From Bacillota bacterium (lineage in GTDB: Bacteria > Actinomycetota > Aquicultoria > Aquicultorales > Aquicultoraceae), in contig JAIMBH010000001.1 in the NCBI GenBank assembly GCA_023511485.1, forward strand, positions 62,001 through 126,000: 64,000 nt of DNA, in the 5' to 3' direction. The notes beneath the pieces were generated by a model, which ran no database searches, was not told where the DNA came from, and worked only from the letters and a program-made list of their open reading frames with translations. Below, in pieces: positions 1 to 64,000 of the stretch. The position numbers and the translations under genes are program-made. Position 1 is the first letter of the stretch. The number at the start of each line of letters is the position of its first letter.

Positions 1-685
1 CCAACGCTATATTGACGCACCGAAAAATGTTTTCTAAGAGCTTGGTCATCTCAGCAACACGAGTTGAGGATACCGGAACAACAACTTGTACAAACTGCGA
101 GTAAAATAGTTTTGTGAGCTCGGTACAGTCAGCTGTTACGCCGCCAACAACCTTAGGCGTGTTATGAATACCGTAAGTCTTATTTCCTGGGTCGACCCGC
201 TCAGGAGAAAATGCAAGATAAAAATCCTTACCAACAGTCAATCCGCTCTCCTCTAAAATCGGAAGGACCACCTCTTCGGTAGTTCCAGGGTAGGTCGTGC
301 TTTCAAGTACAACAAGTTGGCCTGCTTTTAAACACTTGCTAATTTCAGCAGCTGCCGAGCGCACATACGATATATCTGGCTCACGCATCTCGCTTAGAGG
401 GGTTGGCACGCAAATAACAATAATATCAAGGTCCCTAATAATTGAGAAATCAGTCGTTGCACTGAGTAATCCAGCATCGACCATTTTCTTTATTGCTGAC
501 GATTCGATATCAGGAATATAGCTATCCCCGGTATTTATTCTTGAGACCTTCCCTTTATCTATTTCAAGACCAATAACTTTGAATCCAACGCCCGCTATGG
601 CCACTGCCAGCGGCAGACCAACATAGCCCATGCCAATAATCCCAACACGGGCAGTTTTTGAAGTAATTTTATTATCCAATGACAT
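1..685 (-). CDS. Nucleotide-sugar dehydrogenase, UDP-N-acetylglucosamine/mannosamine 6-dehydrogenase type (3' end missing)
   Basis: Not in any complete frame call because it runs off the left edge; 228 codons are visible. It starts with ATG at 685, preceded by GGAG/AAGG SD sequence. The N-terminus is a Rossmann fold with GIIGMGYVGLPLA (about residues 15-27), then the family signatures CVPTPL and ESTTYPGTT and the substrate region FSPERVDPGN. These place it in the UDP-glucose/GDP-mannose dehydrogenase family, closest in motif to WecC/WbpA-type enzymes. Such enzymes oxidise the C6 hydroxyl of a UDP-sugar to a uronic acid with two NAD+, for surface polysaccharides. The C-terminal UDP-binding domain and catalytic cysteine lie outside the window, so exact substrate is open. 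It is followed on its 5' side by fabZ on the same strand. Confidence 0.88.
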   Translation of the reverse strand, partial: MSLDNKITSKTARVGIIGMGYVGLPLAVAIAGVGFKVIGLEIDKGKVSRINTGDSYIPDIESSAIKKMVDAGLLSATTDFSIIRDLDIIVICVPTPLSEMREPDISYVRSAAAEISKCLKAGQLVVLESTTYPGTTEEVVLPILEESGLTVGKDFYLAFSPERVDPGNKTYGIHNTPKVVGGVTADCTELTKLFYSQFVQVVVPVSSTRVAEMTKLLENIFRCVNIAL

Positions 686-814
686 CCTTGAACCTTCTCC
701 TAAAATAACGGGCAGAAATCTAGAAGTATCAAAGCACCAATCACGCTGGAACACTGTCGCATCTAAACCCAATGCCCTATAGCACCAATAGCCGACAGTT
801 TGGTAAGCTATAGC

Positions 815-1237
815 CTATTTCACAGCAAATGTTAACTCTCCCTCGGCCACAATCTCGCCATTAACTGAAGCAACAGCCTTACCCTTACCAACCGGACCTT
901 TCGATTTAGTTATTTCCACTTCGAGCACAAGCTCGTCACCCGGAACCACCTGTTTTCTAAAGCGAAAACCGTCTATGCCGGCAAAAAAAGCGATCTTTCC
1001 TTTATTCTGCTCCAGGCTTAAGATAGATACTGCACCTACCTGAGCTAAAGCTTCAACGATTAAAACACCAGGCATCACAGGAAAATTTGGGAAATGGCCT
1101 TTAAAAACTGGCTCATCGGCTTTTACATGCCTTATTCCCCTGGCTCTTTTCCCCGGCTCAAATTCGGTTATTTTATCAACCAGTAGAAACGGCTCACGGT
1201 GAGGGATTATCCTCTTGATATCTTCTACTTCAAGCAC
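815..1237 (-). CDS. fabZ: (3R)-hydroxyacyl-ACP dehydratase
   Basis: 140 residues, normal for FabZ. The hot-dog fold signature [20 protein letters not shown] is at residues 47-66, with catalytic His48 and Glu62. It dehydrates 3-hydroxyacyl-ACP to trans-2-enoyl-ACP in the type II fatty acid elongation cycle in the cytosol. The start is GTG at 1237, with AAGGAGG four bases upstream. It is a single gene here with its own promoter (1358-1386), and a long perfect palindrome lies at the predicted transcription start. In Bacillus fabZ also lies not far from murA and the atp operon. The identification is secure from motif and length; regulation is inferred from the site only. Confidence 0.95.
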
Positions 1238-1259
1238 TTTGCCTCCTTAAGAAGCTTTT

Positions 1260-1319
1260 AGCTTTTAGTGATCAGCTATATATTGCATGCTAATGGCTAG
1301 ATGCTGATCGCTGAAAGCT
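1260..1319. repeat. Intergenic hairpin, divergent member of the AGCTATCAGC family
   Basis: Arms 1260-1276 and 1303-1319 are inverted repeats of 17 bases with two G-T type mismatches (AGCTTTTAGTGATCAGC against GCTGATCGCTGAAAGCT). It lies in the fabZ 5' untranslated region. The sequence resembles the hairpins found in at least nine other gaps of this window. Confidence 0.6.
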
Positions 1320-1357
1320 AGTAGATAACGACGTCCCCAGGACGTCGTTATCTACTA
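1319..1357. promoter_or_regulatory. 18-bp perfect inverted repeat at the fabZ transcription start
   Basis: Positions 1319-1336 and 1340-1357 are exact reverse complements separated by three bases (CCA). The core is AACGACGTCC/GGACGTCGTT. It starts directly next to the -10 hexamer of the minus-strand fabZ promoter, so it covers the predicted transcription start. It could be an operator or a very stable 5' hairpin. No regulator is encoded beside it. Confidence 0.7.
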
Positions 1358-1386
1358 ATAGTAGCGTTTTTCCAATTTTTTATCAA
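1358..1386 (-). promoter_or_regulatory. Sigma70-type promoter of fabZ
   Basis: On the minus strand, TTGATA (1381-1386) is followed after 17 bases by TACTAT (1358-1363). It points at fabZ, leaving a leader of about 115 bases that contains the two inverted repeats. Confidence 0.6.
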
Positions 1387-1414
1387 ACGCCAGCAGCGCG
1401 CTATGCCGCTCTAC

Positions 1415-1443
1415 TTGACGAAATAGCTATACTAGTTTATGCT
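1415..1443 (+). promoter_or_regulatory. Sigma70-type promoter of the DUF3048 gene
   Basis: TTGACG (1415-1420), 17-base spacer, TATGCT (1438-1443). It is divergent from the fabZ promoter and about 57 bases upstream of the ATG at 1501. Confidence 0.6.
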
Positions 1444-1500
1444 ACTATGGTACCTAAGATGGGGCTCGACCGCATTACGACTTTAAAGCTAGTTTAGAAG

Positions 1501-2604
1501 ATGAAGAAAAAGTATTTCATAATCATAATTATCTTTACTATGCTATCCATATCAGGCGCCGCAGTAGCGCTCTACTGGCCGAAGTTATCACCTCCTAAAA
1601 AGGTTAAAGTTTCCCCTAAGAAAAAAGAAACTCCCAATATCACTGTGCCTGAAGTGAAACTGCCTGAGGCCTACTGCCCTCTTGATGATGAGAGTACAAC
1701 CGCACAAAACAGCATGCGCCGGCCACTTGCAGTCATGATTGAAAACCACCCCGACGCACGGCCGCAGTCCGGCCTGACTAAAGCATGTATTGTCTACGAG
1801 ACAGTAGCCGAGGGCGGAATAACCAGATTTCTGGCAATATATGTCCATAACGATGTCCGCAATATAGGACCAGTTAGAAGTGCAAGATCGTATTTCGTAG
1901 ATCTAGCCAAACAATACAATGCGATATACGCTCACTGCGGCGGACCGACAACTATCCACAATATCATAAGAAGGCTTGGGGTTGCCGATCTCGACGAGTT
2001 CGCAAACAGCAAAGCCTACTGGCGTGTTAAAACACGCCATGCCCCACATAACCTTTACACATCAACCGATCGGTTAATAGCAGGCGCACAGGCGCGTAAA
2101 TATGATACAAACCTAAACACTGCCAGGCTAAGCTTTAAAGAAGATGTCACCATCGATCTGCGCCCTGCCGGTGCATCAATCGATATTGATTTCTCAAAAG
2201 CCGAATCAAAGGTTCGCTATGTCTACGATCGCCAGACCAATCAATATAATCGACTAATGGCAGGACAACCCCATGTAGATGCCGACACCAACCAGCAAAT
2301 TGCACCGAAAAATGTTATTGTGCAGTACGTGTCGATCTCCAAGATAGCCAACGACATTAAAGGAAGAATGCAGGTTGATTTAGTCGGCTCTGGAAAAGCA
2401 GTTGTTTTTCAAGACGGAGCGGTGATCCAAGCAATATGGCAGCGACCCACTGTAGGCAGCATAACACGCTATTACGACCTAAGCGGATCCGAGATCAAAC
2501 TTAATCGGGGGCAAACGTGGATTGAGCTAGTCGACCCGTATGACATGAAGGTCAATTATCAGATTGTACCTATGGGTGCTACAGCGGCTCCTACAGGCAA
2601 TTAA
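1501..2604 (+). CDS. DUF3048 domain protein (YerB-like), membrane-anchored
   Basis: 367 residues. Residues 1-25 form one hydrophobic N-terminal segment after MKKK, without a lipobox cysteine, so it is probably an uncleaved anchor with the rest outside the cell. A short Pro/Lys-rich linker (30-55) follows. The DUF3048 body then carries the motifs MIENHPDARPQSGL, YETVAEGGITRFLAIY and GPVRSARSY, and a distinct C-terminal half from about residue 225. YerB-type proteins are widespread in monoderms and their function is unknown; an envelope role is inferred only from location. The ATG at 1501 has a poor SD (AGAAG directly upstream). It is the only plus-strand gene of the left half and ends convergent with murA. 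Confidence 0.88.
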   Translation: MKKKYFIIIIIFTMLSISGAAVALYWPKLSPPKKVKVSPKKKETPNITVPEVKLPEAYCPLDDESTTAQNSMRRPLAVMIENHPDARPQSGLTKACIVYETVAEGGITRFLAIYVHNDVRNIGPVRSARSYFVDLAKQYNAIYAHCGGPTTIHNIIRRLGVADLDEFANSKAYWRVKTRHAPHNLYTSTDRLIAGAQARKYDTNLNTARLSFKEDVTIDLRPAGASIDIDFSKAESKVRYVYDRQTNQYNRLMAGQPHVDADTNQQIAPKNVIVQYVSISKIANDIKGRMQVDLVGSGKAVVFQDGAVIQAIWQRPTVGSITRYYDLSGSEIKLNRGQTWIELVDPYDMKVNYQIVPMGATAAPTGN

Positions 2605-2630
2605 ACCTCTACTGCCCTATCCAAGATAAT

Positions 2631-2693
2631 GCTATCAGCATTCAGATTTCAGCTTTTTATTTGTCTATTAGCTGGCAGCTGAATGCTGATAGC
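2631..2693. repeat. Family hairpin between convergent genes, probable bidirectional terminator
   Basis: Arms 2631-2645 and 2679-2693 pair perfectly over 15 bp (GCTATCAGCATTCAG/CTGAATGCTGATAGC), with partial further pairing inside (AGCT/AGCT). It occupies the gap between the ends of the DUF3048 gene and murA. It is one of the best-preserved copies of the dispersed repeat. Confidence 0.75.
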
Positions 2694-2701
2694 TAACGAA
2701 A

Positions 2702-4000
2702 TTAGCTACTGCCAACAACCTTGAGTGCGCTTGCGCGTTCCTTCTCGTCTACCCGTTCTATATCCGCACCAAGCGCCTGGAGTTTGTGCTCAAAGTTCTG
2801 GTATCCCCTATCTATATGATATATGTCTAAAACCTCGGTTACTCCCTCAGCAGCAAGCCCGGCCACAACGAGCGCTGCTCCGCCTCTTAAATCTGGAGCT
2901 CTGACAACAGCTCCCGTCAGTCTAGGAATTCCCCTTATTATGGCATGACGTCCCTCGGTTGTAATGTTACCTCCCATACGGTTTAGCTCGCCGACGAACA
3001 TAAACCGGTTCTCAAAAATATTTTCGGTTATTATACTGGTGCCGTCCGCCATGGAGAGAATCGCCATAAACTGTGTCTGAAGGTCCGTGGGGAAGCCTGG
3101 ATAAGGAAGCGTCGCAATGTCAACCGGCTTGATCCGGGAGTTTCCTTTTACCCGTATTTCACCGTTAGCAATATCTACAGTTGCCCCTATATTTCTTAAT
3201 TTACTTATAACCAGCTCTAAGTGCTCATGGACTGCTCCCTCAACTACAACATCACCCCTGGTGATCGCGCCGGCAACTAGAAGCGTGCCCGCCTCTATTC
3301 GATCCGGTATTACACGGTACTCGACTCCGCTTAGAGATCCAACGCCCTCTATGCGTATTGTCGAAGTACCTGCCCCTTCTATCTTTGCGCCCATCTTAAC
3401 TAAAAAATTCGCCAGATCTACGATTTCGGGTTCCCTTGCAGCATTATCGATAACCGTCGTGCCCTCTGCAAGGGTTGCCGCCATTAACAGGTTCTCAGTT
3501 GCACCAACACTTGGATAATCAAGCGCTATCTTGTTACCTACCAGCTTCTCTGATGTAGCTTCGATAAAGCCGTGGCCAACCTCAAACCTGGCACCAAGCA
3601 TCTCTAAACCCCGAATATGCAAATCGATCTTACGCGAGCCAATATTGCAGCCACCTGGCATTGCAACCCGTGCTTTCCCCAGCCTTGCCAGCAGAGGGCC
3701 CAAAACAATAATAGAAGCCCGCATCTGGCTTACAAGCTCATAGGGAGCTTCAGCGTAGAGAGAATTTCCGGGTTTGATCTCGATTGTATCCAGCCCTATA
3801 TAGCGAACAGCGGCTCCCAGCCGCTCAAGGACCGCCACCATAATCGTTACGTCGGTAATGAGGGGTACATTTGTTAAAACGGAAGTTTCCTCGGTTAGTA
3901 ATGCTGCGGCCATTAGCTTTAGCGCAGAATTCTTAGCACCGCCCACTGTCACTTTACCGCTTAATCTATTTCCACCTTTGATGACAAATTTGCCGCTCAT
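2702..4000 (-). CDS. murA: UDP-N-acetylglucosamine 1-carboxyvinyltransferase
   Basis: Transfers enolpyruvate from PEP to UDP-GlcNAc, the first committed step of peptidoglycan synthesis. The product is 432 residues if started at ATG 4000, where GGAAG sits 8 bases upstream. A TTG five codons further upstream is possible but has no SD. The EPSP-synthase-like double fold begins FVIKGGNRLSGKVTVGGAKNSALK. The active-site loop PGGCNIGSRKIDLHI has the nucleophilic Cys118, so the enzyme should be fosfomycin-sensitive in type. It follows the atp operon as in actinobacteria but is separated from it by a terminator and has its own likely promoter. Confidence 0.96.
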   Translation of the reverse strand: MSGKFVIKGGNRLSGKVTVGGAKNSALKLMAAALLTEETSVLTNVPLITDVTIMVAVLERLGAAVRYIGLDTIEIKPGNSLYAEAPYELVSQMRASIIVLGPLLARLGKARVAMPGGCNIGSRKIDLHIRGLEMLGARFEVGHGFIEATSEKLVGNKIALDYPSVGATENLLMAATLAEGTTVIDNAAREPEIVDLANFLVKMGAKIEGAGTSTIRIEGVGSLSGVEYRVIPDRIEAGTLLVAGAITRGDVVVEGAVHEHLELVISKLRNIGATVDIANGEIRVKGNSRIKPVDIATLPYPGFPTDLQTQFMAILSMADGTSIITENIFENRFMFVGELNRMGGNITTEGRHAIIRGIPRLTGAVVRAPDLRGGAALVVAGLAAEGVTEVLDIYHIDRGYQNFEHKLQALGADIERVDEKERASALKVVGSS

Positions 4001-4035
4001 AAAAACTACTTCCAATCAGCCGAATTCTGTAGCAG

Positions 4036-4064
4036 TATATAAATTCCCGACTGCGCACAAACAA
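4036..4064 (-). promoter_or_regulatory. Possible murA promoter
   Basis: Minus strand TTGTTT (4059-4064), 17 bases, TATATA (4036-4041), about 35 bases upstream of the murA ATG. The -35 box is only a partial match. Confidence 0.4.
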
Positions 4065-4143
4065 AACTACCGTGATACTTTACTTTTTGTTTATTGCTTA
4101 GAAAGAGAGTAAACCAAAGGACTATTTTACTCTTTAAAACGAT

Positions 4144-4206
4144 ACAGGCTTCACTCTTATGCTTAAGTAAACACTCACCAAAGCATAAGAGCCCAGCCTG
4201 TTTTTT
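4144..4206 (-). terminator. Stem-loop terminator of the atp operon
   Basis: Arms 4154-4164 and 4181-4191 pair over 11 bp (CTCTTATGCTT/AAGCATAAGAG). A second outer stem ACAGGCT/AGCCTGT (4144-4150 and 4195-4201) encloses them. A run of T lies on the plus side (4201-4206) and a shorter U-tract (CGUUUU) follows in the minus direction, so it may work both ways. It lies 110 bases after atpC. Confidence 0.7.
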
Positions 4207-4311
4207 AATATATTAATATAAAAGAGAATATAGGAGAATAGAGTGCCAGTCAACCGCATGCCTATAGTAGCACCGGTGACCATTGCCCGCAGCATTCTTT
4301 TTATTCGCGCT

Positions 4312-4725
4312 CTACCTTGATCGACCGGCGACTTTAAGCCTGAGAAGTGCTTTTCTCAAGCTAACTTCAACTTCAAGTAGCTCTTCTTCAGTCATGCCGG
4401 CCTCGGTAAGCTGCTTCTCGCGCTCCTCTTTTTTTCTTTCGGCTCGAGCTACGTCAATCTGAGAGGCAAGTTCGGCTGCATCGGCCAGTATGGTTACCTT
4501 GTCGTCTCTAAACTCAAGGTAACCACCCATAACCGCTATATGTTCTTTTTCATTGTTATTGATAACCCTTAGCTCACCGATTTCAAGCGGCGTGACGATC
4601 GGAATATGGTGCGACATGATGCCAAGCTCACCTTCAACACCACGCGCTACTACCATATCCGCTTCACCGCTATATACGATTCGCTCAGGGCTAACCACTT
4701 CGCAAAATAGCTTGTGATCAGCCAT
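4312..4725 (-). CDS. atpC: F1Fo ATP synthase epsilon subunit
   Basis: 137 residues. The N-terminal beta-sandwich (about 1-85) carries the family sequences LFCEVVSPERIVYSGEA and GELGIMSHHIPIVTPL. A C-terminal helical hairpin (about 90-137) is rich in Glu, Arg and Leu. The subunit sits on the central stalk with gamma and regulates ATP hydrolysis. It is the last gene of the operon, 17 bases after atpD, with ATG preceded by GGAGGT. A strong terminator follows. Confidence 0.95.
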   Translation of the reverse strand: MADHKLFCEVVSPERIVYSGEADMVVARGVEGELGIMSHHIPIVTPLEIGELRVINNNEKEHIAVMGGYLEFRDDKVTILADAAELASQIDVARAERKKEEREKQLTEAGMTEEELLEVEVSLRKALLRLKVAGRSR

Positions 4726-4742
4726 CTATTTAAACCTCCGAA

Positions 4743-6152
<1,410 letters not shown>

Positions 6153-6273
6153 TTATTCACCTCTTTTATATGCGAAACTCAAACTCAGTATACATAGCAG
6201 CATTGCTTTGCTATCTAAAACAGACGCTCGCAATAGCCACTAATTTGTAATTCAACATTCGGAACTCAAAGTT

Positions 6274-7158
6274 TTATGCTTCCTGTAGAGCGTTGGCACC
6301 GCCTACGATTTCTGCAATCTCCTGCGTGATTTGCGCCTGCCTCGCTCTGTTGTACCACCTGGTAAGGCTTTCAATCATCTCTCCGGCACTATCGGTTGCA
6401 TTTTTCATGGCGGTTCTTCTTGCCGCATGCTCGCTAGCGGCGGATTCCATGAGCGCCCTTAACACAACCGTATCTATGTATCGAGGAAGAAGATCGTAGA
6501 GCACGGTTACCGCATCCGGTTCAAACTCATAACCTGCCTCCTGTACCTTTTTGTCTTCTGTGCCGGTTATCTCCTCCTGCGCGATGGGCAAGAGCTGATG
6601 GACCATCGGCTTTTGCTCCATAACTGACTTAAAATGGTTAAATACAAGGTAAGCTTTATCAAGAGTCCCCTCTTGATACATTTCAACTAACCTGTCGGCT
6701 ACTATCTTCGCCTCAACAAATGTAGGGTTGTCTGAAAATTCTGTGTGTGCAGCTATCATCTCGTAGCCAGAGAACTTTAAATAGCCTACTCCCTTTCGCC
6801 CAACAGCGAGAAACTTTACATCTCTTCCTTCGGCCACTTCTTTTCTGTACAGTGCCTCCGATTGCCTTAGAATGTTCATGTTAAACGCACCACACAAACC
6901 CCTGTTGGAGGTTATCGGTACAATAACAACGTTCTGAATCGGGTCGTGTACCTTAAGAAGCGGATGGCTATCCGGACCGACATGTTTTGCCACATTGCTT
7001 AATACCTCGACCATTTTTACGGCATACGGACGTGCAGATTCAATACGCGCCTGTGCTTTCCTGATTTTTGCAGCCGCAACCATCTCCATGGTTCTGGTTA
7101 TCTGGCGCGTTTTCTCAACGCTTTTTATCCTGCTTAAGACTGCTCTTGCTTTTGACAT
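6274..7158 (-). CDS. atpG: F1Fo ATP synthase gamma subunit
   Basis: 294 residues. The N-terminal helix SRIKSVEKTRQITRTMEMVAAAK is the conserved rotor-shaft segment. The central Rossmann-like part contains ITSNRGLCGAFN, and the C-terminal helix ends with RARQAQITQEIAEIVGGANAL. It forms the rotating central stalk inside the alpha/beta hexamer. The ATG has GGTGG upstream, and the gene lies 15 bases from atpA. Confidence 0.97.
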   Translation of the reverse strand: MSKARAVLSRIKSVEKTRQITRTMEMVAAAKIRKAQARIESARPYAVKMVEVLSNVAKHVGPDSHPLLKVHDPIQNVVIVPITSNRGLCGAFNMNILRQSEALYRKEVAEGRDVKFLAVGRKGVGYLKFSGYEMIAAHTEFSDNPTFVEAKIVADRLVEMYQEGTLDKAYLVFNHFKSVMEQKPMVHQLLPIAQEEITGTEDKKVQEAGYEFEPDAVTVLYDLLPRYIDTVVLRALMESAASEHAARRTAMKNATDSAGEMIESLTRWYNRARQAQITQEIAEIVGGANALQEA

Positions 7159-7173
7159 TATGCACCACCTAAA

Positions 7174-8691
7174 CTACACGGTCCGGCTGGCAAACATCGG
7201 TTTAAACTCCTGGATAATTTCTGAAAGTTTCTGCTCGGTCTCTTCGGAGATGACTTTCTCATCAGCGATAGCCTTTGCAACCTCCGGATATTTTGTGTGA
7301 ATTACTTCAAGTAGGCCCTTTTCAAATTCCCTGATTTTTGGCACATCAATATCATCAAGAAAACCGCGTGTGCCAGCAAAAATAGCTATGACCTGATCCT
7401 CAAACGGCATTGGCACATATTGATCCTGCTTCAACACCTCAACCATGCGCTCGCCTCTTGCCAGCTGAGCCTGAGTTGCTTTATCTAACTCTGAGCCAAA
7501 CTGGGCAAAAGCCTCGAGCTCACGGTACTGGGCTAGGTCAAGCCTTAGTTTTCCTGCTACCTGCTTCATGGCTTTGGTCTGTGCGTTGCCGCCAACTCGG
7601 GATACTGAAATACCTACGTTGATAGCCGGGCGCACACCTGCATAAAACAGGTCTGACTCAAGGAATATCTGGCCATCGGTAATTGAAATAACGTTTGTCG
7701 GGATATAAGCCGACACGTCACCTGCCAGAGTCTCGATAACCGGCAGAGCCGTCAGAGAACCTCCACCCAGCTCATCGCTTAACTTACATGCTCTTTCGAG
7801 TAACCTTGAGTGAAGGTAGAAAACGTCACCCGGATAAGCCTCGCGACCAGGCGGACGCCTCAAGAGTAGCGACATCTGACGATATGCCTGCGCTTGTTTG
7901 CTTAAGTCATCGTAAACAACCAGGGTGTGTTTGCCGTTATACAGGTAATGCTCTGCCATAGCACACCCCGCATAAGGTGCGATATACTGCAGCGGTGCCG
8001 GGTCTGATGCCGGAGCTGCTACAACAATTGTATATTTCATCGCATCGTACTTCTCCAGGGTCTCAACAACCTGGGCAACAGTCGATGCCTTGCCGCCGAT
8101 AGCAACGTAAACACAGATAACACCAGTTTCTTTCTGGTTGATAATCGTGTCGATTGCGATAGCGGTCTTTCCGGTTCTGCGGTCGCCAATGATAAGCTCA
8201 CGCTGTCCACGACCAATCGGAATCATGGAGTCAATCGCTTTTATACCAGTCTGCAAAGGCTCTTTAACCGGCTGCCTCTGGACGACACCCGGTGCCAACC
8301 ACTCGATAGGCCTGTAGCCTTCAGGATTGATTGGACCCTTGCCGTCTATTGGCTGTCCAAGCGGATTAACAACACGACCAAGGAGCCCATCGCCAACAGG
8401 TACCTCAGCGATCCTGCCGGTACGCTTGACGATATCACCTTCTTGAATCTTCAAGTAATCACCCATGATAACGACACCGACATTATCCTCTTCGAGGTTC
8501 AGAGCCAGTCCGTATACACCATGGGGGAACTCCAGCATCTCGTTAGCCATGACGCCGCGTATTCCGTGGACGATAGCAATACCATCACGGGCTTCGAGAA
8601 CCGTACCAACTTCTTCGACCTCTATTTGAGGTTCATACTTCTCAATTTCTTGCCTCAATATTGAGGCAATTTCTCTTGACTTGATTCTCAT
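7174..8691 (-). CDS. atpA: F1Fo ATP synthase alpha subunit
   Basis: 505 residues. The P-loop GDRRTGKT is at 169-176, and the alpha signature [17 protein letters not shown] is present. It forms the non-catalytic nucleotide sites of F1. The ATG at 8691 has GAGAGGT upstream. Codons 8-14 contain a perfect 20-bp palindrome in the DNA (8650-8669), noted separately. It sits between atpH (10 bases) and atpG (15 bases) in the usual order. Confidence 0.98.
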
Positions 8692-8701
8692 CTACCTCTC
8701 C

Positions 8702-9241
8702 TTACCGCGTTAGAGTTAATCGTTCGCGTAAGTGGCCTAAACGTGATTTTACGCTCGCGTCAATAATCTGACCATCTGCATAAATTAGCATTCCACCAAC
8801 AATGCTTGGATCAACAATAGTCTCTACAGTTACCTCTTTTTGGGTGGCCTCGGAAAGCTTCTCCTGCACCTTAACCTTTAAATCATCAGTTAAAGGCACG
8901 GCAGTTACAACTTTAGCGAGTACCCTCTTTCTCTTCTCGTCAATTAACCGCTCAAGCTCATTGCGGATTTCGTTAAACAGGTCTTCCCTGTTGTTGTCAA
9001 ATAAAATCCAGAAGAAGTTGCGCGTAATCGTTGATACCTCGTGAAGGAACACTTTGTTAAAGACGCTCTTCTTTTGCTCGCTATCGACTTTGACCGACTG
9101 GAAAAACCCTTCAAACTCGGGGTCGGTCATAAACTCCCCGACAAAATCAACCTCCTGGACAACTTTATCCAGCATATTCTTGTCGAGAGCTACGTCAAAT
9201 AGCGCTTTTGCATATTCGTGTACTACCTGTTCGTCTCTCAT
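8702..9241 (-). CDS. atpH: F1Fo ATP synthase delta subunit
   Basis: 179 residues. The N-terminal part (VVHEYAKALFDVALDKNML) is the six-helix domain that caps alpha. The C-terminal part has the typical PSIVGGMLIYADGQIIDASVKSRLGHLRERL. It links the peripheral stalk to F1. The start codon overlaps the atpF stop as TAATG, which suggests translational coupling. Confidence 0.95.
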   Translation of the reverse strand: MRDEQVVHEYAKALFDVALDKNMLDKVVQEVDFVGEFMTDPEFEGFFQSVKVDSEQKKSVFNKVFLHEVSTITRNFFWILFDNNREDLFNEIRNELERLIDEKRKRVLAKVVTAVPLTDDLKVKVQEKLSEATQKEVTVETIVDPSIVGGMLIYADGQIIDASVKSRLGHLRERLTLTR

Positions 9242-9723
9242 TAAAAGCGACCCACTTCACTTAAGTACTTATCAATAAGTTCTGCATGTGCGTTTTGGTC
9301 AAGTTCCTTCTCGATGACCTTAGAAGCCAAATCTACGCTAATGTTGGCTACCTCAGCCCTTAACTCTTTGATTGCCTGCTCAACATCGCGATTGATTTGC
9401 TCTTCGGCTTTAGCAATCATACGTTTAGCTTCTTCTTCGGATTTCTGAATTATCTCGGCCCTCAGGCTCTCACCCAATTGTTTACCTTCGGCGATGAGTT
9501 TCTGAGCCTCAGCTCTAGCTTCAGCTAGCCTTTCCTCATACTCCCTAAGTAAACGCTCTGCCTCGAGCCTTGCATGCTCTGCCTGCTCGATAGATTCTCT
9601 TATCTTGCGTTCGCGCGCCTCTAGGATCTGTACGAGTGGACCGAATCCGAATTTGCCGAGCAATACGACTAACAGCAAGAATGCAATTGTCGTATAGACT
9701 ATAAGCGGTTGGTTCAGTTCCAT
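9241..9723 (-). CDS. atpF: F1Fo ATP synthase b subunit
   Basis: 160 residues from ATG 9723, chosen because AGGTGG lies five bases upstream; a GTG three codons earlier overlaps that SD. One membrane helix (about 6-28) is followed by a long charged coiled-coil (about 30-150, rich in EAERLLREYEERLAEA-type heptads). It forms the dimeric peripheral stalk. Only one b gene is seen, so the stalk is presumably homodimeric. Confidence 0.94.
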   Translation of the reverse strand: MELNQPLIVYTTIAFLLLVVLLGKFGFGPLVQILEARERKIRESIEQAEHARLEAERLLREYEERLAEARAEAQKLIAEGKQLGESLRAEIIQKSEEEAKRMIAKAEEQINRDVEQAIKELRAEVANISVDLASKVIEKELDQNAHAELIDKYLSEVGRF

Positions 9724-9759
9724 ATAAACCACCTATTCTCTACAAAAGATTCAGTCCTT

Positions 9760-10853
<1,094 letters not shown>

Positions 10854-10887
10854 TTTAAACGCTCCTTTCCTGACTCAAGGCCGGATG

Positions 10888-11298
10888 CTAATCCTTTAAC
10901 CAACTTTTCATGCTTATTGCAAGCATAACTGTAAAACCAAAAGCTAATGTAGTTAATGCAATCAGCCAGTTTGGCCGCACAATATGTGATATCAGGTATA
11001 CTAGAAACCAGAGTCCGATCAATCTTATCGGAAAACCAGCCGCTGCTATGGCAACCATAGCTCTCGGCGATTTGCGTAAATATTTATCTGATAGCTTTAC
11101 AAAGCCAACTTCGCTAAGTATATATGCCGCTAATAAGGCAAGTCCGATGGTCGTGCTCCACAAGCCAGACCATCCCCAGAAATACCAACCTGCCAGCACT
11201 GCACCTGTCCATACCGGCAAGCCGTATAACATAATCTCTTTTAACTTAAAAGGAGGCTTGTTGCGTGAGCTCTGCTTTCTCTTACTGCGAGGAGCCAC
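10888..11298 (-). CDS. atpI: ATP synthase subunit I-like membrane protein
   Basis: 136 residues: a basic N-terminus (APRSKRKQSSRNKPPFK) and four predicted membrane helices (about 23-41, 46-63, 82-104, 109-129). Position between AtpZ and atpB, size and topology fit the AtpI/UncI family, which helps assemble the c ring; sequence signature is weak, as usual for the family. It starts with GTG at 11298 and overlaps the AtpZ gene by 17 bases. Confidence 0.75.
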   Translation of the reverse strand: MAPRSKRKQSSRNKPPFKLKEIMLYGLPVWTGAVLAGWYFWGWSGLWSTTIGLALLAAYILSEVGFVKLSDKYLRKSPRAMVAIAAAGFPIRLIGLWFLVYLISHIVRPNWLIALTTLAFGFTVMLAISMKSWLKD

Positions 11299-11662
11299 TC
11301 TTTTTTCGCTCCTCTTTCTGCTCCTCTTCTACGAGAGCACGGTATAGGTTTAAAAACCCTGACAAAGCACCTATCACTACCCCTATAGCCAGAGCCCATG
11401 GCCCCCTATAACCGGTAATCCAGTTAAAAAGCCATCCTAAAAATACGCCGACGAGAACTCCCGCCACCAATTCGGTCCCTAAAGAGGCATATTTCAACAT
11501 ATCAGCTGTAGAAGATTTTGGAGCGTCGTCTAGCTTTCTATTGCCTGTCGTCTTTTTGCGGTTGTCAGCTGTTCGTTCTGTTACCTGTTGTTCCCTATTT
11601 GGTTCTTCGTCACCTTCGAACTCCTGATCCCAATAGGGCCAACGATCGTTTGATTGTAACAT
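11282..11662 (-). CDS. atpZ: AtpZ/AtpI-family protein, first gene of the ATP synthase operon
   Basis: 126 residues. The first 50 are charged and low-complexity. Then come two membrane helices with LKYASLGTELVAGVLVGVFLG and a C-terminal GALSGFLNLYRALVEEE, the pattern of the AtpZ family (putative F1Fo magnesium/calcium-linked subunit). It leads the atp operon. The upstream gap (11663-11777) has a perfect -35 TTGACA (minus strand, 11745-11750) but no good -10 at 16-18 bases. A second possible pair, TTGCAA/TATGTT, has a long 19-base spacer. The promoter is therefore left uncalled. Confidence 0.82.
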   Translation of the reverse strand: MLQSNDRWPYWDQEFEGDEEPNREQQVTERTADNRKKTTGNRKLDDAPKSSTADMLKYASLGTELVAGVLVGVFLGWLFNWITGYRGPWALAIGVVIGALSGFLNLYRALVEEEQKEERKKSGSSQ

Positions 11663-11777
11663 TTAATACAAAACACCTTCATGATAACATACTACAAATT
11701 TTTCCTGCTTGCAATAGCTTGGTTACTTATTTAAGTATACTTTGTCAAAAAAACCTCAATTGTGGACTGCTACCGTT

Positions 11778-12284
11778 TTAGAATGGTAGCTGAATAACTG
11801 CTATTCCTGCCTCATTAAGCAGGTCTTGTGCAAGTTTGTCTGGATAGCCTTCAGCGTATAATATTTCCTTAATGCCTGCATTTATTAACATTTTAGCACA
11901 AAGTACGCAGGGTTGGTGAGTGCAATAAATCGAAGCTCCTTTGACCGCAACACCGTGCACAGCGGCCTGGATCAGGGCATTTTGCTCGGCGTGCAGACCC
12001 CTACAAAGCTCGTGCCTCTCTCCTGAAGCTATCCCCTGGTCCTCTCGAAGGCACCCCACCTCGTAGCAGTGCCTAATTCCAGAGGGAGCACCATTATAGC
12101 CGGTGGCAAGAATACGTTTCTCCCTGACCAGCAAGGCGCCAACTTTTCTTCGCAAGCATGTGGAACGTTCTGAGACCTGCCTCGTAATGGACAAAAAATA
12201 CTCGTCCCACGATGGTCGTGGGTCTTGCCCCAACGGTTTGATCTGACTTTCGTTGCCCTCCTCGAGCCCAGGTCCAGTTTGCAT
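11778..12284 (-). CDS. Deoxycytidylate (dCMP) deaminase, ComEB-like
   Basis: 168 residues. The zinc deaminase motifs are His98-Ala-Glu100 (GLHAEQNAL) and Cys126-x2-Cys129 ([11 protein letters not shown]), and the substrate loop [12 protein letters not shown] is present. It converts dCMP to dUMP for thymidylate synthesis. About 25 extra polar residues precede the usual start (WDEYFLSI). The ATG at 12284 has AGGAG ten bases upstream, inside the end of glyA. The pairing with glyA makes sense because SHMT supplies the methylene-THF used by thymidylate synthase. Confidence 0.93.
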
Positions 12285-12289
12285 GAATG

Positions 12290-13540
12290 TTAAACTCCTA
12301 GCGAGAGTTTGCTATAAATAGGGAATTCTTTGCATAAGCGTTTTATCTCGTCTCTTATCTTCTCAAGAATCCGCGTGTTGCCGATATTTTCAAGCGTATC
12401 AGCTATGAGACTTGAAAGATGCTTTATTTCCTCTTCTTTAAGGCCACGTGTTGTAACCGCCGGCGTGCCTAAACGGATACCGCTGGTAACCGAAGCACTC
12501 CTTGTTTCAAATGGAATAGTGTTTTTGTTGGCGACTATGCCAACCGAGCCCAATGCATTTTCGGCCTCAGCTCCGGTTATGCCCTTATTCGTAAGGTCAA
12601 CCAGCATCAGATGGGTATCAGTGCCCCCAGAGCATATCCTGAATCCGCGCTCCATAAGCACACTAGCCATTACCTTGGCATTCGTGACAATTTGGGCCGA
12701 GTATGCCTTAAACTCATCCGACATCGCCTCTTTGAAGCATACTGCTTTAGCCGCTATGGTATGCATTGAAGGGCCACCCTGTGTTCCTGGAAACACCGCT
12801 TTATCCAGGGCCTTTTCATACTCCCTGCGTGCCAGGATAAGCCCCCCTCGTGGGCCGCGCAGAGTCTTGTGTGTGGTACTAGTAACAACATCGCTGTATG
12901 GCACCGGGCTGGGATGCACACCGGCCGCAATCAGACCTGCGATATGCGCCATGTCTACCATTAGATAAGCCCCTACTTCATCAGCTATCGATTTAAAAGC
13001 TGCAAAATCGATTATCCTCGGATAGGCGCTGGCGCCGGTAACGATCATGCGGGGTTTGTTTTTTATGGCCAAGTCGCGAATCTCATCGTAATCTAGTTGC
13101 TCTGTTTTTTGGCTAACCCCATAATAAACAAAGCGATATATCTGGCCTGAGACATTTGCTGGACTGCCGTGCGTCAGATGCCCGCCATGAGAGAGCGTCA
13201 GCCCCATCACTGTATCTCCAGGCTTTAGAAGTGCAAGGTAAACAGCCGTATTAGCTTGCGCTCCAGAGTGAGGCTGAACGTTTGCATATTCGGCGCCGAA
13301 AAGTGCCTTGGCCCGCTCAATAGCAAGGTTTTCAACGATATCTACAAACTCGCAGCCTCCATAGTATCGCTTCCCAGGATACCCTTCTGCATATTTGTTA
13401 GTCATGACCGAGGTCTGCGCTTCGATGACATCCTCGCTTGTATAGTTTTCAGATGCGATAAGATCAAGCGTATTCTGTTGGCGATGTAGCTCACCCTGCA
13501 TAGCTTGCCATATCTCTGGATCGCTCACCCGTAAAGTCAT
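12290..13540 (-). CDS. glyA: Serine hydroxymethyltransferase
   Basis: 416 residues. The PLP lysine is Lys225 in [13 protein letters not shown]. Other typical sequences are LIASENYTS near the N-terminus and [16 protein letters not shown]. It interconverts serine and glycine while making 5,10-methylene-THF. The ATG is preceded by AGGAG and overlaps the rpiB stop (TAATG); five bases separate it from the dCMP deaminase gene, so the three genes form one unit. Confidence 0.97.
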
Positions 13541-14022
13541 TAATTTTCTCCTGATCTTTCTTCTATCTTACTTATCTTTTCGACGCGCCTGGCATGCCTG
13601 CCACCTTCAAACTCAGCTTTCAACCAGGCCCGTAATATTTCTTTGGCCATCTCAGAGCCCACAATACGTGAGCCAATGGTAAGAACGTTGGCGTTATTGT
13701 GCTCACGGCTTAGCCTTGCAGAGACCGGTTCGCTGCAGTTGGCTGCCCTTATACCTTTTACCTTGTTGGCAGCAATTGCTACACCGATGCCGGTACCACA
13801 AATAAGCACACCGCGGTCGAAATTTTTACTGGCAACTTTCCTTGCCACATCTTCAGCAAAATCGGGATAATCTACTGATTCTTCATTCATTGTTCCGACG
13901 TCTAAAAACTCGATACCCTCCTGCTGAAGAACCGCCTTTAACTCTTCTTTTAAGCTGTACCCTGCATGATCAGCACCTATTACAATCTTCAGCTTCGTTA
14001 CCGCCTTTCCTGCTTTACACAT
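13540..14022 (-). CDS. rpiB: Ribose-5-phosphate isomerase B
   Basis: 160 residues. Family motifs are [25 protein letters not shown] and [24 protein letters not shown], the last with the catalytic cysteine region of RpiB. It isomerises ribose 5-phosphate and ribulose 5-phosphate. The ATG at 14022 adds ten residues before the usual [10 protein letters not shown] start. A GGAAAGG element inside the frame would suit a CTG start at the family position, so the N-terminus is not certain. Confidence 0.94.
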
Positions 14023-14126
14023 TTTAACAGCCTTTTAAAGGATACCCTGGTACAGACGGCCTTGTAAAGAGCCTGGTACTCAGAGTTGGACTATGCTATA
14101 TATCTACTGCCAACCGCATAATTAAT

Positions 14127-14202
14127 AGCTATCAGCTTTTGGCTTTTGGTTTTTAGTAGCCTTATAAAGAATATAGAAATAAAGAGCTGGGTGCTGATAG
14201 CT
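14127..14202. repeat. Family hairpin between tsaC and rpiB
   Basis: Arms AGCTATCAGC (14127-14136) and GCTGATAGCT (14193-14202) pair perfectly over 10 bp with a 56-base loop. It lies just downstream of tsaC, which ends at 14218. Confidence 0.7.
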
Positions 14203-14217
14203 TTATATGATTTCGAC

Positions 14218-14865
14218 TTACTTATATAGCCCCAGCTTACTTAGCACCTCTTCCCACGGAATATAGCCCTCTCGTATCAATCTTGGCTCATCGGTCGACA
14301 CATCCACAACTGTTGACTCAACCCCTAGCTTTGTTTGCCCACCGTCTACAATATAGGCAACCTTTCCTCGCAATCCCTCTTCTACCTCCTTAGCCGTCTT
14401 AGGGCTTGGCTTTCCAGCAATATTTGCACTGGTGGTAGCAAGCGCAACTCCAGAAAGCTTAATCAAAAGCCTTACTATATCGTTATCTGGACACCTTATG
14501 CCAACTGTCTCACCGCCAGCTGTCACTGCATCCAGTACAGCAGCAGACCTCTTAAAAATTAATGTCAACGGACCTGGCCAGTACTCTTTCATGAGTTTCC
14601 TTGCGGTACTACTTATTTGAGCGGCATACCTTTCAGCATCCTGAGGCTCTGCTATAAGAAGTATCAATGGTTTATCTACCGGGCGGTCCTTTGCCTTAAA
14701 TACTTTCAATACCGCCTTGGGATTGAGCGCATTCGCCCCTATGCCATAAACTGTATCCGTTGGAAAAACCACGAGTTCACCGGCTTTTACAGCTGCAGCA
14801 ACCGGCATAAGCTCTCTTTCGCTTGGATTTCGCGGGTCTACTTTTATCGTTTTTGTACTTTGCAT
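14218..14865 (-). CDS. tsaC: L-threonylcarbamoyladenylate synthase (Sua5/YciO/YrdC family)
   Basis: 215 residues. The signatures are VVFPTDTVYGIGANA, the Lys-Asp-Arg substrate motif AKDRPVDKPL and the SAN motif TTSANIAGKPSP. It makes threonylcarbamoyl-AMP from threonine, bicarbonate and ATP for the t6A37 modification of ANN-decoding tRNAs. Only the YrdC domain is present (no C-terminal Sua5 domain). It follows prmC by 13 bases, as in the actinobacterial and Bacillus prfA-prmC-sua5 group. Confidence 0.93.
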   Translation of the reverse strand: MQSTKTIKVDPRNPSERELMPVAAAVKAGELVVFPTDTVYGIGANALNPKAVLKVFKAKDRPVDKPLILLIAEPQDAERYAAQISSTARKLMKEYWPGPLTLIFKRSAAVLDAVTAGGETVGIRCPDNDIVRLLIKLSGVALATTSANIAGKPSPKTAKEVEEGLRGKVAYIVDGGQTKLGVESTVVDVSTDEPRLIREGYIPWEEVLSKLGLYK

Positions 14866-14878
14866 TTTAAACCACTTA

Positions 14879-15751
14879 CTATATATTTTGTGCTTTTACA
14901 ATCCGCTCAATATTCTGATAATCATTGATTACGCCGATGCCTGCAAAAAAACCGGTATCTCTCAACAGGTCCGCAACTTTGGTGGCCTGGCCCGCACCAA
15001 CCTCAAACATAAGAATTCCGCCTGGCTTAAGGTACCTGGGCGAATCTTTTACGATTACCCTGTAGAAATCCAGACCATCCTTGCCACCGTCTAAAGCCAG
15101 CCTGGGTTCGAACTGGACTTCTCGCTGCAGTAAAACAATTTCACCGCTTGGTATATAAGGCGGATTGGAGAGCACAAGGTCAAACTCATTCTTAAAATCC
15201 CAAAGACCGGAGAATACATCAGATTGGATAAACCTGACTCGATCTGAAAGATTAGCCGTCTTTGCGTTCTCTTTGGCGACCTCCAGTGCCTCAGGCGATA
15301 TATCGGTTGCAAAAACAACCGAGTCCTTATATTCATGAGCAATGCTTAAGGCAATGGCACCCGTGCCGCATCCAATATCCAGGACCTTTCTTGTCCCGCC
15401 AAGCATTCTTAGTTGCTTTAAAGCCTCTTCAACTAAAAGCTCGGTCTCAGGTCGGGGGATAAGCACTCCCTCACGACACATTAGATTGAGATACCTGAAT
15501 TGCTGCCGCCCTAGAATATATTGAAGCGGCCGCCCAGTAAGTCTCTGCTTAACAGCCCGTGTTATAAAATCGTACTCTTCCGGAGACACAACGTATTCTC
15601 TGTTTAAATAAAGCTCGTAACGACTAAACCCAACCGCATCGCCGATAATATACTCGGCTTCTACCCGCGGATTTAATATAGAGCCACCCTTTAACTCGAG
15701 GGTGGCCCAATTAAGCATATCTACAACAGCTGAAGACTTTGTAGCAATCAT
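14879..15751 (-). CDS. prmC: Release factor glutamine methyltransferase
   Basis: 290 residues from the ATG at 15751, which overlaps the prfA stop as TGATG; AGGTGG is four bases upstream. An N-terminal helical bundle (1-75) is followed by an SAM-dependent methyltransferase domain with VLDIGCGTGAIALSIA and the catalytic NPPYIPSGE motif. It methylates the glutamine of the GGQ motif in RF1 and RF2; here it is encoded directly after its substrate RF1. Confidence 0.95.
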   Translation of the reverse strand: MIATKSSAVVDMLNWATLELKGGSILNPRVEAEYIIGDAVGFSRYELYLNREYVVSPEEYDFITRAVKQRLTGRPLQYILGRQQFRYLNLMCREGVLIPRPETELLVEEALKQLRMLGGTRKVLDIGCGTGAIALSIAHEYKDSVVFATDISPEALEVAKENAKTANLSDRVRFIQSDVFSGLWDFKNEFDLVLSNPPYIPSGEIVLLQREVQFEPRLALDGGKDGLDFYRVIVKDSPRYLKPGGILMFEVGAGQATKVADLLRDTGFFAGIGVINDYQNIERIVKAQNI

Positions 15752-16818
15752 CAAACCACCTGCTTAAGTTTAGCCGCTCTATCAGCCGCAGAGAGTGCAT
15801 CTACAAGCTCGTCGATTTCCCCCTCGAGTATTGCCGGTAGGTTGTAGACGGAGAGGTTTATACGATGGTCGGTCACCCTTCCCTGCGGGAAGTTGTATGT
15901 GCGTATTCTCTCGCTTCTATCACCGGTTCCTACCTGGGACCTTCTGGCCGCGTCAAGCTCGGCTTTCTGCTCGGTCATAAGCTTCTCGTATAACCTTGCA
16001 CGTAGGATCGTCATAGCGCGCTCGCGGTTTTGCAGCTGACTCTTCTCATCCTGGCACGACACTACCAAACCAGTCGGCAGGTGCGTGATTCTTACTGCCG
16101 AGTCAGTGGTATTTACCGATTGGCCGCCGGGGCCTCCAGATCTAAATACGTCCACCTTGATATCGTTTGGGTTGATCTCAACCTCAATGTCTTCGGCCTC
16201 AGGTAAAACAGCAACCGTTACCGTTGATGTGTGGATTCTTCCGCCGGACTCAGTAACGGGTATCCTCTGCACCCGGTGCACGCCGGACTCATATTTGAGC
16301 TTACTATACGCACCCTGCCCTTTAATTTCAAAAATAACCTCTTTGAACCCCCCCATATCCGAAGGGCTTGAACTCATAAGCTGTGTCTTCCAGCCATGAG
16401 ATTCCGCATAGCGGGTATACATGCGATAAAGGTCGGCGGCAAAAAGGCTTGCCTCATCCCCGCCAGCACCAGCTCTTATCTCCATAATGATGTCTTTCTC
16501 GTCATTTGGGTCCTTGGCAACCAGCAAAAACTTAATCTCCTCTTCAACGTGCTCCTTTTCTTCGCGCATAGAGTGAAGCTCGCTTCGCAAGAACTCCTGC
16601 ATTTCAGGGTCTTTTTCTTCCCTTATCATCTCGCTAGCATCCGCTATGCTGGCCTCTAACTCTTCTAATCGCTTGATTTGATTCATAAGAGGCATCATAC
16701 CGGCGTGTGCTTTTGCCAGCTCGCGGTATTTACTTTGATCCGAAATCACAGCCGGGTCGCTAAGCTTTTCCGTTATTTCATTATACTTATCAACAAATTC
16801 TTTTAATCTCTCAAGCAT
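15751..16818 (-). CDS. prfA: Peptide chain release factor 1
   Basis: 355 residues. Codon-recognition tripeptide Pro-Val-Thr is at 187-189 ([14 protein letters not shown]), the RF1-type PxT. The catalytic GGQ is at 231-233 ([17 protein letters not shown]). It terminates translation at UAA and UAG. It heads a prfA-prmC-tsaC unit and is separated by a terminator from the DUF1385 gene upstream. Confidence 0.97.
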
Positions 16819-16883
16819 TGCATCTCACCAGTTATTTCATAACCCTTTTAATTATAATGAAAGATAAAGAGCCAGTAAACAAA

Positions 16884-16916
16884 AGAAAAAGGCCAGTACA
16901 GCAAGCCTTTTTCTTA
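16884..16916 (-). terminator. Rho-independent terminator after rpmE-DUF1385
   Basis: Arms 16884-16894 and 16906-16916 form an 11-bp stem (AAGAAAAAGGC/GCCTTTTTCTT) with an 11-base loop. In the minus direction it is followed by a T-rich stretch (CTTTTGTTT). It lies between the DUF1385 gene and prfA. Confidence 0.7.
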
Positions 16917-16925
16917 AGTTATAAG

Positions 16926-16979
16926 CTTTCAGCAGTCAGGTACTTAGCTTTAATAATACTAATAGCTGATAGCTGAAAG
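16926..16979. repeat. Family hairpin after the DUF1385 gene
   Basis: CTTTCAGC (16926-16933) pairs with GCTGAAAG (16972-16979); the right side also holds AGCTGATAGCTGAAAG, the family core. It lies 13 bases after the DUF1385 stop and directly before the terminator. Confidence 0.65.
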
Positions 16980-16991
16980 ATAACTGCTAAT

Positions 16992-17933
16992 TTATGGGGA
17001 TTCTAAGCTAACAAGCGTGGAGTGGGTTTCAATTTGCGCTTCTTTTTGTCTTGCGTAGCCCTCTGCTCCTTCGACTTCTAAAACCCGTTTAAGCGCGGAG
17101 ATCGCCACTTCTAGTTGCGACTCATCCGGCTCTTTGGTAGTAAGCCTCTGGAGTGCAAGGCCAGGTGCCATAATTATTCGCATGATAAGTGCGTTGCTAT
17201 GCCGAGCCGCAAGCCGGGTTATCTCATATGAAATACCTGCAACTACCGGAAGCAAGATTATCTTGCCAACAACCCTTAACAAAATACTGCCTGTTGGCAG
17301 AAAAGAAAATGTAAATATGGCTACGACCATAACTATCAGCATAAAAGCCGTACCACATCTGATATGAAGCGTACTGTACTTCGCTGCATTTGCAGGCGTA
17401 AGCTCTTCTCCGGCTTCGTAGGCATGAATGGTTTTATGCTCTGCGCCATGATACTGAAAAACCCGCTGGATATCTTTTAACCGCGACACAACTGCGATAT
17501 AGCCAACGAAAAGCATTATTCTGAACGAGCCTTCAATAAATGTAAACAGGATACGGCTTCCCTTCAATGGATCAATTGCCTTTGTAAATAAAATGGGCAG
17601 GACCATAAATAGCCCTACCACCATAACCAGTGCTATGCCTAGGGTGGCCATCATCTCTTTAGGCGTTATTTTCTCTTCCGTTGACTCGCCAAGCGAGAGA
17701 TTTGCAGAAAGAGCGATGGTTTTGATTCCTAGAACCAGCGTCTCAATTAAAACAAAGATGCCCCTAAAGAAGGGTTTCTTAAGAATAGGCCAGCGATCGC
17801 TGATGGAATTGAACTTCTCGTCGATTACGACGATATTCCCTTCCGGCTCCCTGACTGCAAGGCTCCAATTCCTTGGACCTTTCATCATAACGCCTTCTAT
17901 AACAGCCTGACCGCCGTAAAATGGTTTGGCCAC
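16992..17933 (-). CDS. DUF1385 membrane protein (YqhQ family)
   Basis: 313 residues. The N-terminus GGQAVIEGVMMKGP and the central FQYHGAEHKTIHAYE...LHIRCGTAF are the DUF1385 hallmarks; conserved His, Glu and Cys residues suggest a metal site. About four membrane helices occur between residues 60 and 245. The biochemical role of YqhQ proteins is unknown. The gene stands between rpmE and prfA, a common neighbour set in actinobacteria and clostridia. It starts with GTG at 17933 preceded by GGAGG, 15 bases after rpmE. Confidence 0.9.
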   Translation of the reverse strand: MAKPFYGGQAVIEGVMMKGPRNWSLAVREPEGNIVVIDEKFNSISDRWPILKKPFFRGIFVLIETLVLGIKTIALSANLSLGESTEEKITPKEMMATLGIALVMVVGLFMVLPILFTKAIDPLKGSRILFTFIEGSFRIMLFVGYIAVVSRLKDIQRVFQYHGAEHKTIHAYEAGEELTPANAAKYSTLHIRCGTAFMLIVMVVAIFTFSFLPTGSILLRVVGKIILLPVVAGISYEITRLAARHSNALIMRIIMAPGLALQRLTTKEPDESQLEVAISALKRVLEVEGAEGYARQKEAQIETHSTLVSLESP

Positions 17934-17948
17934 GCCAGCCTATCCTCC

Positions 17949-18206
17949 CTATTGTACTACTTCTACTTCTTCTTTGGCCTCCGACCCTTCAGAACCAGTC
18001 CCTGTTACCTCAAGACCGTATTTCTTCTGGAAACGTTGTACCCTACCGCCGCTATCGACTAACTTCTGCTTACCGGTGTAGAACGGGTGACATTTCGAGC
18101 ATAGCTCTACCCTAAGTTCCGGTTTTGTTGAGCGAGTAACAAAAGTCTCGCCGCAGGAGCACGTAACTCTCGCCTCAACATAGTTAGGATGAATACCGCT
18201 TTTCAA
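17949..18206 (-). CDS. rpmE: Ribosomal protein bL31, zinc-binding type
   Basis: 85 residues. Four cysteines Cys16, Cys18, Cys36 and Cys39 (TCSCGE and [12 protein letters not shown]) make it the C+ zinc form of L31. An acidic tail of about 20 residues ([17 protein letters not shown]) follows the core. The start is TTG at 18206 with GGAGGTG seven bases upstream. A strong stem-loop with a U-run ends 13 bases before the start codon, so L31 expression may depend on read-through from rho or on a start site inside that region. Confidence 0.95.
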
Positions 18207-18218
18207 GCCTTACACCTC

Positions 18219-18263
18219 CAAAAAAATAGTTCACAGCATCGTGATGTACTTTTGCCGTGAACT
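18219..18263 (-). terminator. Rho-independent terminator between rho and rpmE
   Basis: Minus-strand stem AGTTCACGGC/GCTGTGAACT (18254-18263 with 18228-18237, one G-U pair) with a 16-base loop, followed by seven U (18220-18226). The U-run runs straight into the rpmE SD, so it could serve as an attenuator for rpmE. Confidence 0.75.
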
Positions 18264-18325
18264 GTTGACCTCGGCTAAACTGCATTAAAATGTTAGCATA
18301 ACGAGCCGGGATTGACAAATTTTTT

Positions 18326-18377
18326 AGCTATCAGCTATCAGTTCTTTTATAGGACTGATAGCTGAATGCTGATAGCT
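18326..18377. repeat. Family hairpin directly after rho
   Basis: Inner arms 18332-18342 and 18354-18364 pair perfectly over 11 bp (CAGCTATCAGT/ACTGATAGCTG), and outer AGCTAT/ATAGCT (18326-18331 and 18372-18377) add a second stem. It starts five bases after the rho stop. Confidence 0.75.
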
Positions 18378-18381
18378 TCTT

Positions 18382-19818
18382 TTAGTAATTGTCGCTGGTA
18401 CGCGACTTTGATATCTGCATTAGAAATTCCTGGTTTGATTTGGTTTCCTTCATCTTATCAATCAGAAGTTCTATAGCAGCTCCCGGGTCGAGCGCATGCA
18501 GAACCCTTCTTAGTTTCCAGATTAGCTGCGCCTCATCCGGCGGCAGAATAAGCTCTTCTTTTCTTGTACCGGATTTTTCGATATCAATTGCTGGGAATAT
18601 CCTCTTATCGGCAAGCTTCCTATCAAGGTGGAGCTCCATATTTCCAGTACCTTTAAATTCTTCAAAGATAACTTCGTCCATTCGACTGCCGGTATCGATA
18701 AGAGCCGTGGCTAGGATGGTTAAGCTACCGCCGCCTTCTATATTTCTTGCCGCACCGAAGAACCTTTTTGGTGGAAAGAGAGCTGTTGAGTCAACACCGC
18801 CCGAAAGAATTCTCCCGCTTGCTGGGGTGGTCAGGTTATATGCTCTGGCAAGCCTGGTGATAGAATCAAGCATGATTACGACATCCCGTCCATGTTCGAC
18901 CAATCTCTTTGCCCTCTCCAACACGAGTTCAGCCACTGCAACATGATTGTCTGCAGGCTGGTCAAAGGTTGAGCTTACAACCTCACCTTTAATGGACCGC
19001 TCCATATCGGTAACCTCTTCCGGTCGCTCATCAACAAGTAGCGCCATCATATGCACTTCGGGATTATTAGTGGTTATTGCATTTGCAATTTGCTTTAGTA
19101 TCGTAGTCTTTCCAGCTTTAGGGGGAGATACAATAAGTCCTCTCTGCCCTTTGCCAATTGGCGCTGTAATATCGATGATTCTCGTTGTAATTTCATACGG
19201 TGTAGTCTCAAGCCTGAACCGCTGATTTGGATAAATAGGAGTAAGTGACTCAAATTGTGCGCGGGACCTTGCAGCTTCTGGGTCAGAGCCGTTTACAGCC
19301 TCAATCCTAAGTAATGCGTTATACTTCTCGGTGTCTTTGGGGGGCCTTACCTGACCCTCGACTTCATCGCCACGCCTTAGATTAAACCGTCTTATCTGCG
19401 ATAGTGAAACATATATATCGCCCTCACTTGGAAGATACCCCTGGGTTCTCAAAAAACCGTAACCGTCACTTAGGATATCGAGAATACCCTTCTTAACCAA
19501 AAGCTTTTCTTCGCGCGCTTGCTCTTCCCTTACTTCAACCCTTGGCTCGTATTTTTCTTCAGGTTTCGATGGGGTAATTGTCTTTTCCCAAGATGTGGTC
19601 GAGGGCTCACGCGCCGCTGTTCCTGTGGTAGTTGCCGTTTCGGCTGCCTTAGCTGTCGCACCGGTGGAGTTCAAATCCCCGTCACTTTTCGACTGCACGG
19701 AGAGAATCGCATCTATGAGTTCCTGCTTTCTTAACGTAGAAACACCGCCAATGCCCAACTCCGCAGCGATAGGCCTCAGTTCTGCTAAAGTTTTTGATTC
19801 TAGTTGTGCTTTATTCAC
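18382..19818 (-). CDS. rho: Transcription termination factor Rho
   Basis: 478 residues, about 55 longer than E. coli Rho. The N-terminal SAP-like domain (1-42, [18 protein letters not shown]) is followed by a Thr/Ala/Glu/Lys-rich insert (about 43-105), as in many actinobacterial Rho proteins. The cold-shock-type RNA-binding domain ([15 protein letters not shown]) and the ATPase with P-loop PPKAGKT (232-238) come next. It is an RNA-dependent helicase that ends transcripts. GTG start with AAGGTG six bases upstream. It precedes rpmE as in mycobacteria. Confidence 0.97.
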
Positions 19819-19878
19819 TCTTTCACCTTCTTTGCCAGAAAAATAATTTTCATGTACTGTTTGGGTATTGGGCGGTTC

Positions 19879-20541
19879 CTACTTTATCGGTGATACGCAC
19901 TCCTGAAGCTTTTTCCAATCAGCATTAAACTTTTCTATTCCTATATCGGTAAGTGGATGCTTAATCATTTGCTTCAACACGTTATATGGCACTGTTGCTA
20001 TATCCGCGCCCACTTGCGCTGATTGGATCACATGGAGAGGATGCCTAATACTGGCTGATATGATTTCCGTCTTAATATCATAAATATCGTAGATTGACAC
20101 TATTTTGTCAAGTTCTGCAATGCCGTCATGACCAATATCGTCCAGTCTCCCGACAAAAGGGCTCACATAGGCCGCCCCGACCTGTGCTGCTAACAGGGCT
20201 TGGTTTGCTGAAAATACAAGGGTCATGTTTACCTTAATTCCCTCTTTACTTAGAACGCTGGTTGCTGCGAGGCCTTCCTCCATAAGAGGGATTTTAACTA
20301 CTACATTTGGGGCAATCGATGCCAGCTCCCTCGCTTCCTGAATTATACCGTCTCTTTTTGTACTGATCGCTTCTGCGCTTACCGGACCATCGATGATCGC
20401 GGCAATTTCTGCAATCGATGATTCAAAATCCTTCCCTTCTTTGCTGCACAGGGATGGATTGGTAGTAACACCACATATAATACCCAGGGAGTTCATCTCC
20501 CTTATATGATCGATATTTGCAGTGTCAATAAAGAGTTTCAT
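19879..20541 (-). CDS. fsa: Transaldolase / fructose-6-phosphate aldolase (TalC/MipB type)
   Basis: 220 residues, the short single-domain class. [26 protein letters not shown] and the Schiff-base Lys83 in [13 protein letters not shown] are typical. It transfers dihydroxyacetone units in the non-oxidative pentose phosphate route or cleaves fructose 6-phosphate; sequence alone does not separate the two. SD GGAGG, 9 bases before the ATG. It stands beside rho and rpmE as in Bacillus, and together with 2-phosphoglycerate kinase and debranching enzyme belongs to a sugar-phosphate neighbourhood. Confidence 0.9.
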
Positions 20542-20714
20542 TGTGTTATGCCTCCTGTGAAGTAGCTTGTTGATAAGTTGCTTAGCGCCGCTACACTGCC
20601 ATCAACGATGGTAAATAAAGTAGATTTACGCGAGTGTTTTGCCGGTTTTTTCTGTTATCGGCAACCCATAACAGCACTTTAGCATTAATCGATTTGCCAG
20701 CTAATAAGCCAGAA

Positions 20715-21695
20715 TCAATCAAGGTCATCAAGGTCTCTGGCAGATAAAACCCCGGTATCCTCATGATCCGGTGGGCCTAGAACTTGATTTAGTATCTCCT
20801 CCAAGACCAGGATAACTGTTGTATCCAGGTTATGGCTTGATATTACAGGCACATCATAATTGCGGGCAAGCTCATTTATATACTCTCCTATTTTCCTTAT
20901 CGACTCAAAGTTCTCTTTATACCGTTCATATGGCCGGCCACCCTCAGTTTGCAGCTCCCTGATGTAAAAATGGCTTCTATGGAGGTCTTCGTCGTCTACA
21001 GTAATTACCATTGGGATTACAAAGGCTTTCTCGCAAACCGTGCTGTTTATAAAACCTGGGACTACATGTATGCCCTCTATAACAATATTTAAACCCTCTT
21101 TAATCGCCCTGTCGACAACTGCCCTGATGCCGACAGAGACTACTTTCACCTGTTCGGCAAATCCAGCTATAAGAGGATCCTTCTCTATTGTCTGATTCAC
21201 AGCCTTCCATGCTGTAAATGAGGACTCATGCAGGTACGGTACAAGGTCTTTAGACAACATCGCACGCATGACTTCTCGCAGCGAATCGGTTGCAACAATA
21301 TGTGTAATTCCAAGACGATGGGCTACTGCACTTGCAATCGTTGATTTTCCAACACCAGTTGTTCCGCCTATTAGTACTATAATGGGCCTATCAACGCTAA
21401 GAAGCGCCTGCCATCTTTTATACTTATCTGCATAATCCTTGCCTTCGTGAGACAATAGCACATTGTAAACCAGCTCTCTTAGCTCGTCAATCTTTATCGA
21501 GAAACGCCCGGATTCCATCAACTGCTGCTGGATAACTCTTGCTATCCTGTAGGATCGGCTTGGAGGAAGTCCGGTCGCCATGAGTGCAGAAGCCATCAGG
21601 CCTTTTGAATACGGCAGCCCATGTTCATCATCGCTTATGACTATTTGCTGCGGACGATTATCTTTATTGCCGTTCAATTCCTTCACACCCCGCAA
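20715..21695 (-). CDS. 2-phosphoglycerate kinase with N-terminal ATP-cone domain
   Basis: 326 residues. An ATP-cone-like region (about 17-100, with GLPYSKGLMASALMATGLPP) precedes a P-loop kinase domain with GGTTGVGKST at 110-119 and ATDSLREVMR. This is the architecture of archaeal 2-phosphoglycerate kinase, which phosphorylates 2-phosphoglycerate to 2,3-diphosphoglycerate, the first step to cyclic 2,3-diphosphoglycerate. The gene overlaps the cDPG synthetase gene by 32 bases. The exact start is uncertain: TTG at 21695, or GTG and TTG codons a few positions later; no ATG occurs before residue 34. Some bacterial homologs act in other pathways, so function rests on the neighbour. Confidence 0.85.
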   Translation of the reverse strand: MRGVKELNGNKDNRPQQIVISDDEHGLPYSKGLMASALMATGLPPSRSYRIARVIQQQLMESGRFSIKIDELRELVYNVLLSHEGKDYADKYKRWQALLSVDRPIIVLIGGTTGVGKSTIASAVAHRLGITHIVATDSLREVMRAMLSKDLVPYLHESSFTAWKAVNQTIEKDPLIAGFAEQVKVVSVGIRAVVDRAIKEGLNIVIEGIHVVPGFINSTVCEKAFVIPMVITVDDEDLHRSHFYIRELQTEGGRPYERYKENFESIRKIGEYINELARNYDVPVISSHNLDTTVILVLEEILNQVLGPPDHEDTGVLSARDLDDLD

Positions 21696-23010
21696 ATTTC
21701 GCCTGAGCCCTTTTCCCTATCCACTCGACAAGGTCGCTTAGTTCACCATCGCCACCGATGGTTACAGGCAGGTTATCCATATAGACAACTTCAAGACCCA
21801 TATCTAAACCAATGCTTGTTACCACATCTACAGCCGCCGCTTTAAGTTCGGTAAGTAGCGTGGTAAATTTGCCCTTCGCACTCTCTATCTCACGCCTGAG
21901 AACCTTCCTGTTTGAAAGACTGGTGCTAACCCCCACAACTCTAGCTCCATAGCTTTTCTCCAGGTGGCCGACTATTTTGCCCTTCATAGAAGCCGGCGAG
22001 GTAGTTGCTAGAAAGACCTCCTTGCCTTCGATATTTTGTAGAGGCTTCGGCCTAAAGATGGTGTGAACAACTTTTATACCAGGATTAATTTCCCTGATTG
22101 CTTTGTCAACACGTTTTATTCTGCTCTTATCAGCCAGTGGGGGCTCGCACATCGAAAGCACAACAAGGTCAGATAATAATACCCTGTAGGTGCCAAAATA
22201 TCCCGCGACATAATCAAGAGGCTGGTGCGCCCCTGCTACCAGTATATAGGCATCGGATGATACTGGCGGCAGAGCCGAACCAGATCCTTCTAAGACAACA
22301 AAATCTATGTCAAGCTCATTTGCCAGCCTAGCGCCGGCCGCGACATTTGACACAAACGGCTGCCCCGCAAGCCCACCGCCGCATCTCCTGCACCCTATAG
22401 CAGTGATACGGCTCGTCAAAGCATCTTCAAGATAGTCAGATGCCGCATGCTTTCCAGACCTTGCCAGATGTAATAGATATTGTGGAGTAAGCTCAATCTC
22501 CTTGCCTGCAATCATTTCGGGCGCTTGCGGCCCACCCCGTCCCATTGCTATAACGCCTGGATTAAAGCCTAGCTCGTCAAGGCGCCGGCAAATATAGCCA
22601 GCAACTGCGGTTTTACCTACCCTTTTCCCCGTCCCAATAACACTAAGTGACGGTTTCTCAAGGACATCCTGGAAGGCCGGCGGATAAAACCAAAAATCTG
22701 CGCCAACGTAAGGTATATCCTTAGTTAAAACATGACTTGCATAAAAAAATCTTTTGGCATACCCGATAACCGGTTCATCGCTAAGGTCAACAACCATTTT
22801 CGGCTTGAATTGCTCTATGGCATCCATTATTGCCTTTAATGGGTCATGATCTTTAACAACCGGGCATCCGAGATCATCGAACTCCCCTTTTTCGGATATT
22901 TTTTCAAGACCTCCGACAAATACCGCCCCAGCCACACTATAGTTATATTGCTTTTCTAGAACTTCAATCGCTGATTTAATTACCGGGGGATAATGTTCAC
23001 CATCGATCAA
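21664..23010 (-). CDS. cpgS: Cyclic 2,3-diphosphoglycerate synthetase
   Basis: At least 448 residues. It begins IDGEHYPPV, the N-terminal signature of the family, and has the nucleotide-binding loop GTGKRVGKTA (126-135), a GCRRCGGG motif (about 207-214) and VLEGSGSALPPV. The family joins the two phosphates of 2,3-diphosphoglycerate into a cyclic pyrophosphate using ATP; the product is a thermoprotectant and phosphate store in methanogens. TTG at 23010 is the first standard start codon, but it has no SD. Homology-like residues (ITRVIVL) continue upstream to an ATA at 23028, six bases after a GGAGGTGG, so translation probably starts there. It overlaps both neighbours or nearly so, forming one operon. 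Confidence 0.88.
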   Translation of the reverse strand: MIDGEHYPPVIKSAIEVLEKQYNYSVAGAVFVGGLEKISEKGEFDDLGCPVVKDHDPLKAIMDAIEQFKPKMVVDLSDEPVIGYAKRFFYASHVLTKDIPYVGADFWFYPPAFQDVLEKPSLSVIGTGKRVGKTAVAGYICRRLDELGFNPGVIAMGRGGPQAPEMIAGKEIELTPQYLLHLARSGKHAASDYLEDALTSRITAIGCRRCGGGLAGQPFVSNVAAGARLANELDIDFVVLEGSGSALPPVSSDAYILVAGAHQPLDYVAGYFGTYRVLLSDLVVLSMCEPPLADKSRIKRVDKAIREINPGIKVVHTIFRPKPLQNIEGKEVFLATTSPASMKGKIVGHLEKSYGARVVGVSTSLSNRKVLRREIESAKGKFTTLLTELKAAAVDVVTSIGLDMGLEVVYMDNLPVTIGGDGELSDLVEWIGKRAQAKFAGCEGIERQ

Positions 23011-23024
23011 TACTATAACCCGGG

Positions 23025-23834
23025 TTATAGCAGGCCACCTCCAGTTGCTGTACCGGCCTCAACTTTTTCCCATTTGCAAGACTTACGCTCCTCGCACGAG
23101 AAATCTGCGATCAGTTCTCGGCTTCCAAAAGGATATTTCCTATATATCCTGACTCTATCGTTCTCTTCAATCTGAATGATATTGTAGCAGGGCTTCGTAT
23201 TACCCCTGAGCCTTAATGTGCAGGCTGTACCTGCATTAACCACCACAAGATTTTCGATCCTCCACACGTAAGGGACGTGCTTATGTCCACAAATAACAAG
23301 ATCAACACCGCATTGAATCAGTAGCTCCAATAAATCGCCTGCATCGTGAATCATGCTTCGCTCGCGCCCAGTACCGGGGACGGGCAATAGATGATGGTGA
23401 AGCGCAAATATTTTAAAGTAGTTGTTATCTTTAAAACCCGACTGAAGCCAATCGTAGCGTTCCCTACCAATTCTACCATTGTCTAAATCTGGCTCGCTTG
23501 AGTCGGCGCTTACAACCGTTATGCGATCAAACGTCATGATCCTATCCCTTTGGCCAAATAGCTCTTCAAAATGGAGGTATCCCACATTTCTTGAGTCATG
23601 GTTTCCCGGCACGTAGACATGTCTTTCACACTCAAGCATCGATAAATAGGTCTGGGCCATGGTATATTCCTGCTTGAAGCCCTCATTTGTTAAATCACCT
23701 GTACAGATTACGATATCCGGTTTTAGCTCATTTAGCTCCTCGATGGTTCTGCTCATCAAGTTAGGGATAAAGTATGGTGAGCCGGCATGAAGGTCGGATA
23801 TATGAGCAATTGTTACCAGAGTATTACCTGCCAT
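23025..23834 (-). CDS. Calcineurin-like metallophosphoesterase
   Basis: 269 residues. All metal-binding motifs are present in order: DLHAG (about 14), GDLTNEG (about 46), GNHDSR (about 77), HHH (about 145) and GHKHVPY (about 182), as in CpdA-type class III phosphodiesterases. It therefore hydrolyses a phosphodiester or pyrophosphate bond with a two-metal site, probably in the cytosol (no signal peptide). The natural substrate is unknown. Because its stop overlaps the likely start of cDPG synthetase, turnover of cyclic 2,3-diphosphoglycerate is an attractive but untested idea. The ATG has AAGGTG seven bases upstream. Confidence 0.9.
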   Translation of the reverse strand: MAGNTLVTIAHISDLHAGSPYFIPNLMSRTIEELNELKPDIVICTGDLTNEGFKQEYTMAQTYLSMLECERHVYVPGNHDSRNVGYLHFEELFGQRDRIMTFDRITVVSADSSEPDLDNGRIGRERYDWLQSGFKDNNYFKIFALHHHLLPVPGTGRERSMIHDAGDLLELLIQCGVDLVICGHKHVPYVWRIENLVVVNAGTACTLRLRGNTKPCYNIIQIEENDRVRIYRKYPFGSRELIADFSCEERKSCKWEKVEAGTATGGGLL

Positions 23835-23888
23835 TTAATTCACCTTCGCTGAACTGGAAATATCAGGTTATAAAAGTTGTTTTTATAA

Positions 23889-24032
23889 TTATCGGCTAGT
23901 TTGATGGAGTTCCTCTCTTGTTTCTAGCAATCTCTCTAAGAGCCAAAGAATTATTGCAATCGACACAGCCATCAATGTAGACAGCAATAGCCTTTTGACA
24001 ATAGAAAGGAGCGATTTTCTGACGAGTGACAC
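23889..24032 (-). CDS. Small membrane protein, 47 residues, unknown
   Basis: Small frame in the gap between the debranching enzyme and the metallophosphoesterase. GTG start at 24032, with a GGGGTGGG SD five bases upstream. The protein begins MSLVRKSLLSIVKRLL and then has one hydrophobic segment (LSTLMAVSIAIILWLLERL, about residues 17-36) and a charged tail. Positive N-terminal residues predict a single-span membrane protein with the tail outside. No family is recognised. It fills a spacer that is otherwise unexplained within a tight operon, which supports it, but there is no independent evidence of translation. Confidence 0.5.
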   Translation of the reverse strand: MSLVRKSLLSIVKRLLLSTLMAVSIAIILWLLERLLETREELHQTSR

Positions 24033-24063
24033 TTGGACCCACCCCTTATTTTAACTCATATAA

Positions 24064-26295
24064 TTACCCGGTCAACTGGGACTCTATCTCTGTGACGACT
24101 TTAACTCTGCCGGTTTGAGTAAGTTCTGCCGCAGTTGTTGTAGACCCTTCGCGATTGAAGAGAATCGAAACTGTCTCACCGGCAATCCTTAAATTTTCGA
24201 GCTCGACCTGATTTAGCCATCTTGGCAGAACAGGATTGTTAATGCTTATGACACGCTCTCTAGCGTTTGGGGTAATACCAAGCATAGCCTGAAACATCAA
24301 AAATACGCTTCCGGCCGCCCATGCCTGTGGACTACAGGATACCGGGTAGCTTACTGGTTTGCTCGCCCCTCTGCGAGTAAACCCGCAAAAAAGCTCAGGA
24401 AGCCTATAATAGGTGTGGTGGATGGCCGCATCAAAGAGGGCACTTGCAAGTATGGTTGCCTCTTCATTAAACCCGTAAGACTTGATTCCACTTATGATTA
24501 TTGCGTTGTCATGGGGCCAAACGGAACCGTTGTGATAACTCATAGGGTTATAGACCTTTGCAGCCTTGCTTACCGTTCTTATCCCCCACCCCGAAAACAT
24601 ATCCGGCTGCATGAGCCTTCTTACAACATGGGTTGCTTTATCCTCATCAATTATTCCGGTATACAGGCACTGGCCAACGTTTGATGTTACTGTGCCGACC
24701 TGTTTTTTATTGCCATCAAGCGCCAGAGCAAAATATCCCTCATCGGGCATCCAGAAAACCTCGTTAAATCTTTCCTTAAGTTCCATCGCCTGGCGCTCTA
24801 GCTCATCGGCACGCTCAATATTGCCGATGTCTCGATAGTATTTGGCTATGCCCATCTTCGCCCGGTACACATATCCCTGGACCTCACATAAAGCTATCGG
24901 CGGCTCAGCTATTTGCCCATCAGTATGGGAAACCGCGTTCCATGAATCCTTCCAACCCTGGTTTATGAGCCCCCTCTTGGAGTGGCGCCTATACTCCAGA
25001 AAAAGGTCTTTGTCAAAGTCTCCATAATCGTCAATCCAATGCAGGCAGGCCTCTATATTTGGCGTGATCTTTCGCATAAACTCAAAATCGTTCGTCCACA
25101 GGTAGTACTCTGCCGCTAAGATGAGATAAAGTGGTGTCGAGTCAATTGAGCCGTAATAAGGGGTGTGCGGGATCTCCTTTAGAATTGCAAGCTCGCCTTC
25201 CCTTATCTCGTGCAATATCTTGCCCGGTTCTTCATCCTTCCAATGGTTTACCTCTTTTCCCTGGAACTTACCAAGAAAATTCAGAGTCTGTTTTGCTGGT
25301 TCGGAGGTAAGTAAGAGAACCTGCAGCGCGGTAATTAAACTGTCTCTTCCAAAAGGAGCCACATACCACGGGATGCCGGCATGAATTATCCTCCCGTCTT
25401 TATGATCCGCCATAAGAGCACGAATATCGCTTATGCCCCTGTTCATGACGGCGTTAAATAACTCGTTATCTGTATATATCCTGGTAATTCCCCTCTCCCA
25501 GTGAGAGTAGGATAATCTCAGTTTTGTAACTGTTTCGTTGAAATCGGCCTTTTCCGATTTTGCGTGTCCGATAAGCGGCAGGATATGATAGTTAAAAACA
25601 AGTCTTCCGCTAGGCTCAATAGCTACCCTTTTTCTTATAGTTGTTTGATTTAGAGCGGTCTCGATTGAGTCTGGCTTAAATGGCAGGCCTATTTTGGTCT
25701 GCCGGAAGACTTTATCTTCACCGATATAGGCCAGTACAAGCTCATCACCAATGATTTTGGGATACAAAAGCTTGCCCCTATTTTGCCTCCTTAGCCCCCT
25801 CACCTCAAAAATATCAGCAAAATCCGCATTGAAGGAAAGAGCAAGCTCAAGCTCAACCGGATATTGGTTGTAGTTCTTAATCCTGATTCGCTCGTGAAAA
25901 CCTTCTGATATCACTCTTAACCTTCTTATATTTAGTGTCTCCTGCGGGATTAGGAGCACATCGCCTTCTCTAACATCGGCATTGGTAAGTTCAATATGAG
26001 CCAGGTAATCGCGTTCTGCCGTTGAGGAGAGCAAAACTGGGATTCGTCCATTTACTGTAAACTCGAAGTTGCTCAAAAAGCGGGTATCCTTATAATACAG
26101 CCCCAACCCACTGGTGTTCTCAGCCGGAATATTTCCTTCGTTGTCTGTGAAGAGAAAGTAATCGCCCTCTTTTATTGCTAGGCGCTTTTCACGCAAGTCA
26201 ACGATTATAAAGGGGATCCCTTCATTAAGTATACGGTTTGTTGCTTCTACTTCTACGTAGAATTCTTCGCCCTCTGGTGTGACGAACTTCTGCAA
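24064..26295 (-). CDS. Glycogen debranching enzyme (amylo-alpha-1,6-glucosidase type)
   Basis: 743 residues. The N-terminal beta-sandwich half (about 30-270) corresponds to the GDE_N domain (LYYKDTRFLSNFEFTVNG). The C-terminal half is an (alpha/alpha)6 barrel with WYVAPFGRDSLITALQ, DSTPLYLILAAEYY and MSYHNGSVWPHDNAII, the debranching/GH13-GH63-like signatures. It should hydrolyse alpha-1,6-linked glucose in glycogen-like glucans or related oligosaccharides. No glycogen synthase or branching enzyme lies in the window. The start is TTG at 26295 with GGGGGAG five bases upstream. It is the first gene of the run leading to cDPG synthetase. Confidence 0.9.
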   Translation of the reverse strand: MQKFVTPEGEEFYVEVEATNRILNEGIPFIIVDLREKRLAIKEGDYFLFTDNEGNIPAENTSGLGLYYKDTRFLSNFEFTVNGRIPVLLSSTAERDYLAHIELTNADVREGDVLLIPQETLNIRRLRVISEGFHERIRIKNYNQYPVELELALSFNADFADIFEVRGLRRQNRGKLLYPKIIGDELVLAYIGEDKVFRQTKIGLPFKPDSIETALNQTTIRKRVAIEPSGRLVFNYHILPLIGHAKSEKADFNETVTKLRLSYSHWERGITRIYTDNELFNAVMNRGISDIRALMADHKDGRIIHAGIPWYVAPFGRDSLITALQVLLLTSEPAKQTLNFLGKFQGKEVNHWKDEEPGKILHEIREGELAILKEIPHTPYYGSIDSTPLYLILAAEYYLWTNDFEFMRKITPNIEACLHWIDDYGDFDKDLFLEYRRHSKRGLINQGWKDSWNAVSHTDGQIAEPPIALCEVQGYVYRAKMGIAKYYRDIGNIERADELERQAMELKERFNEVFWMPDEGYFALALDGNKKQVGTVTSNVGQCLYTGIIDEDKATHVVRRLMQPDMFSGWGIRTVSKAAKVYNPMSYHNGSVWPHDNAIIISGIKSYGFNEEATILASALFDAAIHHTYYRLPELFCGFTRRGASKPVSYPVSCSPQAWAAGSVFLMFQAMLGITPNARERVISINNPVLPRWLNQVELENLRIAGETVSILFNREGSTTTAAELTQTGRVKVVTEIESQLTG

Positions 26296-26387
26296 CTAAA
26301 CTCCCCCTAATGTAAACTATATGAAAGAAGCCAGGCGCCAGAAGAAACTTAATTACTGGGCTCTTTCTCTAACCCTTGCCTTTAACT

Positions 26388-27284
26388 CTAGCCGCTTATA
26401 ATCTTAGTTCCTTCAAGGTCAAATTCTGCTAGATGGACCATATAGTTTTGGCCTCTATCCTTTAACAGCCGCTTTACATTATCATAAAAAGCCTGCTCGA
26501 TAGATCTATCGATTATACATATCAGGCTTGGTCCCGCGCCACTTAGCGCGATGCCCGCGCCTTCAATACCGGCAATATCTTCGATTATATCCGTAAGCCC
26601 CGGCACCAGCGATGCTCTATAGGGCTGGTGAAGTCTATCTTCCATGGCATATTTAAGTATATCGGATTTTCCGGTAAGCAACGCCGACACCAGAAGGCTC
26701 GAGCGCGCGATATTAAACACCGCATCGGCTAGCGGGACCTCTTCCGGTAAAACCCTTCTTGCCTTTTTTGTCTCAAGGATACTATCCGGGATAAGAAGAA
26801 CTGGCTTTAGTTTTTCGGAAGGCTTGTATGATACGGCCTTAAAACCGTTACCAATCCCGTAGCATATCGTAAAGCCGCCGAAGACGGCTGGCCCCACATT
26901 ATCGGGATGCCCCTCTATCTGTGTTGCCAGGGAAAATATCTCTTCTTTCGATAGTTTTGATCCTGCAATCTCGTTAGCCGCGACAAGGCCGCCGACTATC
27001 GCAGTTGAGCTGCTGCCAAGGCCACGACCCAGCGGAACATTGTTTTCTATCTCAATGCGAAGACCACTATATCTGTATCCTACCTCATCAAAGAGCCGCT
27101 TTGCAGATATAAATATCAGATTTTTCTCACCAGTGGAGAGCCCGGTGTCTTGAGGCACTTTAATCTCTAGACCCCCATCTGTCTCTTCCACCCTAAACCT
27201 ATTGTAGAGGTCGATACTTAAACCAAGAACATCAAATCCCGGTCCTATATTTGCCGATGTTGCCGGCACTATTACCTCAACCAT
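26388..27284 (-). CDS. thrB: Homoserine kinase
   Basis: 298 residues. GHMP kinase fold: VPATSANIGPGFDVLGLSIDLYN at the N-terminus and the ATP loop PLGRGLGSSSTA at 84-95, then IEGHPDNVGPAVFGG and the C-terminal GAGISLSGAGPS-like SGAGPSLI. It phosphorylates L-homoserine for threonine synthesis. ATG preceded by AAGGGGG. It follows thrC after a 215-base gap that holds two GC-rich hairpins, so it may be transcribed at a different level from hom-thrC. Confidence 0.95.
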   Translation of the reverse strand: MVEVIVPATSANIGPGFDVLGLSIDLYNRFRVEETDGGLEIKVPQDTGLSTGEKNLIFISAKRLFDEVGYRYSGLRIEIENNVPLGRGLGSSSTAIVGGLVAANEIAGSKLSKEEIFSLATQIEGHPDNVGPAVFGGFTICYGIGNGFKAVSYKPSEKLKPVLLIPDSILETKKARRVLPEEVPLADAVFNIARSSLLVSALLTGKSDILKYAMEDRLHQPYRASLVPGLTDIIEDIAGIEGAGIALSGAGPSLICIIDRSIEQAFYDNVKRLLKDRGQNYMVHLAEFDLEGTKIISG

Positions 27285-27364
27285 CTTGCCCCCTTTAGCG
27301 GATCGAAAGTGCTAAATAAATATCGAAATGTAGTGCGGCACCTTAGCCATATATAAACGTATTG

Positions 27365-27401
27365 TAGGGCTTTAGCCCTATCTTGTAGCCCTTGAGGGCT
27401 G
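27365..27401. repeat. Pair of small GC-rich hairpins between thrC and thrB
   Basis: TAGGGCT/AGCCCTA (27365-27371 with 27374-27380) is followed by AGCCCT/AGGGCT (27387-27392 with 27395-27400). The two units are near-inverted copies of each other (TTGTAGGGC... and TTGTAGCCC...). They differ from the AGCTATCAGC family and resemble small dispersed elements known from many environmental bacteria. Confidence 0.5.
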
Positions 27402-27499
27402 CGCCGCTTTTCAATTTTGTATTCTCAGCTTTTAATTTCATAGATTGATCGGTTTGGGTAGGCTAAGGTTTTAGGAGATTCTGGTTACCAATCCTGGGG

Positions 27500-28552
27500 C
27501 TACCGGCCAAAAACCACCCGCTCGACAGCTTCCAGAGTAGCCTCAACCTCGATAGGTTTTCCGCCCTCTCTAATAGCGGTATCGGGGTCTTTTAAACCAT
27601 GGCCGGTCAGCACGCAAACAACTCTTGAACCTCTGGGCACACGCCCTGCGGCCACCATTTTGCGCAGGCCTGCAACCGATGCGGCCGATGCAGGCTCACA
27701 AAAAACGCCCTCTGTCGATGCGATAAGCCTGTAAGCCTCAAGGATTTCCTCATCTGTTACCATATCAATAAACCCGCCGGATTCTCTTGCGGCTGCCTCC
27801 GCTTCCTTCCACCTTGCCGGATTTCCAATTCTTATGGCGGTTGCTACTGTCTCAGGGTGTTCCACAGGATGCCCAAGAACTATTGGGGCAGCGCCCGCCG
27901 CCTGAAAACCAATCATCTTCGGCAGGTTATTGATCCTTCCGGCATCCGCATACTCTTTAAACCCCTTCCAATAGGCAGTTATATTGCCGGCATTTCCAAC
28001 CGGGATAGCCAGGTAATCCGGTGCCTCCCCAAGAACATCGCAAACCTCAAAAGCCGCTGTCTTCTGCCCCTCAAGCCTGTATGGATTGACGGAGTTAACG
28101 AGGGTTATAGGGTATTCTTCTGATATCTGCCGTACAATTTTAAGCGCCACATCAAAATTGCCCCGCACTGCTACAACAACTGCTCCATGCATGAGAGCCT
28201 GAGACAATTTTCCTAGGGCAATTTTTCCCTCCGGTATTAAAACCACACACCTTATCCCAGCCCTTGCTGCATAAGCTGCTGCGGATGCACTTGTATTCCC
28301 GGTTGAGGCACATATTACCGCGCGCGAGCCCTCCTCCAATGCTTTGCTTATCGCAACAGTCATACCCCTATCCTTAAATGATCCTGTAGGATTTAAGCCC
28401 TCATATTTAAAGTAAAGTTCGCATCCCAGCTCGGGACCTATCTTAATTGATGGGATAAGCGGGGTATTGCCTTCCAGAACAGTGCATACCGGTGTATCTT
28501 CGTTAACGGGAAGAAAATCAAAGTATTGCCTAATCAGCCCTTGCCAATCCAT
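27500..28552 (-). CDS. thrC: Threonine synthase
   Basis: 350 residues, the short class found in actinobacteria and bacilli. The PLP lysine is Lys60 in [11 protein letters not shown], with [18 protein letters not shown] binding the phosphate. It converts O-phosphohomoserine to threonine. ATG with GGAG eight bases upstream, inside the end of hom; five bases separate the genes. Confidence 0.96.
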
Positions 28553-28557
28553 TATTG

Positions 28558-29838
28558 CTACTCCATCCTTATCACGTTATGAATCATTGCAACTACATCT
28601 AATTGCTCTATCTTCTTTAAAGCCTTCTGCAAATTCTTCTCTTGCACTAAGTGAGTGCCAAAAACAAGCTCGGCATACTCTCCGCTTGAGTTCTTCTGTA
28701 TCGCTGTTTCGATACTTACATCGCTGTCGCCAAGTGCCTTAGATATCTTGGCCAGCACGCCAGGCCTATCAAGTGCTTCAAGCCGCATGTAATAACGCGA
28801 CTTGGTTTTTTCAATCGGCTTTATTTTCTTGCGCTCAAAGCAGCCGCAGGTCATACTGCCAATCTTGTTAAGATGCATGTTCTGGGCTATTTCAAATACA
28901 TCGCCAACGACCGCGCTGGCGGCAGGAAGCCTTCCGGCACCCGGGCCGTAAAACATAACCTCACCAACCGCATCGCCTTCAACAAATATAGCATTCATTA
29001 CGCCTGAAACCGAAGCCAGTGGATGTTTCTCCGGTATCATCGCCGGGTGAACTCTTACATCTATGCCTTCATCATCTTCTTTGGCCAGGGCTAGAAGCTT
29101 GATTGTATAGCCCATCTCCCGTGCGTAAACGATATCCTGGTAATCTATACTTGTGATGCCCTCGGTATAGACTTTATCTACCGTAACCCTACTGTTAAAC
29201 GCAATTGACGCCAGAATAGCTATCTTAGCAGCTGCATCGTGTCCATCGACATCTGCGCTTGGATCAGCCTCTGCAAATCCTTGGGCTTGCGCTTCTTTTA
29301 AAGCCTGGTTAAACGACATACCTTCATTAGCCATTTTGGATAGAATATAGTTAGTTGTGCCGTTTATTATCCCCATAACACGGTATATCGTATTTCCGGC
29401 AAGACAGTGTTTAAGCGGCCTTATAATCGGTATTCCCCCACCGACGCTTGCCTCAAAGAAAAGATCAACGCCATTTAGTTCGGCAAGCTCAAGCAAGGCC
29501 CCACCACGGCTTGCCATAAGGGCCTTGTTTGCCGTAACTACATGCTTTTTATTTTCCAACGCAGCTTTAATAAACGTGTAGGCAGGCTCAATACCACCTA
29601 TTACCTCAACAACGATATCGATATCAGGATTATTTATAACTTTGTAGGCATCATTGGTTATAAGTTTGGCTGGAACCTCGCCTTTCACCCTCTTTGGGTA
29701 CTTCTCGGCCACCAGCACAACTTCTATGTTAACCCCTGCAAGCGTGGACAATTTTTGCGCCTTTGTAGTCAATATGTGATAGACTCCAGACCCAACCGTT
29801 CCGTAACCTATAATCCCTACACCGATTCGTTTTCTCAC
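28558..29838 (-). CDS. hom: Homoserine dehydrogenase with C-terminal ACT domain
   Basis: 426 residues. NAD(P)-binding [13 protein letters not shown] (8-20), catalytic region with [16 protein letters not shown] and INGTTNYIL, and a C-terminal ACT domain (about 348-426, [20 protein letters not shown]) for threonine feedback control. It reduces aspartate semialdehyde to homoserine. GTG start with a weak SD. A near-perfect 22-bp palindrome lies 35 bases upstream. Confidence 0.96.
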
Positions 29839-29872
29839 TTAACCTAAACCCTGCCCTTAATCTAAATTCTGA

Positions 29873-29894
29873 GGCTTTATATTAATATGAAGCC
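29873..29894. promoter_or_regulatory. 22-bp near-perfect palindrome upstream of hom
   Basis: Core GGCTTT-ATATTAATAT-GAAGCC: 10 of 11 base pairs are standard, with one G-T pair. It lies 35-56 bases before the hom start codon. It could be an operator for the hom-thrC genes; no promoter could be placed with confidence beside it. Confidence 0.4.
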
Positions 29895-29900
29895 TTATTA

Positions 29901-29976
29901 GCTATCGAAAGCTTTAAGCCGCCAGCTTTTAAGCTTTCAGCACTAAAGAAACTGATGGCTGAAAGCTGGTAGCCTC
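29901..29976. repeat. Family hairpin between lysA and hom
   Basis: AGCTTTCAGC (29932-29941) and GCTGAAAGCT (29958-29967) form a perfect 10-bp stem, with further AGCTATCG, CCAGC and GGTAGCC family pieces on both sides. It starts directly after the lysA stop. Confidence 0.7.
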
Positions 29977-29977
29977 T

Positions 29978-31282
29978 TTATTCTATATTAACGTCCAATT
30001 TTATAAGGTCCTCAAGTGTTTCCCGCCTGATTATCTCCCTGGCCACACCACCATTTACTAGAACTACCCCTGGTCTAGGCTGGCGGTTATAGTTATTTGC
30101 CATAACGTATCCGTAAGCTCCAGTTGCCGGAGTACACAAAATATCGCCTATCTCTGGATGAGGAAGCTCAACGTCCCTAATCAAGATATCGCCCGACTCA
30201 CAGTGCTTGCCCGCAACAGTTACAACCGTATTTGGCTCATCACCTGCCCTGTTGGCAAGAAGGGCCTCATATACGGCACCATAGAGCATTGGGCGCATGT
30301 TATCCGACATGCCACCATCAACTGAGACATATGTACGGATGTTGGGAATTTCCTTTATTGCACCAACGGTATAGATGGTCACACCAGCATTGGCAACAAT
30401 GGAGCGACCTGGCTCTACCATAATCTTAGGGATTGGAAGACCTAGATGGCCTGCCTCTTTAATAACGCCATCCACAATAACTTTTGCGTATTCTTCAACA
30501 GTGGATGGCTCATCGATAGCCTTATACTTAATTCCAAGTCCACCGCCAGTATTAAGCTCATCAATTATAAAGCCCGTCTCTTCCTTTATTTGTTTTACAA
30601 ACACCATAATTATCTCGATTGCCTTAGCAAATGAGCCAAGCTCAAATATCTGCGAGCCAATATGTGCATGAATACCCCTAAGATCAACATTTCTTAGCTC
30701 AAGTGCCCTCTTTACCGCACTCAAGGCAAGACCATCTTGGAGGCCAAAGCCAAACTTACTATCTATCTGGCCTGTTTGTATGTAGCTGTGGGTTTGTGGT
30801 TTTATTCCGGGTGTTACTCTTAAAAGAATCGGCTGCACCCTGCCCTTATCACCAGCAATTCTATCAAGCAGCTCAAGCTCAGAAAATCCGTCTACGACAA
30901 CCCGACCTATGTTGTTATCAAGAGCCAGCTCAAGCTCATATGGAGTCTTGTTGTTCCCATGGAGGAATATTTTTTCCATGGGAAAATCGGCCTTTAAGGC
31001 CGTGTAGAGCTCGCCAGCCGACATCACATCAAGAGCCAAACCCTCTTGCTTTACAATCTGGCACATGGCTATGCAAGTAAAAGCTTTACTGGCGTAAATT
31101 ACTTCGAAATCTACGCCTTTTGTACCAAAAGCTTCTATATATGCACGGCACTGACCCCGCAGAGTTTCCTCGTCCATTATAAAAAGCGGGGTGCCATATT
31201 CTTTTGCAAGCTCAACGGTATCACAACCGCCGATTTCCAGATGTCCTTCGGAATTGATCTGGGCCGTAATCGGTAAAACCAA
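29978..31282 (-). CDS. lysA: Diaminopimelate decarboxylase
   Basis: 434 residues. TTG at 31282 was chosen because AGGAGG lies five bases upstream; a GTG ten codons earlier has no SD. The PLP lysine is Lys66 (VIYASKAFTC), with HGNNKTPYELE, GGGLGIKY and EPGRSIVANAG also present. It decarboxylates meso-diaminopimelate to lysine, the last step of that pathway. Position between argS and hom is the actinobacterial arrangement, although argS is divergent here. Confidence 0.96.
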   Translation of the reverse strand: MVLPITAQINSEGHLEIGGCDTVELAKEYGTPLFIMDEETLRGQCRAYIEAFGTKGVDFEVIYASKAFTCIAMCQIVKQEGLALDVMSAGELYTALKADFPMEKIFLHGNNKTPYELELALDNNIGRVVVDGFSELELLDRIAGDKGRVQPILLRVTPGIKPQTHSYIQTGQIDSKFGFGLQDGLALSAVKRALELRNVDLRGIHAHIGSQIFELGSFAKAIEIIMVFVKQIKEETGFIIDELNTGGGLGIKYKAIDEPSTVEEYAKVIVDGVIKEAGHLGLPIPKIMVEPGRSIVANAGVTIYTVGAIKEIPNIRTYVSVDGGMSDNMRPMLYGAVYEALLANRAGDEPNTVVTVAGKHCESGDILIRDVELPHPEIGDILCTPATGAYGYVMANNYNRQPRPGVVLVNGGVAREIIRRETLEDLIKLDVNIE

Positions 31283-31352
31283 TGAAACCTCCTGAGGATT
31301 CGGGTTAACCACGAGGAGTAGCTGACAAGCATAAGGCTGCTAATCCAGGTAA

Positions 31353-31381
31353 GTTTAACATATGAGAGACAGCAAAGTCAA
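31353..31381 (-). promoter_or_regulatory. Possible lysA promoter
   Basis: Minus strand TTGACT (31376-31381), 17 bases, TTAAAC (31353-31358), about 70 bases before the lysA start. The -10 box is poor. Confidence 0.35.
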
Positions 31382-31502
31382 AGCTCATGGCTGGTGAACG
31401 GGCAAGTTTGCTAATAGACTAGTGCAAGGTTACGGCAACATCGCCTCACCCTCTGGTGTGATTTGCCAGTTTACCTATTCACCTATTCATAATAAAACCT
31501 GC

Positions 31503-31508
31503 TATAAT
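31503..31508 (+). promoter_or_regulatory. Consensus -10 box upstream of argS
   Basis: TATAAT at 31503-31508, 40 bases before the chosen argS ATG. No good -35 hexamer is found at 16-18 bases. Its position argues that the argS start lies downstream of it. Confidence 0.4.
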
Positions 31509-31547
31509 TTATATATTTGCAAATATGATTGGGGTAACCATCTATAT

Positions 31548-33212
31548 ATGATGATACAAGATATACTGGCCGGCTTAATCGAAGATGCACTCAAGAGAGC
31601 ACGTGACGAGCAAAAGCTCCCCATAGAGGATATTCCAAAAGTTACATTAGAGCACCCAAGAGAAAAAGAGCATGGCGATTGGGCGACAAATATTGCCCTC
31701 GTTCTTGCCAGTAAAGTCAAGATGCCGCCGCGTGCCGTTGCGCAGGCAATCGTTAATTTGTTAGGCGACAGCAAGCGGTATATTGATAAGGTAGAAATCG
31801 CAGGTCCCGGCTTTATCAATTTTTACCTCAGCAACGAGTGGCTATATACTGTATTGGCTATGATCAAAGAACAGGGCGAAAAATTCGGATATTCAACTGT
31901 GGGCGCAGGGCAAAAAATCCAAATTGAGTTTGTAAGCGCCAATCCGGTCGGCCCTATGCATATCGGCCATGGTAGATGGGCCGCAGTCGGCGATACCCTA
32001 GCAAACGTTCTGCAGGCCAACGGCTACAGTGTTGAGCGCGAGTTCTACATTAACGATTACGGCAACCAGATGAATATCTTTGCAAAATCTGTTGCCGCAA
32101 GATATGCAGAACTTCTTGGCCAGGACGTCCCCTTCCCCGAGGATGGATACAGAGGAGAGTATATTAAAGATATCGCGCGTGAAATCATTGCCGAAGAAAA
32201 TGATAAGTATCTAGGCATCCCCGAAAAAGAACGTGAGGAGATATTTAAAGAACGGGCATATCGGCAGGTTTTGGAACATATCAAAAAAACGCTTGAACAA
32301 ATGGGAGTGGTGTTTGATAGCTGGTTTAGCGAGCGTACACTTCATGAGTCTTCAGAGGTCGAAAAGACCATTGAGGAACTTAGGGAGCGCGGGTATGTCT
32401 ACGAATCCGAAGGTGCTGTTTGGTTTAAGGCTTCTGCCTTCGGAGAGGAGAAAGACCGAGTCTTAATACGTGCAAACGGCGAGCCCACATACTTTGCCGC
32501 AGACATCGCATATCACAAAAGCAAACTGAACAGGGGCTTTGACAAGATAATAAATATTTGGGGCGCCGACCACCACGGCTATGTCGGCCGCATGAAGGCC
32601 GCAATCCAAGCCCTGGGATATCCGGCAGATAAAATGGAGGTAATAATTGGCCAGCTTGTAAATCTCCTGCGTGCAGGAGAGCCGGTCAGGATGTCTAAAA
32701 GAACCGGCGAGATGGTCACCCTTGATGAGCTCTTAGAAGAGGTTGGTAGCGATGCCGTGCGTTTCTTTTTCCTTATGCGAAGCACTGATAGCCCAGTGGA
32801 TTTTGATATCGAACTTGCCAAGCAGGAGTCGAACGAAAACCCTGTCTACTATGTACAGTATGCGCACGCAAGAATATCAAGTATAATAAGGTATGCCGAG
32901 GCTGAAGGTGTTATCCCCACCGGTAAAATAAATTACCAGCGGCTTGAGACCGAGCCTGAACTAGACCTTATAAAAAAGCTGGCCGAATGGCCCGAAATAC
33001 TTGAATGGGCTGCCCGGCAGAGAGCTCCTCATCCACTGACAGCTTATGCTCAGGAGCTTGCCGCAACGTTCCATTACTTCTATACTAAATGTCGGGTAGT
33101 TAGTGAAGACGAAGAGCTATCGGCCGCTAGGATGGCGTTGTCTGAAGCAACAAGAACCGTCCTGCGAAGCGTTCTGCGCATGCTCGGTGTTTCAGCTCCT
33201 GATAGAATGTAA
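31548..33212 (+). CDS. argS: Arginyl-tRNA synthetase
   Basis: 554 residues from the ATG at 31548; the open frame extends 42 codons further upstream but through the TATAAT promoter element and without family-like sequence. The N-terminal add-1 domain (1-115), the HIGH motif at 138-141 (GPMHIGHGR), MSKRTGEMVTL in the place of KMSKS and a C-terminal anticodon-binding all-alpha domain ending SVLRMLGVSAPDRM are present. It charges tRNA-Arg. It is divergent from lysA; in mycobacteria both are in one direction. Confidence 0.96.
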   Translation: MMIQDILAGLIEDALKRARDEQKLPIEDIPKVTLEHPREKEHGDWATNIALVLASKVKMPPRAVAQAIVNLLGDSKRYIDKVEIAGPGFINFYLSNEWLYTVLAMIKEQGEKFGYSTVGAGQKIQIEFVSANPVGPMHIGHGRWAAVGDTLANVLQANGYSVEREFYINDYGNQMNIFAKSVAARYAELLGQDVPFPEDGYRGEYIKDIAREIIAEENDKYLGIPEKEREEIFKERAYRQVLEHIKKTLEQMGVVFDSWFSERTLHESSEVEKTIEELRERGYVYESEGAVWFKASAFGEEKDRVLIRANGEPTYFAADIAYHKSKLNRGFDKIINIWGADHHGYVGRMKAAIQALGYPADKMEVIIGQLVNLLRAGEPVRMSKRTGEMVTLDELLEEVGSDAVRFFFLMRSTDSPVDFDIELAKQESNENPVYYVQYAHARISSIIRYAEAEGVIPTGKINYQRLETEPELDLIKKLAEWPEILEWAARQRAPHPLTAYAQELAATFHYFYTKCRVVSEDEELSAARMALSEATRTVLRSVLRMLGVSAPDRM

Positions 33213-33214
33213 TT

Positions 33215-33239
33215 CAAAAGGCTTAATTTAAGCCTTTTG
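33215..33239 (+). terminator. Hairpin after argS
   Basis: 11-bp stem CAAAAGGCTTA/TAAGCCTTTTG (33215-33225 with 33229-33239), three-base loop, right at the argS stop. The T residues are part of the stem, so termination strength is uncertain. Confidence 0.55.
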
Positions 33240-33345
33240 GGTGAGTTGACATAAACCTGATGGCAAGCAAACATTAAACAAGTAGGTTTAAATATTAAGT
33301 ACTTTAGTGACTATTACTCTTAAAGGTACTAAACAATGGTAAAGA

Positions 33346-33369
33346 CTATTGCTGCCTCGTCAGCAATAG
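33346..33369. promoter_or_regulatory. 9-bp inverted repeat upstream of the BlaI-like gene
   Basis: CTATTGCTG (33346-33354) and CAGCAATAG (33361-33369) are perfect inverted repeats with a 6-base spacer, 45 bases before the start codon. It could be the operator of the regulator or a leader hairpin. A second looser pair, AGTACTTT and AAAGGTACT, lies further upstream (about 33297-33330). Confidence 0.4.
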
Positions 33370-33413
33370 CATATAAGCAATAAAGATAAAAGCAAGCAAC
33401 TAGGAGGTATTAT

Positions 33414-33839
33414 ATGGCAAAGAAGACAACACGAGTTAGAAAAAATCGAGTTGGTGTTGGTTCAGGCTTAGGTGAGCTTGAAGCAGATATAATGAGCGTT
33501 GTGTGGAAACTGGGTAGCGCATCGGTTAAGGATGTTTTTGAACAACTCTACCCAGAAAAAAGATTGGCATATACCACGATAATGACCGTGATGAGCCGCC
33601 TGGCGAATAAAGGCGTATTAAAGCAAGATAGAAGCGGCACTGCTTACATCTACACGCCAAACATCAGCCGAGAAGACATGGCAAACAATATGATAAGCCA
33701 TGTCGTCGACAAGGTGTTGGGCGGAAACATTGCACCTGCCGTTGTACACCTGCTGCAGAAAAGCGAAGTTGATGCCAGCGAAATTGAAAGAATCAAGCAA
33801 ATGGTCGAAGACAGGAACAAAGAGTTGGTAAAAGGCTAG
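33414..33839 (+). CDS. BlaI/MecI/CopY-family transcriptional regulator
   Basis: 141 residues. The winged-helix DNA-binding domain (about 20-85) has LGELEADIMSVVWKLGSASVKDVFEQL and the recognition part YTTIMTVMSRLANKGVLKQDRSG, followed by a C-terminal dimerisation region (about 90-140). Such proteins repress beta-lactamase, mec or copper genes and are inactivated by a BlaR1/MecR1 protease or by copper. Neither partner is next to it, so the target and signal are unknown. A basic tail (MAKKTTRVRKNRVGVGSG) precedes the domain. Perfect SD AGGAGGT, seven bases before ATG; own terminator. Confidence 0.88.
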   Translation: MAKKTTRVRKNRVGVGSGLGELEADIMSVVWKLGSASVKDVFEQLYPEKRLAYTTIMTVMSRLANKGVLKQDRSGTAYIYTPNISREDMANNMISHVVDKVLGGNIAPAVVHLLQKSEVDASEIERIKQMVEDRNKELVKG

Positions 33840-33873
33840 CAACTACTAGACACTCCAAGCCAGCAACGTAGAC

Positions 33874-33911
33874 AAAGCACCCTATCCTTTAGACGGGGTG
33901 CTTTATTTTTT
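33874..33911 (+). terminator. Rho-independent terminator of the BlaI-like gene
   Basis: AAAGCACCC (33874-33882) pairs with GGGTGCTTT (33896-33904), followed by TTTATTTTTT. It lies 35 bases after the stop and separates it from the convergent rlmH. Confidence 0.85.
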
Positions 33912-33942
33912 CTGGATTCTGCCTCCTGGCTCCCGGATTTTT

Positions 33943-34416
33943 CTAATAGTGATATGGTTCTCCCCTAATTATCTTAAAAGACCTGTAGAGCTGCTCTAGA
34001 ATGATAAATCTTGCAATCTGATGCGGGAAGGTCAGCCTTGAGAGTGAGAGGCGAAAATCAGCAGCCTTGATTATTGAGTCATCTAAACCCAAGGCACCGC
34101 CAATAACAAATACAATATTGCTTTTACCAGCAATCATCAGCGACTCGACCCTTTTCGCAAGCTCTTCTGAAGATACCTCTATTCCCTGCCGGTCCAAAGC
34201 TACGATATACCATGAGTCGGGCTCAGGCATGTATTTTTGCAGTTTTTGAGCCTCTTTTGCTTTAACTTCAGAATTAGGTCTTACGGATACCTTCTCTTCT
34301 GCTACCTCTTGTATGTTCACGCTTACATACTTAGATAAGCGTTTTTTATAATCATCTATGCCTTGTTTTAAGTAGTCTTCTTTAATTTTGCCTACGGCAA
34401 TAATTCGAATCTGCAA
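33943..34416 (-). CDS. rlmH: 23S rRNA (pseudouridine1915-N3)-methyltransferase
   Basis: 157 residues, SPOUT fold. Family sequences: IIAVGKIKEDYLKQGIDDYKKRL at the N-terminus, FVIGGALGLDD in the SAM-binding knot and the conserved C-terminal EQLYRSFKIIRGEPYHY. It methylates pseudouridine 1915 in helix 69. TTG start with GGAGG five bases upstream; 10 bases after the HtrA gene. Confidence 0.95.
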   Translation of the reverse strand: MQIRIIAVGKIKEDYLKQGIDDYKKRLSKYVSVNIQEVAEEKVSVRPNSEVKAKEAQKLQKYMPEPDSWYIVALDRQGIEVSSEELAKRVESLMIAGKSNIVFVIGGALGLDDSIIKAADFRLSLSRLTFPHQIARFIILEQLYRSFKIIRGEPYHY

Positions 34417-34426
34417 TAAGCCTCCG

Positions 34427-35638
34427 CTAGCGATTGGGTTTCTCGATAAGGGTAACCTCAGCTACACCTTCTTTGCCATCCCTAAGGTAAGTCAGCTTAA
34501 GAGTATCGCCGACTTTACTTTGCCTGACTTCGGCTATAACCTCATCCATACTCTCGACAGCTTTTCCATTGACAGCAATTATCAGGTCCTTTGCCTTTAA
34601 CCCCGCTTTGTCGGCCGGGCTTCCCTTTACGACCTCAACAACCACAGCGCCTTTTTTTATCTCCGACCCCTTTGTAACCGCGCCAATATCCGCATTTTGG
34701 CCGTAGATACCCATATATGGGTGGCTTGCTTTACCCTTCTCTATCAGCTGCTTGGCTACAGCCACAGCAGTTTCAACCGGTATCGCAAAGCCCACGCCCT
34801 CTGTAACACCGCTGCTCGATATGATCAAGGTATTTATTCCTATAATTCTGCCCTGCGAATCACTTAATGCGCCGCCGCTATTTCCAGGATTGATCGGTGC
34901 ATCGGTTTGGATGAGGTTGGTATAAGTCTTTGTTTCTCCTGCACCCTCATCGGGCATACTAACCGTTCTGTTGAGCGCGCTTATTATTCCTGAGGTTACT
35001 GTATGCTCAAAACCAAATGGGCTTCCTATAGCCACGGCAATTTCTCCTACCTGAAGCTTCTTGGTTGAGCCAAACTCAGCGGCCGGCAGGCCCGTCTTAT
35101 CCACCTTAATCACCGCTATATCAGTTTCGTTATCAGCTGCTACCACCTTCCCTTTCATCTCTTCGGTCCCCACAGTGACAAATATTTCTTTTGCGTCTGC
35201 TATAACATGGTTGTTTGTTATGATGTAACCATCCGTGCTAAAAATTACGCCTGAGCCAGCGCCACTTATTACGTCGGGATGAAACGTATCCTTAATCGAT
35301 TGTTTAACCCTGATATTTACAATGGAGGGCTGCAGCTTTTTTGCGACTGCAGTAACTGGACTGACGCTATCTTTGCTAACCCGGATTACCTCTTTTGTGC
35401 TAACTTGATCTTGCCCACTGCTGCGGTAGACCCCAGCCGGAGTGTTACCATATAGATAAGGCACCAAAAATGCTGCGATAAGTCCACCGCAGAGTGCACT
35501 AAAGAAAGCAACCAGGACAAGGACCTTAATGCCTGGCGCCATGTAGCTGTCCCAGTTAGAGACAAAACCGGACCTCTTGGTTTGAGCAAAATCTTCCGAT
35601 TCAAAATTATCATCGCCACGGTTGAATTTATTCTGCAC
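34427..35638 (-). CDS. HtrA/DegP-type serine protease with one PDZ domain
   Basis: 403 residues. A cytoplasmic N-terminus of about 35 residues, one membrane helix (about 36-62), a linker, a trypsin-like domain with His144 (TNNHVIAD), Asp173 (NETDIAVI) and Ser254 (PGNSGGAL), and a single PDZ domain (about 305-400). It acts on the outer face of the membrane in envelope protein quality control. GTG start with AAGGATAGG upstream. A second HtrA is encoded at 54503-55672; the two differ in linker and anchor. Confidence 0.93.
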   Translation of the reverse strand: MQNKFNRGDDNFESEDFAQTKRSGFVSNWDSYMAPGIKVLVLVAFFSALCGGLIAAFLVPYLYGNTPAGVYRSSGQDQVSTKEVIRVSKDSVSPVTAVAKKLQPSIVNIRVKQSIKDTFHPDVISGAGSGVIFSTDGYIITNNHVIADAKEIFVTVGTEEMKGKVVAADNETDIAVIKVDKTGLPAAEFGSTKKLQVGEIAVAIGSPFGFEHTVTSGIISALNRTVSMPDEGAGETKTYTNLIQTDAPINPGNSGGALSDSQGRIIGINTLIISSSGVTEGVGFAIPVETAVAVAKQLIEKGKASHPYMGIYGQNADIGAVTKGSEIKKGAVVVEVVKGSPADKAGLKAKDLIIAVNGKAVESMDEVIAEVRQSKVGDTLKLTYLRDGKEGVAEVTLIEKPNR

Positions 35639-35817
35639 GTACCTATCCTTTCTTCAATTTGTTAAAAGCTATACTTCCAACTAGTAATTATTATTCCCTT
35701 GTTTGCATAATAAAACAAATAAACCCGGGCAAATTCCTCAGAAAAATCTTGCGGCAGCTTTAAAATCATAGAACCTATCGCTGAAGAAATAAAAAAGGTT
35801 GGGTGGCATAAGGCAGA

Positions 35818-36480
35818 TTAAGACTTTGCTTGGCGCCTTTTGAGATACAGATCGATCTTGCGTTTGACCCTTTGAAGGGCGTTATCGATTGATTTTACAT
35901 GCCGGTTTAACTCATCGGCAATCTCCTGATATGACTTCCCGTCGATATAGAGTTTAAGAACCCGCGCCTCTAAATCGCTCAATATTTCACCAAAACTGGT
36001 CTTAATGCTCTGCATTTCCTCGCCGCTTATGACAAGGTCTATCGGATCAGCGATTTCTGTGCCGGACAGCAAATCCATGAGCATTCGGTTTGACTCATCC
36101 TCAAAATATACAGGGCTGTTCAATGAAACATACGAGTTAAGGGGGAGATGTTTTTGGCGTGTTGCAGTTTTTATTGCTGTAATTATCTGCCTGGTAATGC
36201 ATAGCTCTGCAAAAGCTCTAAAAGAGGACTGTTTATCTTCCTGGTAGTCTCTGATTGCTTTATAAAGTCCAATCATTCCCTCCTGGACCAGGTCATCCCA
36301 ATCGGCACCGATTAAGAAATAAGCACGCGCTTTCAATCTTACAAAGTTTTTGTATTTATTGAGAAGGAATTCGAGTGCAGCGTCGTTCCCTTTTTTGGCC
36401 GTAGCCACCAGCTGGCCATCGGTTAAAGTCTGAAAAAACGCGCCCGGAATATAATAAGACAAACCTGTTTGGACCTGCAC
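35818..36480 (-). CDS. sigH: Sigma-70 family sigma factor, SigH-like
   Basis: 220 residues from the GTG at 36480, chosen for AAGGAGA six bases upstream; the frame is open 17 codons further but without an SD. Region 2 (LNKYKNFVRLKARAYFLIGADWDDLVQEGMIGLYKAIRDY) is very close to Bacillus SigH, and region 4 (LSDLEARVLKLYIDGKSYQEIADEL) ends the protein. Regions 1.1 and 3 are absent or short. Outside spore formers SigH-like factors serve other stationary or competence-like responses. Position after yacP matches Bacillus. Promoter and a leader palindrome are listed separately. Confidence 0.9.
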   Translation of the reverse strand: MQVQTGLSYYIPGAFFQTLTDGQLVATAKKGNDAALEFLLNKYKNFVRLKARAYFLIGADWDDLVQEGMIGLYKAIRDYQEDKQSSFRAFAELCITRQIITAIKTATRQKHLPLNSYVSLNSPVYFEDESNRMLMDLLSGTEIADPIDLVISGEEMQSIKTSFGEILSDLEARVLKLYIDGKSYQEIADELNRHVKSIDNALQRVKRKIDLYLKRRQAKS

Positions 36481-36542
36481 TACTGCTCTCCTTGATCGAT
36501 AAGACGCGAATAGACCGCTCCAACAACCCACTGCTGCCAGGG

Positions 36543-36560
36543 TTAGCCTTTAAAGGCTAA
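36543..36560. promoter_or_regulatory. 18-bp perfect palindrome in the sigH leader
   Basis: TTAGCCTTT and AAAGGCTAA abut without a spacer, 18-35 bases downstream of the predicted transcription start. A protein-binding operator is more likely than a hairpin because no loop exists. Confidence 0.5.
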
Positions 36561-36584
36561 GTGAATGATTGTAATGTAGAAATT

Positions 36585-36613
36585 ATTATAGGCGTCATAT
36601 AATCGTACGTCAA
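36585..36613 (-). promoter_or_regulatory. Sigma70-type promoter of sigH
   Basis: Minus strand TTGACG (36608-36613), 17 bases, perfect TATAAT (36585-36590). The leader to the GTG at 36480 is about 98 bases. Confidence 0.75.
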
Positions 36614-36650
36614 GAACATGGAAGCTAAGCAACCAATTATTTAGGAAAAA

Positions 36651-37157
36651 CTATTCCTTGATGCCTATGATCCTCTCAAGCGCGGTTCTAAGGGCGTTAT
36701 CGAGTCTTTCTTCGAGTCGGAACTTCCCGCCCTTCTTGGAAAGCGACTTGATTTCTTTTTCGGTCGACTCAAGTTCGAGCAAAAGCTCACGGGAACTTTT
36801 GCGTAAAACTCCCGGTTTAAATATCACCTTTTGTTCAGTATAATCGGAGGTCGCAACTACAATATCTCCTTCGTGGTCACCCTGATGTACCAGTTGCTCG
36901 ATCATCCTGTCCGCCGTCTCCCCTGTTCTGGTAAACCAGACATCGATGCCGAGTATTTCTGCGTGCTGTCGGCTTGCCGCACCGGTCTTGGCCGCATCAA
37001 AGACAAGGATGACTTTATAGTCCCCCTGTGTCTGCAAGGTAGCGAGGTCTTCTATTAGCTTAATGCGAGCAAGCTCAAGGTCACTCTCCCGCCACTTTTT
37101 GTATCTCTCCGTTGTGTATATTAAGTTATATCCGTCTACGATTAATAGCTTTTTCAT
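36651..37157 (-). CDS. NYN-domain RNase, YacP/Rae1 family
   Basis: 168 residues. PIN-like NYN fold: LLIVDGYNLIY with Asp8 and Asn11, VILVFDAAKTG, a third acidic site (GETADRMIEQL) and VATSDYTEQKVIF. Bacillus YacP (Rae1) cleaves mRNA inside the ribosome A site; this homolog lies in the same position between rlmB and sigH, so the same role is likely. Charged C-terminal helices follow from residue 115. Confidence 0.87.
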   Translation of the reverse strand: MKKLLIVDGYNLIYTTERYKKWRESDLELARIKLIEDLATLQTQGDYKVILVFDAAKTGAASRQHAEILGIDVWFTRTGETADRMIEQLVHQGDHEGDIVVATSDYTEQKVIFKPGVLRKSSRELLLELESTEKEIKSLSKKGGKFRLEERLDNALRTALERIIGIKE

Positions 37158-37227
37158 AAGTGAGCTCTTTCAGCGCTGAAGTTAAATATTTCTTCCTGCA
37201 GCCTCGTAACACTGGCAAATTGTAGCA

Positions 37228-37965
37228 CTAATCTCCCATTTCCCTCTGCCTTAATGCTTCATACATTAAAAGCGCACCAGCTACGCTTACATTTAGCGAG
37301 GATACATGCCCCTTCATAGGTATTGCAACTAAAAGATCGCATTTCTCGGCAATAAGACGTGAGAGGCCCTTTCCTTCGCTTCCTAAAACGATAGCGATCG
37401 GCATATTAAGGTCGGCTTTAAAGTAGACCTGAACGGCCTTCTCGCTTGCGCCAATAACCCAAAAACCCTCCTCCTTTAAATCGTCTATTGTATAAGCAAG
37501 GTTACTGACTTGGGCTATTTTTACATAAGCAGTCGCACCGGCAGATGCTTTGTGCACCGTAGCCGTCACAGGAGCTACCCGTCTCTTGGTTACAATTATT
37601 CCAGCTATCCCCGCTGCATCAGCGCTTCTTATAATCGCGCCAAAGTTCTGCGGGTCAGTAACACCATCTAGAAGCAAAATAACTGGTTTTTTAGCCATAT
37701 CAATACCCTTGAGAAACTCCGCAAGAGAGAGATATTTATATGGCTCGACTAAGGCGATAACTCCCTGATGCGACCTTGATCGGGACAGTTCATCCAAATG
37801 CTGTCTATCCACCCTCTCAATAGAAACGCCCTGTTTATTTGCCAGGGCTTCTATTTTGCTTAGTATATCTGATGGTTTTACGTTTTGAGCGATATATATT
37901 TTATTTATATGCTTGCGGCTCTTGAGTAGCTCGTAAACTGCCTGCCGCCCCTCTACGGTTTCCAA
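37228..37965 (-). CDS. rlmB: 23S rRNA (guanosine-2'-O)-methyltransferase, TrmH/RlmB family
   Basis: About 245 residues. The N-terminal substrate-binding domain (EGRQAVYELL) is followed by the SPOUT knot with LLDGVTDPQNFGAIIRSADAAG, IVLGSEGKGLSRL and IPMKGHVSSLNVSVAGALLMYE. It methylates a 23S rRNA guanosine (G2251 in E. coli). TTG at 37965 has GGGTGG five bases upstream; a GTG three codons earlier is the alternative. Confidence 0.92.
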   Translation of the reverse strand: METVEGRQAVYELLKSRKHINKIYIAQNVKPSDILSKIEALANKQGVSIERVDRQHLDELSRSRSHQGVIALVEPYKYLSLAEFLKGIDMAKKPVILLLDGVTDPQNFGAIIRSADAAGIAGIIVTKRRVAPVTATVHKASAGATAYVKIAQVSNLAYTIDDLKEEGFWVIGASEKAVQVYFKADLNMPIAIVLGSEGKGLSRLIAEKCDLLVAIPMKGHVSSLNVSVAGALLMYEALRQREMGD

Positions 37966-38057
37966 ATTTACCACCCAATAACTGGTCTAGAGATTAATGC
38001 ACCGCCCCATTTCTTGCAATGGCGGTCCCTAGAACTTTGGATAATAGTTCCTGGACC

Positions 38058-39566
38058 TTACTTAAGCTTCCACCTTGAACCAAGCGGAGTATCCTCTATC
38101 TCGATTCCCAACTCGCTAAGAGCACTCCTTATTCTATCTGCAATTGCCCATTCCTTATTTTTTCGAGCCTGGTTTCTGCGAGCAAGGATATTATCGATCA
38201 ACTCAGATTTGCCTTTTTTGTCAATACCAGTTTCTAAGACTTCAGATGCAAGCTCGTATATAGCATCTGGAAGTTTACTTTCAATTTCTTCCGCCTCCGG
38301 CAGTGCAAGATTAAGACCCACTGCACCTGCAAGTTCCAGAAGCATCTCATCTGCCTTAGAAAGCGTATCCTTAGCAAGTATAGTCATCTCTTGCTCAGTC
38401 GCTTCGATAAATGTGTTAATTTCTTTTACCAACTCAAACAAAGATGCCAGAGCCGCCGCACTGTTGAAATCGTCGTTCATTGATTCAACGAACTTTGCTT
38501 TTGCGCTCTGAATTGCATGTTGCAGGCGGCCAGTTTCTTCGATCTGCTCGGGAATTCTTGTTACCGTCGGCGATTCCATGGCGCTTTCTATCCTTCTTCG
38601 AACGTTTAAAAACCTCTCGTACGCAGCCTCGGCCTCCCTAAGTTTTTCTGAGCCAAAGTCAATTGGGCTTCTGTAATGCGTTCCCAGTGCGAGCAGACGC
38701 AAGACATTCGGATTATGCTCTTTGAGAAGATCTCGCACTAATATAATATTGCCCAGCGACTTTGCCATTTTCTCCTCACCGATGTTGACCATCCCCCCGT
38801 GCATCCAGTACCGGACGAACTGCTCTCCAGTATAGCCCTCTGTCTGCGCAAGCTCGTTCTCATGGTGGGGAAAGATAAGGTCTTGGCCTCCTCCGTGGAT
38901 ATCAAAGCCGACACCAAGGTATTTTAGAGACATGGCAGTGCATTCAATATGCCATCCAGGTCTTCCCTTGCCCCATGGACTATCCCACGACGGCTCGTCT
39001 GGTTTTGCCGATTTCCACAATGCAAAATCCATAGGGTGATGCTTTCTCGGGTCGATCTCGACACGCTCTCCTGCTCTCATCTCCTCCAGAGTGCGGTGTG
39101 CAAGTTTCCCATAACCGGGAAATTTGGTGACCTCAAAGTAAACGTCGCCATCGACCTCATAAGCAAGTCCCTTTTTTATCAACCCCTCGATGATTTCAAT
39201 CATCTCATTTATGTGTTCCGTCGCTTTAGGTACTATGGTAGGTCTTGCAAGCCCCATCTCGTCAGTATCTTCAGTAAAGGCAATAGAATACCGCTCGGCT
39301 ATTTCTTGAGCCGAAACGCCCTCTTCTTTAGCTTTATTGATAATCTTGTCATCGACATCGGTCAGGTTGCGAACGTATGTAACTTCGTATCCTAAATACT
39401 TCAAGTACCGGTAGATAATGTCGAAAGATAAGTAAGTACGTCCATTTCCTATGTGGATATAGTTATAAACGGTTGGGCCGCATACATACATGGCAACTTT
39501 GCCTTCATCCCGCGGAACGAATTCTTCTTTTTCTCTGCTCATCGTGTTGTAAATTTTTAAGGACAT
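38058..39566 (-). CDS. cysS: Cysteinyl-tRNA synthetase
   Basis: 502 residues. Zinc ligand Cys29 in MYVCGPTVYN, HIGN at 38-41, further zinc ligands in WHIECTAMS and HHENELAQTEG, and the KMAKSLGN loop. C-terminal DALR and anticodon parts complete it. It charges tRNA-Cys. The Bacillus order has cysE between gltX and cysS; it is absent here. Confidence 0.97.
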   Translation of the reverse strand: MSLKIYNTMSREKEEFVPRDEGKVAMYVCGPTVYNYIHIGNGRTYLSFDIIYRYLKYLGYEVTYVRNLTDVDDKIINKAKEEGVSAQEIAERYSIAFTEDTDEMGLARPTIVPKATEHINEMIEIIEGLIKKGLAYEVDGDVYFEVTKFPGYGKLAHRTLEEMRAGERVEIDPRKHHPMDFALWKSAKPDEPSWDSPWGKGRPGWHIECTAMSLKYLGVGFDIHGGGQDLIFPHHENELAQTEGYTGEQFVRYWMHGGMVNIGEEKMAKSLGNIILVRDLLKEHNPNVLRLLALGTHYRSPIDFGSEKLREAEAAYERFLNVRRRIESAMESPTVTRIPEQIEETGRLQHAIQSAKAKFVESMNDDFNSAAALASLFELVKEINTFIEATEQEMTILAKDTLSKADEMLLELAGAVGLNLALPEAEEIESKLPDAIYELASEVLETGIDKKGKSELIDNILARRNQARKNKEWAIADRIRSALSELGIEIEDTPLGSRWKLK

Positions 39567-39583
39567 CTCTAGTACACCACCAA

Positions 39584-41047
39584 TTAACTAGCCTCTTTTA
39601 ACGCCTTCTCCACTCTTGCTATTGCTTCGTCCTTATCAAGGATTTTTAAGACGTAGGGCAGCTCCGGGCCTCTTAAACTTCCTGTAAGCGCAACGCGGAT
39701 TGGCATAAAAAGGTCCTTTCCGGCTATGCCACGCGGCTTAAATGCCTCGCGCAATCCATTTACCAGCGCGCGGCCGCTTTCAAAATCCAATTGTTCTTGG
39801 CTTTTCAGCTGGTCGAGAAGTACGGCAAGAACTTCGGAGGCCTGAGGTTTTTTAAGCCACTCGGCGGCTTCGGGCTCTATCTTAAATTCGCTTAAGAATA
39901 TTTTAGCATATGCCGGTATCTCAGACAGCACAACGAGATTTCCGCGCACCGCCTCTACTATCTTCATCAAGTGTTCAAACTCGTCCCGGGATAGCTCACC
40001 ATCTGGTACCAACCCCGCATCCCTTAGATATGGAACGCAGAGGTTGGTGAGTCTTTCTAGATCTGCCAACCTTATATGCTGGCCGTTTAGCCAGTTAAGT
40101 TTATCAATATCAAATATTGCCGGGCTTTTAGATATCCGCTCGATTGCAAAAGCCCGTGCAAGCTCGTCAAGCAAAAACACCTCGCGCGTATCCTCAGGTG
40201 CCCAGCTAAGAAGTGCAAGGTAGTTGTTTATTGCCTCAGGAAGATATCCTTTTGATCGATAATCGCTAACAGCTGTTGCGCCATGACGCTTGCTGAGTTT
40301 TCCTCCATCGGGACCAAGGATCATGGCGTTGTGGGCAAATTTTGGGACAGTATAGCCAAGCGCTTTAAATAAAGGGACGTGCCTTGCTGTGTTGGTTATA
40401 TGATCCTCGCCCCTTATGACATGGGTGATCCCCATCTCGCCGTCATCAACTACGACCGCTAAATGAAATGACGGTGTGCCATCGGAGCGTAGAATAATAA
40501 AGTCACCAATAACGCTGCTTGAAAACTCAATCTCACCCCGAACCAGGTCCTGAACGATAATTTTTTCATCGGGCACGCGAAAACGTATAGCCGGCTTTCT
40601 ACCCTGCGCGATGCACTCAGATTCCTGCTCCGCAGTCAAATTGCGGCAGGTTCCCTCGTATATTGGCATAAGGCCCATAGCAAGCCTTTTCTTTCTTCTC
40701 TCCTCCAACTCCTCTGGGGTGCAGTAACAGCGGTAAGCCTGGCCAGAGTGCAGAAGCTCGTTGACCCGCATTTGATACAAATCAAACCTCTCGCTCTGTC
40801 TATAAGGACCAAAATTGCCGCCAACGTCTGGGCCTTCATCCCAGTTAAGGCCCATCCAGGCCAGGTCTTCTAAGATAGAGCCCTCAAATTCGATCGTTGA
40901 GCGGCTTCGATCGGTATCTTCGATTCTAACGATAAACGTACCCTGCTCCTTTCTGGCATAAAGCCAATTTAAAAGAGCAGTCCGAGCCGTCCCAATGTGC
41001 AAATGCCCGGTTGGACTTGGTGCAAAACGCACGCGTACTTTACCCAT
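39584..41047 (-). CDS. gltX: Glutamyl-tRNA synthetase
   Basis: 487 residues from ATG 41047 (GAGGGA just upstream; six further codons are open before it). HIGH-type motif RFAPSPTGHLHIGTARTALLN and GGKLSKRHGA as KMSKS; a CYCTPEELEERR...GTCR region. The non-discriminating or discriminating type cannot be judged; no gatCAB is in the window. It charges tRNA-Glu. Confidence 0.97.
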   Translation of the reverse strand: MGKVRVRFAPSPTGHLHIGTARTALLNWLYARKEQGTFIVRIEDTDRSRSTIEFEGSILEDLAWMGLNWDEGPDVGGNFGPYRQSERFDLYQMRVNELLHSGQAYRCYCTPEELEERRKKRLAMGLMPIYEGTCRNLTAEQESECIAQGRKPAIRFRVPDEKIIVQDLVRGEIEFSSSVIGDFIILRSDGTPSFHLAVVVDDGEMGITHVIRGEDHITNTARHVPLFKALGYTVPKFAHNAMILGPDGGKLSKRHGATAVSDYRSKGYLPEAINNYLALLSWAPEDTREVFLLDELARAFAIERISKSPAIFDIDKLNWLNGQHIRLADLERLTNLCVPYLRDAGLVPDGELSRDEFEHLMKIVEAVRGNLVVLSEIPAYAKIFLSEFKIEPEAAEWLKKPQASEVLAVLLDQLKSQEQLDFESGRALVNGLREAFKPRGIAGKDLFMPIRVALTGSLRGPELPYVLKILDKDEAIARVEKALKEAS

Positions 41048-41110
41048 GATTCCCTCGCTAGCCAATACTTTGCTGCTTATCGATCTAATAACTAATAGCT
41101 AATAACCGCC

Positions 41111-41140
41111 TCACTATATATAATCTCACTATATATAATA
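41111..41140. repeat. 15-base tandem duplication upstream of gltX end of ispF
   Basis: TCACTATATATAATC (41111-41125) is repeated with one change at 41126-41140, in the gap between ispF and gltX. It sits inside the loop of an ATAGCTAAT/ATTAGCTAT inverted repeat. TATATAAT could also act as a -10 element for gltX. Confidence 0.6.
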
Positions 41141-41148
41141 AACTATTA

Positions 41149-41206
41149 GCTATCAGCGCTTAGGCTACCGGTTTTTTTCTTTATCTTGAAGCCGGTAGCT
41201 GATAGC
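41149..41206. repeat. Family hairpin after ispF
   Basis: Outer arms GCTATCAGC (41149-41157) and GCTGATAGC (41198-41206) and inner arms GCTACCGG (41164-41171) and CCGGTAGC (41192-41199), sharing two bases on the right. It ends two bases before the ispF stop; T-rich loop. Confidence 0.7.
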
Positions 41207-41207
41207 C

Positions 41208-41681
41208 TTATATCTCCTCGACTAAAACAACAGCCTGGGCTGCTACACCCTCACCTCTTCCCGTATAGCCAAGACCCTCTGTCGTTGTTGCCTTAATACT
41301 TATTCTTGAGATATCAATGCCGCAGACACCAGCAACCGATTCCCTCATCTGCTGCCTAAAAGGAGCTATCTTGGGATTTTCAAGAACTACGATTGAGTCG
41401 ATATTAAACACGCGATACCCTTTATCCTTCAAGATACTAACAGTATCTTCCAACAGTTTAAGGCTGGAGATATCTTTAAACTTCATATCGGTGTCGGGAA
41501 AATAATACCCGAGGTCGCCCGCGGCAACTGCGCCTAACATCGCATCGATTATTGCATGCGTCAGCACATCGGCATCAGAGTGGCCTTCAAGACCGACATC
41601 CGATGGGATAGATACTCCCCCAAGTATTAGGGAGCGGCCTGCGGCAAACCGATGTACGTCAAAACCTATTCCTATTCTCAT
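41208..41681 (-). CDS. ispF: 2-C-methyl-D-erythritol 2,4-cyclodiphosphate synthase
   Basis: 157 residues from ATG 41681, which overlaps the ispD stop as ATGA. Zinc ligands Asp8, His10 (GFDVHRF) and His42 (GHSDADVLTHAI), and the C-terminal ATTTEGLGYTGRGEGVAAQA. Fifth enzyme of the MEP isoprenoid pathway. Coupled to ispD, the third enzyme. Confidence 0.96.
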   Translation of the reverse strand: MRIGIGFDVHRFAAGRSLILGGVSIPSDVGLEGHSDADVLTHAIIDAMLGAVAAGDLGYYFPDTDMKFKDISSLKLLEDTVSILKDKGYRVFNIDSIVVLENPKIAPFRQQMRESVAGVCGIDISRISIKATTTEGLGYTGRGEGVAAQAVVLVEEI

Positions 41682-42415
41682 TCTTTCCACTTTCCAGTAA
41701 CCTTTTGCCGATTTTCGATTCCAGGAGCCAAAACCCTGCTCTTAAGTATTGCTTCTGCAATTATTAAATCAGCCGGCGTAGTAATTTTAATATTCTCTTC
41801 TGAGCCCAAAACTACCTTTACCCTACCGCCAATCCTCTCCACCAAAACCGAGTCATCGGTCCCGTAAAATCCCTCGCTTTTAGCCTTCTCATGCGCGCAC
41901 AACAGCGTTTCGAAATGAAACGCCTGCGGTGTTTGTATCTGCCAGGTTTGCATCCTATCAAGCGTCTCAACGATAAAGTCGTCTTTAACAAGTTTTATGG
42001 TGTCTTTAGCAGGAATGCCGGCAATGGCACCATCGCAATCGACAAGGCCTCCTGCAACGCGATTGATCAGATCGGGGTCGACAAGGGGCCTTGCCCCATC
42101 ATGTACCATCACCACATCAACACCTTTAATGTCTCCGGCAGTTACGAGACCTTGATAAACTGAGTCCTGGCGCTCTTTTCCGCCAACTACCACTTTGGAT
42201 ACCTTAGATGCATTATATTTGTCTACAACTGAGCGACACTTATCAAGATTCTCTTCGGTTGTTATTACTATTACCTCATCAACCGAAACGGCTTGCTCAA
42301 AGGATATAAGCGTGTGCGCCAGCACAGGTTTATCTAAGAGGGGCAAGAACTGCTTGCCCCTCTTATTGCCCATACGTTTGCCTTTACCGGCGGCAACTAT
42401 CAAAGCCAAGTTCAT
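41678..42415 (-). CDS. ispD: 2-C-methyl-D-erythritol 4-phosphate cytidylyltransferase
   Basis: 245 residues. CTP-binding loop IVAAGKGKRMGNKRGKQFLPL, HDGARPLVD and the C-terminal NIKITTPADLIIAEAIL. Makes CDP-methylerythritol in the MEP pathway. It lies 8 bases after the PIN/TRAM gene, with a weak SD, so it probably depends on read-through translation from upstream. Confidence 0.96.
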   Translation of the reverse strand: MNLALIVAAGKGKRMGNKRGKQFLPLLDKPVLAHTLISFEQAVSVDEVIVITTEENLDKCRSVVDKYNASKVSKVVVGGKERQDSVYQGLVTAGDIKGVDVVMVHDGARPLVDPDLINRVAGGLVDCDGAIAGIPAKDTIKLVKDDFIVETLDRMQTWQIQTPQAFHFETLLCAHEKAKSEGFYGTDDSVLVERIGGRVKVVLGSEENIKITTPADLIIAEAILKSRVLAPGIENRQKVTGKWKE

Positions 42416-42423
42416 GCCTAATT

Positions 42424-43506
42424 TTATCCCTTGCTGTACTCTTGATCTTTCATGCGGCCAAAAATCATCCGGCCGGCCGGCGTTTGAAGTACGCTGGTCA
42501 CCAAAATCTCAACTTCTTCGCCAACGTGGATCCTCCCGCCATCGACAACTACCATCGTGCCGTCGTCGAGATAACCCACGCCCTGTCCAGATTCCTTGCC
42601 CTCTCGAATAAGACCGACAAACATCTCCTCTCCCGGTAATACAACCGGTTTTAGTGAATTTGCCAGCTCATTTAGGTTTAAAACTTGAACCCCCTGGAGT
42701 TCAGCCACTTTATTCAGGTTATAATCATTGGTCAATATCGAGGATTTTGTTTCGGCTGCAAGCCGAACAAGCTTCGCGTCGACATCCGCAAGATCTGGAT
42801 AATCTCTCTCCAGAATCTCAAGATGCAGCCTCGGCTCGTTCTGGAGGCTTTTAAGTATATCAAGCCCCCTTCGTCCCCTGTTTCGCTTAAGCGAATCTTC
42901 CGAATCCGCTATCATCTGAAGTTCCCTTAGCACAAATCTCGGTATTGTGAGGCTTCCCTCGATAAACCCGGTCTTTGCCACATCGGCAATACGCCCATCG
43001 ATAATAACGCTGGTATCTAGCAACTTTGCTTTTCCCAGGTCAAGTTTACCGGCTTTAGTTTCATGCGTCCTTGGGATTGGTATTGATTGGAAAAATGTTT
43101 GCAAATCGTCCCTTTTCTTTAGGGCTATCCTTACACCAAGATAGCCCAGTACCACGAACGCAAACATTGCCACTAAGAATTGCACAATTTTGATCTCAAG
43201 ATAGCCGAATGGTATCGAAACCAACCAGGCTAAGATAAATCCGATAAGCAATCCAAAAAGCGCGAGCATTAGATCGGCTATCGGTAGCTTGTGTATCCGA
43301 TTCTCCACCCAATTCAGCGTCGTTAGTAACCGACGGCCAATAACTCCGCCTAAGACGTAACCGATACCGACTCCGATAATAACATATAGAATAATTGCAA
43401 AAACTTCATATTTGGAGAACAGGTCCGGTACATAGCCGGCATTTGCCAGCTCGTAGGCTCCAATGGCGCCGGTTACAATGAATACAATACGTATTAATTG
43501 TAACAC
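42424..43506 (-). CDS. Membrane-anchored PIN/TRAM domain protein (YacL family)
   Basis: 360 residues from the GTG at 43506 (SD AGGGGTG six bases upstream; another GTG three codons earlier overlaps the SD). Four membrane helices (about 3-22, 30-52, 73-97, 105-128), a PIN nuclease domain (about 150-270) with LLDTSVIIDGRIADVA and SILTNDYNLNKVAEL, and a C-terminal TRAM domain (about 290-345) with GQGVGYLDDGTMVVVDGG. YacL proteins are membrane-bound presumed RNases of unknown target. Order disA-yacL-ispD-ispF is the Bacillus order. Confidence 0.92.
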   Translation of the reverse strand: MLQLIRIVFIVTGAIGAYELANAGYVPDLFSKYEVFAIILYVIIGVGIGYVLGGVIGRRLLTTLNWVENRIHKLPIADLMLALFGLLIGFILAWLVSIPFGYLEIKIVQFLVAMFAFVVLGYLGVRIALKKRDDLQTFFQSIPIPRTHETKAGKLDLGKAKLLDTSVIIDGRIADVAKTGFIEGSLTIPRFVLRELQMIADSEDSLKRNRGRRGLDILKSLQNEPRLHLEILERDYPDLADVDAKLVRLAAETKSSILTNDYNLNKVAELQGVQVLNLNELANSLKPVVLPGEEMFVGLIREGKESGQGVGYLDDGTMVVVDGGRIHVGEEVEILVTSVLQTPAGRMIFGRMKDQEYSKG

Positions 43507-43808
43507 TGCTAACACCCCTATATTTTAGCTCATGTGGATCAGCTTACTGTTTCACCTCCAATCCATTGCTTATTACCTGTACCAACTAGCATTTTAAAGA
43601 ATAACACAGTTTCTATAATATAAGCTACGAGTATAGAAAATAAGAATTTAGACAGATTTAAATAGCTGGTATATTTTACCATGTAAAATAGCTATTTTGC
43701 ATAGCCAATAGATCGTCAGCTACCTTGCCTAACTTGGCAACCGTTGGATTAGACGTGAATAGTATTATCTGCAAGAAAAACGGCAGGCTGGAAGCATTAG
43801 GGATGTAT
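43507..43808. other. 302-base gap between disA and the PIN/TRAM gene
   Basis: AT-rich. It holds a stem-loop at 43661-43696 (AATAGCT/AGCTATT outside, ATTTTAC/GTAAAAT inside) that may be a weak terminator or processing site after disA. No gene is seen; a plus-strand frame that starts here runs antisense into disA and was rejected. Confidence 0.5.
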
Positions 43809-44882
43809 TTAAATGTACCTCTCAAGTATATTGTACTCTTTCAGCCTCTGCAGGCCATCTTTTATCGCCTTGGCGCGGATCGGTCCAACACCTTCAACCG
43901 AGTCTAGTTCCTCAATACTTGCATTCATAATCGACTGTAAATTATGGAACTTGGTAACAATCTTTTCTATGACATCGTTATAAAGCCTCGGTATCTTGCT
44001 GAGTAAACGGTATCCTCTAGAGTGAACAGGCTGCTCAAGAAGGTCTACTACTTCTTCGTAGCCAAGAATCTTGGCTATCTCGTTTAAATCAAGTAGTTCT
44101 TCCGGTGTCAGGTCTGCTAAAGCCTCGCTAATCTCATTTACCTTCTTTGGATCAACGGCGTAGTCTTTGATAATCATCACCGATTGCTCATCAGCGGTAC
44201 CGACTAACTCATCAAGCTGCAATCTAATAAGGCGCCCTTCGGTCCCAAGCTCGCTTATGTACCTCTCAACCTCGCGAGATACCCGCCTTACCATCTCAGA
44301 TCGCTGAAGAACTGTTACCACGTCAAGAAGCGTTGCCAAATCCTCAAACTCAAGCGCGCTTAAGTTGGCAAGGACCTCGTCTAAACGTATCTTATACTTC
44401 TCAAGGGTTTGTAGAGCCTGGTTTGCTTTAGCAAGAAGCACCCTGATATCTTGAAGGGCGTATTTAATACCGTCTAGATAAAGAGAGATAATATCCCTTC
44501 TCTGAGATATTGAGATTACAAGTGCCTTAGTCTGCCTTGCAACCCTCTCTGCAGTACGGTGCCGCATACCGGTCTCGCTTGTCGGAAGCGTGGGGTCTGG
44601 GACTAAGTGAACATTGGCGCGCAGAATGCGGCTTATTGCATCATCCATAATTATTGCGCCATCCATCTTGGCAAGCTCAAACAATCTCTGCGGGGTAAAC
44701 TCAACCGAAAGTTCAAAGCCACCGTTGCACAGAGACTGTACTTCTTCGTAATCGCCTATAACAATCAGTGCCCCGGTGCGCGCGCTTAAGATGTGCTCCA
44801 GACCTTCTCTGAGTTCGGTGCCAGGAGCAACCTTCTCAAGTGCCCTAACCAATTCTTTTTCTTCACGGCGAGTGAACTGCAT
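43809..44882 (-). CDS. disA: Diadenylate cyclase
   Basis: 357 residues. The DAC domain has the catalytic DGA (74-76) and RHR (107-109, TGMRHRTAERVA) motifs. A helical spine (about 150-290) and a C-terminal helix-hairpin-helix region (SIEELDSVEGVGPIRAKAIKDG) bind branched DNA. It makes cyclic di-AMP and scans for DNA lesions. radA is directly upstream, as in Bacillus, where RadA limits DisA activity. Full length and all motifs present. Confidence 0.96.
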   Translation of the reverse strand: MQFTRREEKELVRALEKVAPGTELREGLEHILSARTGALIVIGDYEEVQSLCNGGFELSVEFTPQRLFELAKMDGAIIMDDAISRILRANVHLVPDPTLPTSETGMRHRTAERVARQTKALVISISQRRDIISLYLDGIKYALQDIRVLLAKANQALQTLEKYKIRLDEVLANLSALEFEDLATLLDVVTVLQRSEMVRRVSREVERYISELGTEGRLIRLQLDELVGTADEQSVMIIKDYAVDPKKVNEISEALADLTPEELLDLNEIAKILGYEEVVDLLEQPVHSRGYRLLSKIPRLYNDVIEKIVTKFHNLQSIMNASIEELDSVEGVGPIRAKAIKDGLQRLKEYNILERYI

Positions 44883-45084
44883 TTAAACCCCTACAAAGTT
44901 AGATTTTAGTTACATGTAGAGTTATCGTACTCCATAAGCTGAAAAACTATTCCGGTTTAACGGAAGATTTAACTTATAGCCCAATAGATTATGATAACCA
45001 ATTTTTGATATTAAATCCATCGGCGAAAACTACCTAAGGGTTTATAAGAAAATGGTTCCAGGAAGAAGCAATTGAATTACCTCA

Positions 45085-46440
45085 TTAAACAATATAGTTG
45101 AGTGCCCGCTGAACATCCCTAACCTTGATAAGGTCTAGTTTTGATCTACTCTTTGATCTAATCTCCTGATCGGGAATAATCGCATGGGTAAACCCCAGCT
45201 TTTCTACTTCTTTTAGCCTCTGTTCAAGCTGGCTTACAAACCTCACTTCACCGACTAAGCCTACTTCCCCAATGACCACTAGATTTTTTGGAATAGCAAC
45301 GTCTTTATGTGCAGATGCTACGGCCAAAATGATTCCAAGGTCTGCCGCGGGTTCATTTACTTTAACACCACCTACCGCATTTACATAGATATCCTCCTGC
45401 CCTAAATGAAACCCCAATCTCCTATCAAGGACAGCAACTAGAAGCGAAAGCCTGTTGTAATCAAGCCCCGTAGCCATCCTCCGCGGCATGGATAGATATG
45501 AAGGTGCTACAAGGGCCTGCAGCTCAACAAGAAGCGGCCTTGTCCCCTCCATAGTTGCTATTACCACCGAGCCGGATGAATCCTCCGGTCTTTGGTTTAA
45601 AAAGAGCTCAGATGGGTTCGCTACTTCGATTAGCCCGGCATCGGTCATCTCAAAAATGCCAATCTCGTTGGTCGAGCCATAGCGGTTCTTAACCGCCCGC
45701 ACAATCCTGAAAGACTGGTAATTGTCGCCTTCGAAGTAAAGGACGGTGTCTACCATATGCTCGAGCACCCTAGGACCTGCAATCGAGCCTTCTTTAGTAA
45801 CATGGCCAACGATAAAAGTTGGAAGGTGCGTGCTTTTTGCAATCCGCATTAGATAGTGTGTGCACTCACGCACCTGAGACACACTGCCCGGGGCAGATGG
45901 TATATCGGGGTGAAACATAGTTTGGATAGAGTCGATTATAAGGATTGAGGGATCAATAGTTTTAACTTGGTGGTCGATTAATGTAACATCAACCTCGGAT
46001 AGTAGGTACAAATCTTCCGATAGTGTCCCCAGCCTGCCTGCGCGCAAAGATATCTGGCGCACAGATTCCTCCCCGGAGACGATTAGAACGCGCCCTATCT
46101 TGCCCGCCAGCCGGTTTGCCACCTGAAGCAGCAAGGTCGATTTTCCGATACCCGGCTCACCCCCTATCAAGACAAGAGAGCCAGGTACTACCCCTCCGCC
46201 AAGAACACGGTCGAATTCAGAAAGGCCTGTCGGAATCCTTGTTTCATTCTCAACGGCAACACTTGTTATCGGCTTTGCCTCATCAGCGGCACTTAATTTT
46301 GATTTAGAAAGCAAAATGTCAGGCTCTAAAGGTTCCTCGACCATGGAATTCCATTCTCCACAATCGGGACACCGCCCCATCCATTTCGGGGCGGTGCACC
46401 CGCAAACCTGACATCTGACTATGTACTTTGTTTTACTCAT
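45085..46440 (-). CDS. radA: DNA repair protein RadA (Sms)
   Basis: 451 residues. N-terminal zinc finger Cys10-x2-Cys13...Cys24-x2-Cys27, RecA-like domain with GGEPGIGKST (about 92-101), the KNRYG form of the RadA KNRFG motif, and a C-terminal Lon-like domain (about 285-451, VGGVKVNEPAADLGIILAVAS). A helicase that extends branches in recombination. It starts 3 bases after clpC ends. Confidence 0.96.
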   Translation of the reverse strand: MSKTKYIVRCQVCGCTAPKWMGRCPDCGEWNSMVEEPLEPDILLSKSKLSAADEAKPITSVAVENETRIPTGLSEFDRVLGGGVVPGSLVLIGGEPGIGKSTLLLQVANRLAGKIGRVLIVSGEESVRQISLRAGRLGTLSEDLYLLSEVDVTLIDHQVKTIDPSILIIDSIQTMFHPDIPSAPGSVSQVRECTHYLMRIAKSTHLPTFIVGHVTKEGSIAGPRVLEHMVDTVLYFEGDNYQSFRIVRAVKNRYGSTNEIGIFEMTDAGLIEVANPSELFLNQRPEDSSGSVVIATMEGTRPLLVELQALVAPSYLSMPRRMATGLDYNRLSLLVAVLDRRLGFHLGQEDIYVNAVGGVKVNEPAADLGIILAVASAHKDVAIPKNLVVIGEVGLVGEVRFVSQLEQRLKEVEKLGFTHAIIPDQEIRSKSRSKLDLIKVRDVQRALNYIV

Positions 46441-46442
46441 AT

Positions 46443-48911
46443 TTATGCTTCACGACCGCCAGTCGAACCGCCAATCTGCGCCGGCTCGAGCCTGCGAAAG
46501 TCGATCTTGCCTTCCTTTTCAGTGATGACTATCTTTTCACCTGCTTTAAAGAATCCCGCAAGCAAGCCCTCTGACAGTGGGTCCTCAACTAGCCGCTGAA
46601 TAGCACGGCGCAGCGGCCTTGCACCCATCGCAGGTTCATACCCTTCCTTAACGAGAACTTCTTTAGCCTCGTCGGTGAGTTCAACTTCAATAGCCTGATC
46701 TCTGAGCTGCTTGGCAACCCTTGCAAACAAGAGATCTATAATCTTCTTGATGTCGTCTCTTGTGAGCTCGTGGAAGACGATCACGTCATCTATACGGTTT
46801 AAGAACTCGGGACGGAACGTCTTCTTAATCTCGCTCATAACCTTGTTTTTCATATCCTCATAGGAAAGACCTTCCTGGGCTTTTCCAAATCCAAGCGGTG
46901 TGCCCTTCTGGATATAGCGGGCACCTAGGTTTGAGGTCATGATGAGAATGGTATTCTTGAAATCAACCGTACGCCCCTGCGCATCAGTTAAGCGACCATC
47001 CTCGAGTATCTGCAGCAAGATATTAAAAACGTCTGGATGCGCCTTTTCAATCTCATCAAGCAATATTACAGAGTATGGGCGTCTACGCACCTGCTCGGTA
47101 AGCTGCCCACCTTCGTCATAGCCGACATAGCCCGGGGGCGAGCCGACCATCCTAGAGACGGTATGCTTCTCCATATATTCAGACATATCCAGCTGGATAA
47201 GCGCAGCTTCATCGCCAAATAGGAACTCAGCAAGCGCTTTAGCAAGCTCGGTCTTGCCAACACCGGAAGGCCCGAGGAAGATAAACGATCCACTGGGTCG
47301 CTTCGGGTCTTTAAGACCGGCTCTCGTTCTCCTGATAGCCTTTGAAACTGCTTTAATAGCCTCATCCTGGCTTATAACTCTTTTATGAAGCTCCTCCTCC
47401 ATCCTAAGAAGCTTTGCAGTTTCCTCTTCGGTTAACCGGAAGACCGGAATACCCGTCCAGGTCGAAACGACTTCCGCTATTTGCTCCTCGGTAACTGTTG
47501 CCGATGGTATTTGAGCAAGCGCCTCCCAGGTTGAATCCTTCTTGCTGAGCTCAAACTCAAGATTGCGCTCTTTATCGCGAATGGTTGCCGCTTTTTCAAA
47601 ATCTTGAACCGCTATTGCAGATTCCTTTTCGCGCCTCAGTGTGCGCAAATCCTCCTCGATCAGAAGGGTCTCTGGAGGAATAACCATCCTCTGCATCCGT
47701 ACCTTAGATGAAGCCTCATCAATGAGGTCAATAGCCTTATCCGGAAGGAATCTATCCGCAATATAGCGGTCAGATAGCTGCGCCGCAGCTATTAACGCAT
47801 CGTCGGTAATCATTACTTTATGGTGCTCTTCATAGCGGTCGCGTAGACCTTTAAGGATATCAACAGTCTCTTCGACCGAAGGTTCACCTATTTTCACCGG
47901 CTGGAACCTCCGCTCTAGAGCAGCATCTTTCTCCACATGCTTGCGATATTCATCCAGAGTAGTCGCACCTATCGTCTGCAGCTCGCCCCTTGCAAGAGCG
48001 GGCTTTAGAATGCTGGCAGCGTCAATCGCACCCTCTGCGGCGCCTGCGCCGACCAGATTATGCATCTCATCAACAAAGAGAATAACGTCTCCGCGTTCGC
48101 GGATTTCCTTCATCACCTTTTTAAGACGCTCTTCAAACTCGCCGCGGTATTTTGATCCTGCAACTAGCGCTCCAAGATCAAGGGTGTAGATCTCCTTATT
48201 TTTAAGAAGATCTGGTACCTCGTTGTTGGCTATCTTCTGAGCAAGGCCTTCGACAACCGCAGTTTTGCCAACCCCAGGCTCTCCAATAAGAACAGGGTTG
48301 TTTTTTGTCCTGCGGCATAGAATCTGCATAACACGCTCGATTTCCTTTTCGCGGCCAATGACAGGATCTAGCTTTTTCTCGTGGGCAAGCCGTGTGAGGT
48401 TACGTCCAAACTCATCGAGCAGTGACCCTCCGTAAGTCCGTCCATAAGTGCCCGGCTCACTGCCAGTTTTACCGTAATAGCCGCTCAGCAGCTGAATTAC
48501 CTGATTTCTCACACGATCGAGGTCTGCACCGAGATTATATAGAACTCTGGCGGCCACTCCCTCGCCTTCTCTAATGAGGCCTAAAAGTATATGCTCGGTG
48601 CCGATATAATTGTGACCAAGCTGAAGAGCCTCGCGCAATGAGAGCTCCAGTACTTTTTTCGCCCTTGGGGTGAATGGAATATGGCCAACCGGAGCCGACG
48701 TACCCCGGCCAATTATCTCCTCAACCTGCGCACGAACATCATATAGGCTAATACCTAAGCTCTGAAGTGCCCTAGCTGCTACTCCCTCTTCTTCCCTAAT
48801 CAAGCCCAGGAGAAGGTGCTCTGTTCCTATATAGTTTTGGTTTAGCATGCGCGCTTCTTCTTGTGCAAAGACAACCACTCTGCGCGCCCGTTCTGTGAAT
48901 CGCTCAAACAC
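46443..48911 (-). CDS. clpC: ATP-dependent Clp protease ATPase subunit ClpC
   Basis: 822 residues. Two N-terminal Clp repeats (about 1-75 and 78-150), AAA+ module 1 with [13 protein letters not shown], a middle domain with a UVR motif ([22 protein letters not shown]), AAA+ module 2 with [14 protein letters not shown], and a C-terminal D2-small domain. It unfolds substrates for ClpP. The ctsR-mcsA-mcsB genes that precede clpC in Firmicutes are absent, as in actinobacteria. GTG start with GGGAG upstream; a 10-bp inverted repeat lies 68-114 bases upstream. Confidence 0.97.
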
Positions 48912-49325
48912 AGCTATTCTCCCTTCTCTTAACTCTAGCTTAGCCTTATTGCACCTTCAATACAATATTTGCGCAGCTACTTAACTGTAATATCCCCATA
49001 TTTATTCGGAGGCAAACAGTTAAGTCTATTTTACCATTATCCGCGCCTTGCGGCGAAAACAACCAAAGCGTCTTCTGTGGGTATAGCAATTGCAAAACTG
49101 AGCCTCAGGACCTTACCTGGGGAAACGGTAATCTTCAGGTAATCCAGCCATCAACCTTATTATCGGTATTATTGCCCTAAATCCTTATTAGAAAACAGAA
49201 ATCAGAAACGGAAGCAAAAAATTAGGCTAAGAAGGGCACAATAATGGTTGAAGATTTGTTGGGACAAAAAAGCGGCCTTTGCCTTTTTATCTCTGATCCC
49301 TGCTCTGGTTCCTGATTTCTGGTTT
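48912..49325. other. 414-base gap between lysS and clpC
   Basis: It holds the presumed clpC control region. A perfect 10-bp inverted repeat ACTTAACTGT/ACAGTTAAGT lies at 48979-48988 and 49016-49025, and a TTACCTG/CAGGTAA pair near 49115-49140. A long inverted repeat at 49187-49330 includes the lysS end. A T-rich stretch after lysS (49265-49290) could terminate that transcript. No gene is seen. Confidence 0.6.
48979..49025. promoter_or_regulatory. 10-bp inverted repeat upstream of clpC
   Basis: ACTTAACTGT and ACAGTTAAGT are exact inverted repeats separated by 27 bases, in the clpC leader or promoter region. It is not a CtsR-type direct repeat. Operator or hairpin, not decided. Confidence 0.45.
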
Positions 49326-49330
49326 CTAAT
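49187..49330. repeat. Long inverted repeat after lysS, second repeat type
   Basis: Arms 49187-49209 and 49308-49330 match over 23-24 bases with two mismatches (core AGAAATCAG/CTGATTTCT). The right arm contains the lysS stop codon. The core differs from the AGCTATCAGC family. Confidence 0.6.
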
Positions 49331-50837
49331 CCTTGGATTCTGGCCGCATGTGAGGAAAGCTTATAACTTCGCGGATTGAATAATTATCAGTTAGAAGCAT
49401 GACAAGCCGGTCTATCCCTATGCCAAGCCCACCTGTTGGAGGCATACCGTACTCTAGGGCCCGCACATAGTCCTCATCCACCTGCCTTGGGGCCTCTTCA
49501 TCACCGTACTCACGCAGCTTAACCTGCGCCTCAAATCGCGCACGCTGGTCGATTGGATCGGTCAGCTCGGAAAAAGCCGTCCCGATCTCAAGCCCTATTA
49601 TAATCAGTTCAAACCGCTCAGTCACATCCGGATTATCGAGCTTTTTCTTGGCGAGCGGACTAATCTCTGTAGGGTAATCGGTAATAAAAGTAGGCTGCCA
49701 CAGCTTTCCTTCAACAAGTTTTTCAAAAAGCTCATTAATTATTTTGCCCTGTCCCCAGTGTTCTTCGGGCTCTATACCGTGGTCCCTGGCGATTTTTCGC
49801 AGCTCATCAAGGCTTTGATTTAACGAAACCTTAAGCCTTCCGTATTTCTCTATCGATTCGACCATTGTCAGACGCTGCCACTCTCCGGAGAGATCGACAG
49901 GTTGATCCTGGTACATAAGTTTTAGCGTGCCAACAGCCTGCTCGGCGGCATATTTGATAAGCGACTCGCACAAATTCATCATATCTGCGTAATCAGCGTA
50001 AGCCTGGTATACCTCAAGCATTGTGAATTCGGGATTATGCCTGACCGAGAGACCCTCATTCCTGAAGTTCCTATTTAGCTCATAGACGCGCTCCATATCG
50101 CCCACTATTAGCCGCTTTAGATATAGTTCCGGGGCTATGCGCATATAGAGGTCAATATCGAGCGCTTCATGGTGAGTTATAAATGGCCGCGCCGCGGCAC
50201 CACCAGCAATTGGCTGAAGCATAGGGGTCTCTACTTCAATGAAGCCACGGTTATCAAGCCATTCCCGTATGGCCTTAACTACCTTATTTCGTGTAAGCAA
50301 AGTCTGCCTGGCCTGGGGATTTATAATGAAATCAACATAGCGCTGGCGAAACCTGGTCTCTACATCCTTTAAACCATGCCATTTTTCAGGAAGCGGCCGC
50401 AAAGACTTTGTAAGCAATGTATAGGATTCTACACTTATCGAAAGCTCGCCCCGCCTGGTTTTGAATATCTTGCCGGTTACACCGATAATATCTCCGATAT
50501 CATACTCAAGAAAATTACGGTACCCTTCTTCACCAAGCGTGTTTAGCGATAGAAAAAGCTGGATGCTTGCCGTGCGATCCTTTATCACCATAAAACTGGC
50601 TTTACCGTGCCTGCGAATGGCCATAATACGACCTGCAACAGTCGTCGACTCACCAGTCTGCTCTCCTGCCTCAATTGAGCCAAATTTGTGGATGATATCC
50701 TCGATGAGGTTTGTGCGGTTGAATTTAGATTTAAATGGATTTTCGCCAGAAGCTTTGATTTTTTCTAGCTTCTGGCGCCTTATCTTCATTACTTCACTAA
50801 TATTTTCAGTAGCCTGGAGCTCGGGCTCTTTTCCCAT
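49326..50837 (-). CDS. lysS: Lysyl-tRNA synthetase, class II
   Basis: 503 residues. OB-fold anticodon domain (about 60-165, TTVAGRIMAIRRHGKASF) and class II catalytic core with motif 2 region FRNEGLSVRHNPEFTMLEVYQAYADY and motif 3 GGLGIGIDRLVMLLTD. It charges tRNA-Lys. The start overlaps the greA stop (TAATG), so translation is coupled to greA. Confidence 0.97.
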   Translation of the reverse strand: MGKEPELQATENISEVMKIRRQKLEKIKASGENPFKSKFNRTNLIEDIIHKFGSIEAGEQTGESTTVAGRIMAIRRHGKASFMVIKDRTASIQLFLSLNTLGEEGYRNFLEYDIGDIIGVTGKIFKTRRGELSISVESYTLLTKSLRPLPEKWHGLKDVETRFRQRYVDFIINPQARQTLLTRNKVVKAIREWLDNRGFIEVETPMLQPIAGGAAARPFITHHEALDIDLYMRIAPELYLKRLIVGDMERVYELNRNFRNEGLSVRHNPEFTMLEVYQAYADYADMMNLCESLIKYAAEQAVGTLKLMYQDQPVDLSGEWQRLTMVESIEKYGRLKVSLNQSLDELRKIARDHGIEPEEHWGQGKIINELFEKLVEGKLWQPTFITDYPTEISPLAKKKLDNPDVTERFELIIIGLEIGTAFSELTDPIDQRARFEAQVKLREYGDEEAPRQVDEDYVRALEYGMPPTGGLGIGIDRLVMLLTDNYSIREVISFPHMRPESKD

Positions 50838-51349
50838 TATCTTTTGGTTGCGACCTTCTTGCTAATAGGATTCTTGCTAACTTTTAGTATTTTATACTCT
50901 AGGAAACCCTCAGGCACGCGAACCTGGACGGTATCGCCTGCCTTCTTGCCCATTATAGCACGACCTACCGGTGATTCGTTAGAAATTTTATGATTCGTTG
51001 GGTCGGCTTCAAATGAGCCCACGATTTGATACTCTTCCTCTTCATTGGACTCAATATCAAGTAGGAGAACAAAAGAGCCTATGGCAACATTGCGGGTTTT
51101 GCTGCTGCCGTTATCCTCGATAATCTTAGCCATCGAGAGCATGTCATTAATTTGAGCAATCCTGCCTTCAACAAAAGCCTGCTCATTCTTTGCATCATCG
51201 TACTCTGAGTTCTCGCTTAAATCCCCAAACTCAATAGATTCTTTAATCCGCTGCGCCACCTCCTTGCGGCGGATTGTTTCTAAATAGCGCAGCTCCTCAA
51301 GCAGCTTATTATGACCATCACGCGTAAGAATAATCTCTTTTTCTGGCAA
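50837..51349 (-). CDS. greA: Transcription elongation factor GreA
   Basis: 170 residues from TTG 51349 (GGAG nine bases upstream), which gives the usual PEKEIILTRDG start; a GTG ten codons earlier is possible. Coiled coil tip has Asp43 and Glu46 in EFGDLSENSEYDDAKNEQ, the residues that place Mg in the RNA polymerase channel. It rescues backtracked polymerase. It leads greA-lysS with a consensus promoter. Confidence 0.95.
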   Translation of the reverse strand: MPEKEIILTRDGHNKLLEELRYLETIRRKEVAQRIKESIEFGDLSENSEYDDAKNEQAFVEGRIAQINDMLSMAKIIEDNGSSKTRNVAIGSFVLLLDIESNEEEEYQIVGSFEADPTNHKISNESPVGRAIMGKKAGDTVQVRVPEGFLEYKILKVSKNPISKKVATKR

Positions 51350-51417
51350 GACCTTTCGCTCCTTTACACGTAAGAGCACTTTTTAGTAGTGCTGGCTTCA
51401 CGTGAAACTAGCTACGT

Positions 51418-51446
51418 ATTATAAAAAAATGCTCCTTACTTGTCAA
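51418..51446 (-). promoter_or_regulatory. Consensus sigma70 promoter of greA-lysS
   Basis: Minus strand TTGACA (51441-51446), 17-base spacer, TATAAT (51418-51423): a full match to both hexamers. It leaves a leader of about 60 bases to the TTG start and supports that start choice. Confidence 0.85.
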
Positions 51447-51461
51447 AAAATTCCGCCCTTT

Positions 51462-51493
51462 TTATTTTTGGACAAATGTTTACCCAAAAATAA
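51462..51493. terminator. AT-rich perfect inverted repeat, possible terminator
   Basis: 10-bp arms TTATTTTTGG/CCAAAAATAA with a 12-base loop, lying upstream of the greA -35 box and downstream of the acyl-ACP-reductase-like gene. It may end that transcript or bind a protein. Confidence 0.4.
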
Positions 51494-51696
51494 TTTGTAG
51501 CTGGATTATAATTAAGGCTTGTAGTGCAGATATACCACGAACAGTACAGATTTAGAAGTAAGAAAAAGCTTTAACTCTAAAATCTTTAGAATATTATCGG
51601 CCGATTTCGGCCAATTTATAAGCAAAATTTGTTACTTGCTTACCGGTATGATAAAACCCAGCCTGCGTAGCACTGCAACAGTATTTTGCCGTCCTT

Positions 51697-52776
51697 TTAC
51701 CGTCCGGCAACAGCTTTGAGCTTTGCGTTTTCCCGCACCTTATTTATATGGGCATCAGAAAGCTTTTTATCGAAGCTTCTTAGAGCCGCCAGCTTAAAGC
51801 CATGCTTTTTAGCCATCTCAGACATCTCGTTTACTTTTTTTATTGATATATCCTTGCCAATGGTATAGCTTTCATATTTTCCCTCAAGAGCCAGCAGCAT
51901 CGTTTCCGCAATGCAGCCCAGCCCAAGCCCTTTAGGCAGGCCAAGAACATCATAAAGGTCTACATTCCCAGGAATTTTTGTAAGACCCCCATCAATAACT
52001 AGAACATCTTTCCTCATCTTTGTAACAGCCTCCGCTACGTCACGAGGACGTGCAACGTCGCAGATGACCGCACCGGGCTTAATATCATTGGGGTTAATGA
52101 CCGCATCGACCGCACCTGTAACCGTTATAATTACATCGGCAGGTCGAATAGCGGAAAGAGAGCTTGAAATCTTCACTTGCTTGTTCTTGTTCGATATGCG
52201 TTCGCCCAGCCTTGCAAGCCTGCCCTGATTCCTACCAATAAGTATTACTTCTTTAAATTGATCGGCTAGGAGCTCGGCAGCCGCACTTCCAATAGACCCA
52301 GTAGCACCAACAATAGCCAGGGTTGAAGAATCAAGGTTTATGTCCATCCTCCTTGCAGCCTCTATTGTACCCTCGATAGCAAGAACAACCGTGTAGGTAT
52401 TACCTGTTGTGACCGGCACGCTGGTCATCTCATCAACCAACCTGCCACCCTCTCCCGGAATTGCGGTAAAGGCTCCCAGCCCTATTATGCCCGCACCCTC
52501 TTTCCTGCCCATTTCACAGGCTTTCACTATTTTCTCAATCACATAATCCTGATCTAAATCATAAAATTGGTGCGGAAGAAACGGCACAACAATAAACCAT
52601 CCGATCGCCTCTTTTCCGGTAACAGACCTAACTCCGGTGATCTCTGAGAAAATAAGGGGTCTGCGTCTTCTCAAAACGCTGGCAACCACCCTTGGCGAGA
52701 CCTTCTTGGCTATTTTATATTTCTTAGTCACGTGTTCTATATTCATTGGGTGGACTAAAAATCCAAATGTTTCCAT
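51697..52776 (-). CDS. Acyl-ACP reductase-like protein (AAR family homolog)
   Basis: 359 residues. The sequence follows cyanobacterial long-chain acyl-ACP reductase along its length. It starts FGFLVHPMN, has GLGAFTAI (about 99-106) and the family motif TTGNT (123-127). The Rossmann loop is GATGSIG (157-163), and GCIAETMLLALEGKYE contains Cys288, matching the catalytic cysteine (Cys294 in Synechococcus) that carries the acyl thioester. Such enzymes reduce fatty acyl-ACP or acyl-CoA to aldehyde with NADPH. Databases often name these bacterial relatives shikimate/quinate dehydrogenase, which the motifs do not support. No aldehyde-deformylating oxygenase is in the window. Good SD AAGGAG. The substrate is unknown. 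Confidence 0.75.
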   Translation of the reverse strand: METFGFLVHPMNIEHVTKKYKIAKKVSPRVVASVLRRRRPLIFSEITGVRSVTGKEAIGWFIVVPFLPHQFYDLDQDYVIEKIVKACEMGRKEGAGIIGLGAFTAIPGEGGRLVDEMTSVPVTTGNTYTVVLAIEGTIEAARRMDINLDSSTLAIVGATGSIGSAAAELLADQFKEVILIGRNQGRLARLGERISNKNKQVKISSSLSAIRPADVIITVTGAVDAVINPNDIKPGAVICDVARPRDVAEAVTKMRKDVLVIDGGLTKIPGNVDLYDVLGLPKGLGLGCIAETMLLALEGKYESYTIGKDISIKKVNEMSEMAKKHGFKLAALRSFDKKLSDAHINKVRENAKLKAVAGR

Positions 52777-52800
52777 GTAAACTCCTTCATTTAAACTTTA

Positions 52801-52876
52801 AGCTGCCATCTATCAGAAGGAAAATGGTTACTGGTTTAACAGACCAAGCTGATAGCTAAAACCTGACAGCCTAAAG
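52801..52876. repeat. Degenerate family hairpin
   Basis: CTATCAG (52810-52816) pairs with CTGATAG (52849-52855), with AGCTG.../...ACAGC..AGCT flanks. It fills the gap between the two genes of the reductase cluster. Poorer match than other copies. Confidence 0.5.
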
Positions 52877-52881
52877 CTTCC

Positions 52882-53787
52882 TTAATTAAGCCTTTCAATC
52901 CTCGGTTTATAATCGAGCTTCTTTAGGATTTCCAGATAGTCCTGTGAACTTACTTCTTCCCACTTTTTATCTAAAAGTGCCAATAAGGTAGCTTCAAGGA
53001 CGTTCGTGCCAAATGAACGGCCGTTGAAAACAGGAGTAGTGGTTATCAAGAGCTCCACACCCCGTGCCTTCATATCATCAACATCCTGTTGGGTTGTGGT
53101 GTTGGTAAGTATCCACTTGCCCCTCATGTCTTTTGGCATGTATTTGCGAATAAAAAGATAATCCCCCGCTATGATATCTGATTCGTAGTAAAACCGCGCA
53201 TATTTGTCAGATGAGTTATTTTCCTGCTTGCTGCCTGTCGGGTAAAGTATTTTAAACGGCATCTTAGTAACAACCGGCAAGATTATTTTAGCAAGCATCT
53301 TAAAATTATCCATCGTACGGATTGGAATAGGTATGTTAAGCCCAAAGATAAGATCGCCAAATATAATCTTGCAGCCAAGCCCATGCAGAGCCTCAGCCAT
53401 TCCAAACCTATCGACCGCACTCACCATTAGTACCGATTTAGTCGATAACGGAAGTCCCTCTACTTCAGCAAGGAATCGTATCGTCTCACGCTCAAGTGAG
53501 TCTTTAAGACCGCTGCCATCAACAACCGGCGTTTTTTTGACAACCTTTCTTAGCCTCTGTGCATCCCTTATAACATAGCGCTTTCCATCAGCATACAGGT
53601 AAAGATCTATCCCACCGAGCCCAATCGCATCGACTTTGCCATCAAGGTCTTTTAATAGTTGCATGGCTCTGGATAAATCGCCATCGGTTCCAATTCGCTC
53701 TATGCAAAAATCCTCACCGAGCAGACTGATATTAACTTTATGATTTCTTTTTGAAGATCCTAAACTTGCGCTTACTATAGTCTTCAC
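52882..53787 (-). CDS. Uncharacterised protein of the family named quinate 5-dehydrogenase
   Basis: 301 residues. It begins KTIVSASLGSSKRNHKV and has IGTDGDLSRAMQLLKDLDGKVDAIGLGGID, VVDGSGLKDSLERE, and a C-terminal TNTTTQQDVDDMKARGVELLITTTPVFNGRSFGTNVLEA. I recall this family only from automatic names such as quinate 5-dehydrogenase; no classical NAD(P)-binding GxGxxG loop is visible, so that name should not be trusted. It overlaps the regulator gene by 50 bases and precedes the acyl-ACP-reductase-like gene. A joint role is likely because the three occur together; the reaction is unknown. Confidence 0.7.
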   Translation of the reverse strand: MKTIVSASLGSSKRNHKVNISLLGEDFCIERIGTDGDLSRAMQLLKDLDGKVDAIGLGGIDLYLYADGKRYVIRDAQRLRKVVKKTPVVDGSGLKDSLERETIRFLAEVEGLPLSTKSVLMVSAVDRFGMAEALHGLGCKIIFGDLIFGLNIPIPIRTMDNFKMLAKIILPVVTKMPFKILYPTGSKQENNSSDKYARFYYESDIIAGDYLFIRKYMPKDMRGKWILTNTTTQQDVDDMKARGVELLITTTPVFNGRSFGTNVLEATLLALLDKKWEEVSSQDYLEILKKLDYKPRIERLN

Positions 53788-54325
53788 TGTTCCGCTCTCT
53801 TCCCTCGGTCACGCCCGCAAGTACGTCATGTAGAGCCTGTTGATCAACTTTACGGTCTCTTCTTATGGGTGAGCTTCCAATTGAAATCCCCACCACTTCA
53901 CGGTCGAGTATCTTCTCAAGCATTGCAATACGCTTATCTGATGCCAGAAACACCACAACATCGTAGTCTTTAAGACCCGCAAGCAGAGCGAGAAGCTCAT
54001 TGAAGATCTGGGCTCCGCTTTTTCTTCGCACGTATTCTTTGCGCTCGGTATCACTTAAGAAGTAAATAAAATCAACCGCAAATTCCTGTGCAACTTTCTC
54101 AAGTTCTTCCTTATTGGCAATCGGAAAGCCAACTACTGCAATCCGGTTTCCCCTTCTTACCTCGCCAAGGCCTTCAAGGTGGGAAACAAACGAGCGCTCC
54201 AGTCCAAGAGCTATAGCCACTTCTTGTTGGGTCGCCCCGACTGCTCGCCTATGTAGAATCTCGCTGATTATATTTACAAGCCGGTCACGATCGATGATCT
54301 TATCGCCTATCCTATGAAGCTTCAT
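53738..54325 (-). CDS. HTH transcriptional regulator of the reductase cluster
   Basis: 195 residues from ATG 54325 (AAGGA seven bases upstream; a GTG six codons earlier is inside the operator). The N-terminal helix-turn-helix (about 17-55, ATQQEVAIALGLERSFVSHLEGLGEV) is XRE-like. The rest (about 60-160, IAVVGFPIANKEELEKVAQEF, VVVFLASDKR, VVGISIGSSPI) looks like a ligand-binding or Rossmann-like domain of unknown specificity, and the tail is basic. An inverted repeat directly before the start suggests autoregulation. Its end overlaps the next gene by 50 bases, so the cluster is co-transcribed. Confidence 0.8.
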   Translation of the reverse strand: MKLHRIGDKIIDRDRLVNIISEILHRRAVGATQQEVAIALGLERSFVSHLEGLGEVRRGNRIAVVGFPIANKEELEKVAQEFAVDFIYFLSDTERKEYVRRKSGAQIFNELLALLAGLKDYDVVVFLASDKRIAMLEKILDREVVGISIGSSPIRRDRKVDQQALHDVLAGVTEGRERNSEDYSKRKFRIFKKKS

Positions 54326-54336
54326 GTCGCTTTCCT

Positions 54337-54356
54337 TGTGCACAATTTTGTGTACA
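54337..54356. promoter_or_regulatory. Operator-like inverted repeat at the HTH regulator promoter
   Basis: TGTGCACAA (54337-54345) and TTGTGTACA (54348-54356) form an inverted repeat with one mismatch and a 2-base centre. It begins next to the -10 box and covers the predicted start of transcription. Confidence 0.65.
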
Positions 54357-54357
54357 T

Positions 54358-54387
54358 TTTATACCAAGCAGGATAATTGTTCAACAA
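54358..54387 (-). promoter_or_regulatory. Promoter of the HTH regulator cluster
   Basis: Minus strand TTGTTG (54382-54387), 18 bases, TATAAA (54358-54363). The -35 box touches the T-run of the preceding htrA terminator. Confidence 0.55.
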
Positions 54388-54440
54388 AAAAGGCCTTGCC
54401 TTCTTCACCTACTGCTATGGTTCTTTTGAGGCAAGGCCTT
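54385..54440 (-). terminator. Rho-independent terminator of the second htrA
   Basis: Perfect 12-bp arms AAGGCCTTGCCT (54390-54401) and AGGCAAGGCCTT (54429-54440) with a 27-base loop; in the minus direction the stem is followed by a run of T (54386-54391). It lies 63 bases after the htrA stop. Confidence 0.85.
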
Positions 54441-54502
54441 AATCTACCGCAGCTTACCAAATTTCGTTGATTAACTGCTCACGCCGGCACAGTATCAAAT
54501 TG

Positions 54503-55672
54503 TTAATTTTCAGGGCGCTCACCTAACTCAAGCTTAAGGGTCATTCTTTTGCCATCGCGATAGATTTCAAGAGGTATCTTCTCACCTACTTTATGCTTAT
54601 CGATAAAGTCGAGAAGGTCATCCATGTTAGTCACGTTTACGTTGCCTATCTTAACGATAATATCTCCACCGACCGGGTATTGCTCTCCTGTATCGGTGTC
54701 AATGCCGACCTGGGAACCTCTAAGTCCTGCTTTATCTGCAGGACCGCCCGGCATGACCTGGATTACCATGACACCCTTATCAACTGGGGCTTTTACAAGG
54801 TCAGCAAATGCTTTGTCCATTTCCCGCCCAGCAATTCCGATCCATGGGTGGCTTGCCTTGCCATTCTTACTGATTTGCTCAGCAATTTGCTTGACCGTAT
54901 TGCTCGGGATGGCAAAAGCTATGCCAGCAAAATCACCTGATTGCGTATAAATCTGAGAGTTTATACCGACAACTTCACCGAATGCATTAAGAAGCGGTCC
55001 GCCGCTGTTTCCAGGATTTACTGCCGCGTCGGTTTGGATTGCACCTCTTATCTGAAACCTCCGGTCGGCCGAGTCGATTGTCCTATTTATCGCACTGACT
55101 ATACCCTGAGTCATTGTGCCATTGAGTTCAAATGGCGAGCCTATTGCATAAACCGTGTCTCCAACTTTAAGTTTCGAGCTATCGCCCAACTCGAGAACTT
55201 TTAAATTCCTTTTTCCGGGGTCAATTTTTAGAACGGCAATATCGGTACTGGGGTCGGTTCCCAAAAGCTTTGCCTCAACTTCATCCTTATCGTTTAAGAG
55301 AACCATTATTTTACTTGCCTTAACTCTTGAGTCCTGAACTACGTGAGCATTAGTTACAATAAGCCCCGATTTATCGATCACAAAACCTGATCCGCTAGCC
55401 TCTTTCTCCTGTGACGGCAGAGGTATAATAAAACCAAAGAAATCGGATGATCTGTTCTGGGTAAAGGTCGATTTTATATGAACTACGCCCGGCGCAAAAT
55501 TCTCATAGATAGCTTCAGCAGAAAGCTCTCCTGCCGATTTTTGCTGCCGCACCACTTTTGAGAGATTAACCGTCTGTCCAGTATCTGCAGGCGCCACCGC
55601 ATTCATCGCAAAGAAGACCAATAAACCTCCCAACACCGCCGAGACGAAACTAGTTAACACCGTTTTCCACAC
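54503..55672 (-). CDS. HtrA/DegP-type serine protease with PDZ domain (second copy)
   Basis: 389 residues from GTG 55672 (GGAAGG six bases upstream; a TTG ten codons earlier has no SD). One N-terminal membrane helix (about 4-24), a linker, the protease domain with His110 (TNAHVVQD), Asp144 (PSTDIAVL) and Ser223 (PGNSGGPL), and a PDZ domain (about 285-385). It works outside the cytoplasmic membrane in protein quality control. It differs from the copy at 34427 by a shorter N-terminus and a different PDZ. It has its own terminator. Confidence 0.93.
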   Translation of the reverse strand: MWKTVLTSFVSAVLGGLLVFFAMNAVAPADTGQTVNLSKVVRQQKSAGELSAEAIYENFAPGVVHIKSTFTQNRSSDFFGFIIPLPSQEKEASGSGFVIDKSGLIVTNAHVVQDSRVKASKIMVLLNDKDEVEAKLLGTDPSTDIAVLKIDPGKRNLKVLELGDSSKLKVGDTVYAIGSPFELNGTMTQGIVSAINRTIDSADRRFQIRGAIQTDAAVNPGNSGGPLLNAFGEVVGINSQIYTQSGDFAGIAFAIPSNTVKQIAEQISKNGKASHPWIGIAGREMDKAFADLVKAPVDKGVMVIQVMPGGPADKAGLRGSQVGIDTDTGEQYPVGGDIIVKIGNVNVTNMDDLLDFIDKHKVGEKIPLEIYRDGKRMTLKLELGERPEN

Positions 55673-55705
55673 AGATATCCTTCCTTTCAATTTAGCTGTC
55701 AATGA

Positions 55706-55740
55706 TCAGCTGTCAGCTTACCAACTAAGCTAACAGCTGA
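55706..55740. repeat. Family hairpin upstream of htrA
   Basis: 15-bp arms TCAGCTGTCAGCTTA (55706-55720) and TAAGCTAACAGCTGA (55726-55740) with one G-T pair and a five-base loop. It lies between coaX and the second htrA and is the most compact copy. Confidence 0.75.
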
Positions 55741-55807
55741 GGGCTGATTGCTATTCTAAATCAAAGTTTTAAATTTCTTGCGAATTTCCAGTGAATTTTT
55801 GTGTGTC

Positions 55808-56575
55808 CTATGCTTTGTTTCTCTCGTAAATCCTTTGCAGACCGGTAAGAGTAAGAGTCGGGTCAACAGCGGTTACACGAGTACACTCCGGAGCTATAAG
55901 GCCCGCAAGCCCACCGGTCGCTACGACTTGACCTACCGGGCCCATCTCAAGCTCAAATCGCTCTATGATTCTATCAACCAATCCTCCGGCTCCAATAAGA
56001 ACTCCCGATTGAATGCTTGCACGCGTGTTCTTGCCGATAGCGTTTTTCGGCGGCGCCAAGTCGACTCTGCAGAGCCTAGCAGCACGGGCAAATAAAGCCT
56101 CGGAGGATACCTCAACGCCAGGGGCAATCGCACCGCCCAGGTATTCACCGCGCCCAGTCACCGCGTCAAATGTAGTGGCAGTTCCAAAATCTACGATTAT
56201 TAGCGGACCACCGTAGATCTCAAATCCGGCAACAGCATTGGCAATTCTGTCCGCCCCAACTTCCTGCGGGTTATCATAAAGAATTGGTACCCCTGTGTCA
56301 GTATCGGGGCCTACGACCAGGATATCCTTTTTCAATAAATTAGACGACATATCAATAAGCGACGTGGTAACTGTTGGTACCACCGAAGCTATTGCAAGCG
56401 ACTCTATATCGTTAAGGGCAAAGCCGCCCAATTGAAAAAGGTTTGAAATAGTAAAGGCCAGCTCATCAGCTGTTGCCCTGCGGCTTGTCGCAATCCTCCA
56501 GTCTGCCTTGAGCTGCCTTTCTTCAAAGCAGCCAATTACGGTGTGTGTATTTCCAACGTCTATAACAAGCAACAT
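55808..56575 (-). CDS. coaX: Type III pantothenate kinase
   Basis: 255 residues. ASKHA fold: LVIDVGNTHTVIG with Asp6, then GADRIANAVAGFE, IIVDFGTATTFD and GGAIAPGVEVSSEAL. It phosphorylates pantothenate at the start of coenzyme A synthesis; the CoaX type is not inhibited by CoA and needs a monovalent cation. In mycobacteria and Bacillus coaX also lies between folK and lysS. A good promoter is upstream. Confidence 0.96.
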   Translation of the reverse strand: MLLVIDVGNTHTVIGCFEERQLKADWRIATSRRATADELAFTISNLFQLGGFALNDIESLAIASVVPTVTTSLIDMSSNLLKKDILVVGPDTDTGVPILYDNPQEVGADRIANAVAGFEIYGGPLIIVDFGTATTFDAVTGRGEYLGGAIAPGVEVSSEALFARAARLCRVDLAPPKNAIGKNTRASIQSGVLIGAGGLVDRIIERFELEMGPVGQVVATGGLAGLIAPECTRVTAVDPTLTLTGLQRIYERNKA

Positions 56576-56624
56576 CTGATTCAGTAACCACCCGCCTTCT
56601 TAAAATATCTTTGCAGATAAAGAA

Positions 56625-56653
56625 ATAATATGCTCAATTGCAGGGTATGGCAA
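56625..56653 (-). promoter_or_regulatory. Sigma70-type promoter of coaX
   Basis: Minus strand TTGCCA (56648-56653), 17 bases, TATTAT (56625-56630), about 50 bases before the coaX ATG. Confidence 0.65.
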
Positions 56654-56731
56654 GTGTGTTGAAGCTCTCACGATTCAGCAGTAGTTAAAGTTTTATCAAA
56701 ACGAATAGCCGGGTGAATCTCTCAGCCTAAA

Positions 56732-57349
56732 TTAAAACCCTATCCACGTGACATTTTCATCACTGCGTGCGGTCGGCTCGGGGTCGCTTTCACGATAACC
56801 TATCGGCATTACGGTAACAAGTTCGTGGTCTTTCAAGCCGAGAAAAGCCATTATTTCGGTTTCTACCCATAAGGCCGATGTTAAACAAACTGTTCCTAAG
56901 CCTAAAGACCAGGCCATGAGTTGGATATTTTGGATAACCGCAGCGCACGATATCAGATCTACTTTATGGGCATACTTGTTGATTTTCCTAGGGGTAGTAA
57001 TGAAAATAACAGCAGGTGCCCCTCCGAGATTCTTCGCAAAGTTGGATATGTGCTCCATGCTTATATGCTCAGACATCTCTTTTGGATAAAGCGCCATGAT
57101 ATCAGCCAGATATGCAGGAAATTTGCGGATTATTTTTACTACATCATCCCGCTGTTTACCTGCTACAACAATTATATGCCAAGGTTGGCTATTTAGCGGT
57201 GATGGCGCAGCAATACCAGCCCTAACTACCTTTTCCAGCAACTCCCGAGGCACAGGGTCTGGTAAAAATTTGCGAACTGTGCGCCGCGAAAAAATCGCTT
57301 CCTCGAGCGCCATTGAGGCTCCCTGTATTGTTAAATCATTAAGAGCCAT
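56732..57349 (-). CDS. Nitroreductase-family flavoprotein
   Basis: 205 residues. FMN-binding signatures SRRTVRKFLPDPVP and AAPSPLNSQPWHIIVV at the N-terminus, and LISCAAVIQNIQLMAWSLGLGTVCLT and VMPIGYRESDP in the second half. It belongs to the NAD(P)H-dependent nitroreductase superfamily, whose members reduce nitro compounds, quinones or flavins; the physiological substrate cannot be told. Start ATG with GGGGA six bases upstream. Apparently a single-gene unit. Confidence 0.88.
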   Translation of the reverse strand: MALNDLTIQGASMALEEAIFSRRTVRKFLPDPVPRELLEKVVRAGIAAPSPLNSQPWHIIVVAGKQRDDVVKIIRKFPAYLADIMALYPKEMSEHISMEHISNFAKNLGGAPAVIFITTPRKINKYAHKVDLISCAAVIQNIQLMAWSLGLGTVCLTSALWVETEIMAFLGLKDHELVTVMPIGYRESDPEPTARSDENVTWIGF

Positions 57350-57476
57350 AGTTATCCCCTAAAAACCTTATTAGCACCGGCATTCTACTAGAATATACCA
57401 TACATTGTTAATAAAATAGCATACTTGTGTGGTAAAAATTTTAAACTTGCGCAATTAACTTCACTGAACCAAAAAA

Positions 57477-57890
57477 TCACTCGACAGGGTTAACCGCATA
57501 GGTGGACCTGCAGAAGGATGCAAACCACTCGCATTCGGTGCATATTGCGCAGAATAACCCCCTGTCCACAGCCTCTTTAACTTTTGAACGAAGAAATTGG
57601 GATACGGAAACGGTTCCAGGGGTAATTTTTAGGATTTTCAAAACCTGCCTATCCATATCAAGTACACGCTTTTCTGCCTTTGTGCATGTTGTCCCAATAA
57701 GGTGGGGGCAACATGCACAGATATCGTCTGCACGTTCGGTAATTCTTATAGCCTGAAATGGGGATTTACAGGCTTCTACAATACGGTGCATATTCTGCAC
57801 AAACGCATCGCTATAGCCTCTTCCGGCAAAGGTGTAGATACAGAGAAGATGGTGCCCTCTTAAGTTAATCGGCTTGCTCACCTGTTGCAA
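57477..57890 (-). CDS. DUF1284 cysteine-rich protein, co-transcribed with bioY
   Basis: 137 residues. The N-terminal LRGHHLLCIYTFAGRGYSDAFVQNM is the DUF1284 signature. Two cysteine clusters follow: Cys58, Cys60, Cys61, Cys69 and Cys114, Cys117, Cys120, Cys127, which look able to bind an iron-sulfur cluster or zinc. Function of the family is unknown. The TTG at 57890 overlaps the end of bioY by 26 bases, so the gene is in the BirA-controlled unit; a GTG three codons later is an alternative start. Confidence 0.85.
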   Translation of the reverse strand: MQQVSKPINLRGHHLLCIYTFAGRGYSDAFVQNMHRIVEACKSPFQAIRITERADDICACCPHLIGTTCTKAEKRVLDMDRQVLKILKITPGTVSVSQFLRSKVKEAVDRGLFCAICTECEWFASFCRSTYAVNPVE

Positions 57891-58398
57891 GTCCTACCCC
57901 CCTGGCAACAGCAGCTGCAACAAAAGCTTTTATCATGTCCAAAAGGATAAATGGAGCAGCCCCTAAAAGTATTGCTTGAGAAAGCGCCAGTTTATTAACA
58001 AAGGCAAGCTGCAGGACACCTAAGAGATAGATAATAAATACCCCTGCGACCATGGCTATGGTAAGTCGGAGGGTATTTACCTTACCCTTTGAGATAATGA
58101 AACCAACAATGCACGCTGCAGCTATAAAACCAAAAAGATACCCCCCGGTCGGACCAAAAAGAACGCCCAACCCTGCGGTGCCTCCAGCGAAAACAGGAAG
58201 CCCCACTACTCCCATTAAAACATACACTAGCATACTTAGCGCACCGTAAGCAGGACCGAGAGTAGCCCCGGCTAGGAGCGAGAAAAAAACCTGCAGGGTC
58301 AAGGGAACTTCTGTAAAAGGCAGGCTCACCTTAATAAGAGAAGTTGCAGCAGTAAGTGCAGCTATTAACGCTGCTTTTACCATGGCAGATGTGTTCAA
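57865..58398 (-). CDS. bioY: Biotin transporter substrate-binding subunit BioY
   Basis: 177 residues, six predicted membrane helices. TEVPLTLQVFFSLLAGATLGPAYGALSMLVYVLMGVVGLPVFAGG is the BioY signature. It is the S component of an ECF transporter that imports biotin; no EcfA or EcfT genes are in the window, so it uses shared ones or works alone. TTG start with AAGGAG six bases upstream. It is preceded by a BirA operator and promoter. Confidence 0.95.
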   Translation of the reverse strand: MNTSAMVKAALIAALTAATSLIKVSLPFTEVPLTLQVFFSLLAGATLGPAYGALSMLVYVLMGVVGLPVFAGGTAGLGVLFGPTGGYLFGFIAAACIVGFIISKGKVNTLRLTIAMVAGVFIIYLLGVLQLAFVNKLALSQAILLGAAPFILLDMIKAFVAAAVARGVGLATGEQAD

Positions 58399-58414
58399 AG
58401 TGCTCTCCTTTCTA

Positions 58415-58447
58415 ATTGTAAACCTATTATATATTATGGTTTACAAT
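58415..58447. promoter_or_regulatory. BirA operator (biotin box)
   Basis: Perfect 10-bp inverted repeat ATTGTAAACC (58415-58424) and GGTTTACAAT (58438-58447) with a 13-base AT-only spacer. The arms equal the published bacterial BirA consensus TTGTAAACC/GGTTTACAA; the spacer is slightly shorter than the 14-15 usually given. It overlaps the -10 box of the bioY promoter. Confidence 0.92.
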
Positions 58448-58473
58448 TTTATAGGAGTTGCCCTTTAAGTCAA
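58446..58473 (-). promoter_or_regulatory. Promoter of bioY-DUF1284
   Basis: Minus strand TTGACT (58468-58473, over the birA stop), 16 bases, TAAAAT (58446-58451), overlapped at its end by the BirA operator. Confidence 0.6.
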
Positions 58474-59451
58474 GCGCTTTTTAACAGTGACATCCCCCGC
58501 CGCAAAGGATTTTATACCGCCCTTTGGCAGCTTAATCCGGATAGACCCATAATCGTCAATACCTACAAACTCGCCTTCGACTGCTCCGTAGAGCATGCTA
58601 AGGGAAATATTTTTATGAAGCATCGTGCACCTGCTAATCCAATCCTTTTGGATGCCCTTCCAATCACCATCAAGAAGACGGTTATACCCCTGTTCAAGTT
58701 CAAAAAGCAGGCTGGCAACAAACTCGCGCCTATTTATTTTTCTGCCCAAAGCCTCAGAAAGGGTTGTCGCGTGCTTCCTGCTATCTTGAGGGATTCTGCT
58801 TAAGCTAAAGTTCGCATTAATGCCAAAGCCTATGATTAAGTAATCTATCTTATCTGCCTGTGCAGTTAACTCAAGCAATATCCCGCTGACCTTCTTGCCT
58901 TTTATTAAGATATCGTTTGGCCATTTTATCTCAGGCTTGATCCCAAGGGTCTCAATGGTCTTTGCAGTAGTAACCGCTGCAAGTATAGGAAATCTTGAAG
59001 CCTCAGCTGGCAATATATTGGGGCGCAGAATTACTGAGAGCCAGATGCCGCCCATCGGAGACGACCAGCTACGGTTAAGACGGCCTTTCCCCCGGCTCTG
59101 CTTCTCTGCAACTACAACAGTGCCTTCCTTCTCACCATCTTCCGCCAAAACTTTGGCAACATTATTAGTTGAATCGACAACCGTTTCATGAACAATCCTT
59201 TTGCCGATATATTTTGTTTTAAGAATCGGTATTAGCTCCTCGGGGATGAGTATGTCTGGGGATGATACAAGCCTGTAGCCAAGCCTTGAAACCGCCTCGA
59301 TCTCATATCCTTTTCCCCTTAAGTTGTTGATATGCTTCCAGATAGCTGCGCGAGAAATTGATGATTCACTAGCCAGCTCCTCGCCTGATAAATACCCGTC
59401 GTGTTTCTTAAGCGCTTTTATGATTGCTACTTCAGTCGATTGCTTTTTCAC
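58465..59451 (-). CDS. birA: Bifunctional biotin ligase / biotin repressor
   Basis: 328 residues. N-terminal winged HTH (about 1-62, YLSGEELASESSISRAAIWKHINNLR) for DNA binding, catalytic domain with the biotin/ATP loop SRGKGRLNRSW (119-129) and KWPNDI, and a C-terminal SH3-like domain (about 275-325). It biotinylates carboxylase carrier proteins and, loaded with biotinyl-AMP, represses biotin genes. The operator at 58415-58447 before bioY is its obvious target. GTG start with AGGAGGAG upstream; overlaps dedA by 20 bases. Confidence 0.95.
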   Translation of the reverse strand: MKKQSTEVAIIKALKKHDGYLSGEELASESSISRAAIWKHINNLRGKGYEIEAVSRLGYRLVSSPDILIPEELIPILKTKYIGKRIVHETVVDSTNNVAKVLAEDGEKEGTVVVAEKQSRGKGRLNRSWSSPMGGIWLSVILRPNILPAEASRFPILAAVTTAKTIETLGIKPEIKWPNDILIKGKKVSGILLELTAQADKIDYLIIGFGINANFSLSRIPQDSRKHATTLSEALGRKINRREFVASLLFELEQGYNRLLDGDWKGIQKDWISRCTMLHKNISLSMLYGAVEGEFVGIDDYGSIRIKLPKGGIKSFAAGDVTVKKRLT

Positions 59452-60073
59452 GGCTCCTCCTGACTACGTAGTAGATAACAAATATGATGATTAGTATTAA
59501 GATAAGTATACTAAATCTGCTGAAAAGCTTCTTGATTAGCGGCCAGTTCCGCCCAAAGAAAAACCCCACAAGACCTAACCCAACTGTCCATGTGATAACT
59601 GCGGCAGCAGTGTACGCCAAGAACTTGGGAAAATCCATCTTTGCCGCACCGGCAAGAAGCGGTATAAAAGTACGTAAACCTGCAGCAAATCTTCCGATAA
59701 ACACCGTCTTTGTACCGTGTAAATCGAAGTACTGCTCAGCAGCCTTAATTTTCTCGGGCGATATAAACCTGCCCCAAAAACCCTCACTAAATCGCTCCCC
59801 AACTTTTTCAAGAAGGGGACGCCCTCCTTTCCGGCCTATAAAATAGCCGGCAATATTGCCGGCTATTGCTGCAATAACTGCAGTAGCTATGACATAGAAT
59901 ATATTAAGTTGACTTTGTGCGGCAAAAGCTGCACCAAGAATTAGGACCGTCTCCCCAGGAATCAACAGCCCCAGCAAGAATAGGTTCTCAAGAAACAGCA
60001 CGGCAAAGATTACAAAATAGCCGTAACTGCTAAAGTATCGGATCAGTGTATCTGTGATTGCAGCTTCATTCAT
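59432..60073 (-). CDS. DedA family membrane protein
   Basis: 213 residues from ATG 60073 (a TTG twelve codons earlier is also open). Family motifs: FLENLFLLGLLIPGETVLILG with the conserved Glu and Pro-Gly-Glu, FIGRKGGRPLL, and GRFAAGLRTFIPLLAGAAKMDF. Four to five membrane helices. DedA proteins include lipid flippases such as UptA (undecaprenyl phosphate) and PetA. Which lipid is moved cannot be told from sequence. Confidence 0.88.
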   Translation of the reverse strand: MNEAAITDTLIRYFSSYGYFVIFAVLFLENLFLLGLLIPGETVLILGAAFAAQSQLNIFYVIATAVIAAIAGNIAGYFIGRKGGRPLLEKVGERFSEGFWGRFISPEKIKAAEQYFDLHGTKTVFIGRFAAGLRTFIPLLAGAAKMDFPKFLAYTAAAVITWTVGLGLVGFFFGRNWPLIKKLFSRFSILILILIIIFVIYYVVRRSREKAID

Positions 60074-60205
60074 CTTAGGCTCGCTTTGATCGCAATCCTT
60101 ACGTACCAAGGTTCAAATATACCAGGGTCTTTTGTTGTTAACTTTGGCACCTTGACATATTTAGACCCATGGTCTGTGACACAGCTGCACTGGCAAACTG
60201 CAACA

Positions 60206-61066
60206 CTAGTTAATAATCTCCATTGATATATCCAATGGTTTTGCTGCTTGGGTAATGGCACTGGTTGAGATGCGATCGACTCCAGTTGCGGCAACTTCAG
60301 CTATGTTGGCTAGCGTAATGCCGCCGGATGCCTCCTTGATTGCCTTATCCCCTATTATAGCAACCGATTCCTTCAAGTGCTCAATATCCATATTATCAAG
60401 AAGTATTATGTCGGCCCCGGCGTCAAGGGCAGCCTTAACCTCATCTAAAGTCTCTGCTTCAACTTCAACCTTTAAATCAGGATAAGCTTCTCTTGCTTTT
60501 TTTACTGCCCTTGCTATATCTCCGGCAATTCTAATGTGGTTATCTTTGATAAGAATCTGGTCAAAAAGACCAAAGCGGTGATTGACCGCGCCACCGACCG
60601 ATGTGGCGTATTTCTCCAGCAGCCTTAAGCCCGGCATCGTCTTTCGCGTGTCCAGGAGTTCGACTCCATATTTATCAATTTTTTCTTTAAACATGCGGGT
60701 TTCGGTAGCAATACCGGAGAGATGCTGCAAGAAGTTAAGCGCCACCCTCTCGCCCCCAAGGATGGCCAGTGCGTCCCCTGAAACTTCAGCAATTCTAGTG
60801 CCGGAGCTAACAAAGTCGCCCTCGTTTACCAAAGGCAAAAAAATCGTATTTTTATCTAGGTAACTGAAGACTTTTTCTGCAACCGGCAGTCCTGCTATCA
60901 CACCGGGGCTTTTGGCAAGTATCTCAGACCTTATGCTAACACCGTATCCAATCACAGATTTGGAGGTGGTATCTCCTGCCTCGCCGAAATCTTCCTCAAC
61001 CGCCCGCTTCACTGCAAGCTCCACCTCTTTTTCAAATTCCCGGCTCGTAAAAATATTATCCTGCAA
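60206..61066 (-). CDS. nadC: Nicotinate-nucleotide pyrophosphorylase (quinolinate phosphoribosyltransferase)
   Basis: 286 residues. LLDTRKTMPGLRLLEKYATSVGGAVNHRFGLFDQILIKDNH and the barrel segment VEVEAETLDEVKAALDAGADIILLDNM identify it. It makes nicotinate mononucleotide from quinolinate and PRPP. TTG start with GGAGG six bases upstream; overlaps nadB by 11 bases. Last of nadA-nadB-nadC. Confidence 0.96.
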   Translation of the reverse strand: MQDNIFTSREFEKEVELAVKRAVEEDFGEAGDTTSKSVIGYGVSIRSEILAKSPGVIAGLPVAEKVFSYLDKNTIFLPLVNEGDFVSSGTRIAEVSGDALAILGGERVALNFLQHLSGIATETRMFKEKIDKYGVELLDTRKTMPGLRLLEKYATSVGGAVNHRFGLFDQILIKDNHIRIAGDIARAVKKAREAYPDLKVEVEAETLDEVKAALDAGADIILLDNMDIEHLKESVAIIGDKAIKEASGGITLANIAEVAATGVDRISTSAITQAAKPLDISMEIIN

Positions 61067-62663
61067 GGGCTTCCTCCATAATGCGATGCTCTAAATGGCG
61101 GATCCACATATCGTTTGGTTTGTTATAGTCTTCCCGGAAATGAACCCCGCGCGACTCTTCCCTCCAGAGTGCGGACCTTGCAATCAACCGTGCAACAAGC
61201 AACATGTTCTGCAGCTCAAATCCAGCCGAGTCCGAAAACTCGGTCTGCAATATAGCAGCTTTTTTGTCAAGTTCGGCTATAGCATGTGAGAGACCCTGCT
61301 TGCTGCGAACGACACCGACAAAGCTGGTCATTAGCTGCTGTAACCACCGGCGCTCCTCCTTAATATCTAGATCTACTTCAGGTCTCTTGATCTGGTAGCA
61401 AATGCTTACCTCATTGATAGGGCTTTCCTCTTCTAGCATAAGCTTGCGTGTTATCGTGTCGATAATGCGCTTGCTAAATACCAATCCCTCAAGGAGGGAG
61501 TTGCTTGCCAGGCGGTTTGCACCGTGCACGCCGGTGCATGCCACTTCCCCGGTTGCATACAGCTCTGCAATATCGGTCTGCCCATTTAAGTCGGTTTTTA
61601 CTCCACCTATCGTATAGTGAGCTGCAGGTCGAACCGGAATCAGGTCCTTAGAGATATCAATGCCGGCCTCTAAGCAGTGCCTCCAAATTGTTGGAAACTT
61701 CTCTTTTAAAGTGGTCTTCGGAATATGTGTTGCGTCCAGATACACCGGGCCTTCATTGCATTTTTTCATCGCCTGGATCATCTCGCGAGTCACTATATCC
61801 CTAGGCCCGAGCTCAGCCAACGGATGCCTCCCAATCATAAACCGCTCGCCATTGCAATCCCTTAAATATGCCCCCTCCCCGCGTAAAGCTTCCGTGATAA
61901 GAAAACGCGGCATTGAGTCGTCATCAAGTGCAGTGGGGTGAAACTGTATGAATTCCATATCAAGCAAAGTTGCTCCGGCTCGGTAGGCCATAGCCATTCC
62001 ATCGCCAGTAGAGATCTTTGGATTAGTCGTAACAGAAAATACCTGCCCTGCACCACCAGAGGCTAAAATAACTGCTCTTGCCAAGTGCAGTACAAGCCGG
62101 CCAGACTGCTCATCAAGACAGATTACACCGACACATCGCCCTTTATCCACTACAATATCAAGTGCAAATCTATGCTCAAAAACCTGCACACTTTGCCAGG
62201 CACTAGCTGTCCTTATCAATGTCGCCTCGATCTCGCTTCCAGTTGAGTCTCCCGAATGTAAAACCCGTGCAAGACGATGCCCGCCTTCCCTTGAAAGGCC
62301 GATCTGATTACCATCCCAATCAAAATTGGCTCCAAGCCCGATAAGTTCACCTATGCGATCCGAAGCCTCATTTACAAGAACATCGACCGCATTTTGGTCG
62401 CAAAGCCCGGCTCCGGCTTCCAGAGTATCTTTTAAGTGCAGTCTTGGAGAATCCTCGGGGCTTATTGCAGTTGCCACCCCTCCCTGGGCATACCAGGTTG
62501 CCGTTTCTTTAAGCTCACCCTTTGTGACAAGCGCAACGTCGAATTGCTTAGATATCCCCAATGCAGCAGAAAGACCCGCTACGCCGCTGCCCACAACAAC
62601 GACATCGGTCTTTACTTTATCTAATTTTTCGGAGTTGAAGTTAACTAGGTATCTAGGGATCAT
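61056..62663 (-). CDS. nadB: L-aspartate oxidase
   Basis: 535 residues. FAD-binding VVVGSGVAGLSAAL (about 22-35), ATWYAQGGVA, EFIQFHPTAL, GVHGANRLASNSLLEGLVF and a C-terminal helical domain. It oxidises aspartate to iminoaspartate for quinolinate synthesis. The SD is weak, and a family hairpin lies between it and nadA. Confidence 0.96.
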   Translation of the reverse strand: MIPRYLVNFNSEKLDKVKTDVVVVGSGVAGLSAALGISKQFDVALVTKGELKETATWYAQGGVATAISPEDSPRLHLKDTLEAGAGLCDQNAVDVLVNEASDRIGELIGLGANFDWDGNQIGLSREGGHRLARVLHSGDSTGSEIEATLIRTASAWQSVQVFEHRFALDIVVDKGRCVGVICLDEQSGRLVLHLARAVILASGGAGQVFSVTTNPKISTGDGMAMAYRAGATLLDMEFIQFHPTALDDDSMPRFLITEALRGEGAYLRDCNGERFMIGRHPLAELGPRDIVTREMIQAMKKCNEGPVYLDATHIPKTTLKEKFPTIWRHCLEAGIDISKDLIPVRPAAHYTIGGVKTDLNGQTDIAELYATGEVACTGVHGANRLASNSLLEGLVFSKRIIDTITRKLMLEEESPINEVSICYQIKRPEVDLDIKEERRWLQQLMTSFVGVVRSKQGLSHAIAELDKKAAILQTEFSDSAGFELQNMLLVARLIARSALWREESRGVHFREDYNKPNDMWIRHLEHRIMEEALAG

Positions 62664-62692
62664 TTTCTCAAAACGCCATCAGCCTACAGTTT

Positions 62693-62729
62693 TCAGCTAT
62701 CAGCTTGTCTCATAAAAGCTGATGGCTGA
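62693..62729. repeat. Family hairpin between nadA and nadB
   Basis: 14-bp arms TCAGCTATCAGCTT (62693-62706) and AAGCTGATGGCTGA (62716-62729) with one G-T pair and a nine-base loop. It lies inside the nad operon, so it is more likely a processing or partial-termination element than a full terminator. Confidence 0.75.
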
Positions 62730-62732
62730 TAG

Positions 62733-63647
62733 CTAAACTATTTCCAACATCCTATCTATCGCCAGCTTTGCACGCACTGCTATATCTTCCGGTACTTTTA
62801 TTACATGCTCCATATCCTGCAGGGCGAATAAAACCTTCTCAAGGGTAGTCCTTTTCATATTCGGGCATACCGCACGCTCGTATGCTGGGTAGAATTTCTT
62901 TCCGGGATTTTCTTTTTCAAGCCGGTGAAGTATTCCAACTTCCGTACCGATAATAAACTCCTCGGCATCTGTTTCCCTGCAGTACCGCAGAATCCCTTCA
63001 GTACTGGCTACTGCGTCGGCAAGCTCAACCGTTTCGGTTAAGCACTCTGGGTGAACTACAACTAAAGCCTCTGGGTGCGCTTCTTTCTGCTTCACTACCT
63101 CCGCTGCGGTTATCCTGCGATGTGTCGGACAAAAACCTTTCCAAAGGTGTATCTTCTTTGATGTTTTTGTCGCAGCGTAATAGCCTAGATGCTGGTCCGG
63201 AGTAAAGATAATCTCATCAGAATCGATCGCCTCTACAACTTTTAGCGCATTTGCCGACGTGCAGCAGTAATCGGTCTCAGCCTTTACTTCAGCACTAGAG
63301 TTCACATAGGTTACAACCGGCACTCCAGAGTGCAGTGCTTTGAACTCACGCAGTTGCGCCGCTGTTATCATGTCTGCCATCGGGCAGCCCGCATTTATAT
63401 CAGGTAGAAGAACGGTTTTCTGCGGCGAGAGAATTGCGGCTGTCTCGGCCATGAAATGAACCCCGCAAAAGACAATGATATCGGCATCTGTACTGGCCGC
63501 CTGCTGGCTCAAACGGAGAGAATCGCCGACAAAATCGGCAATATCTTGAACCTCGCCTATCTGGTAATTATGAGCAAGGATTATCGCGTTTTTTTCTTTC
63601 TTAAGCTTAAGAATCTCGTTAATCATATTAAGATCACAGCTATCCAA
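62733..63647 (-). CDS. nadA: Quinolinate synthase
   Basis: 304 residues, the short type. Cys88 (NAGCPMADM), Cys173 (GFCPTH) and Cys261 (AVCPNMK) have the spacing of the three [4Fe-4S] ligands. [20 protein letters not shown] and [11 protein letters not shown] are also typical. It condenses iminoaspartate with dihydroxyacetone phosphate; the cluster is oxygen-sensitive. TTG start with GGAGGT upstream. First gene of the nad operon. Confidence 0.96.
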
Positions 63648-63671
63648 ACTTAAAAACCTCCGATTTTAATG

Positions 63672-63750
63672 GTTGCTCAGTTGCCAGTTGACAATGCTGC
63701 AGTTAATATTTCTTTCTGCAGCACTACTTCACTAAGTAGCACTGAGCAAC
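63672..63750. repeat. Nested inverted repeats upstream of nadA
   Basis: Outer arms GTTGCTCAGT (63672-63681) and ACTGAGCAAC (63741-63750), inner arms TGCTGCAG (63695-63702) and CTGCAGCA (63716-63723), and a small CTACTT/AAGTAG stem form a cruciform-like structure between folK and nadA. It may be the folK terminator or a control element of nadA. Confidence 0.6.
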
Positions 63751-63760
63751 TCTCAAGATA

Positions 63761-64000
63761 TTATACTGCCCTCAAGTTCAAACTGCCAATTTTCTTAATG
63801 CCCTGCCCTGCGACTTTATCTAGATATGCGCGGATAAAACCGTTGCCGGGCAGCTCAATATCGGGCTCTATCTCAACCAACGGCACCAGAACAAAAGCCC
63901 GATTTAGCATCTCAGGATGCGGGACCTTAAGGTCTTCCTCGTCGATCTGGGCTTCGCTGTAGATTATGATATCGACATCTATTGTTCTGGGTCCCCAATG
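63761..64000 (-). CDS. folK: 2-amino-4-hydroxy-6-hydroxymethyldihydropteridine pyrophosphokinase (5' end missing)
   Basis: The last 79 codons plus stop are in the window; the start lies beyond the right edge. The visible part has HWGPRTIDVDIIIY, KVPHPEMLNRAFVLVPLVEIEPD and LPGNGF, the HPPK substrate-binding and catalytic signature with the two metal-binding aspartates. It pyrophosphorylates hydroxymethyl-dihydropterin in folate synthesis. In mycobacteria and Bacillus folK likewise lies upstream of coaX and lysS. Confidence 0.93.
   Translation of the reverse strand, partial: HWGPRTIDVDIIIYSEAQIDEEDLKVPHPEMLNRAFVLVPLVEIEPDIELPGNGFIRAYLDKVAGQGIKKIGSLNLRAV

Follow-up and report, generated by a model that had tools for sequence, protein, structure and literature searches.

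Three adjacent genes on the minus strand of a 64,000-nucleotide window (the whole stretch of DNA that was analysed) raise the question of what an enzyme resembling the acyl-ACP reductase (AAR) of cyanobacteria might do in another bacterial setting, and with which partners. The genes run in the order REG (53738..54325), PART (52882..53787) and AARL (51697..52776), and encode an HTH regulator with a C-terminal alpha/beta domain, a 301-aa partner protein and a 359-aa acyl-thioester reductase-like protein, respectively. REG was read from its ATG, with a GTG at 54343, 18 bp upstream on the same strand, as an alternative start, and the overlap of 50 bases between PART and REG given in a preliminary description of the locus is exact (53738-53787). 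The trio is real and conserved. A neighbourhood survey, as that description had suggested, found REG-PART-AARL across phyla, commonly in the order coaX-dusB-REG-PART-AARL-greA-lysS (names read from neighbour sequences). The conserved downstream neighbour greA (50837..51379, minus strand), which lies outside the function of the trio, has its own near-perfect promoter-like sequence upstream (TTGACA-17-TATAAT, 12/12, at 51418..51446, minus strand), making the trio a separate unit. In the window, an HtrA-type protease gene (54503-55702) stands between coaX and REG, a feature of the Aquicultor family that is absent from most other lineages.

All of the features described earlier for the 359-residue protein are present: the TTGNT motif (residues 123-127; 52396..52410, minus strand), the GATGSIG dinucleotide loop (residues 157-163; 52288..52308, minus strand), which matches 162-GATGDIG-168 of AAR (PMC7089970), and Cys288 (codon 51913..51915, minus strand) within GCIAETMLLALEG. 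Cys288 aligns, as proposed, with Cys294 of AAR, the residue that carries the acyl group in that enzyme (PMC7089970), as well as with the cysteine of PigE, and all 26 diverse homologues compared, with identities down to 37%, keep it. Also invariant in this alignment are T123, G125, N126, the three glycines of GATGSIG, Arg182 and Glu291. In AAR, the extra phosphate of NADPH is surrounded by R189, R193 and R314 (PMC7089970), which correspond in the AARL-AAR alignment to positions 182, 186 and 308; position 186 is arginine or lysine in 20 of the 26 homologues and position 308 in 24, so that the phosphate positions are positively charged in AARL as in AAR, and the GATGxIG loop is kept.

The best match of AARL among PDB sequences is PigE (4ppm, E 1.8e-36), followed here by AAR (6jzq, E 7.6e-26), both nearly full length. 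PigE also gave the best score among curated models (206.5 bits, against an equivalog cut-off of 850 for a model that spans the aminotransferase half of PigE too), and the AAR model TIGR04058 gave 119.6 bits, far under its equivalog cut-off of 449.7. The AAR-like identity first put forward is upheld by the motifs and the cysteine but does not extend to AAR equivalence. Judged by its cysteine, loop and phosphate pocket, AARL is a predicted member of the AAR/PigE-type cysteine thioester reductase family, and sequence comparison makes it a remote relative of cyanobacterial AAR and a closer relative of the reductase half of PigE. In a tree of the family, AAR and PigE sit on very long branches and their placement is uncertain. 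It looks as if AARL works like AAR, yet forms a separate deep subfamily, and we know of no activity for any of its members.

Two further matches bear on what the substrate might be. Pfam Shikimate_DH scores 52.2 bits on AARL, above its cut-off of 24.3, and this is a likely source of the quinate/shikimate dehydrogenase naming that the preliminary description held to be wrong. That AARL is in fact a quinate or shikimate dehydrogenase is highly improbable, however: the matching model is a generic nucleotide-binding domain, the shikimate substrate-binding domain has no Pfam match in AARL, and the full-length matches are to thioester reductases with a catalytic cysteine. The next curated relative by score is GluTR (53.2 bits), an enzyme that also pairs with a PLP-dependent aminotransferase-type enzyme (PMC8341465). 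This match, together with the location of the AARL gene set among housekeeping genes, would suit a reading in which a GluTR/HemL-like reductase-aminotransferase pair is at work and the substrate for AARL and PART is a small acyl or aminoacyl thioester of central metabolism, not a long chain. We regard this as quite unlikely, as the GluTR match is limited to residues 138-256, the nucleotide-binding part, whereas the AAR and PigE matches are nearly full length and include the cysteine. The alkane route of cyanobacteria, in which AAR is followed by ADO, was rejected because ADO is absent: PF11266 was found in 0 of 40 genomes (that of the window and 39 relatives), with Synechococcus elongatus positive as control.

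The window copy of PART has no match in Pfam or NCBIfam; a PHROGs search gave nothing of note, and PART found nothing among PDB sequences and no match on plasmids. PART has no GxxGxxG, the corresponding stretch reading SAVDRFG, in agreement with the earlier statement that the partner lacks a cofactor loop. Across 68 homologues from several phyla, 42 of about 300 columns are invariant, which points to a strict function. An AlphaFold (AF2) model (pLDDT 90.6, pTM 0.87) has as its top structural match in the PDB the TAD of carmabin biosynthesis (E 1.1e-5, TM 0.52), and AAR chains reach TM 0.48-0.51. Among the structural matches listed these two show the highest TM (0.48-0.52); other Rossmann proteins reach 0.45, and the matches of lower TM include two-domain alpha/beta proteins such as glutamate dehydrogenase and sugar-binding proteins. 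The comparison with AAR structures called for earlier thus yielded a weak resemblance for PART, at a TM of about 0.5, and on the basis of the model it is plausible that PART shares the AAR/AARL fold. Similar motifs occur in the same order in PART and AARL (among them GLGGIDLYL/GLGAFTAI, TPVVDGSGL/VPVTTGNTY and NVLEATLLAL/CIAETMLLAL), and hhalign aligns the two profiles end to end. Sequence homology between them was considered and is not claimed, because the hhalign score of 15.7 is no better than the shuffle mean of 16.3 and unrelated profiles score likewise. In one locus (L042:4057-5909, the same as L027), tandem PART duplicates, about 57-61% identical to the window PART, lie between REG and AARL.

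A profile search of the genome collection with PART returned at least 576 loci, and the best 80 include Actinomycetota, Bacillota, Armatimonadota and Vulcanimicrobiota/Eremiobacterota. Many anaerobic thermophiles, and relatives of theirs, keep the operon, and in at least 33 of the best 80 loci an AARL with the cysteine adjoins PART. In 300 genomes from the phylum of Desulfovirgula, PART was found in 225 and AARL in 190, with both in 187, PART only in 38, AARL only in 3 and neither in 72; the odds ratio is 118, and a Fisher's p for this co-occurrence ignores shared ancestry, which inflates it. Where rows with both genes were compared, PART and AARL were no more than 3 kb apart in 55 of 66 genomes. 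Among 60 relatives of the window the counts were 38 for PART and 37 for AARL, three genomes being discordant; one relative (G001) has kept REG-AARL-greA but has no PART between REG and AARL. The asymmetry seen in the 300 genomes carries information: AARL almost never occurs without PART, and PART can occur without AARL. The 38 PART-only genomes imply a role for PART without a detectable AARL, and PART, which exceeds AARL in both conservation and breadth of occurrence, is no small accessory.

The Desulfotomaculum group has dusB-REG-AARL-greA-lysS, with PART elsewhere beside the genes for an amino-acid permease and an SCP2-like lipid-binding protein; in a Desulfotomaculaceae locus (L064:5965-7678), the place of AARL after PART is taken by genes for an SCP2-like protein and an APC-type permease. 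Several Bacillota have, between PART and greA, an AARL-like protein of 240-310 aa in which the cysteine and loop motifs are lost (L051:4611-5513, L086:1700-2602, L103:5940-6857, L054:6017-6823, L055:5958-6746, L068:5925-6728 and L044:3654-4391), apparently a decaying or repurposed paralogue. Of the lineages with such a protein, G642 and G643 carry an aminotransferase-AARL fusion elsewhere in the genome, and G646 and G647 a full AARL. No good AARL and no fusion was found in some PART-bearing Bacillota, such as G644, G645 and G648.

The fate of the presumed aldehyde is suggested by the company that AARL keeps in relatives. In Oleimmundimicrobium, of the same class as the window's organism, the genes after PART encode, in order, a class-III aminotransferase (Pfam 401 bits), an SRPBCC/polyketide-cyclase protein and AARL, with greA next, the aminotransferase, SRPBCC and AARL genes packed within a few bases of each other. 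Loci from Armatimonadota and Vulcanimicrobiota show the same aminotransferase-SRPBCC pair (c16-c17) next to AARL and PART. In several genomes where PART has no AARL at its side, a long ORF (748-951 aa) matches AARL; in those read, Bacillota fusions of about 900 aa, the aminotransferase part precedes the reductase, and the tree groups the fusions in a single clade. Among the matches listed on proteobacterial plasmids, every AARL relative that carries an annotation is an aminotransferase class-III protein, and two of the plasmid regions that were opened resemble prodiginine clusters on reading. A Leisingera plasmid (NZ_CP035421.1, L222:4591-8778) encodes an AARL-like reductase and class-III aminotransferase protein of about 1,395 aa beside an MMPL transporter, with no obvious prodiginine cluster at the locus, and on a Haematobacter plasmid (L224:4618-8353) an aminotransferase-reductase fusion adjoins a gene annotated as glycine/sarcosine/betaine reductase selenoprotein B family.

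In the window's genome AARL is stand-alone, and an orthologous aminotransferase, 54% identical to that of Oleimmundimicrobium, is encoded at a locus not linked to the trio, adjoining an orthologous SRPBCC protein 35% identical to the Oleimmundimicrobium one. The pair is followed by a CDP-alcohol phosphatidyltransferase, an MBL-fold protein and a nucleotidyltransferase/phosphomannomutase. This locus (L161:1718-7371; G000:C11:46000-59000) resembles a lipid operon. At loci L167 and L169 of relatives the aminotransferase adjoins the same kind of phosphatidyltransferase, and at L162 a PlsY-GpsA fusion. Because many genomes hold class-III aminotransferases, finding one away from the trio counts for little; the link rests on the SRPBCC pairing, the clusters and the fusions. 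Taken together, the gene neighbourhoods are moderate evidence for conversion of aldehyde to amine in a lipid context.

The preliminary description had named aldehydes, alcohols, ether-type lipids or a signal as possible products. As end products, aldehyde, alcohol and ether lipid are less favoured than an aldehyde-to-amine route, given the many relatives in which AARL is clustered with or fused to a class-III aminotransferase. An unlikely alternative is that AARL makes a fatty aldehyde destined for an alcohol or an ether or vinyl-ether lipid, the aminotransferase links being a separate recruitment in some lineages. AARL without an adjacent aminotransferase is the commonest arrangement, the SCP2-like and SRPBCC lipid-binding neighbours suit a lipid role, and many hosts are thermophilic anaerobes, groups with known unusual lipids. 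However, no alcohol dehydrogenase or ether-lipid gene was recognized as recurring beside the trio, whereas aminotransferases do recur, both as clusters and as fusions.

The regulator appears to be local. The window REG gives a weak HTH match, and a relative exceeds the Pfam HTH_3 cut-off; the REG model (pLDDT 79.9) has an HTH and a C-terminal alpha/beta domain, and a fold search against the PDB gave no significant match. At REG's own promoter lies a 20-bp palindrome, TGTACACAAAATTGTGCACA (54337..54356, minus strand), an inverted repeat of the half site TGTRCACAAW for which 0.03 occurrences are expected in the window. A promoter-like TTGAAC-17-TAAAAT (54356..54384, minus strand), identified by consensus match only, abuts this operator with its -10 end, a position kept in relatives. 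Across phyla the operator recurs upstream of REG: under a matrix trained on actinobacterial sites, a 1% null threshold is passed by 26 of 37 loci, some of them actinobacterial. Several of the loci failing the threshold, from Thermoanaerobacter and Caloramator relatives, have a shortened site, GAGCACA-aaa-TGTGCACA. Strong sites number one per genome in the window's family; the window's genome has one strong operator and elsewhere just a 3-mismatch match, and the operator is absent from its aminotransferase operon. RNA structure at the operator is ordinary (z 0.28). The conserved operator backs the earlier description of REG as a dedicated regulator, and the simplest reading of these sites is that REG acts as a local autorepressor. 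REG would repress the trio by binding the palindrome across the -10/start region, and its C-terminal domain may sense a pathway metabolite.

The reading that we prefer, at somewhat better than an even chance, is that REG-PART-AARL is a self-repressed acyl-thioester reduction operon whose aldehyde most likely goes to a terminal amine by way of a class-III aminotransferase. AARL would bind NADPH through the GATGSIG loop, accept on Cys288 the acyl group of an ACP or CoA carrier and release an aldehyde, as its homology suggests. The aldehyde would most likely pass to a class-III aminotransferase and, on the pattern of PigE and TamH, become a terminal amine. For the window's organism, this transaminase may be the enzyme encoded, at the separate locus, beside the SRPBCC protein and the CDP-alcohol phosphatidyltransferase. 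PART most likely binds the acyl donor or the aldehyde, or makes the substrate. A tentative proposal, which we put well short of even, is that PART and AARL form a two-protein acyl reductase, with PART a diverged cysteine-less AAR-fold subunit or a new substrate-making enzyme, yielding a membrane lipid or signal, as yet undescribed, that derives from an aldehyde or amine in anaerobic Bacillota and deep Actinomycetota. For the preferred amine route, a housekeeping rather than an antibiotic setting is favoured.

Homology supports the acyl-thioester reductase-like enzyme outside cyanobacteria that was first proposed, and that point alone is not new, AAR relatives outside cyanobacteria (PigE, TamH) being already known. 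Precedents for the chemistry exist in AAR, PigE and TamH. No earlier description could be found of the setting, the partner or the breadth, and searches of the open-licence literature on the trio, on AAR homologues in Firmicutes and on the carmabin TAD found nothing usable. What is new here is the repeated connection of AARL with a class-III aminotransferase, through gene clusters that also hold an SRPBCC protein or through fusion of the two in Bacillota. PART, present in three quarters of a one-phylum sample and lacking a Pfam or NCBIfam match in its window copy, nearly always accompanies an AAR-type reductase. The path from acyl thioester through aldehyde to amine is known from antibiotic pathways, and here it would belong to a regulated module that many anaerobes conserve next to housekeeping genes. 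Such a module predicts an undescribed lipid or metabolite, and offers new reductase-aminotransferase pairs, thermophile versions included, for making fatty aldehydes and amines.

Among known systems, cyanobacterial AAR (TIGR04058; PDB 6jzq) has in common with AARL the TTGN and GATGxIG motifs, the Cys294 equivalent and the positive residues at the NADPH phosphate, but AARL falls far below the equivalog cut-off and is without an ADO partner. The TAD of carmabin biosynthesis (PDB 9e4u, 9e4x) is a weak sequence relative of AARL (E 1.9e-8), and its likeness to PART is at the level of fold only. PigE and TamH both combine thioester reduction with transamination (PMC8341465, PMC9594044). The N-terminal thioester reductase domain of PigE, from prodigiosin biosynthesis (PDB 4ppm), matches AARL over nearly its full length, including the catalytic cysteine, and is coupled to a class-III aminotransferase. 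AARL is clustered with or fused to such an enzyme in relatives, and in the window's genome the aminotransferase lies only at another locus. Unlike PigE, the window AARL is a separate 359-aa protein encoded with PART and REG, the two activities are not on one polypeptide, and no prodigiosin genes were recognized near the trio. PtTamH of tambjamine biosynthesis, an aminotransferase-thioester reductase fusion with an AAR-type reductase that yields an amine from acyl-ACP (PMC9594044), has, by its description, the same domain order as the Bacillota aminotransferase-AARL fusions. While TamH belongs to an antibiotic-type cluster, the AARL family is found in housekeeping neighbourhoods together with PART.
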